From Apostichopus japonicus (lineage: Eukaryota > Echinodermata > Holothuroidea > Aspidochirotida > Stichopodidae), in contig NC_092577.1 of the NCBI RefSeq assembly GCF_037975245.1, positions 20,520,898 to 20,584,897 of the forward strand: DNA of 64,000 bases, read 5' to 3'. The notes beneath the pieces are model-generated. The model searched no databases. It was not told where the DNA came from and saw nothing but the letters and a program-made list of their open reading frames with translations. The stretch's first letter is position 1; the number at the start of each line of letters is the position of its first letter. Shown here piece by piece: positions 1-64,000 of the stretch. The translations under genes were made by a program, and so were the position numbers.

Positions 1-780
1 GATCGCGTATGCTCCACAGTCGTATGCGTTTGGCTGCTGGTGGACGTTCATAACGTTCATGACAAGTTGATCCTCTCTGCAATGAACGTACTTCGTGATG
101 GTCTTGATGGTATCGTGCGTTGGCTGTTGCCGCAGGGAGTCGTATACGCATACTGTATTGCTGTTTTCTGTTCCTATGTTCGATATCGTAATCCAATGAT
201 TTTCGTTGACGTGGAGGAATTGCGCGAATTCTCCAATCGGGACAGCGAACGAGTTCTTTTGCTGAAGCACGGTGTCTTCCAACCCAGAGATGCTTGGGAA
301 CTCTTTCTTCAGGAGATCGTTTGCGGCGCGCATATCTCGGTCATTAAGCCATACTTTCTTCTTGATGTCTCGGCGGTCTTTTGGCGAAAGCGTAGGCGGC
401 GACTTCGATTTTCCAGATGATGTTTCTTCTCTGTTGGCACAGGTCGACTTCGGGTGGCAGTGTGTTGAACATTTAATCTTCTTGACGCGGCACGTTCATA
501 TCGGTTTTGCAGCTGCACGAACAATGTTTCTTAAAGATGGCTGCTTCGCGTAGGCTAATCTGTTGGTCGTTGTCCATCACTATGTCGCCAGTGTACGTTT
601 GGAGGTCTCCTCCCGTGAACTTCGTGTTGATGACTCCGAACGATGTAGTTAGTGAATACGTCTTGACATTCGACCCGTGAATTGCGCTGACAATGGCTGG
701 GATGCGCGACATATCCGTTGCCGTTCGGTCTAACTTTGGAACTGCGACGCTTACGCGATCTCCGACTGAAAATTATTAAA
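1..780 (-). pseudogene. Cys-rich region plus Ulp1/C48-type cysteine protease domain, Ginger-like transposon, left edge cut off
   Basis: Reading the minus strand from about 770, one frame gives VGDRVSVAVPKLDRT and MSRIPAIVSAI, then ISLREAA and CSCSCKTD, matching the C-terminal part of KRBA2-like/Ginger-type integrase proteins. A frameshift near 490 moves to a second frame with a further Cys/His cluster (KCSTHCHPKSTC). That frame stays open to base 1 and contains VWLNDRDMRAANDLL, NENHWITIS, VYDS and AYDCGAYAI. The last three carry the His, Asp and Cys expected of a Ulp1 (C48) catalytic triad, and the domain continues off the window. Integrase followed by a Cys-rich segment and a Ulp1 protease is known from Ginger-type elements; the frameshift makes this copy a pseudogene. 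I identified the domain by motif only. Confidence 0.72.
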
Positions 781-1029
781 CTTTGATGCGCTTCCTTCGG
801 TTGTAGAATTCGGACATTCTGGCGGCTGAAATGTACGTGTTGTCTAAGGCGCGTTTACGTATCTCCGAGTGGCGAGCTGGCTCTTTTTCGGCTAGCTGGT
901 CGGGATCTGACGTAGGTGATGGCGATACTGACTGGCAGGCGGCTGAAGACGGTTGGGGCGAGTCGGTGGTTGAAGAAGGTTGTGGCGATGCTGGCTTGTC
1001 GGCGGCTGAAGACGGTTCCGGCGATGATG

Positions 1030-1720
1030 GTGATGCTAGTTGGTCTGTGATCCGTTCTTCTTCTGTAGCGGATGATGGTGGCTTGAAAAGACGCAGTGCA
1101 GGAGTCGGCTTGATTCTGGATTGACGAGGAGCTGGAATCGGTGGAGTCTTTGTAGTGTTGTCGTCGTCCGTCTGCTGAATGCCAATATCTTCCCCCTCAA
1201 AGCAGCCTTTGGCACCCGGAAATAACCCATCTGGGGGACGCTTCTACCGAAGACAACGTGGTATGGTGCATCTTTGATGGCCTTTTGCCTGGCACAATTC
1301 ATGGAAAATGGTATACGTGGCAGCCATGAAGCCCATGGGTACTGCAAGGCATCATCTTTTCAACTGTACGATTTCCTTTCTCCACGAGGCCCTGGGACTG
1401 GGAATGGCGGGGTCGACCGTTCACAAACGTTGTATCACCACCCCCATCTCGCGAACAGCGCCTTGATGAGTTGGTTGACGAATTCTCTACCATTGTCCGA
1501 GTGTAAGATGTTTGATGGACCGAAGTAGGCTAAAACCCTCTCCTCAATCAGCCTTGCCACTTCTTCTGCTTGAGGGGAAACAACATGTGATACTTGGAGA
1601 AGTGGTCCATGAAGTGGCCGATGTAGTCTTCGTCCGGCGAATGTCGCATATCAGTGAGGTCGACTTGAACTCCTTTCAAGAAGTCTGTTTGGATGATAGG
1701 CCGAAGAGGAGGTCTTGTAA
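1030..1720 (-). pseudogene. Integrase core of the Ginger-like element (DDE), 5' part cut off by family A insertion
   Basis: On the minus strand the segment reads VQVDLTDMRHSPDEDYIG (first catalytic Asp), LHSDNGREFVNQL (second Asp), then after a frameshift NGRPRHSQSQGLVEKGNRT (Glu) and ARQKAIKDAPYHVVFGR. This is the D,D-35-E integrase fold of Gypsy/Ginger type, closest in wording to KRBA2/SCAND3-like proteins. It lies directly upstream, on the same strand, of the Cys-rich/Ulp1 segment, so both were one polyprotein. Its N-terminal half is missing because the family A element starts at 1721. At least one frameshift (around 1440-1470) inactivates it. Confidence 0.75.
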
Positions 1721-1900
1721 GTTCAGTTCCCGTGGAATGCGGACGTGTTTTCGGCTGATCTCCACTTTTCGTTGACCACACCTTTTTGTGTTTTTGACCT
1801 TTCATTAGTTTTCAGTTTGTCTTAGTGTAGTTTGTGTGTTTTGGGTTTGCTTCGTTTTGGTTTTGTATAGGTGCGTGGCTTTGCCACACCCCTAGCTGTC

Positions 1901-3162
1901 ATGGCGGCTCGCCGTAACAGCAAAATCGTATTGTTGAGTTTTTCGGGGGAGGCTAAGGTCGTCCCCGGACAAGTTTTTTTCAGTTTTGCGTTCTGTTGGT
2001 TTAAAAGTCCCTGGAGAGGTTGACGCGCTTCAGCGTAAACCTCTCCGGGGTATGAATTGTTTTGATGTTCGTTTTACGGAGGCTGCCCGCGTCCGAGGCG
2101 TCCATGTGTTGGAGGGAGTCGAGGGACTGAAGGTCACACCGTACGACAGTGCGGTGTGGGTGACAGTCCTCCATCTCCCTCTGGACATGACTGAACAGAT
2201 TGTTGTGCGGACACTGGGGCGTTTTGGGAAAGTAACCGGCTACGAGGAGCCAGAATTCCTTGAATATAAGGGTGTAAAGACCGGGACCAGACGAGTTAGA
2301 TTACAACTCAAGTCCGATATCCCCTCTCTCTACCTTGTGGACTAATGGGCACAGGGGCCACGTTGCATACCCGGGTTGAAGGTGTGGGCTGGAAGGGCAT
2401 GAGGCCAGGTTGTGCCCGAACAAGCGGTGTAGCCGCTGTTTACAGGTTGGGCATACCCTAGCCGAGTGTAAAGGGGATATCGTATGTAACTCGTGTGGGA
2501 AAACGGGCCATCTCGCTCGTTTATGCCCAGACCGCTCATACGCCGCGAGAGTAGCTACGGGCGTGGTTGAAGCGGTCCCGTCCCGGCCTTTCACACCGTA
2601 TCACTTGATGCTCCTCTCATCGCCCCAGTGTCCGACACTAGCGCCCCGGTGGAGGTTTTCAACTCCCCTTCGTGTTCAACCTCGTCCCTGGAGGGAGTTG
2701 CCGCTCCGGCCGAGACTGCCAGCCTGCCCAGGCGGAGCAGGTCAAAACGGCGGAGATGGTATTAGCGGAGTGGCATGCGGAGCAGGATGCCGCTTGTACT
2801 GGTTCACCGGTAGCTACGCCCGCTATCGGGGACACTAGTCGGGCCTCGAGTCAATCGGCCCAAGAGACATTAAGTGGCCCAGATTCGGACTCGCCAATGG
2901 AGGACTGTACTTCCGCCTTAGTAGTTGTAGCTAAGGAGTCCTCCGATTGGTTGATGAGACAAAACACGCCACTGATCTCATTGACTCGAGCGGCCCTTCC
3001 ACCCTGCCCGCAGTCGCTTCCACCATACCGGACACGATGGTCGCTAGTGGACCTCCTGTTCCTTGTGACGAGGAGCTAAGAGGTCTGCTAGGTCGTAGGA
3101 AAAGGGGAAACACCGCTAAGGGCCTGAAAAGAGCCGTATTGGGAAAACATCGCAGGTTATGA
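1901..3162 (+). pseudogene. Family A ORF1: Gag-like protein with three CCHC zinc knuckles
   Basis: The ATG at 1901 follows a roughly 180-bp leader and begins MAARRNSKIVLLSFSGEAK; an extra T in the poly-T run near 1978 shifts the frame. The conserved region (GVEGLKVTPYDSAVWVTVL, RTLGRFGKVTGYEEPEFLE) is followed by zinc knuckles of which CSRCLQVGHTLAEC and CNSCGKTGHLARLC are readable; the first knuckle is damaged around 2390. The C-terminal half is acidic and low-complexity and ends GLKRAVLGKHRRL with TGA at 3160-3162. In Tx1/L1-type elements ORF1 is a nucleic-acid-binding chaperone packaged with the RNA. The ORF1 stop and the ORF2 start overlap as ATGA (3159-3162). Several frameshifts make this copy non-functional. 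Confidence 0.8.
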
Positions 3163-6100
3163 CACCAGACACCTTATCCCTCGTCACCCTTAATGTGAAT
3201 GGGATGAGGGGTACCCCAAAAAGGCGACGGATTTTACAGTTCTGCGAGTTGCTCCAAGTGGATGTGGTCCTTTTGCAAGAGACCCACATATCTTGTGAGA
3301 GTAATGTTCATCTTTGGTCCTTTGGGTGGGGAGGGGGCCTTTATGCCTCCTTTGGATCAAGGGCATTTTGCGGGACTGTAATTTTGATGTCCCCGATACG
3401 GTGTCATTGTGTGGGGAAAGTGGAGAAAGACCATGAAGGTCGGGTGGTGTGCATACACTTAAGGCTCACGCGGGGTGAGTTGGTGGTTTGCAATGTGTAT
3501 GCCCCCCAACCGGTCAGCATGTAGGAAAAATTTCTTCTCGGTGTTGCCATCTGTTCGTACCGGGTAAGGCAAATTGTATCCTGGGGGGTACTTTAACTGT
3601 GTTCCTCACTCTGCGTTAGATAGACGTTCGAGGAAAGAGTCCCCCAATTGTACCACCTAGCTAGGTTTGTTTGTCAAGCACCGAGATCTTGTGAATGTTT
3701 GGAGGTCCCAAAATCCCCAGGTGGTTGCTTGTACGTGGCATAAACCAGATGGAACAGTTTCATCCAGACTCGACAGGTTCTTTGCCCCGGCGTCGATTAT
3801 TTCATGTCCTTTATCTGATCATGACGCTGTTGTTTTGCGCCTGCAGCTGCCGGAGTCCTTTCATGTGGAGAAGGGACTTTGGCGGCTGAACACGGAAATT
3901 GTTAAAGAGCAAAACTTCAAGGAGCAATTTTTCGAGAAGTACAGAGGATGGCAGTCCCTCAAGCCTGCTTTTCCCAATACGTTAGTCTGGTGGGACGAGG
4001 TCAAGTCCCTCATCAAGCAGTTCGCAATCAGGTATTGTGTTGAGAGAGCTCACCAACGGAGATTCAAGTTCCATTCCTTGTGCAATAGAGCAAGGGATGG
4101 TTCTTCATCGTCTGATCTGCATGCACTTGGAGTGTTTCTCGATGAGAAACTGCACGGAGCCCGAGTGCGTGCCAGAATCCAGTTTGTTGAGGCGGACGAG
4201 AAGCCCACTATTCGTTTTCACCGGGACGACACCAAGTCTGTGGTTGACCGCAGAATAAGGGCAGTGTGTGTCATCCTGGTGGGGTCGTCGTGGAGAGCCC
4301 GCAGGCAGTCCTAGGGGTATTTGGGTCGTTCTTTTCGAACCTGTACTTCAGGGCTGCTGTTAACGAGGATCTCCAGGAGGACTTGTTGTCTGGTATCGAC
4401 AAGGCCCCCCCCCCCCCCTGAGAGTAAAAATGATAGCTTGGGCTCGAATCTCTCCGTTGGTGAGCTCTGGACAGCGGTAGCAGCGATGAAGAAGGGAAAG
4501 TCCCCCGGTCCAGATGGCCTCCCGGCAGAGTTCTATAGGACCTTCTGGGAGGTCCTCGGTGGGGACTTGAGAGATGTGTTCCCTACCGCTTTCCAGTTCA
4601 ATTACATGAGCCAAACACAGCGGGTTGGAAATATTGTTCTCCTACCAAAGTCGGGAGACCCTTTGGACCCTAGAAATAGGCGTCCAATAACGCTGTTAAA
4701 TGTGGACTACAAAATCCTGGCCAAAGCATTAGGAAATCGCTTATCGGACGTGATGCCGGATATTGTAGGGCCTCTCCAGACTTGTGCTGTGCGAGGCAAG
4801 TGTATTCAACATAACCTCTGGTTGATGAGAGACTTCATCGAGTTTGTTAAAGTTCGTGATTTGCCATGTGCACTGGTCTGACTGGACCAGGAAAAGGCCT
4901 TTGACATGGTAGATCACGACTTCCTGTTCAGAAGCTTAGAGTCCTTAGGATTGAACTCCGTATATATTCCTTGGGTCTCGTTACTATACAAGGACGTCAC
5001 GAGCATTGTCACTGTTAACGGATTAACTTCTGGTCCCTTCCCGGTTCGAAGAGGAGTCCGTTAGGGTTGTCCCCTCTCCCCGTTGTTGTATGTTCTCTCT
5101 TCAGCGAAACGCTCAGTACCTCGCTGGACAGATGCTTTGGATTTCGACCCTTCAACCGGGTGGGGCTACCGGGTGGGGCTAGATGCGTGCAGTATGCCGA
5201 TGCCGTCACTTGTATTGTGTCGGACCTCGCCTCCTTCTAGCCTTTATCGAAGGTTTTGACTACCTTCCAAGAGGCTACTGGTGCCAGACTGAACAAGTCC
5301 AAGACCAAAGGGCTGCGATTGGGAGGTTGGCGCGGCCAATCCCTCCCGTTCGATGCTACTTGGTCACATGTCATGATCAAGGTAAATGGCATCTGGCTAG
5401 GTTATGGTGGCCCGGAGGCCACCACTTGGGCCGAGAAGGCTGATCAGGTGGAGGCAAGGCTCGACACATTCAGTCACAGGTGGCTCTCCCTCCCTGGGAA
5501 GGTTACAGTTGTAAATAGGTTTATTGTTCCTCTCCTTTGGTATCCTGGTACGGTGATCGCCGCACCGGATCATGCCTTGGTGCGACTGGAGAGGATCATT
5601 TTTCATTTCATTTGGGGAAAGCGCAAACCAAACCTTGTGAAAAGGACCGTTCTGTATAAGACCCCCTTGAGCGGTGGGCTTGGTTTGGTCCACCTACCAT
5701 CTAAACTGCGCTTTCTCCTCTTGAAAGGTGTTTTTGTTGCTTTTGTCCTTCGTTTCCCTTCGCTTTTATTGTTAGGTACTGGGGTGGGTTTCTTTTTCGA
5801 CACCACTGGCCCGGATCCTTTTCCAATAACCGGCCAAAGGCGACACGCCCTTCTGGGGTCTATACTCGTAGAATCTTCGTATAATCAAAGAAGAGGGTGG
5901 GCCACAAGTTCTGCTGAACGTGGCCCCCTCTGTGTTACACCTACCATTGTTTCGTTCAATGCTCGCGCCCGTGTGCCCGTCGGCTTGCCGGACCGCCATC
6001 TCTCCAGATGTGTGGCGGTCTGTGTGTTGCAAGTCACTAGATAGCCGTCTGAGGGACTTGGCGTGGAGGATTGCACATGGGGTCCTCATCACTAACCATT

Positions 6101-6500
6101 TTCGCCTAGTCAGGTGGCGATTAGGTGATGGGATTTGTCCCCGGGGGGTGTGGGCTGTAAAGCCATCGAGACTATGCAACACCTTTTGCTGGAGTGTCCC
6201 TTTGTCCGGTTGGTGTGGGATTGGTTTCACGCCTTCGTTATTGGTTGCACACAGTGGACCAGTAATAGTGATTTTGCCGCTGTCATCAGGAGACACATCT
6301 GGAACAGCAGATGCCGCCTAGTTTTCGATGGGGACGTCTGGAGGGCAGAGGATGTTGTCCCCCTCGTGGAAAGTTACATCAGGTTGCGCATAGAGGCGGA
6401 CCATGCACGGCTTCCCGACACTGCCTTTCGTAGACGCTGGCGCAAGCCTGTCGTCTACTATCGGGACGGCGTTCCCCGGATGAAATTTGGAGTCAGCTAG
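3159..6500 (+). pseudogene. Family A ORF2: AP-like endonuclease and reverse transcriptase, broken
   Basis: The start reads MTPDTLSLVTLNVNGMRGT and LLQETHI, the first motifs of an exonuclease-endonuclease-phosphatase domain; SSRLDRF and LSDHDAVV follow. The RT domain shows GLPAEFYRTFWE, ITLLNVDYKILAKALGNRL, LDQEKAFDMVD and a catalytic block QYADAVT, where the second Asp of YADD is replaced by Ala. In-frame stops are visible at 4879-4881 (TGA before LDQEKAFD) and 5062-5064 (TAG in GVRQGCPLSP context), plus many frameshifts. The C-terminus has the Cys/His block IETMQHLLLECPF and ends KPVVYYRDGVPRMKFGVS. It would nick target DNA and copy the element RNA by target-primed reverse transcription; this copy cannot. 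Confidence 0.82.
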
Positions 6501-6669
6501 TTGGTAGGTGTGGGGGTTTGTGTGGCCTTTGGGTCCGTGTCCTTTTCGCGTCACGTTAAACGCTGCGTTAGTGAGAGATTGATGGGTTTCAGTTGTTTTA
6601 CAGACTGGGATTGTTTTTGTTTCTCTTGACCTTTGGTCCGTGTCCGTTTTCTTAGCACGTAAAAAGCAC
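6501..6669 (+). other. Family A 3' UTR with conserved terminal motif
   Basis: Non-coding tail of element A1. It contains the doublet GGGTCCGTGTCC / TTGGTCCGTGTCC and terminates CACGTAAAAAGCAC. The same tail recurs at 25440-25713, 29680-29994, 44340-44620 (last about 30 bp missing) and, reversed, at 22001-22340 and 63802-64000. No poly(A) tail follows any copy. Confidence 0.75.
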
Positions 6670-6693
6670 AATATCAGTACAGTGTAGGATAAA

Positions 6694-7260
6694 ATGGAAC
6701 AATTAAAGCCAGCAAATACCCCTGATTTTCTATCATCGCAACTTCCCCAAGAATGGAAGCGGTGGATAGAGGAATTTACCCTCTATTGTGATTTGGCATT
6801 ATCAGGAAAAGAGAACAAAGTCCTAGTCAAAGTGTTTAAATATCTTATTGGCACACACGGCAGAGAGATATATGAAACACTAGAATTCCCGGTCACTAGT
6901 CTTCCAGAAGGGAGAACACTTGCAGAGATAACTGCATTTGATACGCATTGTGATCCAAAGAAAAATGAAACTGTGGAACGTTACAAACTTATCACAAGCG
7001 TGTCATTTTGATTCGCTGCAAGATTCACTGATATGAGACCGTATTGTAGTTGGAATTAAAGATATGAATCTGAGGGAACGACTACTCAGAATACCAGACC
7101 TAAATCTAGAGAAGTGCATTGAAACATGCAGAGCTTCTGAATTGTCTAAGGAGAGGATGAAAGTTATGGATTCATCCGACTCTGTACACGCCATGTGCAA
7201 ATCGAAGAAGGGAACCAAGAAGGCGAATCAACTTGACACACAGAATCATGCTTGGAGAAA
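6694..7260 (+). pseudogene. Gypsy-1 gag
   Basis: The frame opens MEQLKPANTPDFLSSQLPQ and WKRWIEEFTLYCDLALSG, then PKKNETVERYKL, the layout of an invertebrate Gypsy capsid-type Gag (structural protein of the virus-like particle). It breaks at 7009 (TGA) and continues in another frame with MNLRERLLRIPDLNLEKCI and ETCRASELSKERM. No intact zinc knuckle is left. The ATG lies 24 bp after the end of the family A element. It is a pseudogene by frameshift. Confidence 0.7.
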
Positions 7261-7949
7261 ATGAGGTCAAATTTCAAGTTGACACTGCAACATACTACCT
7301 GCGAAATATGTTCACAAGACGAATGTCATCATGGACCAGAAGGAAGTTCTTTCAAAGTACAATAAAACTACAATCACACCACTGGGACGCACGAAAGTCA
7401 AATTGGTCTATCCAAGGAATAAGAAAAAGTACAAGGCAGAGTTTGTTATTCTTGATGGTGAATGCACACCTCTAGTGGGAAGTAAGGCAGTCCAGTACAT
7501 GAACCTGGTCAAGGTACAGTACGACAACATATATATACTGTACAGAAGTCCCAGAGTGGAGAAATGACGACAGAAACTTTGTTGCATAAATACAAAGATA
7601 TATTTTAAGGGACCGGTAAACTTAAAGGGGAATATCACCTTGACGTCGACCCAAACATCAAACCTGTGGTCCACCCACCCAGAAAGGTTCCTGTTGCAGT
7701 CAAGAAACGACTAACAAAGAATGAAGTGATAACGCCAGTCACTACACCGACACCATGGGTATAAAGTTTGGTAACGGTGGTGTAACCCGAGGAAATGAGG
7801 ATCTACATTATCCAATGCCGACCATAGAAGATGTACTACCCGACCTGAACAATGCAAAAGTGTTCAGCGTCCTGGATTCAAAGAACGGATTTTGGCATGT
7901 TTAACTTGATGAAGAAAGTTCATATTTAACAACCTTCAACACACCATAT
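7260..7949 (+). pseudogene. Gypsy-1 pol, protease and N-terminal half of reverse transcriptase
   Basis: ENEVKFQVDTATYY corresponds to the retropepsin start, but the catalytic D-T-G is changed to D-T-A. A downstream protease-like stretch (ITPLGRTKVKLVYPRN, AEFVILDGECTPLVG) is open to 7567. The RT N-terminus then appears in broken frames: HLDVDPNIKPVVHPPRKVP, LNNAKVFSVLDSKNGFWHV and EESSYLTTFNTPY, ending at the family B insertion point at 7949/7950. Stops and indels occur about every 100 bp. The remainder of the same RT resumes at 12829. Confidence 0.75.
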
Positions 7950-8112
7950 GTACTTTTTACGTGACCCGTCACACGGGATACAAAACGTCACGGCCAAACG
8001 GCACTACCAAACCATCCCATTCTTACAAACGAACCTCAGGTCAAGCGAGCCAAAAAGAGTACATACGCTCACCGACCTGCAGAGACAAAACGCCCAACCC
8101 CCCACTGAAATA

Positions 8113-11100
8113 TTAAAAAACTACAAAAGGACGACCAGCACGCAGCGAAACAAAACACCCTTCCCCAGCACACCACCGTCCAAAAAAGGCAGCCCTAGAT
8201 AAACGGCGAAAATCGCCTTCGACCTGAAGGCGAATGTCAGACTTCACCGCCTCCAGGACTGCCTGCCAACTGGCAAATTTCCCCCTAAAAACAACATCAC
8301 ATCTATTCCTCCAAATAAGTTTTTTTACAACAGAACAAACATAAATAATACGCTGCAACACAGCAACGGAACAAACTGGAGGATCTAATCCATACAAAAC
8401 AAAACCCTGTCCTACCGACCAGGAACGGTCTCCCGTTAAACGGTCGGTCCAGGACTGAAACCACTCCCACAAGTTCAAAACAAAGGGGCAATGACAAAAA
8501 ACATGGGCAGTACTCTCTAAGCTGTCACAGCCGGTCCTCGGGCACAGTCCATCACCCAATCGCCAGTGATACCTTTTCAGATTGGTCACCAAGGCACCGT
8601 GTGCAATTCTCCATGCAAGGTCACGGAGCCTGCAACCATTCAGCCTTGAATGCACCGAACGCCATACTTCGACAGGATGACGTCCCTGTACAAAAATTGC
8701 ATTCAAGGCCCTATCCCGCAACGAACTGTGAACGAGGGCCGGCTGTGACAGGTCAACAGGGGGCAACTCAATCAAAGCGGAGCAAATGACACGCACCACA
8801 CTGTTTGGAGTACTACTATGCGGTTCTCTGTTGCTAAACAGCGCCGGGACCCATCGACGCAGGTGCAAACCGCCCCAAAAACGTACAAAATATGAACAAG
8901 GCAACCCTGGGTCAGTTACCGCTACAAACAACTGCTTAAATAACAAACAAGTTAACTTACTTCCCAGATGAACCACCCCTAACCCACCCTTCTCCAGTTT
9001 TTGGTACATTACCGCCCTTTTGACAAGCTCTGTACCACCCGACCAAATAAATGAAAATATCGCTCTCTCCAACCGCACCAGGACGCGACGCGGAATTGGA
9101 TACACCGCGCCCGGGTACCACAAGATGGGCGAAACAAAACGATTAACTACGGTGACTTTCCCTAGGATCGAAAGCCAGCGGGTGCCAAAGGTTTCGAGCC
9201 TGCTCTCAAATACCTCAGCCCTCTCGCTCCAGGTGACATCACCAGGTGCATCGTAGCCGAACCATATACCATTAATTTTGATATTCTGATCCGACCACGA
9301 CGCACCGAATGGTAAGTCTCTGTATCTCCAGCTACCAAGACGAAGGCCCTTTGTCTTTTCTGGATTCAACTTCGCCCCGGTAGCTCTCTCAAAAATAGAT
9401 AAATCCTGCGAGAGTGCGCGAAAGGAGCCCAGACTCGAAACAACACATGTCACGTCATCTGCATATTGAGCGCATTTCACTTTGGCACCCCCTGGCACAA
9501 CGAATGGAACAAGTCTGGAGTCCCTTTCCAAAAGACGAGAGAGGGACTCGCTAAACAAAACATAAAGTAATGGAGACAGAGGGCACCCCTGGCGCACCCC
9601 CCTCTCTACGTTAAAAACCTCCGAACAAAACCCATTTACGATAACAGAACTGAAACTTTCTTCATACAAAACAGAATTCCAATTACGAAAAACCGGGTGC
9701 AACTGAAACGTCTCCAATACATTCATTAAAAAACCGCGATCCACCATGTCAAAGGCCTTCTGCTGGTCCAGAGACACCAATGCACATGGCAGATCACGCT
9801 CAATAACAAAGTCGGTCAAGTCGCGCATCAACCACAAGTTCTGCTGGATGCAATGACCCTTCACTGCACAAGTCCGGAGATCACCCACAAGATGCGGCAT
9901 AGCCAGTGCAAGGCGGTTGCACAAAGCCTTAGCCAGCAACTTGTAGTCCACATTTAACAAGGTGATCGGACGCTTGTTACGGGGATCCAAGGGGTCCCCA
10001 GACTTGGGCAGCAAAGTAATCATGCCCAGACGTTGACTTTGGTTTAACAGTCCGTTTTGGAAGGCGTCCTCGAAGACGGCTCTGATGTCGGGTCCTATTA
10101 TTGCCCAGAAGGTTCGGTAGAACTCCCTCGGAAGCCCGTCCGAACCCGGGGACTTGCCATTCTTCATCTTCGAAAGCGCCTTCCAAAGCTCAACAGTGGT
10201 TATTTCGCCCCCCAAAATATCATTGACATCGTGGGGAACGGTTTTTGAGATTCCCCTCAATAAATCAGCCTGTGCCGACAAGTCGACATTGCCACGCGTA
10301 AACAAACTCGAATAGTACTCTTTATATACGCGGACAATGCCGTGAGGGTCACTAACCACGGTCCCATCAGTAGCGCGTACAGACGGGACGCGTCTGTCAC
10401 CTGCCGATGAGCTAACGGACTGGTAAAACCTCAGTGAAGGGCGCTCCTCGGCTTCCACCGCTTCGACACGGGCCCTGACGCGGGCACCGTGGTACTTTTC
10501 ATCGAGATAAGTCTGCAAAGCGATGACTGCCGAAGGGTCGCCAAACTTCACCTCCGCGCACAGCTTCGAGAATTTTTCTCTTCGACGCCGTGCGCTGGTC
10601 ACGCAATACTGAATTGCGTAGCGTTTGATGCGCAACTTGACCTCATCCCACCATTGGGATGTAGAAGCAAAGGCCGGCTTCAATGTTTGCCATCCTTTGT
10701 ACCTGGTCTCGAAACCCTGGCGGAACTCTGCCTCGCCAAGAATCCGACAGTTAAGCTTCCATAGGCCCCGCCCGATGGGGAAAATGGAAGGCAAAACAAA
10801 ACGTGCTACTACAGTGTCATGGTCAGAGAGCGGACAGCTGAGCGTCTCGCAACCCGAAAATGTAAAACTTACGGGCGCATACACTCGATCTATCCTGGAG
10901 GCATCTTCTCCGTTAGGCCTCACCCACGTATACCCCGTACTACACGGGTGCATATGCCTCCAGACATCGGCTAAAAGGTGTGCCGAAGTGAATCTGTCCA
11001 ATTCTGTGATCCCAGCGTCGGGACTTGCAGACACAGAAGTTCCGAGTCTGTCAAGACCCGAGTCTGGGACACAGTTAAAGTCTCCGACCATGACACACGG

Positions 11101-11503
11101 CGCACTACCAGGAACAAAGGAAGGCAGCGTGTTAAAAAAATCTCGTCTAGCAGAAGGCCGATTGGGAGCATACACATTGCAAATGGCGATGTTACCCTGT
11201 GGATACTTGAATAGAATGCAAACCAATCGGCCCTCGTGATCCGTCTCCACCCTAGTGGCACAACCCGCCTGACGAGCTGACAGAAGGATGACAGTGCCAC
11301 AGGATGAAGACGAACCAAACGAAGCATGCAGCTCACCACCCCACTCATAAGCCCATAGAGGGACATCTTCTTCCAAAATATGTTTCTTGCAGGCAAACGC
11401 AGTCGACCTCCATTGATTTACAATATTGGAAAATGCGACTGCGCTTGCGATGATCCCTCATGCCATTCACGTTCAAAGTGGCAACTGAAAGTGTATGGGC
11501 CAT
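8113..11503 (-). pseudogene. Family B ORF2: endonuclease-reverse transcriptase, single frameshift
   Basis: The likely start is the ATG at 11503-11501 (MAHTLSVATLNVNGMRD), about 20 bp after the ORF1 stop. A short indel near 11380 (within LQET) shifts the frame, after which the frame is open for more than 1,080 codons to the stop at 8113. Domains in order: endonuclease (GDFNCVPDSGLDRLG, ASRIDRVYAPVSFTF, LSDHDTVVARF), RT (GLPREFYRTFW, ITLLNVDYKLLAKAL, SLDQQKAFDMVDR, GVRQGCPLSPLLYVLF, intact QYADDVT), and a C-terminal Cys/His motif (LESTAHVFCHCPF). Its role is target nicking and target-primed reverse transcription. Apart from the one indel it looks functional. Confidence 0.9.
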
Positions 11504-11523
11504 GAGAGGGCAGTGGGGCAAAA

Positions 11524-12615
11524 CTACGAAGACGACGATTCCGTAAGCTTCAAGCGCGCCCTTGACGACATATCGTCGTCCGAGTCGTCACTTGAAGCCG
11601 ACCTTTTAAGAGAGGGTTCCCCCATTTCGTCGTACCAGCTCGTCCCAGTGGCACGTTTCGGCTCGCTGATCACCGATTCACCGGAGTCGCTGTCAGACAG
11701 AACCTCCGGAGAATCGATGACCACCGATTCTCCGTCAGACAAAGCCTCCGGATCTGGCGATACCGGCGGCGGACTGGGGACGGAACTGGACGAGTTGATG
11801 GGGGAAGCTGGTGGAGACTTTCTCGGTGCGGGCACGGGGTTGGGGTCTGCAACGACGGGGGAGGGTGAACCAGGTGCAGGGGAGGGTAAAATCCCACCAG
11901 ATTCCCCCTCCTCTCGTGAAGTAGTAGGTGCATCGGAACTTGACTTACCCCCACTCTTAGTCCTAGAGACATAAGAGGAGGGACAAGCTCGAAAGACATG
12001 TCCCTCCTTCCCACATAGTGAGCACACAACCTCGTTTGGGCAAGCGGTGCTATCATGCCCAAGACGAAGGCAGCGCCCACATTTCTTGTTTGGGCAGCCC
12101 TTGGCTTCGTGCCCGGTCTCCCCACACCTGAAGCAGGTACGGGGCTGACCGGGATACCGCACGTGGGCTTTATGCCCTGCTATAAACAGGAAGGAGGGAA
12201 TGTCCTGTTTCAGGTCGATCCGAACCTGTCGGTGCCCGTTCAACACCCCAGGGGCTTGTGCATAGGAGCACATTTTGGCAGCCTTGACAGCCCCGAACCG
12301 ACCCAAAACCGTTACGACAAGTTCCTGCCGCACCTCTAGTCCTACGTGGATGATAGTTACCCATACGGATCGCTCGTATGGAGTAACTGTCATCCCCTCG
12401 ACGTTACTCAGCAACGTGACACCTTTCTGACGGGCCACGTCACTGGTAAAACGTAAATCGTACGTATTACGACCCTGGAGAGCTTGCAAAGCATCAACCT
12501 CTCCAGGCACAACAACACCCTTGCTCTTCAAAATACTAAAAACTTGCACCGGTGGAACAGCTTGTTCACCGGTGAACGACAACTTAACTATCCGAGAATC
12601 ACGGCGCGATGCCAT
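11524..12615 (-). CDS. Family B ORF1: Gag-like CCHC zinc-knuckle protein
   Basis: About 363 codons from MASRRDSRIVKLSFTGEQ. I choose this ATG (12615-12613) rather than an upstream in-frame one because it aligns with the family A ORF1 start; the upstream extension is hydrophobic 5' UTR translation. Residues about 1-170 are the conserved N-terminal domain (NVEGMTVTPYERSVWVTII). Three knuckles follow: CFRCGETGHEAKGC, CGRCLRLGHDSTAC, CSLCGKEGHVFRAC. The C-terminal third is Ser/Pro/Asp-rich and disordered-looking, with repeats around SDGESVVIDSPE and ending in a run of serines. It is predicted to bind the element RNA. No interruption is visible. Confidence 0.88.
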   Translation of the reverse strand: MASRRDSRIVKLSFTGEQAVPPVQVFSILKSKGVVVPGEVDALQALQGRNTYDLRFTSDVARQKGVTLLSNVEGMTVTPYERSVWVTIIHVGLEVRQELVVTVLGRFGAVKAAKMCSYAQAPGVLNGHRQVRIDLKQDIPSFLFIAGHKAHVRYPGQPRTCFRCGETGHEAKGCPNKKCGRCLRLGHDSTACPNEVVCSLCGKEGHVFRACPSSYVSRTKSGGKSSSDAPTTSREEGESGGILPSPAPGSPSPVVADPNPVPAPRKSPPASPINSSSSVPSPPPVSPDPEALSDGESVVIDSPEVLSDSDSGESVISEPKRATGTSWYDEMGEPSLKRSASSDDSDDDMSSRARLKLTESSSS

Positions 12616-12828
12616 GATACCGAAGGTGGCTAGGCCACAGGGGAGTAACACAAAACAAACAAAAGACAGGATAGTGAAACAACAAACGATATACGAACTG
12701 AGGAAAACACACGAACACAAGCTATCACACCCGTCTGGCGGGAAGTATAGCACAGCACAGTACAATAACAGCTGTAACAGATGAAGAGCGAGAGCGAAAA
12801 CACGTCCGCACTCCACGAAAGCCAACTG

Positions 12829-13747
12829 CCAACTGTAAGATACCGTTGGTTATGGATGCCATTCGGCATCTGCACTGCTCCTGAATATCAGCGACGGCAG
12901 GACCAGGCTATTGAAGGTCTGCCTGGAGTGCGATCTTTTATTGATGATATTTTGGTCTATGGCGAAGGGGACACGTGCGTTAGACGAGGCTATCAAAGAC
13001 CATGACATAAAATTGGAAAAGCTAATGGAGAGATTTCGAGAAACCAACTTTAAGCTAAATCCAAAGAAGTTGAAGCTGAAATTTAATCACGTGCCATTCA
13101 TCGGACATTTGATTACTGACGAGGGTTTGAAGACAGACTCCAATAAAGTGAGAGCAGTAATGGAGATGCCTGACCCAACTGATGTTAAAGGAGTACAAAG
13201 GTTCATTGGCTTTGTGAATTACCTAAGCAAATTTCTGCCTGGCTTAAGTGATATTTGTGAACCTATCAGAAAGCTAACCCTATCAGAAAGCTGACACAGA
13301 GTGGTGCTGGATGGATGTTCATAAAGCTGCAGTGCAGAAGGTGAAACAGCTAATTTCAGCCAAGCCAGTTCTTCGTTACTATGATCAGACGAAGGAACTT
13401 ACACTCCAAAGTGACTCATCTGAAAGTGGATTGGGGTCAGTTATAACACAAGAAGGCCAACCTGTGGCGTATGCCAGTCTTGCTCTGACAGATCCCGAGA
13501 CTAGATACGCCCAAATCGAAAAGGAACTGTTAGCCGTTATATTTGGCCTGGAACGTTTTCACGAGTATACACATGGAAGGAAGGTAACAGTGCAAAGCCA
13601 CCATAAGCCTTTAGAAATTATCGCCAAGAAGCCACTACACATAGCACCAAAGCGTGTGCAACGTATGCTGTTACGGTTGCAGAAATATCACGCTCATATT
13701 GTCTATCATCCTGGAAAGGAGATGCTGTTCGCAGATACTGATCAGAA
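12829..13747 (+). pseudogene. Gypsy-1 pol, C-terminal half of RT and RNase H
   Basis: RYRWLWMPFGICTAPEYQRR and FIDDILVYGEG (catalytic Asp pair intact) continue the RT cut at 7949; a frameshift at about 12970 is followed by the connection domain (FNHVPFIGHLITDEGLKTDS, VQRFIGFVNYLSKFLPGLS). After another break at 13294, RNase H reads LTLQSDSSESGLGSVI, YAQIEKELLAVIFGLERF and VTVQSHHKPLE. The usual TDHKPLE is changed to SHHKPLE, so a catalytic Asp appears lost. It is damaged by frameshifts but readable throughout. Confidence 0.82.
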
Positions 13748-14957
13748 TTGGCAAAGTCATATTTCCACTTTAGAGATGAAATCACGTCACAAGATGGCAT
13801 AATCTTCAAAGGTGAAAGAGCCATAATCCCGACAATGATTAGACACGAGATGATGGAACGTGTCCACTCCTCGCATCTTGGGGTGGAAGGCTGTTTAAGA
13901 CGGGCCAGAGAGTCCATATACTGGCCTGGGATGACGTCAGCACTGAAAGACTACATCAGTAACTGTGACGTATGTACCACCTATGGGGCGAGGCAAGCTA
14001 AGGACACCCTCTTGCCACATGGTGTGCCTAATCGTCCTTGGGCTAAAGTGCGAACTGATCTCTTTTATTTTGATCACAAGAACTATTTCATCACAGTAGA
14101 CTATATGTCCAACTTCTGGGAAATTGATTTTCTTAAAGACACAACATCCACGACTGTGATCCGAAAATTGAAAGGGAATTTTGCAAGACATGGAATCCCA
14201 GATATTGTTGTATCAGACAATGGGCCCCAGTTTTCATCCGAGGAATTCAAGAAGTTCAGCAACACCTGGGAATTTGAACACAAAACCTCATCGCCAGGAT
14301 TCCCACATAGTAACGGAAAGGCTGAACAAGCAGTAAAGATGGCCAAGACTTTGCTACGAAAGTCAAAAGCTGCGAACCAAGACCCATATCTGGCAATACT
14401 AGACCTACGTATCACTCCAACACAAGGATTACAGAGCAGTCCAGCTCAACGACTGCTCAGCAGGAGAACGAAAACTCTCTTGCGTACATATCAGAGACTG
14501 TTAAAGCCTAAAACTGTTCGTAATGCTCAACAAGAAATGGCAAACAAGAAGAAACGTCAGGAGAAGTACTACGACAGAGGTGCCAAGGAACTTCAGTCAC
14601 TTGGACAAGGAGACCTAGTCAGACTCAACCCCATGGGGACGGAGAAGGAATGGCAGAAGGGACAGGTGACACACCCAGGTCAAAGACTTCGGAGAAACAG
14701 ACGGCATCTGAGGAGGATCCCTGGAACACAATTACATAAGTCATCTGAGGAAAGTGACATTCACACCTCACACGAGAGAATCACACATGGACAGCTACAC
14801 ACCTAGGCAAACTCCAAACAGAGGTCAAAACAGTGACACACAGACAGATCATGAACAACAAACACCGACAACAAGGTCAGGAAGAGCACACAAATTACGA
14901 AAATACTTGAAACAACATTATGAAGTTTACACGGATGTTTTGAGCAATGGTAATTAG
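13748..14957 (+). pseudogene. Gypsy-1 integrase and C-terminal tail
   Basis: The HHCC zinc-binding region is visible as ERVHSSHLGVEGCL and ISNCDVC. The catalytic core has VRTDLFYFDHKNY, VVSDNGPQFSSEEF and HSNGKAEQAVKMAKTLL, giving the D, D and E residues. The frame is open for about 350 codons to 14806, then a Ser/Thr/Gln-rich tail in another frame (to 14957) resembles Gypsy integrase C-termini. This is the best preserved module of Gypsy-1. Integrase inserts the cDNA of the element into host DNA. Confidence 0.85.
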
Positions 14958-15315
14958 GTTCACTTGCACATAACATTGTAGGTTCATCCACACATGTGTA
15001 GAAGATTGTTTTTTTTTTTTTGGAACTCTGAAAAAAAAAAAAAAACAGGGACAGATATTCATGTGAACAGTTGGTGGTAAAATGGACACTTCAAAAGTTG
15101 TTGTGGAATCAAAATTGTTTTTTGGACTGAGTTTTTGGTTCCTAGTGAAAAGAACACAGAACTGCATTACTTTAGTTAAAATGAGCCAGAAACTGTAATT
15201 GACCTTGTTCATACAGGTCATTTTTTATTTTGCATGTTATTGCTGCTTTTCAGCCAATGCTATTGTTTTGAGTGTACATGAGTAAAGTTTGCATTTTTGC
15301 CAATTCTTTTTTTTC
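14958..15315. other. Non-coding Gypsy-1 3' region
   Basis: Between the integrase tail and the polypurine tract; contains a T-rich and an A-rich homopolymer pair (15010-15045). Nothing else seen. Confidence 0.5.
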
Positions 15316-15383
15316 AAAAGAGAAAGGATGTAACAAGTACTTCTTTTAGTTCGTGGCACCCGACGATGACTCGCCTGCCTAAT
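15316..15383 (+). repeat. Polypurine tract and start of Gypsy-1 3' LTR
   Basis: AAAAGAGAAAGGA (15316-15328) is a polypurine tract, the usual plus-strand primer site, directly before TGTAACAAGTACTTC (15329), a TG-initiated LTR start. The LTR text is interrupted at about 15384 by a family B fragment. Its remainder may lie within 16082-16439 but I could not prove it without the 5' LTR. Confidence 0.6.
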
Positions 15384-15384
15384 A

Positions 15385-16081
15385 AACCATATACCATTAA
15401 TTTTGATGTTCTGATCCGACTACGACGCACCAAATGGTACGTCCCCTGTATCTCCAGCTACCAAGGCGAAGGCCCTTTCTTTTTTCCGGATTCAACTTTG
15501 CCCCAGTAGCTCTCTCAAAGATAGATAAATCCTGCGAGAGGGCACGAAAGGAGCCCAGACTCGAAACAACACACGTGACGTCATCTGCATATTGAACGCA
15601 TTTCACTTTGGCACCCCCTGGCACAACGAATGGAACAAGTCTTGAGTCCCTTTCCAAAAGACGAGAGAGGGACTCGCTAAACATAAAGCAATAGAGACAG
15701 AGGGCACCCCTGGCGCACCCCCCTCTCCACGTTAAAACCCTCTGAACAAAACCCATTTACGATAACAGAACTGAAACTTTGCTGATAGAAAACAGAAATC
15801 TATTTACGATAATTTGGGTGCAACTGAAACGTCTCCAATACATTCATTAAGAAACTACGATCCACCATGTCAAAGGCCTTCTGCTGGTCCAATGCACATA
15901 GGAGATCACGTTCAATAATAAAGTCGGTCAAGTCGCGCATCAACCGCAAACTCTGCTGGATGCAATGACCCTTCATTGCACAAGTCTGGAGATCACCCAC
16001 AAGATGCGGCATAGCCAGTGCAAGGCGGTTGCACAAAGCAACTTGTAGTCCACATTTAACAAGGTGATCGGACGCTTGTTA
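15385..16081 (-). mobile_element. Family B ORF2 fragment (RT only), truncated at both ends
   Basis: The sequence is near-identical to 9260-9975 of element B1 and reads on the minus strand LNPEKRKGLRLGSWRYRG, QYADDVTCVVSSLGSFRAL and FDMVDRSFLMNVLETFQL, with small deletions near 15790, 15890 and 16038. It lacks the element's 3' end, so it is not a normal 5'-truncated insertion. It sits inside the putative Gypsy-1 3' LTR. Confidence 0.85.
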
Positions 16082-16439
16082 TGAGCTAGAGTGTATACTT
16101 TTTAAGTAGCCCTCAATCCTCAGAGGCTGCATGGACCTTCTCAAGTATATGCCTATACTTATATAGTAATCCTCAGAACATCCTGGACAGCATGCTCCAG
16201 ACGATGCCTAACCAGTATAGCCTAGTTTAATTATCACTAATAAATAGTCGAGTTTTCCCCTCAAAACTTCATAGAAGTATATTGTGAACCCATTAGGCTG
16301 ATCCATGATCTCCCCCCGCCCCCTCCACTGTACACAGATGTTTGTCTTAAGACCTCATGTTTTTAATAAAACTCAACTGCGAAGTCTGCCATATACCATA
16401 CATACGTTTACCCTGATAGTTGAACCAGCACCAGATAGT
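16082..16439. other. Non-coding, possibly remainder of Gypsy-1 LTR
   Basis: AT-rich, with an AATAAA-like word near 16240; no coding potential recognised. Confidence 0.3.
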
Positions 16440-16740
16440 TGAAGTCTGACACTCGCCTTCACATTGAAGGCGATTTTCGCCATTTATCTGGGGCTGCCTT
16501 TTTTGGACGGTGGTGTGCTGGGGAGGGGTTTTTCATTTCGCTGCGTGCGGGTCGTCCTTCTGTACGTTTTTGAATGTTTGAGTGGGGAGGGGGTTGGGCG
16601 TTTTGTCTCTGCAGGTCGGCGGGCGTGTGTTTTTTTTTGGCTTGCTTGACCTGAGTTTCGTTTGTCAGAATGGGATGGTTCGGTAGTGCCGTTTGGCCGT
16701 GACGTTTTGTATCCCGCATGGCGGGTCACGTAAAAAGCAC
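16440..16740 (+). mobile_element. Family B 3'-end fragment
   Basis: It matches the last 300 bp of B1 in reverse orientation, beginning GAAGTCTGACACTCGCC and ending with the hairpin CCCGCATGGCGGG followed by TCACGTAAAAAGCAC at 16740. It is a classic 5'-truncated non-LTR insertion; no clear target duplication was seen. Confidence 0.85.
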
Positions 16741-17589
16741 TCTAGCTAGGATGATTACTAAACAGTTCCTCAAAGTGTATTCCTTCAATTATAGTTTAGG
16801 AAGTACCAACTGCTGAATCTCACCACAGCGGAGCATAGGAATAGGAGCTGGTTACGGACGTGGTGACTTCATTCAGGTTTTCCAGATGTTTATGGTTTTG
16901 ACAATATATCGTTCACTGACTTTTTCAGGTTTAATTGCTAATAGTTGTTGTACCAAACCTCATACTCTTGAATCCCAGATATTAGCATAGGCAGATATTC
17001 TAATAGGGTTATATGTGAGTGAATGCCATTGAAATAGTTTGCCTGAGAAAGTAAATTGCACTTGCAAGTACTGTGAATGTGTTAACAAGTGCTTTAAGCA
17101 TTGGATAATTCAGGTGTGACTTTTTGTTCTTCGGTTAATTTTCTACAGCTCAGGGTCCTTGATGGGGACTTCATTGTTCCTCATTCTCATTTCTACTCAA
17201 CTATTCTTCTGTAATCCTAGCCTATTCATGTTGGTCTAAGTATAAAATAACAGACCCCTGTTTGACTTTCATATACAATAATGTTCTTAAAATGTGTACT
17301 TTTACCTTTAACATGGAGTTTGAATTTTAAAATATGTGCCATTGCTAGATAACAAATCTTTAAAGCTGTTGCTAATGAACGTAGATATATTTCATTACAT
17401 GTCCACCTGTCGGCTGCGTATAACAGAGTGTATCTATAAAACTCCAGAAGAAACGTTAAGGGAGTAATTGGGACTACTGGATTTATTGAGTGATAGTGGC
17501 CACAAATTGAGAGAACTCCTGAAAATTGTAGAGCATATACTATTCCTATTTAATGACACATATCTTGAAGTTGTATTTTATTTTTAGTC
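16741..17589. other. No gene recognised
   Basis: AT-rich sequence without convincing ORFs on either strand; no repeat relationship seen to the rest of the window. Confidence 0.4.
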
Positions 17590-18650
17590 CAGCTTTCCCC
17601 ACTGACGACAACCAACCAAGGGAGCAGGCGGGATTGAGAAGAAATTTCTTAAAAATAGATCACATTTCACACCCTCAACCAACTGAAGGAAAAATGTCAC
17701 GAGTTCAATATACCTGTATGTGTCGCTTTCGTGGACTATGAGAAAGCTTTCGATTTCGTTCAAACCTAGGCAGTTCTCGAGGCACTGAAAGAGCAAGACA
17801 TTAACCCTAACTACATCAAAGTAATGAAAGACATCTATACTGGCAGCACAAACTAGTTAAGTTACACAAAGAAAGCAACAAAATACCAATAAGGAAAGGG
17901 GTGAGGCAGGGAGATACCATATCTCCAAAGCTCCTTACAGCATGCTTAGAACACATCTTCAAAGACTTCAATATGCTACAGGATTTGGACATAGCAAGCA
18001 GACCAATCAGTTAAACAAAAACCAATCATCATTAATGGAACAGAATTGGAACATGTATCTGAATACATTTACCTGGGACAAAGGTTCACTCTCACCGAAA
18101 GGAATCAAGATAATGAAAGGAGGAGGATCAAAGCAGGGTGGCAAGCATTTGGCAGATACAGACACATCTTGAAGGGCAATCTACCATTGTGCTTAAAAAA
18201 GAAAGTATGACCAATGCAGTCTCCCGTCAATGACATATACAGGAGAAACATAGACACTAACAATTAAAATGGAAAGAAAGTTAGCAGCCGCACAACATAA
18301 CATGGAGAGGAGTATGCTTAACATAACATACAAAGATCACAAAACCAATAGATGGATAAGGGAACAGACCAAGGTACAGGATACAATGGAAGTAATCAAA
18401 CATCTTAAATGGACATGGGTCGGCCATGTCACTAGAAGGGGAGTTGGAGCACGCTAACCACTGTATGGACACCGCTTGACGGGAAAAGGAACAGAGGCAG
18501 GCAAAGAAAGAGATGGAGAGATGAAATACAGCAATTCTGGAATGAAACCAATTGGTACACATATTCAAGGTGTAGAATCATGCTTTGGCCTTCATCCAGC
18601 AGTGGATCGACAACGGCTGAAGAAAATCCCCACTAGAGGTTACTGGCATA
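17590..18650 (+). pseudogene. RTE-type endonuclease-RT pseudogene fragment
   Basis: Broken frames give DDNQPREQAGLRRNF, VAFVDYEKAFDFVQT, LEALKEQDINPNYIKVMKD, IPIRKGVRQGDTISPKL, EHVSEYIYLGQRFTLTERN, and finally AQHNMERSMLNITYKDHKT and LKWTWVGHVTRRGVGA. This is the characteristic order of RTE-clade (BovB-like) reverse transcriptases, palm through C-terminal region. Stops and frameshifts recur, and the endonuclease domain is absent. It is unrelated to the Tx1-like families nearby. Confidence 0.8.
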
Positions 18651-18754
18651 CTGGGCTATCCACATTAAGCAGAAGTACGTGTACAAAAATTATACTACGC
18701 TAGTAGGGCCTAGACGTAGAGTGCCTAACTTAAGTCTGGTACTCGGGTGAGTAT

Positions 18755-19435
18755 TCAGGTATTTGATGTTCGGTTTGCCTCGGAGGCTGCCCGCGTCCGG
18801 AGCGTCCGTGTGTTGGAGGGAGTTGAGGGACTGAGGGTCGCACCGTGTGACGGTTCGGTGTGGGTGGGGGTCCTCCATCTCCCTCTGGACATGTCTGAGC
18901 GGGTTGTGCGGACACTGGGGCGTTCTAGGAGGGTAACCGGCTGCGGGGAGCCGGAGTTCCTTCAATGTGTGGGTGTCGGGACCGGGACTAGACGAGTGGG
19001 AGTCGGACTCGGGTCCGATATCCCCTCTACCTTGTGGGCTGGTGGGCGCAGGGCCCACATTGCATACCCGGGCCGGCCTCGCACTTAATGGAGGTGTGGG
19101 CTGGAGGGGCATGGGGGTCGGGCATGCCCTGGACGAGTGTCGAGGGGATGTCGTGTGTGGCTCGTGTGGGAAAGCGGGCCATCTCGCCCGTTTATGCCCG
19201 GACCGCTCGTGCGCCGCGAGAGTGGCTGTGGCTGAGGCGGTCACCGTTCCGGCCTCTGACACCATACCACCTGATGCTCCATTGATCGCCCCAGTGTCCG
19301 ACACTGGCGCCCCAGTGGAGGATTTGTTCCCCCTTTCGTGTCCCACCTCGTCTGCCAGCCTGCCCACTGAGGCGCAGCTGGACAAAACGGCGGAGATGGT
19401 ACTAGCGGAGTGGCATGCGGAGCAGGATGCCCCGA
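18755..19435 (+). pseudogene. Family A ORF1 fragment, divergent GC-rich copy
   Basis: VFDVRFASEAARVRSVRVLE, GVEGLRVAPCDGSVWVGVL, RPRT-terminated N-domain, then CGSCGKAGHLARLC and the acidic tail (QLDKTAEMVLAEWHAEQD). The 5' end is missing, one zinc knuckle has been deleted, and the copy is unusually GC-rich. It stops abruptly at 19435 where an oppositely oriented ORF1 copy begins. Confidence 0.8.
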
Positions 19436-20410
19436 CTAGTATCACCGATAGCGGGCGTAGCTACCGGTGAACCAGTACAAGCGGCATCCTGCGCCGCATG
19501 CCACTCCGCTAGTACCATCTCCGCCGTTTTGTCCTGCTCTGCCTCAGTGGGCAGGCTGGCAGTCTCTGCAAGTTCGATCAGGGTCGGACACGAAAGGGGG
19601 AAGAAAGCCTCCACCGGGGCGCTAGTGTCGGATATAAACGGGCGAGATGGCCCGTTTTCCCACACGAGTTGCAAACGATATCCCCTCTACACTCGGCCAG
19701 GGTATGCCCAACCTATAAACAGCGGCTACACCGCTTGTTCGGGCACAACCTGGCCTTATGCCCTTCCAGCCCACACCTCCAACAAGTGCGAGTCCGGCCC
19801 GGGTATGCAATGTGGGCCCTGTGCCCATTAGCCCACAAGGTAGAGGGGATATCGGACTTGAGTTCAACTCTAACTCGTCTAGTCCCGGTCTTGACACCCT
19901 TACATTCAAGGAATTCCGGCTCGTCGAAGCCAGTCACTTTCCCAAAACGCCCCAGTGTCCACACAACAACCTCTTCAGACATGTCCAGATGGAGATGGAG
20001 GACTGTCACCCACACCGAACTGTCATACGGTGTACCAGTCCCTCCAACACATGGACACCTCGGACGCGGGCAGCCTCCGAGGTGAACCGAACATCAAAAA
20101 CATTCATACCCCGGAGAGGTTTACGCTGAAGCGCGTCAAGCTCTCCAGGGACCTTTAAACCAACAGAACGCAAAACTGAAAAAGAAATTGTCCGGGGACG
20201 ACCTTAGCCTCCCGATTACGAATTTGCTGTCACGGGGAGCCGCCATGACAGCTAGGGGTGTGGCAAGCCACGCACCTACCAAAAACAAAAAGCCAAAACT
20301 ACACTAAACAAACTACAAACTATTGAAAGGCCAAGGTAAAAAACAAAGTGTGTGTTCAACGAAAAGTGGAGAGCAGCCGAAAACACGTCCGCACTCCACT
20401 CCACGAAAGC
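19436..20410 (-). mobile_element. Family A 5' fragment (5' UTR plus ORF1), inverted
   Basis: On the minus strand the 5' block CGTGGAGTGCGGACGTG lies near 20400, the ORF1 ATG at 20246, then QVVVWTLGRFGKVTGFDEPE-type text, WRCGLEGHKARLC and CSRCL. The coding runs toward 19436, so this copy and 18755-19435 meet tail to tail. Only the 5' half of the element is present, the reverse of ordinary 5' truncation. Frameshifts are present. Confidence 0.82.
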
Positions 20411-22000
20411 AAACTGAGCAGACTTCAATACATCTTCGTGGAGTGTGTCATATGTCATTGGCTTGGTTGTATTTGCTATTGAACGACTACAACTTGGATT
20501 CCAAGAGGTGGATGGAGCTTGTGCCATTTTATTACTTAGGAACTTGGCTAGAACTTTAACACTAAGGTGTGTCTTTAAACACAGCTGCTACAAGATAGGA
20601 TTATTGGGGTATAAGCATCGGATTAAGTCTTATTGCAGTAGACCATCACAAAAGAAGACGTTTCAATGGAATTAGTTGTCAATAACAATGTTTATTGATT
20701 TATTGATCGTAACTTATTACATATTCATTCTTTGCTCTTAATTGTGTTAAATATTCATGTTATTTATTACATATCCACTATTACGCTTTTGTTACATGGT
20801 AATGAATATGCAAATATGGTAAAAAAGAAAGAGTTAAGGTTTCAATTTTTCTTCCACACGCCAAATCTTGATCCGGCTGTCATGGACACAGCGGAAAAGT
20901 GTAGGAAATACGTAAACCACCTTAAGAAAGTTGTTCCCACAGTTGTAGTGCAAAAAGGCGGACCATCCGGGTTCTAATTAGAAGAAAGACATTAGAAAAT
21001 TGAAAAAAATATTAAAGTCTTTGCTGTCGGCATACTTTAACACATTATTACTAGCACCCGTCTGTGGTGGTCTTTACGCAACAGTATTTGGTTTTGACAC
21101 ATATAGATGAAAAGCAAGCGACAAAATCGTTCACCCGTTTTGGTTTAATCGAATGCGGAACATCAAACAGTGGATTTCTTGAAAATAAGAAAATTTCAAA
21201 CAGTGGATTCCTTGAAAATAAGAAAATTTCACTATGTGGCTGTCATAATAATTTGAAACTTTGGTAAGAACACGCAGCAAGTACTGTATAATTAGTAGTG
21301 TCTCTCAAATTATAGTCGTGTGTGCAAGCTTTGGATCCCGTTTGGGGAATTTGGCTATCTGGTAGGATCGTAGGATCGTCTTAATAGAGCAGAATAGATT
21401 CAAAATAAAATGGACCGGTTATTCAGAATAGTCGTTTGTTGCCGAAGCAAGATCTCGAATACTACGAAGGAACATTAAGTTACAAGCAAGCGATTGGAAA
21501 AGCGTCGATATTAAGCCATGTCAACGAGGGGATACAGTTGCACGTAAGAATCAGAATGGAACGAAGGGGATCGTGTATTTCTGACCGAGTGAACTACATT
21601 AGCCTTCTTGACTATAGCACAAGAACAATTTTTGAGGATATATAAGTTTAAAGTTTTTGGCTTCAACCTCCGTAATGTTTAAAAATTCTTTCTGTAATCT
21701 ATGTCATTCCTTTCAAGAGGGGGGAGTTTTGTCTTATTTAAAACAGACTTCTGCCCGGCTTACAACATCATTGCCTGTTACATTTTTCCCCAAAAAAATT
21801 GGCTGATAATAGCACGTTTACTAGACTATTGTATTTTATTTTGCTTGTAAATCTTAGATTCGCACGGCCGAACGTCTTCACAAGTATGAACACGTCCAAG
21901 ATTTCTGGTGGGAACAGAGCCAATCTGCAATGATGAGCCTGCGTGTCGCAAGGAGGATGTCCAATGTGGGCTGTATGTGTATGTATGTATGTATGTGTGT
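20411..22000. other. No gene recognised; a 33-bp tandem duplication at 21164-21229
   Basis: AT-rich sequence. Two adjacent 33-bp units beginning CAAACAGTGGATT differ by one base. Short open frames near 20820-20975 and 21436-21645 show no recognisable motif. Confidence 0.4.
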
Positions 22001-22515
22001 GTGCTTTTTACGTGCAAAGAAAACGGACACGGACAAAAGGTCAACAGAACCAAAAACTCAGTCTCAGTCTGTAAAAGAACCACCACAAACAACCACCAGT
22101 AAAACAACCAGCAAAACCCAACTGAAACCCACAAACACAAATCTCTCACCAACGCAGCGTCTAACGTAACGCGAAAAGGACACGGACCAAAAGGCCAACA
22201 GAAGCAAAACCCCCAAAAAACACTACAAACCGGCCCCAAAAAGCCAACCCTCCCCCCCCCAAAAAAAATCATATTATGCAACGACCACACAACCCCCACA
22301 CCCAACAACCAACTTACTCCAAACCCCCCCCCCCGGGGAACGCCGTCCCGACAGCAGACGAGAGGCCTTTTGGGGGCACCCCTCAACCCATTCACATTAA
22401 GGGTGACGAGGGATAAGGTGCCTATCTACGATGTTTTCTTCCCAACACGGGTCTTTTCAGGCACCTAGTCGTGTTCCCCCCTTTTCCTGCGAGCGAGCAG
22501 AGTTCTTAGCTCCTC
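22001..22515 (-). mobile_element. Internally deleted family A fragment inserted in a GTAT microsatellite
   Basis: The 3' end (GTGCTTTTTACGTG on the plus strand) is at 22001. On the minus strand the segment holds the end of ORF1 (LRTLLARRKRG), the beginning of ORF2 (TLNVNGLRGAPKRP), then a jump directly to the ORF2 C-terminus (VCCRDGVPR) and the 3' UTR. Nearly all of ORF2 is missing, with a junction different from the copies at 28216 and 43154. Both flanks are TGTATGTA-type microsatellite, so the insertion split the array. Confidence 0.8.
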
Positions 22516-22524
22516 GTCTTTCTT

Positions 22525-22745
22525 GTATGTGTATGTATGTCGTATGTATGTATGTGTGTACACCCACCCCACCCCCTTACTTACCACAGACTCAAAGGTG
22601 AGTTCAGTGAATGATTGGTGCTTGCACCCATTTCCCCAATGACAGGAAAAGTATGCAATTGCACTATGTATGTATGTATGTATGTATGTATGTATGTATG
22701 TATGTATGTATGTATGTATGATGTATAGTATATATATATATATAT
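22525..22745. repeat. (TGTA)n and (TA)n microsatellites
   Basis: TGTATGTA runs at 22525-22560 and 22664-22720, the latter grading into (TA)n at 22730-22745. Open frames here are artefacts of the repeat. Confidence 0.9.
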
Positions 22746-23109
22746 ACATGTAAATATGTATGTAAATATGAATGCTTATAAGGGCATATGTTGGTGTACA
22801 GTATGTGTGTGTGAATGTAATTATGTGTCATGTTTGTAGTTGTATGTGTGCAAGAATCTGTGTATGAGGGCTAGATCCAGAAAGGTGATGTTTTTGGGTG
22901 CCCTGACATGCTTCTTTTCCCCCTTTAACCAGAATACCAAGGCCAAGTTCTCAGCTCCAACTGGCATAATAGGTGCACATAATAGGTGCACTACAATGGC
23001 AAACTTACCACATACTTCAAAGGTGAGTTGAACTTGTCTGGATGGTAACTGAATGGATGTTTGGTGCTTGTCCACCTTTTCCAATTTACAGAAAAGTGAG
23101 GAATTGCAC
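22578..23109. repeat. Dispersed direct repeat pair of about 90-105 bp
   Basis: Copies at about 22578-22664 and 23003-23109 share ACTTACCACA, CAAAGGTGAGTT, GGTGCTTG, CCAAT-type text and AGGAATTGCAC-type ends. Each holds a GTGAGT donor-like word, but I could not tie them to a gene. Confidence 0.5.
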
Positions 23110-23216
23110 CCGTCTTATTTCAGACATCAGCGATGTAAGTAATCTCAGCAGTAATAGGTAGCAGCAGGTAAAACAAAGTAACGCATTACAATAGACTTTC
23201 ACACGCTTTTCCTGTT

Positions 23217-24122
23217 ACCCCTTTTGCAAGGTGAACAAGAAGGACTCTGGCCCAAAAGCCCGAAAAAATACCACTACTGTTCAGTCGGAGTTGGTCCAAA
23301 AAGCTGGAGTGCTGAAAGAAACTTACGAAGAAAGTTAACGAAAGAAGTAAGTTATCTTGCCATTTATTGGTACTACACCTTTCACCAAACCCGCCCCATC
23401 CCCCAAAGAAAAATTAAAAGTATATAAATATGTACCTTTCATGCAACATTTTCATCACTTCCCTTTTCAGAGAGCTGTAACAATCGCAGTACAACCTGCA
23501 GTGAGGGAGCTGTTGGAGTGTCCTATCTCTCAATCTGATGAAGGTACGGTTATGAGAGGCAACCATAACGAGCTCGTGAATGGCAAGAAGGAAAAGTTAC
23601 TAAGGTATGGGCTTTTAGCAGTAGACGAGCTACAACAAAATACAGGAGAGGGGAATGGCAGACCCTGTGATAGTAGTTATTGAGCCAGAGGTATTGCTGC
23701 CTCCACCAATATCACCCCTTTTTCGTACGCCATCCCAAAGTGAAGTAACGCCACCTGCAAAGGAAGATCAAGACTCCCTATTCCAACGGGCAGCAACTCT
23801 AGGGAGGCTTTTGTTGCAGAGCTACAAAAGCAGATTTCGGCCCGTCCACCAATAGTTACGAGTACCCCGTCACCTTCAAGAGTTCCCCCGTCACCTTAAC
23901 GCCCTTCAGCCAAACTCATTTTCCACCTCAGTGAGAAGTTGCGGTTCAGATTCACCACCAACAGACTAAACCATTTTGGACCATTGAGATTTATTTCTGA
24001 ACATATGATGACTTCCTTAAAGGTGCCAATAGCAGAACTTGTTGTAACAGAAATAAGACCTGAAGTTGTAATATCGTCTCTTTCTGAACAGGGATTCCAT
24101 GTGGTCTTCCCAGATATTTATT
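23217..24122 (+). other. Possible exons of an unrecognised gene
   Basis: Several open stretches are bounded by splice-like signals: 23230-23345 (ending AAAGAAG/TAAGTT), 23470-23550 (after TTTTCAG), and 23650-23855, which is proline-rich (PPPISPLFRTPSQSEVTPP) and has a helical end (LGRLLLQSYKSRFRP). The frames do not join cleanly, and I recognise no domain. This may be a decayed mobile-element gene or chance; confidence is low. Confidence 0.2.
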
Positions 24123-24817
24123 GAATGCGTCATATATTTACACCGTATGAGCTTTCAAATTGTAATGTTAATTGGATTAAGAAAAATGCACGGATATGGT
24201 GTCTGCAATTAGAACATGTATTATGGAGCAGTGTCATGTACCATTTCACATTTAGAAGGCAGATTGGAGACGGTTCGTGAAAAAGATGGACACAGCCAAG
24301 AGAAATGCTAACAGATACTTATCAATGGTAGTCAATTCTTGAAGGATTTTTCAGTATATTCCATTTTCCTTTATTATTTTTGTCATGACATATTTCAACT
24401 TATTCTTCATGTGAAACCTTTCAAGACTTGTTAATATCAATGTTTGATCCCTTGCATGGTAATTTGGATATTTTGCTTTCAATCTTTTATTTGTCAATGT
24501 TTTTGCCTGTGTAAGTGCAACGTTTCCTAGCCTAATAGACAATGTGTTTCTTTTAGTTTGCTTTTCTGTTTTACTGTTTTCTTCTATGTTATTAATTTGT
24601 TTGCTTTGTTAATAGGATTGCATCTATAAATCACTTAATGTTAAGACAAAAATCATGTCGTCCTAGCTTAGGGCAAGGGACTATCCTAATTTGCCTAACT
24701 TTCCTTTTATAATTTTTAAAAGATTTAAAGAAAATACAGACTTTGTTTCTTTTTAGTTTGCATTTTTAGTTTTTCTCAATTTATCTTATAATTTTATTAT
24801 GTTTTCTTATTCTTATT
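24123..24817. other. No feature recognised
   Basis: Very AT-rich; nothing supported on either strand. Confidence 0.4.
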
Positions 24818-25713
24818 TGGGTGGGCCAGATGTTCTGCTGAACGTGGCCCCTCTGTGTTATAGCCACCGTTGTTTCGTTCGATGCTCTTGCCTGTGTGCC
24901 CGTCGGCTTGCCAGACCGCCATCTCTCCAGATGTGTGGCGGTCTGTGTGTTGTAAGTCACTAGGATTGCACATGGGGTCTTCATCACTAACCATTTTCGC
25001 CTAGTCAGGTGGCGATTAGGTCATGGAATTTGTCCCCGTGTGGGCTGTAAAGCCATCGAGACTATGCAACACCTTTGCTGGAGTGTCCCTTTGTCCAGTT
25101 GGTGTGGGAATGGTTTCACTCCTTCGTTATTGGTGTTATTGGTTGCACACAGTGGGTCATAAGTAGTGATTAGTTTTGTATGGTTTCATGCCCCCTGTGT
25201 GCCCAACCTGGGTTAGGGATCTGCTGTTGTTGTTTGCCGCTATAATCAGGAGACACATCTGGAACAGCAGATGCCGCCTAGTTTTCGATGGGGACGTCTG
25301 GAGGGCTGAGGCTGTCGTGCCCCTCGTGCAAAGTGGCATTAGGTTGCGCATGGAGGCGGACCATGCACGGCTTCCCGACACTGCCTTTCGTAGACACTAT
25401 CGGGACTGCGTTCCCCGGATGAAAGTTGGAGTGAGTTAGCTGTTACGTGTGTGGGGAGGGGGGTGTGGTCGTTACATAAAATGGTTGGGGGGTCTGTTTG
25501 TGCTTTGGCTTCCTGTGGCTGGTTTGTAGTGATTTATTGTTTTCATTCTGTTGGCCTTTGGGTCCGTGTCCTTTTCATGTCACGTGAAACGCAACGTTAT
25601 ATGCATATGTGGGTTAGTGAGAGATTTCTGTTTTTTGGGGGGTTGTTATACAGACTGGGATGTTTTTTTTTTACCTTTGGTCCGTGTCCGTTCTCTTTGC
25701 ACGTAAAAAGCAC
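24818..25713 (+). mobile_element. Family A 3' fragment (end of ORF2 plus 3' UTR)
   Basis: It contains HLPRRS-type RT C-terminus remnants, IETMQHL-like Cys/His text, RHIWNSRCRLVFDGDVWRAE and VPRMKVGVS, then the 3' UTR ending GCACGTAAAAAGCAC at 25713. It is 5'-truncated and internally rearranged near 24965 and 25145-25235. Confidence 0.82.
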
Positions 25714-26003
25714 CTGTTTTTCTTATTTTATAATAATTTCCTTTCTTGGATTACATCCTTCAATTTGTTTCCTGAACATCGGCATCATCGTCAAGTTCTG
25801 TGTTCGTCGTCTTTCTTGCTTGCTTTACAAAAAGATAAGTGAAATATATGTACTTTTCTTGCTACAGTATGCTTAATCATAATGTTCACAATTTCTCAAC
25901 TGTAAGTAAATACCCCGATGAAAGACAATTTTGAAAACTTGTAGCAATTTAGGCATGATATTTTTGGGGGCTAAAGTAATACAGACTTCCTTTATTGCAA
26001 GCA
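25714..26003. other. No feature recognised between family A tail and Gypsy-2 LTR
   Basis: AT-rich non-coding sequence. Confidence 0.4.
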
Positions 26004-26866
26004 TGTTATGGGTATGGTTAGCGGTGGCCTACCGAATTTGTTTGCTTTGTTTTGGCGTTCAATACCGCGTATAGTGGGCGGAGCCCCAGCGATTGAATAA
26101 CATGTGCCTTAACGTTACAACAACGTAACTAAACTGGTTTTCCTCTCTCCGTCTCACAGGTAAGATGATGCTTAATACCCTTTCATGTGAATATGAAAGT
26201 ATTACCAGGTTGTTGATTAAATATTTGTCGTTATTAAATATTGTCGTTTGTCGTTATTAAAAGTATTTCATTATGACGGATGGTCTACATTTGCCATCGA
26301 TACGTAAGAGTTAATATTCGTTACAAACGAGACCGTCAGGTTTGCATGTAGGATATGTCGTGAAAGTTCGATTAGTGGAGCAAAATCATAATTTACAAGA
26401 GTCATATCAGTACGATAGTGTTTTATTTCTTCATGTTGTTAATAATAGTATATCATACGTATCAGGATGCCGTGGATGTGACATTTTAGGTAATTTCTCT
26501 GTACGTACATTTGGTCGTTAGAACTGTCATGAGAGGTGACGTCATTGCGTAGCAACAACAGTAGGGGATTCCCCGAAATGATCCAGATAGAAATAAGTAT
26601 TTACGGCCCGCTAGATTGATTGTATTGTTATGTATTGAATTATTAGAAAGATTGAGCAGGTTTCATTTTATTATTTTAGGAACTACAAGTAGCCTTCGTT
26701 TATGCCAGGATGAAAATCCATTCAGATGCCTTATCCAAATATGCAATTTGGTATAATTTGCGAAACTGCATAGTTATTGTTTTATTATAGATCAGTGATT
26801 GAATAACATGTGCCTTAACGTTACAAGAACTAAAACTAAACTGGTTTTTCCTCTCTCCGTCTCACA
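26004..26866 (+). repeat. Gypsy-2 5' LTR (right boundary uncertain, possibly to about 26938)
   Basis: Similar to 32646-33562 over its length. It contains an internal direct duplication of about 70 bp (GATTGAATAACATGTGCC... at 26094 and 26802), the first copy ending in a splice-donor-like CACAGGTAAG. The pair diverges after CTCTCTCCGTCT, but a primer-binding-site-like ATTGGCGACATTGCC occurs only at 26941, so the true LTR may be about 75 bp longer and the 3' LTR truncated. Confidence 0.75.
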
Positions 26867-26987
26867 CTTTTACATGTAACGTGGTGGGTTGGTGCCTGGG
26901 TCCCTGCTGTCAGTGGGATCGAGAGATCCGGGTCTTAACAAATTGGCGACATTGCCAGGACTGAAGTAACCACTAGATTAGAACACA

Positions 26988-28215
26988 ATGGAGACGGACC
27001 AAAGCACCTCAGCCGAAGATGCCGCCGAAACGAATATGAGGGAAACGGTAAATATGTATGAGCTGAAGCTGAAGGACTTGGAAGCAGAGTTCGAAAGATG
27101 TCTAGGGGAGCTAAACGTGACCACATCAGCTACCGAGAAGGAAAGTCACCCTCCCACAGATCATGCTCTGCCATACAAGAAAGAGTTCAAGATACAAGGA
27201 CAGATCGGGGACCCTGGGCAACGTGACAAGCTGGCATTCATGTCTCTGGTCCACCAGATTGACAGTGGACTAAAAAGAGGGTATCGTGAGAAAGAAATTG
27301 TAGAGGCTGTAGTTAGAGCTGTTACACCTGGTTTACAGCTAAGGGACTACTTGGAGGGACGGGACGACTTAGTCCTTCCCATTATCAGATGTCTGCTGAG
27401 GGCACACTTCAGGAGTGGGGAGCAACTGAACTGTATCAGGAGCTATGTGATATATCACAGGGTAGAACTGAGACGGCCCAGAATTCTGTTCTCCGTGCCC
27501 TGGCGTTGAAGCAGAGAGTACTGTTCGCATGAAAAGAAGCAAATGCTAAATTCAAATATCATGAAACCCTTGTAGAGTAAATGTTTGAACATGCAGCGTC
27601 AACTGGGTTGTCGAATGCCGAAGTTAGACAGGAGGGTTAAGAATGCCTTCTCCGGCAACATATGCAGCGAGGAAGACCTCCTGGAGAGAGGGTAAACCAA
27701 CCATCCCATTCCTAAGCAGAAAGGGCAAGAAAGATGCAACTGAAGAAACCTGTGACAGCTTCAGTTGAAATGACAGGTACTGACAGACACAAACCCGAAG
27801 TAAAGAAAGAGAAGAGCCCCAACTTGTATGATGAGGTACAACTATTGACGACACAAGTAGCTGAAATACACAAGGCCATAACAGCAGAGGGAAGGGCGAA
27901 AACGTTTGAGAGGAGGCACCGGGGATGCTCCGATTGTCAACAGGATGGTGTAGGAGACAGTTGCCGCCACTGTTACAAATGTGGTAAATTTTGGTCACCT
28001 ATCCAGGGGATGCTTGGCAGGTAAGCAACAGGGAAACGCCAACAGGTCTCCTCTGGGGGACGAGAAGAGACCTCAGGCGATGTCCATGCAGTAAATGTAA
28101 ATGGGCTTGAATGTCCCGACTTGCTTAGACAGGTTGCTATGAATAACGGTTGGTCTCGAAAGAAGAGAGAGAGGATTGTTGACCTAGTGGGTGAAAGGTG
28201 CGTTCTTAATGGAAC
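26988..28215 (+). pseudogene. Gypsy-2 gag with atypical Cys/His motif
   Basis: The ATG at 26988 starts METDQSTSAEDAAETN. The capsid-like region reads FKIQGQIGDPGQRDKLAFM, SLVHQIDSGLKRGYREKEIV and VTPGLQLRDYLEG. Beyond a frameshift near 27440, NSVLRALALKQRVLFA and later CSDCQQDGVGDSCRHCYKCG form an extended Cys/His cluster instead of a plain CCHC knuckle. The frame of the following protease (VGERCVLNGT) is reached just before the insertion at 28216. Stops at 27531, 27577 and 27637 inactivate it. Gag forms the particle and binds RNA. Confidence 0.75.
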
Positions 28216-29994
28216 GTTCAGTTCTCGTGGAGTGCGGACGTGTTTTCGGCTGCTCTCCACTTTTCGTTGACCACACCTTTTTGTGTTTTTACGTTGGCCT
28301 TTCATTAGTTTGCAGTTAGTGTTAGTGTAGTTTGTGTGTTTTGGGTTTCTTTTCGTTTTGGCTTTTTTATAGGTGCGTGGCTTTGCCACACCCCTAGCTG
28401 CCATGGCTAAGGTCGTCCCCGGACAAGTTTTTTCAGTTTTGCGTTCTGTTGGTTTAAAAGTCCCTGTAGAGATTGACGCGCTTCAGCGTAATCCTTTCCG
28501 GGGTATGAATTGTTTTGATGTTCGTTTTACCTCGGAGGCTGCCCGCGTCCGAGGCGTCCATGTGTTGGAGGGAGTCGAGGGACTGAAGGTCACACCGTAC
28601 GACAGTTCGGTGTGGGTGACAGTCCTCCATCTCCCTCTGGACATGTCTGAACAGGTTGTTGTGCGGACACTGGGGCGTTTTGGGAAAGTGACCGGCTACG
28701 AGGAGCCGGAATTCCTTGAATGTAAAGGTGTCAAGACCGGGACTAGACGAGTTAGAATCGAACTCAAGTCCGGTATCCCCTCTACCTTGTGGGCTAATGG
28801 GCACAGGGCCCACACTGCATATCCGGGCCAGCCTCGCACTTGTTGGAGGTGTGGGCTGGAAGGGCATGAGGCCAGGTTGTGCCCGAACAAGCGGTGTAGC
28901 CGCTGTTTACAGGTTGGGCATACCCTGGCCGAGTGTAAAGGGGATATCGTGTGTAACTCGTGTGGGAAAACGGGCCATTAGGCCCGTTTATGCCCAGACC
29001 GCTCATACGCCGCGAGAGTGGCTACGGGCGTGTTTGAAGCGGTCCCCGTCCCGGCCTCTGACACCGTACGAACTGATGCTCCTGTCATCGCCCCAGTGTC
29101 CGACACTAGCGCCCCGGTGGAGGCTTTGTTCCCCCTTTCGTGTCCGTCCCCTCCCCTGCCCACTAAGGCAGAGCAGGACAAAACGGCGGAGATGGTACTA
29201 ACGGAGTGGCATGCGGCGCAGGATGCCGCTTGTACTGGTTTACCGGTAGCTTCGCCCGCTATCGGTGATACTAGTTGGGCCCCGAGTCAACCGGCCCAAG
29301 AGACATTGAGTGGCCCAGAATCTGACTCGCCAATGGAGGACTGCACTACAGCCTTATTAGTTGTGGCTAAGGAGTCCTCCGATTGGTTTGATGAGACGAA
29401 ACAGGCCACTGATCTCATTGACTCGAGTGGCCCTTCCACCCTACCCGCAGCCGCTTCCGTTATACCGGACACGATGGTCGCTAGTGGACCTCCTGTTCCT
29501 AACAGGGAGGTCCACTCGATCAATGACGAGAAGCTAAGAACTCTGCTCCCTCGTAAGAAAAGGGGGAACACTGCCAGGGGCCTGAAAAAGACCCATATTG
29601 GGAAAACTTCGCAGGTAATGCGCAGGCCTGTTGTCTACCATCGGGACGGCGTACCCCGGATGAAGTTTTGGAGTGGGTTATTTTTCAGGTGTGTGGGGGG
29701 GGGGGGTTGTGTGGTCGTTACATAATATGGGTTGGGGGGTTCTGTTTGTGGTTTGGAGTTGGCTTTTTGGGGCTGGTTTGTGTAGCGTTATTGTTTTGCT
29801 TCTGTTGGCCTTTGGGTCCGTGTCCATTTCATGTCACGTTCAACGCCTACATTGAATACATTTGTGGGTGAGTGAGAGATTTCTGTTTGTGGGTTTTCAG
29901 TTGGGTTTATGGTGGTTGTTAAACAGACTGGAATTGTTTTTGGTTTTGTTGACCTTTGGTCCGTGTCCGTTTTTCTTTGCACGTAAAAAGCACC
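28216..29994 (+). mobile_element. Family A ORF1-only ('half') retrotransposon, copy 1
   Basis: It has the family A 5' terminus (GTTCAGTTCTCGTGG), 5' UTR, ORF1, then a direct jump from the ORF2 start codon region (GCAGGTAATG) to the last ORF2 codons (CGCAGGCCTG) and the complete 3' UTR ending GCACGTAAAAAGCAC. It is flanked by AATGGAAC at 28208-28215 and 29995-30002, a clean 8-bp target duplication. The target reads through as Gypsy-2 protease. The same internal junction is found at 43154-44620. Confidence 0.9.
28403..29725 (+). pseudogene. ORF1 of the half-element, one stop codon, extended into former ORF2 tail
   Basis: The ATG at 28403 gives MAKVVPGQVFSVLRSVGLK and the full conserved domain. 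Three zinc knuckles follow: CWRCGLEGHEARLC, CSRCLQVGHTLAEC, and CNSCGKTGH interrupted by TAG at 28979-28981 then ARLCPDRS. The remainder is open to 29725; its last residues (VVYHRDGVPRMKF) come from the ORF2 C-terminus because the internal deletion fused the two. A single stop and one added A near 29585 are the only lesions seen. Without ORF2 it would need enzymes in trans from a full-length family A element. Confidence 0.83.
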
Positions 29995-31932
29995 AATGGA
30001 ACACTCAACGGGATTGATAGTGCACTGCTGTGGGATACAGGTTCAGCAGTATCTTTAGTCTTGGACAGTTGGGTCAAATGTCACCTTTCTCATGCCGAAA
30101 TAAGACCAGTTGAAGAGCTCCTAGAAGGACAACATCTTGATTTAAAGGCTGCAAATGAGATAGAGATGCCATACCTTGGGTGGATCCTAGTGGACCTTCG
30201 CATTGGAACCAAAAGTCTTCGGGTTCCAATGTTGGTGTATCCTGGGAGTATGAAGTCACCATTGATTGGGTACAATGTCATCAAACATATCATGGGAAAC
30301 TGCCAGAAAGGCTCTAAGATATGTACCCTTGTGCAAGCAATTCCAGGGAAAAGGAAACAGGATGTTGAAGCCTTGGTAAGATTAATTGAGGCTGGTATGG
30401 ATGAAGACACAGTAGATGTACAAAACCCAAACCTGTATACACTGATACCGCCTAGGGAATGGATAGATGTGGAATGCATAACAAAATGTCAACTGAATCA
30501 TCAGAGAGTTAAGGGAGAAACCGAGGGTGTATTTGTACCAACACCTGCGACTTCTGTACCAGAGGGGCTGCTAATCCCTGAGACGGTATTCAAAATGCCA
30601 CAAAGACGTTGTGTTATACCAGTTTTCAACTCTACTAACCATGACATACAGTTGCCAAGACGTACGGTTATCGGAAACATTGAGCCATTCCGGTACACTG
30701 GTAAGGTGGCTAATGGCAGACGCGCAGACGAGGCCACCCAACATGGAGGTTGCATGTCTTTAGACGTGAATACATTGGATAAGTCTGTACCAAATGCTAG
30801 TGATCAGTCCAGTGAAGATGTTGACGAGTGGTGTCCAGAGGTGGACTTGACATGTCTCACACCAATGCAAGAAGATGCTGCAGAGAAAATGCTGAAGGAA
30901 GAATGTTCAGCATTTTCACAGGATTCCATGGATACAGGAAATTGTCCCGACTTGAAGATGAAAATTAATTGAAATGATCCAGAACCAGTCCAGAAGAACT
31001 ATGCAAGTATTCCTCGTCCACTTTTCAAAGAAGTTAAGGAGTACTTGGAAGACCTCCTAGCAAGGGACTGGATAACAAAGTCGAAGTCTAAGTATTCTTC
31101 ACCTGTGATCTGCGTCAGAAAGCTTGACGGGTCGTTAAGCCTATGTGTCGACTATAGAGAATTCAACCGTAAAACAATTGATGATCGTCAACCGATTCCA
31201 AGAATCCAGGATATCCTTGATGGCTTGAAAGGTAGCTTCTGGTTTAGCACTCTCGATCAAGGTCGTGCTTATCACCATGGATACATCGACCCAAAGAGTC
31301 AACCACTTACAGCATTTGTGACACCGTGGGGCCTCCATGAATGGAAAAGAATACCCTTCGGGTTAAAAAACGCCCCAGCAGAATTCCAAAGATACATGGA
31401 GGGATGCCTGGATGGTCTGAACAACGACATTTGTTTTGTATATTTAGATGATGTGCTAGTCCATGGCAGCACATTTAAAGAACACTTGGAGAATGTGAAG
31501 AAATTACTGGCCAGACTACAGCAACACGGGATAAAGCTAAAGGCCAGTAAATGCAAACTCTTCCAGAGACAGGTCAGGTACTTGGGCAGACTAGTCACTG
31601 AAGAAGGACATAAGTTGGACCCTGCAGATCTTGAACCAGTCCTCTCACTCAAAGATAAGAAACCATCAACAGTTTGGGAGTTGAGAAAAATGGTAGGGTT
31701 CATTGGCTACTACAGGAGCTACATTCAAAACTTCTCAGCAATTGCCAGTCCTCTCTTCAAGCTGTTACAGAAGGAAAAGGGTTGTACCCAAAAACCCAGT
31801 CAATTTGAGACCACAAACAGTCAAGCAGGGAAAGAAGGTTTTGACTTATCATTTGGGAAACCCTACATTGTTATTTGTACCACAATGTTCAGCCAGTTGA
31901 AAACCCAATTACTTTGGGAACGTATAATCTAA
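29995..31932 (+). pseudogene. Gypsy-2 pol: protease and reverse transcriptase
   Basis: LNGIDSALLWDTGSAVSLV carries the retropepsin D-T-G. A spacer domain follows (PQRRCVIPVFNSTNHDI), then one in-frame TGA at 30970-30972, then RT in the same frame: [56 protein letters not shown], catalytic [12 protein letters not shown] and [15 protein letters not shown]. The frame ends at 31932 just past the RT thumb; no RNase H or integrase follows. Protease plus RT would process Gag-Pol and copy RNA, but this copy could not integrate by itself. Confidence 0.85.
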
Positions 31933-32645
31933 ATCTCTAATTTAACTGAAAATTTCTAATGTAACCCGACAACACAAGGGCTGAGTGGTACACACTGCCA
32001 ACAGGTCATAGTCCATTTATTACTACTTTTTACTATTTTTTACTCTAGCAGACATTACTTAAACACTGAGAGAACTTTGTGAGTTGAATTGTATTATACG
32101 CTATAACTTTTATTGTTATCAAACCTATTCGCACAGGAATGACAGATTTCGAGATGCATGTGTATGTGTTTTCTAACATAGCATTGGTGGTGAGGTATGT
32201 AAATACAATAGTTATATGGGAACATGCTAGTTCTTAGGGGCACAAGAAAATTTGTGAAATGGTATGCAAGGTTCAGTGACGTAATTGGTCATTTTCAACA
32301 AGACTATCTTTTGGGTAATGCGCAGTGCTCCAATTTATTTGTCTTAAAGCCAACGAATGTACTTAAATATTCTGTTACTTCAGATAAAAGTATAGTGAGT
32401 GGTAAATTTGCTACAAAACTACGTGTATACACTTAATAGTATGGGTGCCAAGGTGTTTCTAGTAGTGTGATGACTATTGAGGTTTATATCTCCAGCTTGT
32501 AATTAGCAAAACTCGACAAATTAGAACAATAGAGTGCATTTTATAAAACTTGTATTCACCATTCATTTCTTCTTACATTGAATACTATATTTCTTCATAC
32601 ATACATGTTTACATGTCAGGGATGACATCTCTAAAGGAAGAGGAG
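31933..32645 (+). other. Non-coding, ending in the Gypsy-2 polypurine tract
   Basis: No ORF of note. AAAGGAAGAGGAG at 32633-32645 immediately precedes the 3' LTR and is the likely polypurine tract. Confidence 0.65.
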
Positions 32646-33562
32646 TGTTATGGGTATGATTAGCGGTGCCCTACTCAAAATGTTGTTGTCTGTTTTGGAG
32701 TTGTTTTGGGGGCAGAGCCCCAGCGATTGAATAACATGTGCCTTAACGTTACAACAACTTAAACTAAACTGGTCTTCCTCTCTCCATCTCACAGGTAAGA
32801 TGATGCTTAATTCCCTTTCATGTGAATATGAAAGTATTACTAGGTTGTTGATTCAATATTTGTCGTTTTAAAAGTGTTTCATTATGACGGATGGTCTACA
32901 TTTGCCATCGATACATAAGAGTTAATATTCATTAAAAATGAGACCGTCAGGTTTGCATGTAGGATATGTCTGTGTTATCATGGGCCTACGTATATGCGCA
33001 TAACAATTGTTTGTCGTTAGAGTTCGATTAGTGGTACAAAATCACAATTTATACTAGTCATATTAGTACAATAGTGTTTTATTTCTTCATGTTGTTAATA
33101 ATAGTATATCATATGTATCAGGATGCCGTGGATGTGACATTTTAGGTAATTTCTCTGTACATAATGTTGCTCAGTGACTTAGCGTTATGAGTAGGCTACA
33201 GCGTGTACATTTGGTCGTTAGAACTGTCATGAGGGGTGACGTCATTGCGTAGCAACAAGAGTAGGGGATTCCCCGAAATGATCCACATATAAATAAATAT
33301 TTACGGCCCGCCAGATTGATTGTATTGTTATGTATTGAATTATTAGAAAGATTGAGCAGGTTTCAGTTTATTATTTTAGGAACTAGAAGTAGCCTTCGTT
33401 TATGCCAGGATGAAAATCCATTCAGTGCCTTATCCAAATATGCAGTTAGGTATAATTTGCGAAACTGCATAGTTATTGTTTTATTATAGATCAGTGATTG
33501 AATAATATGTGCCTTAACGTTACAAGAACTAAAACTAAACTGGATTTTCCTCTCTCCGTCTT
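32646..33562 (+). repeat. Gypsy-2 3' LTR
   Basis: Starts TGTTATGGGTATG, aligned with 26004 onward including both copies of the internal 70-bp duplication (32726 and 33497). It carries a roughly 55-bp insertion near 32970 relative to the 5' LTR and stops matching at CTCTCTCCGTCT. Confidence 0.8.
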
Positions 33563-33705
33563 GCATGATAAGAGATAAATAATACCATCCTTGCTTAGGC
33601 CTAGAACCAAGGATATACAGTACAATGGACTAGCCTTTCCAATCAAGCTACTTGAATTTCGAAATATGCCGCAGAGACCTAGCCTACTCTATAAATCAGT
33701 GCAAG

Positions 33706-33795
33706 ACTCGTTTCGTTTATCAGAATGGGATGATTCGGTAGTGCCGTTTGGCCGTCACGTTTTGGATCCCGCATGGCGGGTCACGTAAAAAGCAC
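33706..33795 (+). mobile_element. Family B 3'-terminal fragment, fused to family A ORF2
   Basis: TTTCGTTTATCAGAATGGG through the hairpin CCCGCATGGCGGG to TCACGTAAAAAGCAC (33795) is the last 90 bp of family B. The next base begins family A ORF2 sequence in the same orientation. Confidence 0.82.
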
Positions 33796-35575
33796 ACTCA
33801 TCCAGACTCGACAGGTTTTATGCCCCGCCCCGCCCAAGTTTCCTCGATCTCGGTGTTCGATTATTCCATGTCCTTTGTCTGATCATGACGCAGTTGTTTT
33901 GCGCTTGTAGCTGCCGGAGTCTTTTCATGTGGAGAAGGGACTTTGGCGGCTGAACATGGAAAATGTCAGAGCAAAAGTTCAAGGAGCAATTTGTCGAGAA
34001 GTACAGAGGATGGCAGTCCCTCAAGCCTGCTTTTCCGTTAGTCTGGTGGGACGAGGTCAAGTCCCTCATGGCAGTTCGCAATCAGGTATTGTGTTGAGAG
34101 AGCTCACCAACGGAAATTAAAGTTCCATTCCCTGTTCAATAGAGCAAGGGATCGTTCTTCGTCGTCTGATCTGCATGCACTTGGGGTGTTTGTAGATGAG
34201 AAACTGCACGGAGCCCGGGTGCGTGCCAGAAACCACTTTGTTGAGGCGGACGAGAAGCCCACTATTCGTTTTTACCGGGATGATACCAAGTCTGTGGTTG
34301 ACCGCAGAATTAGGGCAGTGCGACATCCTGGTGGGGTCGTCGTGGAGAACCCGCAGGCAGTCCTAGGGGTATTTAGGTCGTTCTTTTCGAACCTGTACTC
34401 CAGGGCTGCTGTTAGCGAGGATCTCCAGGAAGATTTGTTGTCTGGTATAGACAAGCCCCCCCCCCCCTTCAGAGTAAAATTGATAGCTTGGGTTCGAATC
34501 TCTCCGTTGGTGAGCTCTGGACAGCGGTAGCAGCGATGAAGAAGGGAAAGTCCCATGGTCCCGATGGCCTCCCTGCAGAGTTCTGTAGGACCTTCTGGGA
34601 GGTTCTCGGTGGGGACTTGAGAGACGTGTTCGCTACCGCTTTCCAGTTGAAGTACATGAGCCAAGCACAGCGGGTTGGAAATATTGTTCTCCTCCCAAAG
34701 TCGGGAGAACCTTTGGACCATAAAAATAGGCGTCCAATAACGCTGTTGGCCAAAGCATTAGGAAAAAGTTCGTGATTTGCCATGTGCACTGGTCTCCTTG
34801 GACCAGGAGAAGGCCTTTGACATGGTAGATGACGACTTTCTGTTCAGAACCTTAGAGTCCTTCGGATTGAACTCGCTGTTTATTTGTTGGGTGAAAGACG
34901 TCACGAGCCTTCAATGTACCGGGTGGGGCTAGTGTTAAATGCGTGCAGTATGCTGATGGCGTCACTTGTATTGTGTCGAACCTCGCCTCCTCCAAGCCTT
35001 TATCGAAGGTTTTGCCCACCTTCCAAGAGGCTACTGGAGCCAGACTTAACAAGACCAAAGGGCTGCGTTTAGGAGGTTGGCGCGGCAAATCCCTCCCGCA
35101 CGATGCTAATTGGTCAGATGTCATGATCAGGCTAAATGGCATCTGGCTAGGTTATGGTGCCCCGGAGGCTACCACTTGGGCCGTGAAGGCTGATCAGGTG
35201 GAGGCAAGGCTCGACACATTCAGTCACAGGTGGCTCTCCCTCCCTGGGATGGTTACAGTTGTTAATAGTTATATTGTTCCTCTCCTTTGGTATCCTGGTA
35301 CGGTGATCGCCGCACCGGATCATGCCTTGGTGCGATTGGAGAGGATCGTTTTTTATTTCATTTGGGGAAAGCGCCAACCAAACCTCGTGAAAAGGATCGT
35401 TCTGTATAAGACCACCCTTGAGCGGTGGGCTTTGTTTGGTCCACCTACCATCTCAACTGCGCTTTCTCCTTTTGAAACATGTTGCGTTTGAGAATCCTTC
35501 GTTTCCCTTTGCCTTTTTTGTTAGGTTCTGGGGTGGGTTTCTTTTTCGCCACCAACATGGAACACATTTCTGAAA
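33796..35575 (+). pseudogene. Family A ORF2 fragment, internally deleted
   Basis: Begins within the endonuclease domain (SSRLDRF-equivalent) and runs through RT: KGKSHGPDGLPAEFCRTFWE, LDQEKAFDMVDDDF and QYADGVT, where the second catalytic Asp of YADD is Gly. Deletions occur near 34748-34768 and 34895-34915. It ends near 35570 without a 3' UTR, where gene X sequence begins, so neither end is a natural element end. Confidence 0.8.
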
Positions 35576-35775
35576 CTTTGGAAACATCTAGTGGGTTATC
35601 AGGCCGATATAGCAAGTGACGTCTTAATGGCGATGTTGATATTACCACACTACCAATCCCAGAGCATGGTGGTATCCACGAGAAATGTAATCGGTATTTT
35701 ACAGACTCCTCAAAGCGCAAGAGAGGTTTAACAACAAGAATAAAGTACTTGTAGTTGAATCATGCAATGAAACAG
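35576..35775 (+). pseudogene. Gene X, candidate upstream exon
   Basis: PEHGGIHEKCNRYFTDSSK and KRKRGLTTRIKYL are readable, followed by a donor-like AACAGGTAAG at about 35773. I link it to the downstream blocks by order, strand and style; a stop lies within the block and the family A fragment cuts its 5' side. Function unknown. Confidence 0.35.
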
Positions 35776-36214
35776 GTAAGACTTTAAATTGGGATGTAAG
35801 AAATACGTACAAACCACATTTTATGATGTTCAATTTGGATCATCATGATGATTTACACTCATACATGTACATGCATAATGAATAACATGTAGCTGTCTTG
35901 ATGCAGTCAGTGCTTAACTCGCCTCTCCATGTGCAGTATTTATACTTCAATGTTAGACATAATAAATAAGTAGAAAAAGGGTGAATGGTATTATGAAAAT
36001 AGCTGTTGATTTCGCAAATCATTTTTTTTATCGTCTTTAATTTAAAAGCCATCGACAGATGACAATGCAAGTTGGGTATGGTTTTCTGACATCTGTTATG
36101 CCCAATTGATTTTTAATATACTATCAACTCATGCGATGTCATGATCACCTATATTTGTCAGTTAGTAATAAAAACCCAAGTGACCTATGTTAGTGAAGCT
36201 ATTTAAATTTGTTA

Positions 36215-36850
36215 CGGATTTTGTCTAAAAAGCCGTTGCACAGCGGAGCTATGCCAAATTTGTTTCTTTGTACATTTTTAGTGTTATTTTTGTGAGGCTT
36301 TCTGTACAAAAAGCTCTTGCACGACGGAGCTACGCACAATTTTTAATGTACCGGTATATTTCTAGTCTTAGTTTTGTGACTCCTATTGTCTAAAAAAGCC
36401 ATTGTTCAGTGGAGCTATCTTTACAATCAACTTTTTCATGGACCGGTATATTTTTGTCTTGCGTTGCACGGCGGAGTTGTCCAATTTTAGTCTGAGTTTG
36501 TGACAATTTTTGTGTCTAAATAACAAATGTTAATGTCCATGGTTACACATGTTTGCAGTGTGTACTATACTATTGAAATATTTGTTCTTGGTGTTTTTAA
36601 CTGAGCTTTTTCAATTTTTCTTAAATGAATGTCTGTTTTCTCACGGGTTTGGTCTAAAAAGCTGTCGCAAGGCGGAGCTATGCCCTATTCAATGTATATT
36701 TTTAGTTTTGTGACGGTTTTTGTGTTAAAAAAACCTATCACAGTGGAGCTTTGCCTATTTTTTAATGTACCGACATATCGCTATATTTGAAATCATGGTT
36801 TTGTGAAAGTTGTTTTTTGGGAAAGTCATTGCCCTGTCAATTTTCAATGA
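36215..36850 (+). repeat. Degenerate tandem repeat, about six copies
   Basis: Units of about 75-150 bp share the core TCTAAAAAGCC followed by GCGGAGCTATGCC (best at 36222-36256, 36300-36340, 36388-36415, 36455-36485, 36650-36685, 36723-36755). It occupies the interval between the two upstream gene X exons. Confidence 0.6.
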
Positions 36851-37030
36851 AACCTAAAAAATGTCATGTATTCACAATTGGAAAATACTATTAAGCAACA
36901 TAATTGAAATGTATGTACACAATTTTGGCTTTTGTGTTTCCTTTCTTAATTCTTGTCATTGCATGTACTAGTACTTGTTTACCGGTACCTACAAATTTAT
37001 TCACACATCATTTTTATTTCATTCTCACAG

Positions 37031-37248
37031 AATTCGAACCATCCACTTCCAGCGGGGAACCCAACGCTAAGGATACGTCATCTACAGCAGAAACAAGGTT
37101 GTTACGCGCTCTAGCTCCAGAGTGGGTCAGCTTTCGCAAGACATTATCTAATCCTGTCCTTCCTGAGGTGTGCATTATCTGTTGTGGCAACAAGTCATGG
37201 AGAGATCGCGATGGACGAAAGAACCTTTGCTTTTATGTGAACTGCCAG
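37031..37248 (+). pseudogene. Gene X exon with Cys cluster
   Basis: Bounded by a good acceptor (TTCTCACAG/AATTCG) and donor (GCCAG/GTATTC). The 218-bp open block reads FEPSTSSGEPNAKDTSS, RLLRALAPEWVSFRKTL and VCIICCGNKSWRDRDGRKN, the last having a CxxC-C pattern. The foldback element begins 13 bp into the following intron at 37261, leaving the donor intact. I do not know the function. Confidence 0.5.
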
Positions 37249-38063
37249 GTATTCTACTTAGTCAGGTGGCTTAGCAACTTTAACGTTACCGGCCGGACAA
37301 AAGTACCAAATTTGGCATGGAGTTTCTTTTCGACCTATCTATCGATTTTATCCGTGGAACCCACTTTATCGGTTCCGATTTTTCAAGATGGCGGCCAAAA
37401 TCCAAGATGGCCGCCAGAAAAAAAGGAAATGTCATATATCTGCCTGTAAAAATCAGAGATGAACAAATGAGGGGTCAATTCAGGTGTTTCCGGGGTCACT
37501 GAAACAGATGATGATCATGGCATGTTGCTTGAGTAAGCCACTTCCAAGATGGCGGCCAAAATCCAAGATGGCCGCCAGAAAAAAACCAAATGTCATATAT
37601 CTGGCTGTAAAAATCGGAGATGAACAAATGAGGGGTCAATTAAGGTGTTTCCGAGCTCACTGAAACAGATGATGGTCATGGTATGTTGCTTGGGCCACCC
37701 ACTTCCAAGATGGCGGCCAGAATCCAAGATGGCCCCCTGAAAAAAAAAGGAAATTTCATATATATTCAATCTCCAGACCCTCTGTGCCCTTTTCTGATCG
37801 GGACCATCAAACCTTCCATCCTCAAACGTGTAAATGAAACCGGGCTAGCACCCTGACTATATGTTATGGCTGGTATTCTAATTGTGTCACTTTGGTTGAG
37901 GAAGCCACTTAGGACTATATAATAGGGTAACTTGAGGGAAAACAGACCAGATGTGAATACTGACTCATTGAGAGATTTTGTAGGATTGTGCACCCTTCAT
38001 AAACACAACGTCAATTGTGCGAACAACACACGCTAAGTCAGGTCACTAGGCATCTGGAGCATT

Positions 38064-39780
38064 TAACTCGTTCTTTTCGAACCTGTACCCCTGGGCTACT
38101 GTTAGCGAGGATCTCCAGGAAGACTTGTTGTCTGGTATAGACAAGCCCACCCCCCCCCCTCCCATAGTAAAACGATAGCTTGGGTTCGAATCTCTCCGTT
38201 GGTGAGCTCTTGACAGCGGTAGCAGCGATGAAGAAGGGAAAGTCCCCGGTCCTGATGGCCTCCCTGCTGAGTTATATAGGACTTCTGGGAGGTTCTCGGT
38301 GGGGACTTTAGAGACGTGTTCTCTACCGCTTTCCAGTTGAATTACATGAGCAGAGAAAAACACAGAGGGCTGGAAATATTGTTCTCCTCCCAAAGTCGGG
38401 AGACCCTTTGGACCCTAATAGGCGTACAATAACGCTGTTAAATCTGGACTACAAAATCCTGGCCAAAGCATTAGGAAATCGCTTAGCGAATGTCATGCCG
38501 GATATTGTAGGTCCTCTCCAGACTTACGCTGTGCGGGTCCTTCGGATTGAACTCAGTGTTTATTCGTTGGTTCTCGTTACTATATAAGGACGTCACGAGC
38601 ATGGTCAATGTTAACGGATTTACTTCTGGTCCCTCCCCGGTTCGAAGGGGAGTCCGTCAGGGTTGTCCCCTCTCCCCGTTGTTATATATTCTCTTCAGCG
38701 AAACGCTCAGTACCTCGCTGGACAGATGCTTGGGGTTTCGACCTTTCAATGTACCGGGTGGGGCTAGAGTTAAATGCGTGCAATATGCCGATGACGTCAC
38801 TTGTATTGTGTCGGACCTCGTCTCCTTCAAGCCTTTATCGAAGGTTTTGGCCACAAGTCCAAGACCAAAGGGCTGCATTCAGGAGGTTGGCGTGGCCAAT
38901 CCCTCCCGTTCGATGCTACTTTGTCAGATGTCATAATCAGGGTAATCGGCATCTGGCTAGGTTACGGTGCCCCAGAGGCCACCACTTAGGCAGAGAAGGC
39001 TGATCAGGTGGAGGCAAGGCTCGACACATTCAATCGGAGGTGACTCTCCCTCCATGGGAAGGTTACAGTTGTCAATCGTTTTATTTTTTCCTCTCCTTCG
39101 GTATCCTGGTACGGTGATCGCTGCACCAGGTTATTCCTTGGTACGATTGGAGAGGATCATTTTTTATTTCATTTGGGGAACGTGCAAACCAAACCTTCTC
39201 AAAAGGACCGTTCTGTAAAAGACCCCCTTGAGCGGGTGGGCATGGTTTGGTCCACCTACCATCTTAACTGCGCTTTCTCCTTTTGATAGGTTTTTCCTTG
39301 CGTTTGAGAATCCCTCGTTTGCCTTTTTTGGTTCTGGGGTGGTTTTCTTTTTCGCCACTACTGGCCCGGATCCTTTTCCAATAACCGGCCAAAGGCGACA
39401 CGCTCTTCGGGGTGTATACTCAGATTGGTGACTCACTTTGTAGAATCAAAGAGGAGGGTGGTCCAGATGTTCTGCTTAACGTGGCCCACTCGGCTTGCCA
39501 AACTGCCATCTCTCCAGATGTGTGGTGTTCTGTGTTGTAAGTCACTAGATAGCCGTCTCCGGGACTTCGCGAGGAGGATTGCACATGGGGTCCTCATCAC
39601 TAACCATTTTCGCCTAGTCAGGTGGCGATTAGGTTATGGGATTTGTCCCTGTGTGGGCTGTAAAGCCATTAGGACTATGCAACACCTTTTGCTGGAGTGT
39701 CCGGTTGGTGTCGGAATAATGGTTTCACGCCTTCATTATTGGTGTTATTGTTGTTGTTTTGGTTATTAGTGTCATTGGTT
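38064..39780 (+). pseudogene. Family A ORF2 fragment inside the foldback element
   Basis: RT motifs VRRGVRQGCPLSPLLYILF and QYADDVT (intact) are readable, then C-terminal text to CKAIRTMQHLLLECPV. Internal deletions occur near 38535 and 38855. It begins and ends mid-ORF2. Confidence 0.8.
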
Positions 39781-39844
39781 GACCTCAGATGTCTAGTGAC
39801 CCGACTTAGCGTGCGAACAACACACGCTATGTGTTTATGAAGGG

Positions 39845-39943
39845 GGGGGGGGGGGCTTGTCTATACCAGACAACAAGTCTTCCTGGAGATCCTCCCTAAT
39901 AGCAGACCTGTAGTACATGTCCGAAAAGAACGACCTAAATACC
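39845..39943 (-). mobile_element. Small inverted family A ORF2 fragment
   Basis: About 95 bp matching the segment around 38070-38155 in reverse orientation (a G-run, then GTCTATACCAGACAACAAG). With 38064-39780 it forms an extra nested inverted pair. Confidence 0.75.
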
Positions 39944-40761
39944 TCAGATGCCTAGTGACCTGACTTAGCGTGTTTTGTGCGTTATTCGCACAATTGACGT
40001 TGTGTTTATGAAGGGTGCACAATCCTACAAAATCTCTCAATGAGTCGGTATTCACATCTGGTCTGTTTTCCCTCAAGTCTTACATGACACCCGTAACTCC
40101 CGTAACTCTCGTAACTCCCATAAGTGGCTTCCTGAGCCAAAGTGACACAATTAGAATACCAGCCATAACATATAGTCAGGGTGCAAGCCCGGTTTCATTT
40201 ACACGTTTCAGGACGGAAGGTTTAATGGTCCCGATCAGAAAAGATGAAATTTTCTTTTTTTTTCAGGGGCCATCTTGGATTCTGGCGCCATCTTGGAAGT
40301 GGGTGGCCCAAGCAACATACCATGACCATCATCTGTTTCAGTGAGCTCGGAAACACCTTAATTGACCCCTCATTTGTTCATCTCTGATTTTTACAGCCAG
40401 ATATATGACATTTGCTTTTTTTCTAGCGGCCATCTTGGATTTTGCCCGCCATCTTGGAAGTGGGTTACTCAAGCAACATGCCATGATCATCATGTTTCAG
40501 TGACCCCGGAAACACCTGAATTGACCCCTCATTTGTTCATCTCTGATTTTTACAGCCAGATATATGACATTTGGTTTTTTTCTGGCGGCCATCTTGGATT
40601 TTGGCCGCCATCTTGAAAAATCGGAACCGATAAAGTGGGTTCCACGGGTAAAATCGATAGATAGGTCGAAAAGAAACTCCATGCCAAATTTGGTACTTTT
40701 GTCCGGCCTGTAACGTTAAGCCTAAAAATTGTTGCTAAGCCACCTGACTAACTGCATTAGA

Positions 40762-41216
40762 CCTGAAGACAAAAATTCTACAAGGAACAGTATCAACCAA
40801 CCTTCCATGGCCTCCAAAATCAACATATTTATCAATAGACGCAGCACGCAATATGGTACCAACAAAGCTGTTTAAATTTCTGATATCGGTTGTTGGCATT
40901 TTCGATGAACCGGGCGAGGATCGTCACGTCCTTGCCATTGCTGAGGACATCATGTATTTGGCCACGAAAGGAAGAAAGATGATGCCAAACCATACAGCAC
41001 TCTCAATGGCGATGCGTCATTTCAGTGGATCATGAAGACATTGTTTGTCCCATACTAGTGTATTGGAGCATGACACAGCACTGGGGGTGCAAGAAATTCA
41101 GTAAAGAACAAGTACCCTACCGTCTTCTTTACAGACATCGTCATATACAACTCTGGTATGGGACAAATTGCATTGCTGTTCAGCAAGAGAGACACAACCT
41201 CAAGGACCAGGAATGG
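40762..41216 (+). pseudogene. Gene X block downstream of the foldback element
   Basis: The open frame reads LKTKILQGTVSTNLPWPPKS, VPTKLFKFLISVVGIFDEPG, VLAIAEDIMYLATKGRKMMP and LSMAMRHFSG to a stop at 41033-41035. A shifted frame continues SHTSVLEHDTAL and later TTLVWDKL. The wording resembles a large, uncharacterised protein family abundant in invertebrate genomes, probably transposon-borne; I cannot name it. It is cut at 41217 by the minisatellite element. Confidence 0.55.
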
Positions 41217-42336
41217 TTACATCTCTATGTTCCGACGTCTCTATGTTCCGAGAATTTTTGGGTACTTTTTTGACCCTAATTTTTTTGGACTAAATTTTTT
41301 TGGCACCAAAATTTGTGACCAACATGTTTTCGGACGAAAATTTTACACCAACATGTTTTTGGTCCCTAATTTTTTTGGACCAAACTGGCCTTGGTCCGAA
41401 AAAATGTCAGTACAAACGATTAAATTTCGGGTCACAACGAATTTTCGGTCACAAGCACTATTTGGGTCATTACAAACCATGGGCCCTTTTTTTTTCCTGA
41501 AAAAAATTGGCTGCGTCCAAAAAATTGTGTCCCCCCAAATAAGGGTAGGTGAGACAAAATGGGGGAGCCAAAAAATTGAGTCACCCCAACAAAATTTCGT
41601 CCGAAAAATGGGGGACCAAAAAGATTCAGTCTCCCAATAAAAAATTTCGTCCAAACAAATTGTCGGAACATAGAGACGTCGGAACATAGAGACGTCGGAA
41701 CATAGAGACGTCGGAACATAGAGACGTCGGAACATAGAGACGTCGGAACATAGAGACGTCGGAACATAGAGACGTCGGAACATAGAGACGTCGGAACATA
41801 GAGACGTCGGAACATAGAGACGTCGGAACATAGAGACGTCGGAACATAGAGACGTCGGAACATAGAGACGTCGGAACATAGAGACGTCGGAACATAGAGA
41901 CGTCGGAACATAGAGACGTCGGAACATAGAGACGTCGGAACATAGAGACGTCGGAACATAGAGACGTCGGAACATAGAGACGTCGGAACATAGAGACGTC
42001 GGAACATAGAGACGTCGGAACATAGAGACGTCGGAACATAGAGACGTCGGAACATAGAGACGTCGGAACATAGAGACGTCGGAACATAGAGACGTCGGAA
42101 CATAGAGACGTCGGAACATAGAGACGTCGGAACATAGAGACGTCGGAACATAGAGACGTCGGAACATAGAGACGTCGGAACATAGAGACGTCGGAACATA
42201 GAGACGTCGGAACATAGAGACGTCGGAACATAGAGACGTCGGAACATAGAGACGTCGGAACATAGAGACGTCGGAACATAGAGACGTCGGAACATAGAGA
42301 CGTCGGAACATAGAGACGTCGGAACATAGAGACGTC
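41217..42336. mobile_element. Minisatellite-ended inverted-repeat element
   Basis: The left side has about two 16-bp units in one orientation (41218-41250, TCTCTATGTTCCGACG). The right side has a long array of the same unit in the opposite orientation. The AT-rich middle (41250-41660) repeats TTTTTTTGG/CCAAAAAAA and TTTCGTCC words. It lies between gene X blocks, so it is probably an insertion. A degenerate related piece occurs at 46790-46990. Confidence 0.6.
41663..42334. repeat. 16-bp minisatellite, 42 units
   Basis: The unit TCGGAACATAGAGACG repeats without visible variation for 672 bp. Because 16 is not a multiple of 3 and no frame contains a stop on the minus strand, it yields three long overlapping repetitive open frames, none of which I regard as a gene. 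Confidence 0.95.
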
Positions 42337-42760
42337 ACCCCAGGAACAACCCAAAGAGTAAACAAATCACGAAAGCGTTCATTACCTGCACCTGACTGAT
42401 ACTGAAGTGGTGACATTCGGTGGCCAGAGAAAGTCATCCCCAGCAACATTTCAGGAGAACATCGAACTCGGCTTGGATGTATCAGAGTGCCACCAAAAGC
42501 GACAGTTGCATACTTACCAGTCGTTAATGCAAACCCAACTGATTTGAACACGGTCAACACTGTTCTTCGCCGAGGTCTGGACATAGAAGATCAAGTGGAC
42601 CACCCGTCCATCGTCATATTGCTCGACCAGGCCATCTATGCAAAGACCCATATCATACGTTGGCAAACACCAAACTTCATGGAAGGGATAGTGATTCGAC
42701 TTTCTTACAGCTTTCCATACAAAAATGTTTACAATGTTTACTGCACCAAGTGAAAAAAAA
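42337..42760 (+). pseudogene. Gene X block after the minisatellite
   Basis: RVNKSRKRSLPAPD precedes a broken stretch, then VAYLPVVNANPTDLNTVNTV, VDHPSIVILLDQAIYAKTHI and IRWQTPNFMEGIVIR. This continues the same uncharacterised protein as 40762-41216. At least two stops lie in the first 60 codons. Confidence 0.55.
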
Positions 42761-42839
42761 GCACAGAAACATCACCAACAGTAGAGCGACCAAAGGAATC
42801 ATTGATGGTATGGCGATGCTACAGAAATTGTCACCAAAG

Positions 42840-43065
42840 ACCATGCCTGCAACAATGGGTGAGTTGTGAAAGTTCTTCGTGATGTGGTGCACCAAGCATG
42901 TTTTTTTGGCTCGCTAGACCTTAGTTTCGTTTGTCAGAATGGGATGGTTCGGTAGTGCCGTTTGGCCGTGACGTTTTGTATCCCGCATGGCGGGTCACGT
43001 AAAAAGCACCATGCCTGCAACAATGGGTGAGTTGTGAAAGTTCTTCGTGATGTGGTGCACCAAGC
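42840..43065 (+). mobile_element. Family B 3'-end fragment (about 110 bp) with a 57-58-bp target duplication
   Basis: The insert (about 42898-43009) is the last 110 bp of family B, ending CCCGCATGGCGGG, TCACGTAAAAAGCAC. It is flanked by an identical block starting CCATGCCTGCAAC and ending GTGCACCAAGC, at 42840-42897 and 43008-43065. Confidence 0.88.
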
Positions 43066-43153
43066 CAAAAGTACCAGTTCCAAAGTGGTACCCACACGTA
43101 CCCAACAGCGAACATTTGTTGTTTGTTCGCTGTTTCTTTCAGTTTGTTGTTTA

Positions 43154-44620
43154 CTTTCGTGGAGTGCGGACGTGTTTTCGGCTGCTCTCCACTTTTCGTT
43201 GACCACACAATTTGTGTTTTTTACGTTGGCCTTTCAATAGTTTGTAGTTTGTTTAGTGTAGTTTTGGCTTTGTTGCGTGCTTTTTGTCCTTTGTAGGTGC
43301 GTGGCTTGCAACACCCCTAGCTGTCATGGCGGCTCGCCGTGACAGCAAAATCATATTGAGTTTTTCGGGGGAGGCTAAGGTCGTCCCCGGACAAGTTTTT
43401 TTTTCAGTTTTGCGTTCTGTTAGTTGAAAGGTCCCTGGAGAGGTTGACGCGCTTCAGTGTAAACCTCTCCGGGGTATGAATGTTTTTCATGTTCGGTGTC
43501 CATGTGTTGGAGACTGGAGGTCACACCGTATGACAGTTCGGTGTGGGTGACAGTCCTGCATCTCCCTCTGGACATGTCTGAACAGGTTGTTCTGCGGACA
43601 CTGGGGCGTTTTGGGAAAGTGACCGGCTACGAAGAGCCGGAATTCCTTGAATATAAGGGTGTCAAGACCGGGACTAGACGGGTTACAGTTCAACTCAAGT
43701 CCGATATCCCCATTGGGCCCACATTGCATACCCGGGCCAGCCTCGCACTTGATGGAGGTGTGGGCTAGAAGGGCATGAGGCCAGGTTGTGCCCGGCGTGG
43801 TCTCCCATGATCGAACTTGCCGAGACTGCCAGCAGGACAAAACGGCGGAGATGGTACTATCGGAGTGGCATGCGGCGCAGGATGCCGCTTGTACTGGTTC
43901 ACCGGTAGCTACGCCCGCTATCGGTGATACTAGTTGGGCCCGAGTCAACCGGCCCAAGAGACATTAAGTGGCTCAGATTCTGACTCGCCAATGGAGCACT
44001 ACAGCCTTAAGGAGTCCTCCGATTTGTTTGATGAGACGAAACAGGCCACTGATCTCATTGACTCGAGTGGCCCTTCCACCCTGCCCGCAGCCGCTTCCGC
44101 TATACCGGACAAGATGGTCGCTAGTGGACCTCCTGTTCCTGACAGGGAAGTCCACTCGATCAAGGTTGACGAGGAGCTAAGAACTCTGCTCGCTCGTAAG
44201 AAAAGGGGCCTGAAAAAAAAAGAAAAGGGGCCTGCTAGGGGCCTGAAAAGACCCATTTTGGGAAAACTTCGCAGGTATTGCGCAGGCCTGCTGTCTACCA
44301 TTGGGACGGCGTACCCCGGACGAAGTTTGGAGTGGGTTAGTTGTTAGGTGTGGGGAGGGGGGTTGTGTGGTCGTTACATAATATGGGTTGGGGGTTCTGT
44401 TTGTGGTTTGGAGTTGGCTTTTGGGGGCTGGTTTGTACAGCTTTATTGTTTTGGTTCTGTTGGCTTTAGGGTCCGTGTCCTTTTCACGTCACGTTGAACG
44501 TTACAGTTTACATTTCTGGGTGAATTAGATTTCTGTTTGTGGGTTTTCAGTTGGATTTATGGTGGTTGTTCAACAGACTGGGATTGTTTTTGGTTTTGTT
44601 GACCTTTGGTCCGTGTCCAA
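43154..44620 (+). mobile_element. Family A ORF1-only ('half') retrotransposon, copy 2, decayed
   Basis: It begins CTTTCGTGGAGTGCGGACG, with the ORF1 ATG at 43326, the conserved domain (VTPYDSSVWVTVLHLPLDM, EQVVLRTLGRFGKVTGYEEP) and the acidic C-terminal part. The zinc-knuckle region is deleted near 43795. The ORF1-to-3'-end junction (GCAGGTATTGCGCAGGCCTG) is the same as at 29613. The final ~30 bp of the 3' UTR are missing. The ORF1 frame continues into former ORF2/3' sequence to 44347. Confidence 0.86.
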
Positions 44621-44639
44621 ACATGAAGGGTGCTGAGAG

Positions 44640-45753
44640 AAAGCGGCGTGGAGCCAAGAGAATCAAAATACCATGAAGGAGCAACCAGTTCCAAAGCAGT
44701 GGGAGAAGTTGTTGCTTCAACAAAAAGCAGTTAGGTAATTTTCTCTATGAGACTTGGAGGTGCTGTGATGAATTGGAGGTGCTGTGATGAAGCAACCTTG
44801 TGTGGAGTAGAAGTGTTCATCGCCCATTGCGAACAGTGCCACAGATTATATTCAGATGGTGGGAAAACGACAAGTGAATAGGTATCTCAATTGTACTCCT
44901 GACAAGAAGAGGTTGATACAAGAATGATGCTTCATGGAAAATACATTAGTGACAAGGAGAGAGCGCACATCATAATTAAGAGCCCAGACACAGACATATT
45001 CAGCATTGGCATTGGTGCATCCGCCCGCCTCGGGAACCGTACTCTGTATTTCTACCAGTGCATTTTATGGATGCGGGAAACCCAGAGGATTGACATTGAT
45101 ATGAAAATCAGCCTAGTATATAGAGGCACTTCAGATGATCTGTTTTTTGTGTTAGAGGAGTTTGTTTGCAGGTTGTCTGGTATGAGCGACATTAACCGTG
45201 TGGATGAGGCAAGGTATAGTCTGTTTTCAACGGCCACAAGGCAGGAAGACATCATGCCACGAAACTACGATGCCCTGAAGAAGCATATACAACGCTCCAA
45301 CTACCAAGCTGCCATTTGGAGACGGTGCTTTGAGAAGCAGCCAGACATTCCATCAGCAGTTGGACATGGTTGGAAGATGATCGATGGACAGCTTGGCATA
45401 GATTGGATGGACCTGCAACCTGCTCATCAGAGAATCCTTGAACTGAGTTCCTGCAAGTGCAAGAAGTCTAAATGCACGGCCTCAGAAGCTGTGCATCTGT
45501 AGGTCTACGTTGCACAGAACTCTGTGAGTGCAAGAACTGCAACAACATGGCTCAACCAGATGATGAACCTATAGAACGAGTCCCTCAAGATGATGAGGAA
45601 GGTGATGATGGAGACTTCCATGACGATTTAAAATTGAAAATGTTTTCATCTTTTAAGTTAAGTACAAATTTGCAAATTAAAGAAAAAGTTACATGTACAA
45701 GCATGTTTCAGTTGCGTAGCTGGCCTCTGTCATCGGGAGGAGGGCAAAAATGA
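44640..45753 (+). pseudogene. Gene X C-terminal part with Cys-rich end
   Basis: Readable motifs are MMLHGKYISDKERAHIIIK, SPDTDIFSIGIG, FVCRLSGMSDINRVDEARY, RSNYQAAIWRRCFEKQPDIP, GHGWKMIDGQLGIDWMDLQP, then SSCKCKKSKCT. After a frameshift near 45475, LRCTELCECKNCNN and an acidic tail (VPQDDEEGDDGDFHDD) finish the protein at 45753. The 44924-45502 block is open for 192 codons. The D-rich 'SPDTD' region plus a Cys-rich tail is a recurrent layout in uncharacterised invertebrate transposon-like proteins. Function unknown. Confidence 0.6.
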
Positions 45754-46789
45754 ATTGTATTTCGGGTTATGGTTAGTGCGTGTGTGCAAAAAATCTTGAT
45801 TGTAACTTCTGTCTCGGTTTTTCAGGAAAGGGGGTGGGGGCATCTACACCACTGGCATGTGTGATGTTTTACGATAACGGTGGATTTATTCAGTTACTCT
45901 TTGTTGTCAAAGACAAGTACAAGATGCCCCTGAGCATGAGCAGACTTAATGAACGTTGCAGTTAATTTAGTTTGTATGTCTTAAATTGTGAGCTTGTATT
46001 GTTATTTAAAAGATGCATTTGGTTTGCATTTGATATTGAGACGTCTGCAAACCAAAGTTTCCTGGATGTACATTAAATCTGCAACAATGATGGGTACTTG
46101 CGAACTGCACATTTAAATAGTCTCAAGTCTTAATTGACTTATTGATACTCATTTTGTACCTCCTCTGCCATTTATTGTAAATCTGGATTTATTCAGAACG
46201 ACTAGCTTGGCTTGACGCAGGTTATTGTTATGCATGCCAAGTGTGATTCTATTTCTCGTGTTGCCTTTCACACATGTTGCATTTTGCATTAAGCAACAAG
46301 AGTTGCGTCAAATATGGGAAGTGCTCCACTTCTGGAAGTGGGAACTGCCATAGTCTGAAAGAGACATAAAATATCTACAATTGAAGCTACATTTCAGGTA
46401 GTGCCAAGGAGGGGACTGCTAAACATAGTTTACAAGTGCATTTGAGCCTTACAACTCTATATGCTATTAGCAGAGCGTTGCAAATATGCGAGGAGTGGGA
46501 GATCACGCTGGAAAGACGCGCCAGCAGGAAGAAAAGAATGCATGGCGAAAGAGCTCAGGATGCAGGTCAGTCTGCAAAGCAAGAAATAATGCGAATAATC
46601 AAAGGAACAATTGACGAGACTCGATGACCTCAACATAAGATTTAGTTTCCTGTTGAATGTCCAAGAACTTTTGACAGAATCAGAAAGCTATCATCAAGGA
46701 AAGCGTTGGCGACTTGTACACAATACCGACTTAATTGGAAAGGAGCTGAACAATGAATAGATTGAAGGATGATGTTTATCGTACAGTAC
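45754..46789. other. No feature recognised
   Basis: Non-coding; scattered short frames without motifs. Confidence 0.4.
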
Positions 46790-46990
46790 GGTGGTGAGAA
46801 CGTTTTCCGAACTTGCGAGTAGCAATCGAAATCCTGTTCCGGCAAAAAGAAAAAATTCGGAGCAATTTTTTGTATCCCAAAATTTGGTTGTACCAATTTT
46901 GCTCAACAAAATGACGAGTCCAAAAATGATTTCGTATTGTCGGACCATAGAGACGTCGGAACACAGAGCCGTCGGAACAAAGAGATGTCA
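46790..46990. repeat. Degenerate relic of the 16-bp minisatellite element
   Basis: Three diverged units (GGACCATAGAGACGTC, GGAACACAGAGCCGTC, GGAACAAAGAGATGTC at 46943-46988) follow an AT-rich stretch resembling the middle of 41250-41660. Confidence 0.7.
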
Positions 46991-47493
46991 ATTATTTGCT
47001 AATGCAAATAAACGCAAAATGCAGTTGCGAGTTTAAACAATGTTACAAACTCAGCAACTTACAAAAGAATACTAAGCTGTATGCGATAAATACAACAGCC
47101 TTACAAATTTCGATAATGGTAAAGTTGTTTACAAAGTTGCGAGCATCGTAATGCACTTGCAATAGTAAGAGATAGTACTATCTATGAGAGAATAAAAATA
47201 ATTATTCGGGTTAAAATGTTATTTAGTTAACTTTAATTACAGTGCATGGTACGGTACGGATATGCTTAAAGTCTATACAACGAATATCAATTTTTTTCAT
47301 GATATTATATTTACAATTGGGGGGGGGGGGGCATTTTCTACTCTTGCAACCGGGCGCCAAAACCTCTAGCTACGCCACTGCAAGGAAGTATGATTGTGCT
47401 GTTCAACCATGTTTTAGTCTTCCACAGCTTGGGCACTTGACGGAATGTTGATATAGGTTTTTTCACTTTCATTCCTTCACTTGTTGTTTGACT

Positions 47494-47850
47494 GGAATCC
47501 ATTCATTTCTGTTCTCAGCTCTGGAAGTCAAACATTGCTAGGATGCAACGAAATGTCCATCGAGAGATACTGTGCAGGCTTCTACGACAAACAATTCTAT
47601 GTAGAAAGGATGATTGCAGAGGAAGGGGAGTACTGCCAATTTAGGTTCCTACATAAAGTGTGTAACCCCTAGTGCTCGACTCTTTGATTGGCCTGCTAGA
47701 CCAGATATTGATACTGTTCATAGGCGTTTCATAATTCATGGACCGCTTCTTCTGGTTGGGAAAGGCCCTTTCAAAATTAAGGACTTTCATAAAAGAGAAG
47801 AACGCTACACACAAATGAAGCTAATAGTAGCACTGGGCAGTAATTCCTAT
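47494..47850 (+). pseudogene. Exon-like fragment of an unidentified, probably transposon-borne protein
   Basis: RYCAGFYDKQFYVERMIAEE and GEYCQFRFLHKV, then after a frameshift FDWPARPDIDTVHRRFIIHG and GPFKIKDFHKREERY. The pattern (a small beta-rich domain followed by WP..PDID.V..RF) is familiar from C-termini of uncharacterised transposon ORFs, but I cannot assign a superfamily. Confidence 0.4.
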
Positions 47851-48704
47851 GAAATGCCCAGTAAGGAAAATCCCGCGGGCCGCCGGTGGCCATAGGCGGC
47901 TAGCCGGTAGAGGACCCCTGATGGACCGCTGAGGGTTGTATACATCGTGGCAATGCTTTGAAAATTGCATCATGGGTAACTTCCATGATTGGCGCCAAGA
48001 TTGTACTTTTTAGTTGTGATGCGCAGATAAACTGGCAGATATAGGCGACACCGTACTGTTGTACGTGAAGAATCGGTGGAATTTCGCCGTCTTGACAGAA
48101 CAAAAGGTATATGTGATCAAATAAACGTAAATTATAGTAGTGTAACTAAAAACATGTATGTATTAGTTACTAGCAACGTACGCATAGCATTCAGAAGAAA
48201 TAAACGTCATTCGCTTGGAGCCTTGGTAAGCGTAACGTTAGGCTAGGCCCCTACTCCATAGGTTGCTCATAACGTAGGCTATGCACATCTAGTGCACTAT
48301 TTTGGCTAAAGTCAGCAGGCCTAGCTTGTTTTAGTGTGCGGTGCCGGTGTACGAAGCCTATGTGTTAGTCGCCAAGTGTTTGTAGTATGTAGCCTAGATA
48401 TAGGCCTCATGTTTTTTCGGAAGGTTTAAATTATTAGGCCTAGGCCTTCTATATTATGTTTCGTTGTGACTATTTCTACGGAAATGTTAGCATGATAGGC
48501 ATAGGCCCAAAGTGTTATTTCAAAAACCTAAGACCTAGCCTATGTTGAATTTGGTATTGCACACAATGACACAAACGTATATAAATTGCATGTGCACTAT
48601 AGTTTGTTCTTATACTGTCAGTCAGAAAACTCCTGACAAAATAGAGTATGGAATTTCAATTTATATGATTAAACTACAGCCAAAAATGTATGCAGCTGGG
48701 CTCG
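47851..48704. other. No feature recognised; enriched in TAGGCCTA words
   Basis: Non-coding, with repeated TAGGCCTA / AGGCCTAG words between 48240 and 48540. Confidence 0.4.
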
Positions 48705-48960
48705 AAATCAACGGTCGTCTGGTTGTCCCCGGACAAGTGACTTTTGGCTGGGACAACCATTATTTATTTTCTGGTTGTCAGCGGCACAACCACTTGCCTA
48801 CCTACGCACTTACGCTAATATACAAGCCTAAAAACATACACAGGGCTCGACATTAACGATTGCCCGGGGCAAGTAAAAAACGACCGAGCCAGCTCTCTCT
48901 TATTCTCAATTGCCCGAATGGGCAAGTGGTAACTCCGTTTGAAAACGATACATTACGAAA
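48705..48960. repeat. Two GGGCTCGA-headed short interspersed repeats
   Basis: CTGGGCTCGAAATCAACGGT (48698) and CAGGGCTCGACATTAACGAT (48841) start two related segments with complementary GACAACC/GGTTGTC and GGCAAGT/ACTTGCC words. Both look like hairpin-forming MITE-like units. Confidence 0.45.
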
Positions 48961-49047
48961 CATTGAATCAACATCGTCAGCAATGAAAACAATATTCACA
49001 CTGCATATAGCAGCGCCCCTACAATGTACATTAACTTCATTGTTATA

Positions 49048-51184
49048 AGTAAAATCATGTCAATTTACTACAAAATGTCACTCAGAAAAAAGGACTGAAC
49101 GACAAATGCGAACACCAACAATGAACTACATAGGCACACAAGCTCTTTCATACAGAGACAAGCATTTGTTCACAATGATAAATGACGTCCATGTATATGA
49201 TACACGAACAAAAAGCAAATTCTACCGTAACATTGTTAAGTCCTAAGTTTTGGAATAATTTATAACAACAAACGTGGCCAAATACATAAAATCAATAACA
49301 CATTAGCTATAACATGGAACAGGAACTTTCGAAATGACTGAATAATTTTCTTTGTGTCTACACGAATATAGGTTTGCGTTGGTTTTACTGTCAACGCTTT
49401 TGAAACTAGTATGTATAAAAACAATTAAATGTATTTTCTAAACGATAAGGCATAGTGAATGATACGAAGGAAACACACACACGCACACAAAATGTTTTAA
49501 TGTGTGTGCCAAGACTTTCACTTATCGTTTCCAATACATACATCATAATACAGCTGACCAGTATCAGCAAAGAGATAACGTACCCGGGCTATCGATCGGT
49601 TTACACGACAAAGCGTAATTTAGCAGGGCATTGTCACCTATAATTTGGCAAGTTTATACCTGTTAAGTGACGTCACACGTTTGAATACACACAGTGTGTA
49701 ACAAAACAAACAAGTAAAGTGTTGCATGAAGATTTCTTTCTAATATTTGTCGTTTCTCATACCGTGATCATTCTGTTCATGGGTTTGTACTCACATGTCA
49801 TTACGTAAGTTTGTTCTAGGTTTGGTTGATATGGCTGTTTTTTATATGTTCAACGCATTACCTAATTACGTATACTCACTGAAAGATTCTTGGGATATGG
49901 TATAAAGTGGTTACATTGAACAAACAAGCTAAAGTTGACTAAGTGAACACAGTCATTCGTAATGCCATGTTGCAAACGTCGTTGTCATACTGTATACCCA
50001 ACAACATTCTAAAGTTTTTAAGCTTGGTTTGAAAAAGAGGTTTCGTTCTGTTACGATGAAGAGTCTCTATATTTCGAGATCTAGTTTTGCGTAAAAAGTA
50101 TGTCAGTCCCTCATTATATCGTTTTCATGCATGTCCTATCCACCCAGTATATAATTTCTCACTGAAAAATGAAAAGTGTAGGACAAGTTTGACACTGATG
50201 TATGCTACTGGCGTATTAAGGAGAATCGTCAGCAGAGGACGGTGTAATTGTTTCTTCAAAATACCAACCTACAGTGAATCAATATTTGACCATGTTAAAA
50301 CAATAGACCTTCATAACATTTGAAAGGTACCAACGTATATGGTGTCCTTAAACAGTCCTAAAAATGAAGTAAAGTCGGTCAAAAATATCTACACACGATT
50401 TTCGCGAGGATAATAGCAAGAATGGAAATCGAGGAATACATTGACCTCGTTATCTCGTTCCATTGTAAAGAATACTATAGCTATCACCGAACAAAATAAA
50501 GCAGTAATTCCGCGTCTACAACTAACCTGAATATTCTGTAGGTTTTACCTCCAAACACGCACAGACGGGTGATATGCATCAATCTCATACATTTGGCAGT
50601 AATGACGATGTATGTAATGTATATGTATTAGTAAAAAACGACCAAACTAGGCCTATGCAACCATTCTTCGCATTGTTGCATTTGAAAACGCATTGAAGTC
50701 ACACACAAATACGCGACGAAAATAATGAAAAATGAGCCTAAACCCAATGGTCAGTTGATGTCAAATCCGTGTCATATCATGCATGTCAACGTTTCTTGTA
50801 GATTCAGTTTTCAGCGAGAGACTTTGTAAGCAAACCATCTTAAAACACTGAAATATTTCGATATCATGACCTAATTCAAGTCGTGTATATAAGGTTCAAC
50901 CAATGTGAATATCCTTTTGCGTAACAACTATTACTTTAATCACGCGTTCTGCTAATCCTTTTCGTTCAGATTTAAAGCTACAGAGATCTGTTATCGTTGG
51001 TTTACAAATGCTTGTCCTCTGTATGAAAGAGCTCTCGAATCCCAAAAAAAAACAGCAAACAAACAAATACCTACATCTGGTTTGCCTATCTAGTTCATTG
51101 TTGGTATTCGCATTTGTCGTACAGTCCTTCTTTCTGAGTGACATTTTGTGGACTAAAGTAGTAAATTGACATGATTTGACTTGT
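49048..51184. repeat. Pair of ~130-180-bp inverted repeats enclosing about 2 kb
   Basis: AAATCATGTCAATTTACTAC and AATGTCACTCAGAAAAAAGG at 49050-49100 are mirrored at 51100-51180, and CTCTTTCATACAGAGACAAG near 49143 is mirrored near 51010-51030. Arms differ by small indels. No coding capacity inside was recognised, so this may be a non-autonomous DNA transposon or an inverted duplication. Confidence 0.6.
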
Positions 51185-51439
51185 TTTTTTTGGGGGGGGG
51201 GGGGTTCATACTGCTATAAGTTGTATAATACCTACTTTTATAAATATATGAATACCTAGGCCTAAATATACGTTCATAAATATATAAATATATATATAAA
51301 TGTATACATACTTTAATAATTGGAAGGAATTATGAAGTATCAGTACTGCATGTAATTCATAAAGCCAGAAAGATCTATGTAAAATTCTATTAAAAAATAT
51401 GACAACTGAGATCAACCCAAAAATAATTTTCCCAAAAAA

Positions 51440-51830
51440 ATTAAAAACCCACATTAATTTTCTATTACCCCAGGTAAACCCACATGAATATTTCAAAGGT
51501 CGACACAAACTGCAAAATCATGTGGGATTTAAAAAAACAATTAGTGGGCTGAAAATCACATGTAAACTTTCATGTGGGATTTATGATAACCCAAATCAAT
51601 ATTGCAGAAAATCCCACATCAACTCCAAAATAATGTGGGATTTGTTAAAAAGCACATGAATTTCGGCTAAATCCCACATAATCTTGCAATCCTATAGTAA
51701 TATAACAAAACAATGTGGGATTTGTAGAAAAACCCCACAAACTTTCCTGATAATCCCACATAAGATTAAAAATCATGTGGGAGTTTTAAATAACCCACAC
51801 GAATTTTCCTGAAATCCCCACATACACTTG
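51440..51830. repeat. Cluster of alternating CCCACAT / ATGTGGG motifs
   Basis: About 14 copies of AAATCCCACAT-like and ATGTGGGATTT-like words alternate at 20-60-bp spacing, so the strand can form many alternative stem-loops. Confidence 0.75.
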
Positions 51831-52072
51831 AAAATCCCTCCGGATTTTGCTTATTCCTATAGGAAATGGCCGGTTTCCTATGTAAGTCAAGGGCTAATTT
51901 GACCTCTGCCTGAACAGCTTCAGCTAACTGCTGAGTCCGGAGGAGATGACGTTATGCAAAACAAGCTTTACCTGATGGCACCATCATAATGATGTCCTCC
52001 TGGAGCCCATTAAAAAGGAAAGAGACTATTACATGGCACTGACAGCAGTTGATTTTTTTTTGGGGGGGGGGG

Positions 52073-52183
52073 GGATCCCGAAAGGCGGGCCACGTAAAAA
52101 GCAACGGAACAAACTGGAGGATCTACCTAATATAAAAGAAAGCTCTGTCCTACCGACCATCAACGGTCTCCAGTTACACAGTG
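52073..52183. mobile_element. Chimeric family B fragment: 3' end (+) joined to ORF2 piece (-)
   Basis: ATCCCGAAAGGCGGGCCACG and TAAAAAGCA (to 52103) are a family B 3' end on the plus strand. The next bases (ACGGAACAAACTGGAGG onward) match the plus-strand text of 8363-8450 in B1, i.e. a minus-oriented ORF2 piece with a small internal deletion. Confidence 0.75.
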
Positions 52184-52450
52184 GTTTTTTTCTTTTTTTG
52201 ACATTGGATTACATGAACTTTATTAAACCACGTAGGTAATTACATGCTCGTATAAAACAGGATATAAGATACAAACTTTAAAACATGAACACCTAAAACG
52301 TACAGTATCAAACAATTGAAACAATATGAAAACATAAAAGTACAGTCGGAACAGAAGAAACAGCCAGACGTCCAAAGTCTTCATTGTAAAGTTTGATGAC
52401 CTAATTTCTCAAATATTGATTCGTCACGTAGGCCATTTCAAATACTTCCT
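52184..52450 (-). mobile_element. CR1-like non-LTR retrotransposon 3' UTR, copy 1
   Basis: A T-run at 52184-52199 followed by GAACTTTATTAAACC is, on the minus strand, a polyadenylation signal and A-rich tail. The body (CGTACAGTATCAAACAATTG, AGTCTTCATTGTAAAG) is homologous to 62719-62880. It is 5'-truncated and contains an intact TTAA at 52278-52281, equivalent to the Kolobok insertion site in copy 2. Confidence 0.7.
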
Positions 52451-52531
52451 ATATTATAACATTAGGTTTCTCACTAACAGTGACTAGCGTTAGGCTACAT
52501 TGGGCCCTCGTAACAATAAGAGATATAAATA

Positions 52532-52535
52532 TTAA
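52532..52535. other. Kolobok target duplication, left (TTAA)
   Basis: TTAA directly before the terminal inverted repeat; matched by TTAA at 62706-62709. Confidence 0.9.
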
Positions 52536-52553
52536 AGGAGACACAAACCCACA
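52536..52553 (+). repeat. Kolobok terminal inverted repeat, left
   Basis: AGGAGACACAAACCCACA; one mismatch (C/T at position 9) against the right copy. Confidence 0.9.
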
Positions 52554-52853
52554 ACATTTCCTTAATCCTTATGATGGAAAGATATATTATAAACACTATA
52601 CACGCCTTAGTTTATTTATAAACTGTTTAATCATATTTTGTTTCGATTTTTGAAAACATTTTTTCGCTACTATAATGAAATGTATGGGGCGCGCCATTTT
52701 GTACACCCGCCCTCAACTTAGTGACGTAGTAGATTCACTTCGTTTCTCAGAAACCAATCACTCACACAGTACATTCATATGCAGATTGTGTGTTGACAAT
52801 GGTCAAAGAAAGTTTGGAAAAAGTTTCTCAAGTTGGAAAAAAAAGTTTAAATT

Positions 52854-55800
52854 ATGCCGGAATGCCAAGCTTATGGTTGTCCAAATCGTCATGGTGCTGG
52901 AAAATCTAAGGGGAAGCGATTTTTTGTTATTCCTGACGGAAAAACTGACCCATAGAACAGAGAACTTTCCCAGAAATGGCTACATCAGATCGGGACTGGC
53001 CATACCGTGGACAACTTTACGTTCCACAAATACAAAGTTGTTTGCGAGGACCACTTCGAAGAGAAATGCTTCAGCAAGACTAATGGGAACTAAACCGAGA
53101 AAGAACTTAAAACCCGGCTCCTTTCCAACCATTTTCGTCCATCGTCGCCCGAAAGAAGACCACTGTCGAGCACTGCGCCTTCTGAAAAGATCAGCGAAAC
53201 AGGTGAGGCCTAACGAAAGTCGTTTGTTTATATCGCGCAGTACATCGGAGTATATCATTAGGCCGCCGATTTGTGAATGATGTGGGGTTAAAAGTTGGAT
53301 ATTTGTATATGAATTAATGTAGAAAAATCATTTGTTTTGCATATCGTCACGTATTCATTAAAAAATTACCCCGATATAATTCTAATATTAACGCTAAGAT
53401 AGCAGTAAGTTAGTACAGTGCATAGCTTCTCATGGCACTAGTACAATAGGCCTACATTGATTCTGTTAGTAGTATAGTACAGTGCACAGCTTCACATGGC
53501 ACTAGTAGTACAATAGGCCTACATTGATTCTTTCAATTGAAAGGTGTGAAAACAAAACAAAGAAAATCATTGCAAACTTAACAAGGGCTTATCTTATGTT
53601 GTCTGATGTACAACTGTTAGCATTGTTAATACAAGTTTGTCTAAGTTTTTAATTGTGTAATGAACCACAGGTGAAAAGAGTTTACTTTTTGGGATCATTT
53701 CCTGTGAAGGGTGTATTATAATTGAGCAGGGGTGGGATCATGATACTGTATCTGAGGATAATGTAAGATATTTACTAGAAATATCCTCCATAAATATAGG
53801 TAGCTCTGTTAGGGACGTGTTGGAATAGTTGACTGTGTTTGTTCCCAAGGTTAAAACTGAGCAATGTCCATGTAGGTGGTTCAAGGGTATCCAGAAAGGG
53901 AGGTGCACTTTCCATATTTCTGGAAGCCATATTTCTAAAGAAAAAAAAAAGGGTCACAACATCAAACTGATCACGGGGGGGGGTGCACATCCCCCAGTCT
54001 ATCGCTTATATACGATGGCCCTGGGTTGACGGCACATTATGATTTCACAAAATTTGGCTTAGAATATAAACAAAACACAAGCTTTATGGGGGTGACGTTC
54101 CCCCTCTGCCCCCCCCCTCCCTGGAGGTGGTACACTAGTTACAACAGCCGTGGATATAATGATATATCCACGGAGGTGATCGACCAGTGCTTTTGGCAAC
54201 AACAAAATATCGGTGCCGTGGATATAATGTGCACCAAATTTTTATATCCACTGTGCAGCTGCCGTGGATGTAATGTGCACAAAATTCTTATATACACAGC
54301 CACCTTTGTTGCGTTCCCTCAGTCGCTCCTCGATTAACTGCCTTCAAGCCAAGTATTGAATTTTTTTCTCTTATAGAAGTTTGTGGACCATTTTTTATGT
54401 CGTCTTCCTCCTCCTCATACTTCTCCCACTCCCCCCTAGAAAAAAAGATAATAGAACAAAATTAATAGCCCTTTTTAGACCACATTAACCACTTCTTTTA
54501 GCAATACTGGAAAATTGTTACTGTTTATTCCCCTCCCCTCATTCATGGCGATCTCAGTTGGATCTTAGTATGGCTTGATGGGAATTTTTAACCCATAAAC
54601 TGCTCCTACTTTACCATGTTTCATGTTTTTTTTAAATTTTTCTAATGTTTATGTTTTTATACTTTTTTTTGTAGGAAATCAATCAACCTTTGACAGCAAA
54701 GGATCAGCCACCTTCAAAGAAACTGTGTCAGCCATTACACTGTTCACCTAAGGTATTAAAATTTGTAATTTTGTCTGTTTATAATTTCTTTTATTGTTTT
54801 ATGTCAAAGTTACTGCAGTACCATAATCAGACTTTGATTTTTTTTCTTTTTGGGGGGGGGGCACATGTATACAAAATTGAAAACAAATGGTCACTAGAGC
54901 TAATTGTTCCAAAAAATGAAGTATTAGCTGATTAATCAAATATAAAAATTGATTATGCTGTAATCATTCGATGTTTAAAAGTGCTTCAATTCAAACAAAA
55001 ATATTGTTATCATATTTCAAAATTCCAAAACTTTTCAGATTTGATCACCCTCTTGAAACATTTCTACATAGCACTTCAAGCTGACACACATGAAAATTCA
55101 AGAGCTGTATATATTAAAAATTTATTACTTTGACTGCAGTTAATGTAAATTTCATACTTGTTCCTGGAATTGAGGTTTCATTAAGTAGTGATTTTGTATT
55201 GAAACTAAATGTTTTAATTCTCTTATCAACAGGGAGTTTCCAGTCTATTGGATCCACCTGCTGAGGTTCTTTCCCCTGCTGTCACACCCACAACTGCTGT
55301 AACACGGATCACTCAGCAATTCATACCTGTAAGTTTGGCTTTTACTTGTTCTCAGATTTACACTATGGGTTTATTGTTTGCATCCCTAATAAGATTCTGA
55401 GGTTTGAAATAAAGTAGGGAATGTCACTGAAAAATTAAAATATACACAACAGCCCTCAACTCGATTTCAAAAAGGGGCCCTCCAAGAGTGGATCCAGAAA
55501 ATCATCTAAGAGTAATAATTTCCATAATTTTCTAAAGAGCTCCAAAAAAATGTCACCGCATTTAATAGTGGTTATGAATTCACAATTTAAGATTATTTTT
55601 TCATGGGCTGTAAGTGGGAAAGTCTCCCGTGGATCTACCCATTAGGCTCGCTAGTTAATCTCTGGGCTCGTTTTAAATCTCAGAAAGAAACCATAAATAA
55701 TAAGGTCATCCTTAAAATATTGTTAGCTTTGGAGTAGCCCAGTCGGTTGCAAAATTTGGGTATGTAGGCAATTTTTTTTGTTAACCAACTTCAAAATTTA

Positions 55801-58373
55801 GTATGCTTTTTTGCACACTGTAAAATTTAATTTTTTGGTTCAAGAAAATGTCTTTGAGAAGATAGGAATTTTTTGAGAAGGGTACAGTTACTCCAAACGT
55901 ACACTTTTATTATGATAGCCTAAGGGCCATTCATGTACCAAACAGGAAAACTTTTTTTTTTTTCCTTTTTTTTTGTTAAGGTTGTTGCAAGGTATTTTTT
56001 TAAGTATATACATAAAAAAAATTCTGAGGGATGGGGAAAAAAAAATGAGGGCAGGCAGGTTGCCCCTATAAACAAGTACTGTAAAGGTAGAGCACTGCAC
56101 ATTTCAAAAAGCAAATTGGTTGAAAAGACATTAAAATTTTCTCATTCTTTCCTATGTTTTTACATTACATTAAGTCACAATACAGTTTTGCACTGACATA
56201 GTAAAACTGGGTGTCAAAATAAATTACTACATATGTCACTGCCTTAAATGTTGTACCAATATTTTTGGTACAGTTCAATCCTTTAAATTAGATATCAGCC
56301 AGTTATGGACCAGAGAATTTGTTCTTTACAAGCAGGTTTTAGAAAACATGCATGAGAATTTTTCAAACCCTTTAAGTCTTTTCTCATTTTTTTTCAAGGT
56401 TAATTCTAATGCCTACCTTTATCATTTTTAATGTATGAAAATTTCTTTTTTTTCTTTTTGGCAGATTTAAATCAATGTTTATCTTATGTTAGTCTAACTC
56501 GAGTGTTTATGCTCTTTTATTTATTCTTGTACAGGATGCCTTGTCCAGTGTTTGCGCATCAACTCAGACATATACTGACGTTACAGAGATGGGATGCCAA
56601 GCTGGTGTACCACAAGTCAAAACACACCATGCTTGTACAGTGGAATTGGACCACCCATACAGGTTCTTATCAGCGGATGTGTCCTCTGAGGGAATGGCTC
56701 CACCCCAGGAGACCCCACCGCAGCAAGAGACATTGCCACCACAGAGGTCCTTGAAACACAAGTCCCCCCTTAAAATTGAAAAAGGTGAGGACAACAGTGA
56801 TGGCAGCGATAAAGGATGCGAGGATGATGAAAAGCGAGATTCACACTATGAACCGGACGCAGACCTACCCATCTTTTCAATCACTGACTCCTTTGAAACA
56901 AAGGCTGTAGAGGAACAAAAGTATATAGTATTTGAGGCGAACATAGAACAGCTTTGTTATCATATTCAATGTTCCCAATGTTCAAGTAGTGTTACAGATA
57001 TAGAAAAGCAAGTTGTTGGGTCAGGTTTGCTTGCAACATTGAAGTGTATTTCTGGCCATGTTGTGTTGAAGTGGACCTCCCAGCCCTTAGATGGTAGGAT
57101 GCCCATTGGTAACCTCCTCTGTTCTGCGGCTACCATGTTCTCTGGACTGACATATCAAAGAGTTGCTCAATTCATGAAATTTTTAAATTTGCAGTTCTTT
57201 TCTGCCACTACATTTTATGACCTTCACAAGATGTACCTCATCCCAGAGATTAACAGTTATTGGGATGCACATCAAAAGGCAGTGGTTGACCAATTGAAAG
57301 GATCCCCAACTGATCTTATTGGTGATGGGCGTTGTGATCCACCAGGGTTTTCAGCCAAGTATTGTAGCTACTCTTTGATGGATGTCAGTTCAGAGAAGGT
57401 GGTAGACATGGAACTGGTGCAAGTTTCAGAGACTGGGGCATCTCAAAGAATAGAAGCAGTGGGCTTCCAGAGGTGTATGGATAGAGTCCTTAATGACTAT
57501 AAACTTAATGTAAAAAGATTTGCTACTGACCGTCACACAGGAATAAGAAAATTAATGCGTACTAAGTACAGTTCTTTAAAACATAATTTTGATATATTTC
57601 ACCTAGCGAAAAATATCAAAAGCAAATTGCGCAAAGCGGCAAAGAAAAAGGGAAATGAAGAATTGGAACCTTGGATCAAATCCATTATCAACCATCTGTG
57701 GTTTTGTGCCAGAGCTTGCAACAAGGACCAGGAGCTGTTGGTGCAGATGTGGTCATCTGTGGTCTACCATGTTCTAGGACAGCATGAGTGGTCAGATGAT
57801 CCTAACTGACCACTATTTCAGAAATGTGGCCATGATCCACTGACAGATCTGCAGCAGAGAAAGAAAATATGGCTCAAGGCAGGATCATCTGCCCACGAGG
57901 CACTGAAGAAGGTAGCCCTGTCTAAGCGACTTTTGAAGGACATTAGATTTCTTGCAGAATTCATGCATACTGGTGCCCTTCAAGTTTTCCACAATGTCCT
58001 TTTGAAGTATGCGCCGAAGAGATTAGAGTTCGGTTATTCATCAATGACAGCTCCATTGAAGTTAGCTGCAATTGACCACAACCAGAATGTTGGACGGGCA
58101 AAGGCCGTTGTGAAGAAGCCTCACAAAGGCTCATCCGCACGAGGGGAAGTACAATACAAGGAGGTATTTACAAAAATGACGAAGAGTTGGGTGCTGAAGG
58201 CGAGGTATGAAGCCAAGAACTATGATTATGTCAAAGATTTAATGAAAGGGGTTGTATATCGAAGACAGACAAGGACAATTGACCCTGTGCCAGCAGCGCC
58301 TGCAAAAAATATTGCACCAACTGAAGCCCCCTCAAAAGAAGAAATGTTGAAGAGCCATGCTTCAAGGTTTTAA
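52854..58373 (+). pseudogene. THAP-domain Kolobok transposase gene, four exons, few lesions
   Basis: Exon 1 (52854-53202) encodes a THAP zinc finger: MPECQAYGCPNRHG, KRFFVIPDGK, QKWLHQIG, CEDHFEEKCF, then PGSFPTIF. It has a TAG at 52953-52955 and a frameshift near 53080. Exons 54675-54752, 55233-55328 and 56535 onward have AG/GT borders and all join in phase 0. The last exon carries the catalytic-type region: SQPLDGRMPIGNLL, FSATTFYDLHKMYLIPEIN, DLIGDGRCDPPGFSAKY, FATDRHTGIRKLM and HNFDIFHLAKNIKSKL. A TGA at 57807-57809 precedes an in-frame continuation (PLFQKCGHDPLTDLQ, HTGALQVFHNVLLKYAPKR) to 58373. AATAAATATT near 58631 may be the polyadenylation signal. Two stops and one frameshift suggest recent inactivation. 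Confidence 0.82.
53203..54674 (+). other. Intron 1 of the transposase gene, with a duplicated segment and hairpins
   Basis: A tandem duplication of about 65 bp (AGTACAGTGCA... to AGGCCTACATTGATTC) lies at 53413-53531. CCGTGGATAT / ATATCCACGG form a 10-bp hairpin at 54148-54173, with related CCGTGGATGTAAT words downstream. Confidence 0.6.
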
Positions 58374-58956
58374 ATTTTGTATTGTTTAAGTTCAGCATTT
58401 TCTTCATAATTAAGCTTATTTCTTTTAATGTTGATTACTGTGTATCTTTTGTAACAGAAAAATTTGGTGGTAAACTAATCACGTTTTTATCCGGTATGCT
58501 TCTTTTCATTGGCATCAGCAGGAATTTTCTATCTTAACTCCAATTCATCTTTTGCTTTACAAGAAAGTGCAATAATGTTTGAAAGCCAAGGACTAGAAAC
58601 TTGCCAATTAATTTCATCAGCAGCTTCTTAATAAATATTTTTGCATATTTGAGCCAAAAATTTACTGCCAAAGTTAGAAAGAGAACCTTGAAAAATAAAG
58701 TTATTCATAATAAAAAATATATAGGCCTACTATAATTTATTTAAATCTTTCATAGTACTTACCTTGATAAAGGTGCATTTTCATTTTTAAAGATAAATAC
58801 CCAGAAAACTTTTGAACTCTATGCCTTTCACCTATGCAATATTACATATTGTTTCCATGTATTTGCTTTTTTATGATCTCATTAACTTTTTGTTTGATTG
58901 GGTTATGTTGGGCTTGGTATACTATCCATTGTAATGATTAGTCTTTCATCAACGAT

Positions 58957-59200
58957 CAGTTGAAATGTTATTCAACTATGAACCCTATTATTGTTTCTAA
59001 GGTCACCTTGCTTATAATGCTAAGAGTTATGTACAACAAAATGAAACATTCTCTTTTTTATGTATTCACTAATGATGAGTTGAAATGTTATTCAACTATT
59101 AACAATGTTATTGTTTGTAAGGTCACCTTGCTTGTAATGCTAAGATTTATGTACAACAAAGTGAAACATTCTCTTTTTTATGTATTCATCAATGACTGTC
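58957..59200. repeat. Tandem duplication, two units of about 122 bp
   Basis: Units start GTTGAAATGTTATTCAACTA (58960 and 59079) and end TTTTTTATGTATTCA; about 90% identical. Lies between the two Kolobok genes. Confidence 0.85.
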
Positions 59201-59295
59201 ACAGTTGTCGCTGCAGTCATTTTTTCATAATTTTGTGTATATTGTTAACGTTTTATTTAAACATGTGTACAAATTATTCTAAACTATCGTAAACC

Positions 59296-59361
59296 TCCCT
59301 GGTTTAGTGGTTAGTGTTTCGCCTATTACAACAACTTCCCAGGTTCAATCTCCAGTGTCCA
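59296..59361 (+). repeat. tRNA-Glu-like sequence (relic or SINE head)
   Basis: TCCCTGGTTTAGTGGTTAG matches a tRNA-Glu 5' half with A box, and GGTTCAATCTCC resembles a B box. The acceptor stem does not close well and no adjacent tail was found, so this is probably a decayed tRNA-derived repeat rather than a functional tRNA gene. Confidence 0.45.
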
Positions 59362-60976
59362 ACTAGTTTTTACAACTGGTTTATAAAATGGCTGTTGTAT
59401 CTTTATGTAACCTTTGGGATGCAAAATACCCATTGAAACCAAAGAAACTATTCTGAAGATTAGATAAATTTTCATATCTTTCATGATTTGGTTTGTGCAA
59501 GATAAATTTGTTCAATCATTTATCCATTGCTTGATAGTCTCATATTATTATGATATAGTTTCATTTGTGACAGAGATGTTGCTTTTTTTCAACTCGTGCG
59601 ATTTTGCAAACTGTTTTCACCATTTATTTGAATAGCTGTGTTACCATTTCATCATATATTGTGTTTGATGTTTATATTTTCTTTATATACCTCTAGACCT
59701 TGTGCTTGTGATATTTTGTGGAAATACATTTTTCTTGACAATGACAAACATTATGGTATGTGCATTTCTTTACTTGAGACAATACACCACAGGTATTTCC
59801 TTGCTTTATCCACTTGATATGCTTCTCTGTAAAAATTTAGTCGCTGAAATATTTTACAACTTATATTGTATGTTCAAATAGTATTTTACATAATTGAGGA
59901 TGCTACAGTTAAGCAATGCAATACTAGTGGTTGATATCTTCCTGTTGCAATAAGATCTTTTTCATGCCAAGGCTAGACAGATCTACTATGCTATTGAAAA
60001 CCTACCAATCATATGAAAGGGGATGAATACTGATATGTGGTAAATGAATGTGTGGGGTAGGAATCAAAGCCCTTCACTACTTTGAATGAGTGGATAGATG
60101 TTGGATCCCAGAAAGGACTTAATATCACAATATGAAGAATGGAATAGGGTGGAAATAGTAGCTTGACAAACTCTGAAGTTTGTGGGACATGTATCTACAT
60201 TTTACTTCAGTTTCAGGCCATTCATGGGGGTTAAGCTGGTGTTCCTCCCTGGTGGAAGCAAATGGAAATATGCTCCTCTTTGTCTCTTCCAAACACATTT
60301 TTTTCAATAATTTAAGCTACTTACTGCGAAAATAATATTATGCAGTTACAGCCAAAAAATTTATCTGCTTATATTCATCAGACCTGAAAATATAATAAGA
60401 GTAAAACACATACAGTATATTTTCTATTTTGGGCCTTTATTCTTTGCAAAACCTGAAATCCTTTACAATATTGTTTAATAGAAGCCTCTCAGTATTTTTC
60501 ATGAGGAATGGATATACAATTTTTACTACAGGTATAGTAAAAACAAAATTAAATATGAAAGATCCCAAATCTGGAGTTATAATCATTCAAGAGTTACGCA
60601 TCCTTCCCTCTCATATGAACAAAACCGATATCTTCTGATCTGCAAGAAAAAAAAGACCTCATAAATTCCTCTGATAACACAAAAATTATAACATAAAAAC
60701 AAATGAATTTCATGTTTTGCAACGATGCTTCACTGCTTAATAAATTTCAATTAAAAGGAATACTTTGGCATTTTTTATCCCACCTGTTATTGCCAGCTAA
60801 GGATGCAGTTCTTCTGCGTCATGATTTACCTAAATGCAGCTCTCTAAATGTGCTGTACAGTAGAACTGATATTAAATTTTAACCAAACAATTGTTTATAC
60901 AGTTGTTTGACAAAAATAAACTCACAAACATAAGCAGGGCTATATACCAGTAAATAGAAAATTGAAAAATCACCTT
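59362..60976. other. Non-coding spacer between the two Kolobok genes
   Basis: AT-rich; short frames only. Nothing supported. Confidence 0.4.
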
Positions 60977-61895
60977 TTAATCCATAGTTAATGCCTCTTG
61001 TACTTCAAGGTACCCTGAGAAGGTGTCATCAGTAAATTCTGCCCTGATCCGCATGACACAGCAGGAAGGTAACACTCTCCTGTTGCCTTTTCCTAAGGAT
61101 TGACCTCTGCTTGCCCACAAACTGATCTGTCTATAAGCCATGAGTCTTTTCTGCCTGTTGAAATAAAAGGAAAACAATCACATTTTACATATTGAATAAG
61201 ATCATTTTAGGATTCCATTTCTTTCATGTTGCATTGAGGTTGGCTGTTGGAAAATTGCTCAACTGAGCTGTTGCAGCTTCAAACTTGGATGCATTCTATG
61301 CATTCTAAATGTGTCTTGAATGAGGAAAACTTAAACAAAACTCCTGTTGGCAAGTGTCTGGTCTTAAAATTGTAAAGCAGTATTTAATAGAGTTCAATTG
61401 TGTAAATGCTGCATTGATTTACTGCGCATATTCGAATGAAAATCAAGATAGACAGCAACATCAAAGTAGTGTAGGGTTGCCTAATTTTAATTGTTATAAA
61501 AAAAATAATTAAAAAAAAACTAACCTGTTGTTCATTTGAGCCTGGGCTGCAAGTGGCGGTTTCTTTTTGTATTGAAGAAATTGCTGGAAAGCAAGCTCGA
61601 AAACTAATTTCTGCAAGCATACTGCAGCAAACTTCGGGTCTTCAGTAATGCAGGCTCCAAAATCCAGTTCATGTTGCCCAAATACCGAGTGGCAACAAAC
61701 ATTCTCCTTTTCAGAAGGCATAGCTTCACATTCTCCACACAAACAATAATCTTCTTCACTAGTATCAGTCTCAGTTTCACTTCCAACTGAGTCAGTGTCA
61801 GTGGCATTTTTTTCAGCAGCTAAATTTACCATTTCAGCTTCAGTATATTCGGGTTCAAACTGATAGCCCTCAAGTCCAAAATGTTCCATTTTCAA
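60977..61895 (-). CDS. P2X7 'ballast'-domain (P2RX7_C-like) protein encoded by the Kolobok element
   Basis: Two exons on the minus strand: 61895-61525 and 61154-60977, with a GT-AG intron (61524-61155; donor CAACAG/GTTAG, acceptor TTTCAACAG/GCAG). The 549-nt join is in frame and gives 182 residues without a stop. An acidic N-terminus (about 1-50) precedes the zinc-ligand motif CLCGECEAMPSEKENVCC (residues about 51-68), ACITEDPKFAAVCLQKLV and, across the splice, MNNRQKRLMAYRQISLWAS, GKGNRRVLPSCCVMRIRAEF. This is the order of the P2X7 intracellular domain, here without any membrane channel. It is convergent with the transposase gene inside the same terminal repeats. The molecular role in the element is unknown. 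Confidence 0.85.
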
Positions 61896-62188
61896 CCAAA
61901 AAATACGATATGTCTTCAGGCCTACGTACTTAACTTTGATGTGCCTGGGCCTGCGGATTACGCACTGAAAGAAATAATGTTAGGCTGACAAACGCCTAGC
62001 CTAAGTCGTAAACAAAGTTGCTTGTGGCAAGTGCTGAGTTTTTGTTCGATTCCGTACAAAGAATGCTTTAAAGTGAAACTGAATATATTTACGGAGTGAA
62101 AGAAACACGATCAGTAAAAAGCCAAATATGTTTGGTTTTACGAAATATGACCAATGAAACAGTGAATTCGAGGAACTCTTCCACACAA

Positions 62189-62256
62189 GCACTCGTAACG
62201 TTATGTAGGTGTATGGTATATAAACACGGAGTACACCTACATAACGTTACGAGTGC
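62189..62256. repeat. Perfect 25-bp inverted repeat, 18-bp loop
   Basis: Arm 62189-62213 begins GCACTCGTAACGTTATG and is exactly complementary to 62232-62256. It lies about 300 bp upstream of the ballast-domain gene. Confidence 0.92.
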
Positions 62257-62514
62257 CTGTGCTCTTCAAGTTGTTTATCGTGTTTTTTCGCGGAACTAAT
62301 GACGATCTTATCGAGAGTAAGAGTATTTCTTTTCGATCGTATTTTATTCTTTTCAAGCAATTAAACAAATTATATCGATTGAAAAAGCACAAATTCAAAT
62401 ATTATAATTTACAAAAAAGTTAATACGCATTTATAATGAGAAAATAAAATCAATGGTTACAAAGATTATTTTTCTGCTATAAGTTGGCAACAAAAAATCG
62501 AAAGTGAATCGAAA

Positions 62515-62575
62515 GCGTCACTTCCGGCTTGAAAAGCGGTGGTTTTAAAAATTTTTGATCAAATATGGCGGCTCC
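62515..62575 (-). promoter_or_regulatory. Candidate promoter motifs for the ballast-domain gene
   Basis: CACTTCCGGC (ETS/GABP-like, 62520-62529) and ATGGCGGC (YY1-like, about 62566) lie close together upstream of the minus-strand gene and 130-190 bp from the element end. Assignment is by motif only. Confidence 0.3.
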
Positions 62576-62687
62576 CATAAGCCTTCAAACTTTGGATCAT
62601 ATCTGGAATATGGTTGTATTTCGTGGAAAATGGTGTTGATTTTTAGAATCTGCATATATTTCTGCCCTAGAATAACCTAAATAATTC

Positions 62688-62705
62688 TGTGGGTTTATGT
62701 CTCCT
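62688..62705 (-). repeat. Kolobok terminal inverted repeat, right
   Basis: Reverse complement reads AGGAGACATAAACCCACA; followed by TTAA at 62706-62709. Confidence 0.9.
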
Positions 62706-63800
62706 TTAAAATATGGAAACCTAAACGTACAGTATGAAACAATTGTAAGAATATGAAAACATAAGACATTTTAAAACATGCAGTAACACAATTTACAAAG
62801 CTCAGGACAATGGCAAGAGAGTACCAGTCGGAACAGCCGGACGAGATCTAACGTTGAAAGTCTTCATTATAAATTTTGATGCATTGTGGAATGAATGAGG
62901 AAGAATGTCGATTCGTATGAGACGGTGGTAACCGCATCCTTCCACTTGTAGGAATAACCGCTCTGTGGAAATATTGATGGAGTGGGTGGTTATCTTCGCT
63001 CATGATTCCATCTGTTTTCACTCTCAGTAGTTGGTGATATGTAGAAGGCAAGGTTCGCTGATTAGTCCCGAACAGACGACCTGCTTGCCGAATTATTGTT
63101 TCAATACGTTGCGTATCTTCTTTTCTCGCGTTCCCACCCCACGAGACCAGATTTTAACGCCACTCCAGTAATTATCGAGTTATAAAACATAAGAAGGATT
63201 TCATTATTCACGTGGAATTTGTACAACATACAAAAGCAATGCATCCTAGTATTTAATCTCTTCAATAATTCATGCCAAGAAATCCTATTATCGATCACCA
63301 CCCCAAGAAACTTTTACTTATCTACCCTCTCAACAACACTACCATCTATAACTACCTCCCTGTGGACTTTCTCTTACTTGAAAAGTCAATAGCCATTTCG
63401 TTCGTCTTAGTTACATTTAGTTCTTTAAGTTACGCTTATAATGGCACTGAACAAAATCCTCAATCTGACTCAAGTACGCAGTGTATCGTCGTCGGCAAAT
63501 TTCACCAATTGGCAATTCTCGTTGATAGACCTAACATCTGACGTATAAAGTATGAATACAAATGCGGCTAAAACCATATCGTGTGGAAAACCAGTGTTGG
63601 AAGTTATGACATTACACACGCTAACGCTATTAGCTGTTTTGATTTTAACATACTGTGATCTCCCAGTTATATCGATAAATCCACAAAATGAGATCATGAC
63701 TGACATTCATATCAACAAGTTTCTTGGCAAGAATGTTGAGTTGGATAGTATTAAAAGCAGAAGAGAAATCAAAGAACATGACCCAGGCTGAGTTCCCCTG
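62706..63800 (-). pseudogene. CR1-like non-LTR retrotransposon RT and 3' UTR, copy 2, split by Kolobok
   Basis: Minus-strand frames give VMFFDFSSAFNTIQLNIL, TGFPHDMVLAAFVFILYTSD, KFADDDTLRT (catalytic ADD), then MVIDNRISWHELLKRLNT and the C-terminal HPLHQYFHRAV, SGRMRLPPSHTNRHSSSFIP. This order fits CR1/Rex1-type reverse transcriptases. The 3' UTR continues at 62706-62720 and, across the Kolobok element, at about 52450-52531. Frameshifts make it a pseudogene. A family A tail interrupts its 5' side at about 63801. Confidence 0.75.
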
Positions 63801-63801
63801 T

Positions 63802-64000
63802 GTGCTTTTTACGTGCAAAGAAACGGACACGGACCAAAGGTCAACGAAACCAAAAACAATCCCAGTTTGTTAACAACCACCAAAAACCCTACTGAAAACC
63901 CACAAACAGAAATCTCTCACTAACCCACAAATGTATAAAATGTAGCGTTTAACGTGACGTGAAAAGGACACGGACCCAAAGGCTAACAGAACCAAAATAA
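63802..64000 (-). mobile_element. Family A 3' end, inverted, running off the right edge
   Basis: GTGCTTTTTACGTGCAAAG at 63802 is the family A terminus on the minus strand; 3' UTR text (GGACACGGACC doublet) continues to the window end. Confidence 0.87.

Follow-up and report, generated by a model that had tools for sequence, protein, structure and literature searches.

A Kol0-type Kolobok transposon of the sea cucumber Apostichopus japonicus carries a convergent gene for a P2X7-like ballast protein

The window analyzed here is a stretch of 64,000 nucleotides from Apostichopus japonicus, corresponding to C17:20520898-20584897 of the searched genome (671.6 Mb in 35 contigs). A single unit of 10,170 bp (52536-62705) was delimited in it, with TTAA repeats outside and 18-bp terminal inverted repeats (TIRs) inside, and this unit holds a transposase gene and a small gene, KolX, on the other strand (Table 1). 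An initial annotation had proposed a 10.17-kb unit with TTAA, 18-bp TIRs and a THAP transposase gene, and this was borne out with exact boundaries, the left and right TIRs being equal at 17 of 18 bases with one mismatch.

Table 1. Coordinates (window positions) of the transposon, its ends and its two genes
Feature	Position	Strand	Remark
Left TTAA target-site duplication	52532..52535	.	TTAA also flanks three other full-length copies, at different sites
Left TIR, AGGAGACACAAACCCACA	52536..52553	+	
Transposase exon 1, THAP domain, broken	52854..53202	+	PF05485, 47.1 bits
Probable transposase exon 2	54675..54755	+	A. japonicus protein P0005, 92% over 26 residues
Possible transposase exon 3	55233..55330	+	Open frame bounded by AG and GT signals
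Transposase exon 4, DDE core, one in-frame stop	56535..58373	+	
KolX exon 2	60977..61154	-	
KolX intron, GT...AG	61155..61524	-	Exon limits with GT and AG the same in four other copies (alignment)
KolX exon 1, CxCxxC...CC...C cysteines	61525..61889	-	
Right TIR, AGGAGACATAAACCCACA	62688..62705	-	
Right TTAA target-site duplication	62706..62709	.	

Outside the unit, the window contains a 16-bp tandem array of GTCGGAACATAGAGAC (41662-42336; 42.2 copies, 100% matches), a short array related to it (46939-46989) and two further tandem arrays with units of 161 and 159 bp (37384-37746 and 40244-40615, respectively), whose consensus units by look are partly reverse complements of each other. On the minus strand, a 1,114-codon open frame (8116-11457) with endonuclease, reverse transcriptase and zf-RVT regions appears to be an intact non-LTR retrotransposon ORF, and a Ulp1/C48 peptidase fragment (1-495) is cut by the window edge.

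The 22-bp pattern of the element ends was matched twice in the window when up to three mismatches were allowed, as against 0.01 matches expected from shuffling. With up to two mismatches, 139 matches were obtained in the genome and none with the reversed control, and among the genome matches listed at least 14 were perfect. The termini read 5'-AG...CT-3' and thus have the 5'-RR...YY-3' form by which Kolobok (Kol0) elements are set apart from piggyBac, and a TTAA target-site duplication is found in all four full-length copies of the family (see below). Longer subterminal inverted similarity between the two ends did not rise above that of shuffled sequences. A 21-nt inverted pair (81%; 52720-52740 and 62502-62522) lies about 185 bp inside each end and may be a subterminal binding site. 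Short direct repeats are present in both flanks (52301-52398 and 62728-62881), so the element sits in a locally repeated host stretch; such sharing of short repeats between left and right flanks was seen in the window copy and in one other copy.

The transposase gene of the window is a broken gene of the THAP/DDE Kolobok type; THAP and DDE motifs are also described in a study of Xenopus Koloboks (PMC6004289). Its THAP exon was scored with X at the two stops (cut-off of 23.9 bits). The first of these stops is at 52953; in comparison to three other copies, 14 bp are missing at about 53073, and the second stop, at 53091, probably results from this gap. The 3' limit of the second exon was set from a splice signal, and the third exon has no protein match. 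The DDE exon is 97% identical to a database protein of 594 residues (P0002), and D268, D332 and D353xxH356 are present, the catalytic triad being a putative one, assigned by position. At alignment residue 483 the window has Gln, and all 10 other rows having a residue there have Glu. It is unlikely that the window copy moves by its own gene.

The KolX gene, on the other hand, is intact, with two exons and an orientation convergent to the transposase gene, as the initial annotation had described; its length had been overstated by one codon (182 instead of 181, that is, 180 residues and the stop). The claim that its product matches the zinc-binding domain of P2X7 stands as well. The product scores 66.1 bits against Pfam P2RX7_C (PF20478; cut-off 23.5, E 5e-18), and a failure at this point had been named beforehand as evidence against the proposal. 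All eight motif (zinc-coordinating) cysteines align with those of P2X7, and a PDB sequence search with E up to 1 found four entries, all of them P2X7 (best E 1e-7). Of the five GDP contacts of rat P2X7, R546 and R578 are kept; membership in the family does not depend on these contacts. Pfam scoring found no P2X channel domain in the gene. The N-terminus (residues 1-20) has a motif, FGLxxYxFEPEY, that is common to the relatives P0089 and P0090 and absent from the P2X7 rows aligned, and in all three proteins it is followed by an unconserved acidic linker.

Relatives were also recovered by protein searches. KolX alone retrieved one, and a profile to which two P2X7 tails had been added retrieved 27 more, which were mostly P2X7 tails, the named ones being mammalian; five of the relatives are not obviously P2X7 (P0001 and P0088-P0091). 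Among viral contigs, 27 pattern matches were scanned and no relative was confirmed. P0001 is an NCBI protein of A. japonicus named "P2X purinoceptor 7-like"; it is 97% identical to the window KolX and has exactly the sequence of the KolX encoded by the C16:8.07 Mb copy, so that in an invertebrate this gene name can denote a transposon gene. In a Foldseek search with the predicted model of P0001 (mean pLDDT 67.8), the best 13 of 17 matches were P2X7, although the alignment used as input already included P2X7 rows and the predicted likeness is thus not independent.

A genome search with the left 501 bases of the unit gave 14 matches including the window, and 10 of the 13 others were examined in sequence. 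They comprise three full-length copies (C7:5.57M, C16:8.07M and C7:0.97M) with TTAA and TIRs at both ends and 96-97% identity, three internal-deletion derivatives of about 1.3 kb (on C5, C19 and C22) in which most or all of KolX is gone, and four partial copies. In the derivatives, TTAA is found at both ends on C22 and at one end each on C5 and C19. The 390-bp flanks of different copies show no match to each other. KolX is present in all four full-length copies and open in three of them, with a 1-base gap that shifts the frame in C7:0.97M. None of the four has an undamaged DDE exon, which weakens the case for their mobility: the exon has one stop in the window copy, an 8-bp insertion near the start in C7:5.57M, where a 600-codon frame remains open across the core, and a 1-base gap in each of C16:8.07M and C7:0.97M. 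Less damaged copies exist, as shown by a 646-codon open frame at C16:3188089 (with a similar transposase score) and by the 594-residue P0002.

Given that the KolX frame of the window copy is open and its transposase broken, the small gene could have been kept intact through use by the host, and separate selection on it had been suggested from the start as one possibility besides chance. Separate selection was not supported. The contrast is weak, since at a density of 3-5 lesions in 2,450 bp a stretch of 540 bp escapes all of them with a probability of 0.33-0.52. In addition, the amino-acid divergence from the nearest database records does not differ between KolX (5/180) and the transposase (15/593; p=0.79), and one copy, as noted, has lost the KolX frame. 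Mean divergence among the four full-length copies is 1.9-2.8% in noncoding sequence, 1.7% in the DDE exon and 0.8 and 1.2% in the KolX exons. In tests that treat changes as independent although the copies are related, the copies differ in KolX by 4 synonymous and 8 nonsynonymous changes (dN/dS 0.50; p=0.27 versus neutrality) and in the DDE exon by 25.5 and 39.5 (dN/dS 0.42 from site counts and 0.44 when pooled; p=0.002), with no difference between the two (Fisher p=0.76). These values suggest that the DDE exon, and perhaps KolX, was constrained while the family spread, and KolX is not singled out. Domestication of the window gene is therefore very improbable.

Whether KolX is associated with Kolobok transposases beyond this family was addressed across the genome. 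The search with PF20478 gave 471 candidates, of which 150 were scored, all of them above the cut-off; none of the 14 control genomes, chosen by the search program itself, gave a signal. The transposase query (P0011) gave 84 genome matches with 76 of 243 candidates scored. For the comparison of the two sets, the 70 of 150 ballast matches with at least 40 bits were used, among which the 33 with at least 60 bits are referred to as strong. At least 20 of the 33 strong matches have a listed Kolobok transposase match within 8 kb, and in all 20 the two are convergent; the same holds for at least 7 of the 37 matches of 40-60 bits, again all convergent (7/7). When the 33 were placed at random in 1,000 trials, on average 0.10 and never more than 2 of them had such a neighbor, with 28 Mb assumed for contigs without a known length. 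With 76 of 243 transposase candidates scored, 13 of the strong and 30 of the weaker ballast matches have no transposase match within 8 kb. The result is independent of the KolX genes in the four full-length copies of the window family, since these are not among the 70 matches.

Clustering of 30 ballast loci resulted in six clusters. Counting the 20 strong matches that are transposase-linked themselves and 8 that cluster with a linked locus, 28 of the 33 can be connected to a Kolobok. The exceptions are the L030/L031/L041 cluster, in which L041 has one weak convergent transposase piece, the single locus L043, and one locus without sequence examined. TTAA/TIR boundaries on both sides were found for the window family only. 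A second family (on C5, C9 and C15) has a right end, ...CCTTTAA, adjoining TTAA, and no matching left end within the 12.5 kb examined. Evidence against the pairing comes from Holothuria leucospilota, where the gene of the KolX-like protein P0090 (tag 03422) lies hundreds of gene tags from the three transposase matches (tags 02957, 03116 and 03121), which are on a contig of equal length.

One alternative would be that a single transposon copy happened to pick up KolX, as a ballast gene of the host. Free-standing ballast proteins do occur in many animals, with one or few (<10) per species according to Rump et al. 2020 (PMC7016195). A chance passenger is, however, hardly compatible with the presence of KolX in 4/4 full-length copies, is contradicted by the same convergent pair in other families of this genome, and disagrees with the Kol0 Koloboks of other animals, which carry KolX as well according to Kojima & Bao 2022 (PMC9587614); we consider it next to impossible. 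The proposal of the initial annotation that the ballast gene belongs to the mobile unit is thereby upheld. It had also been stated there that copies lacking the gene, together with ballast genes never lying inside TTAA/TIR boundaries elsewhere, would count against the proposal. The combination did not occur as worded. The first part was observed, in the three 1.3-kb derivatives; as for the second, ballast genes elsewhere do adjoin Kolobok transposases, although boundaries on both sides are confined to the window family.

Two kinds of ballast loci deserve separate mention. At L043 (C19:11523823-11524269), a ballast exon of about 203 codons (1354-1962; 111.5 bits) follows a sequence that resembles a splice acceptor. 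The locus clusters with no other, no match to a Kolobok transposase lies within 8 kb of it, and it is a candidate domesticated KolX. A copy search in which 40 of 1,704 candidates were scored matched, besides the locus itself, a repeat at its 3' end. A reading of L043 as a P2X gene tail was rejected, as C19 has no P2X match. Furthermore, 61 of the 150 scored ballast matches form a group of almost identical C-terminal pieces that score about 29-33 bits and contain one TGA (in one of them there are other readings too). These pieces, among them L063 (C17:2435300-2436200), cover approximately profile positions 143-192 and lie behind a splice-acceptor-like sequence. Possibly these are non-autonomous elements, or they belong to the piggyBac type of Kojima & Bao, in whose paper a few piggyBac families encode a protein resembling the C-terminal part (PMC9587614).

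As for the relation to P2X7, a profile of 11 P2X7 tails was used to score the relatives of KolX. The highest score was that of P0088 (101.6 bits), seven sea-cucumber locus sets ranged from 94.0 (L029) to 70.4 (L043), and the window KolX and A. japonicus P0089 reached 49.8 and 48.6, respectively, which makes the window element one of the more distant relatives of P2X7. In a tree that is short and unrooted and in which long branches may mislead, a split of 98/98 places P2X7 together with the other families. Since the tree is unrooted and the P2X7 branch long, the order of events could also be the reverse, with a host ballast gene existing first and an ancient Kolobok capturing the domain from it. 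Against this stands the distribution given by Rump et al., where P2X7 occurs only in bony fish and tetrapods and the ballast domain without P2X down to sponges (PMC7016195). In the sea cucumber, the P2X-receptor matches (nine, five of them above the cut-off) all lie on C15 at 15.10-15.19 Mb, and no ballast match is listed within about 1 Mb of them (321 of 471 ballast candidates unscored), with which capture from an older host gene would still be compatible. We regard a host origin as improbable, if less so than the two alternatives weighed above.

Taken together, the unit is almost certainly a fairly recent copy of a Kol0-type Kolobok DNA transposon. The transposase gene and KolX are read inward from opposite ends of the unit. 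In the proposed account, the transposase, by analogy with the family, would use its THAP domain to bind the ends, with TTAA as the insertion target. The KolX product is predicted to be a small protein of the zinc-cysteine kind in which an acidic N-terminal tail precedes the ballast fold known from P2X7. Its likeliest role, at about even odds, is to assist the transposase as an accessory factor, through contact between the proteins or through nucleotide sensing; the nucleotide role is weakened by the conservation of only two of the five rat GDP contacts. The P2X7 tail very probably derives from such a KolX gene, which is also the conclusion of Kojima & Bao, the direction of transfer being inferred. 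For the account as a whole (a Kol0 unit, an inward pair of transposase and KolX, an accessory role of KolX and a P2X7 tail derived from it) we estimate a probability of about 0.8. A more far-reaching version is doubtful. In it, the Kol0 transposase could not do without KolX, which would sense nucleotides or zinc and have FGLxxYxFEPEY as its docking motif, domestication of the KolX domain would have happened more than once (P2X7, nanor and perhaps the exon at C19:11.52 Mb), and the ballast synteny from sponge to sea urchin would be the Kolobok itself.

Much of this agrees with earlier work. According to Kojima & Bao 2022 (PMC9587614), Koloboks of the Kol0 lineage encode KolX as a second protein, this protein has the ballast fold of P2X7, and P2X7 originated through a fusion with it. 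Capture by P2X7 is thus already published, and what is new here is that the association of ballast genes and transposases was measured in one genome, where the pairs have so far always been convergent. It gives whole-genome support to a brief published claim, that the P2X7-specific cytosolic domain is a transposon protein, and the many KolX/transposase pairs in one genome provide material for functional tests. In the main text of Rump et al. 2020 (PMC7016195), which shows the ballast domain across animals, the string "transpos" does not occur. The same source reports an Ixodes protein that combines a "TAHP" domain (taken here as THAP) with a ballast domain. In animals from sponge to echinoderm it also finds ballast genes in linkage with two markers ("ancestral synteny"), which, as a guess, could be Kolobok genes. 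Other papers on KolX/P2X7 or on sea-cucumber Koloboks were not apparent among open-licence PMC papers; one review (PMC9319628) has both terms once each.

Compared with known systems, the element resembles the Kol0 lineage, represented by Kolobok-1_XT in PMC9587614, in its TTAA target, 5'-RR ends, KolX and a transposase with DxxH and a putative DDE triad whose third residue is Gln in the window copy, a likeness drawn from the published description and not from Repbase Kol0 sequences. KolX resembles the C-terminal ballast domain of P2X7 (PDB 6u9v, 9e3m) in its PF20478 match, its eight cysteines and, by Foldseek with the predicted model, probably its overall fold. It differs from P2X7 in having no P2X channel domain, in that two exons encode it, where a single one (exon 13) suffices in P2X7, in retaining just two (R546 and R578) of the five residues that contact GDP in the rat receptor and in its own N-terminal FGLxxYxFEPEY. 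Finally, like the ZCD/nanor-like proteins of PMC7016195, it is short with a C-terminal zinc-cysteine domain and has the same two GDP contact residues that invertebrate ballast domains keep; unlike those proteins, with fewer than 10 per species, the sea-cucumber genome has at least 150 scored matches, many of them fragments.
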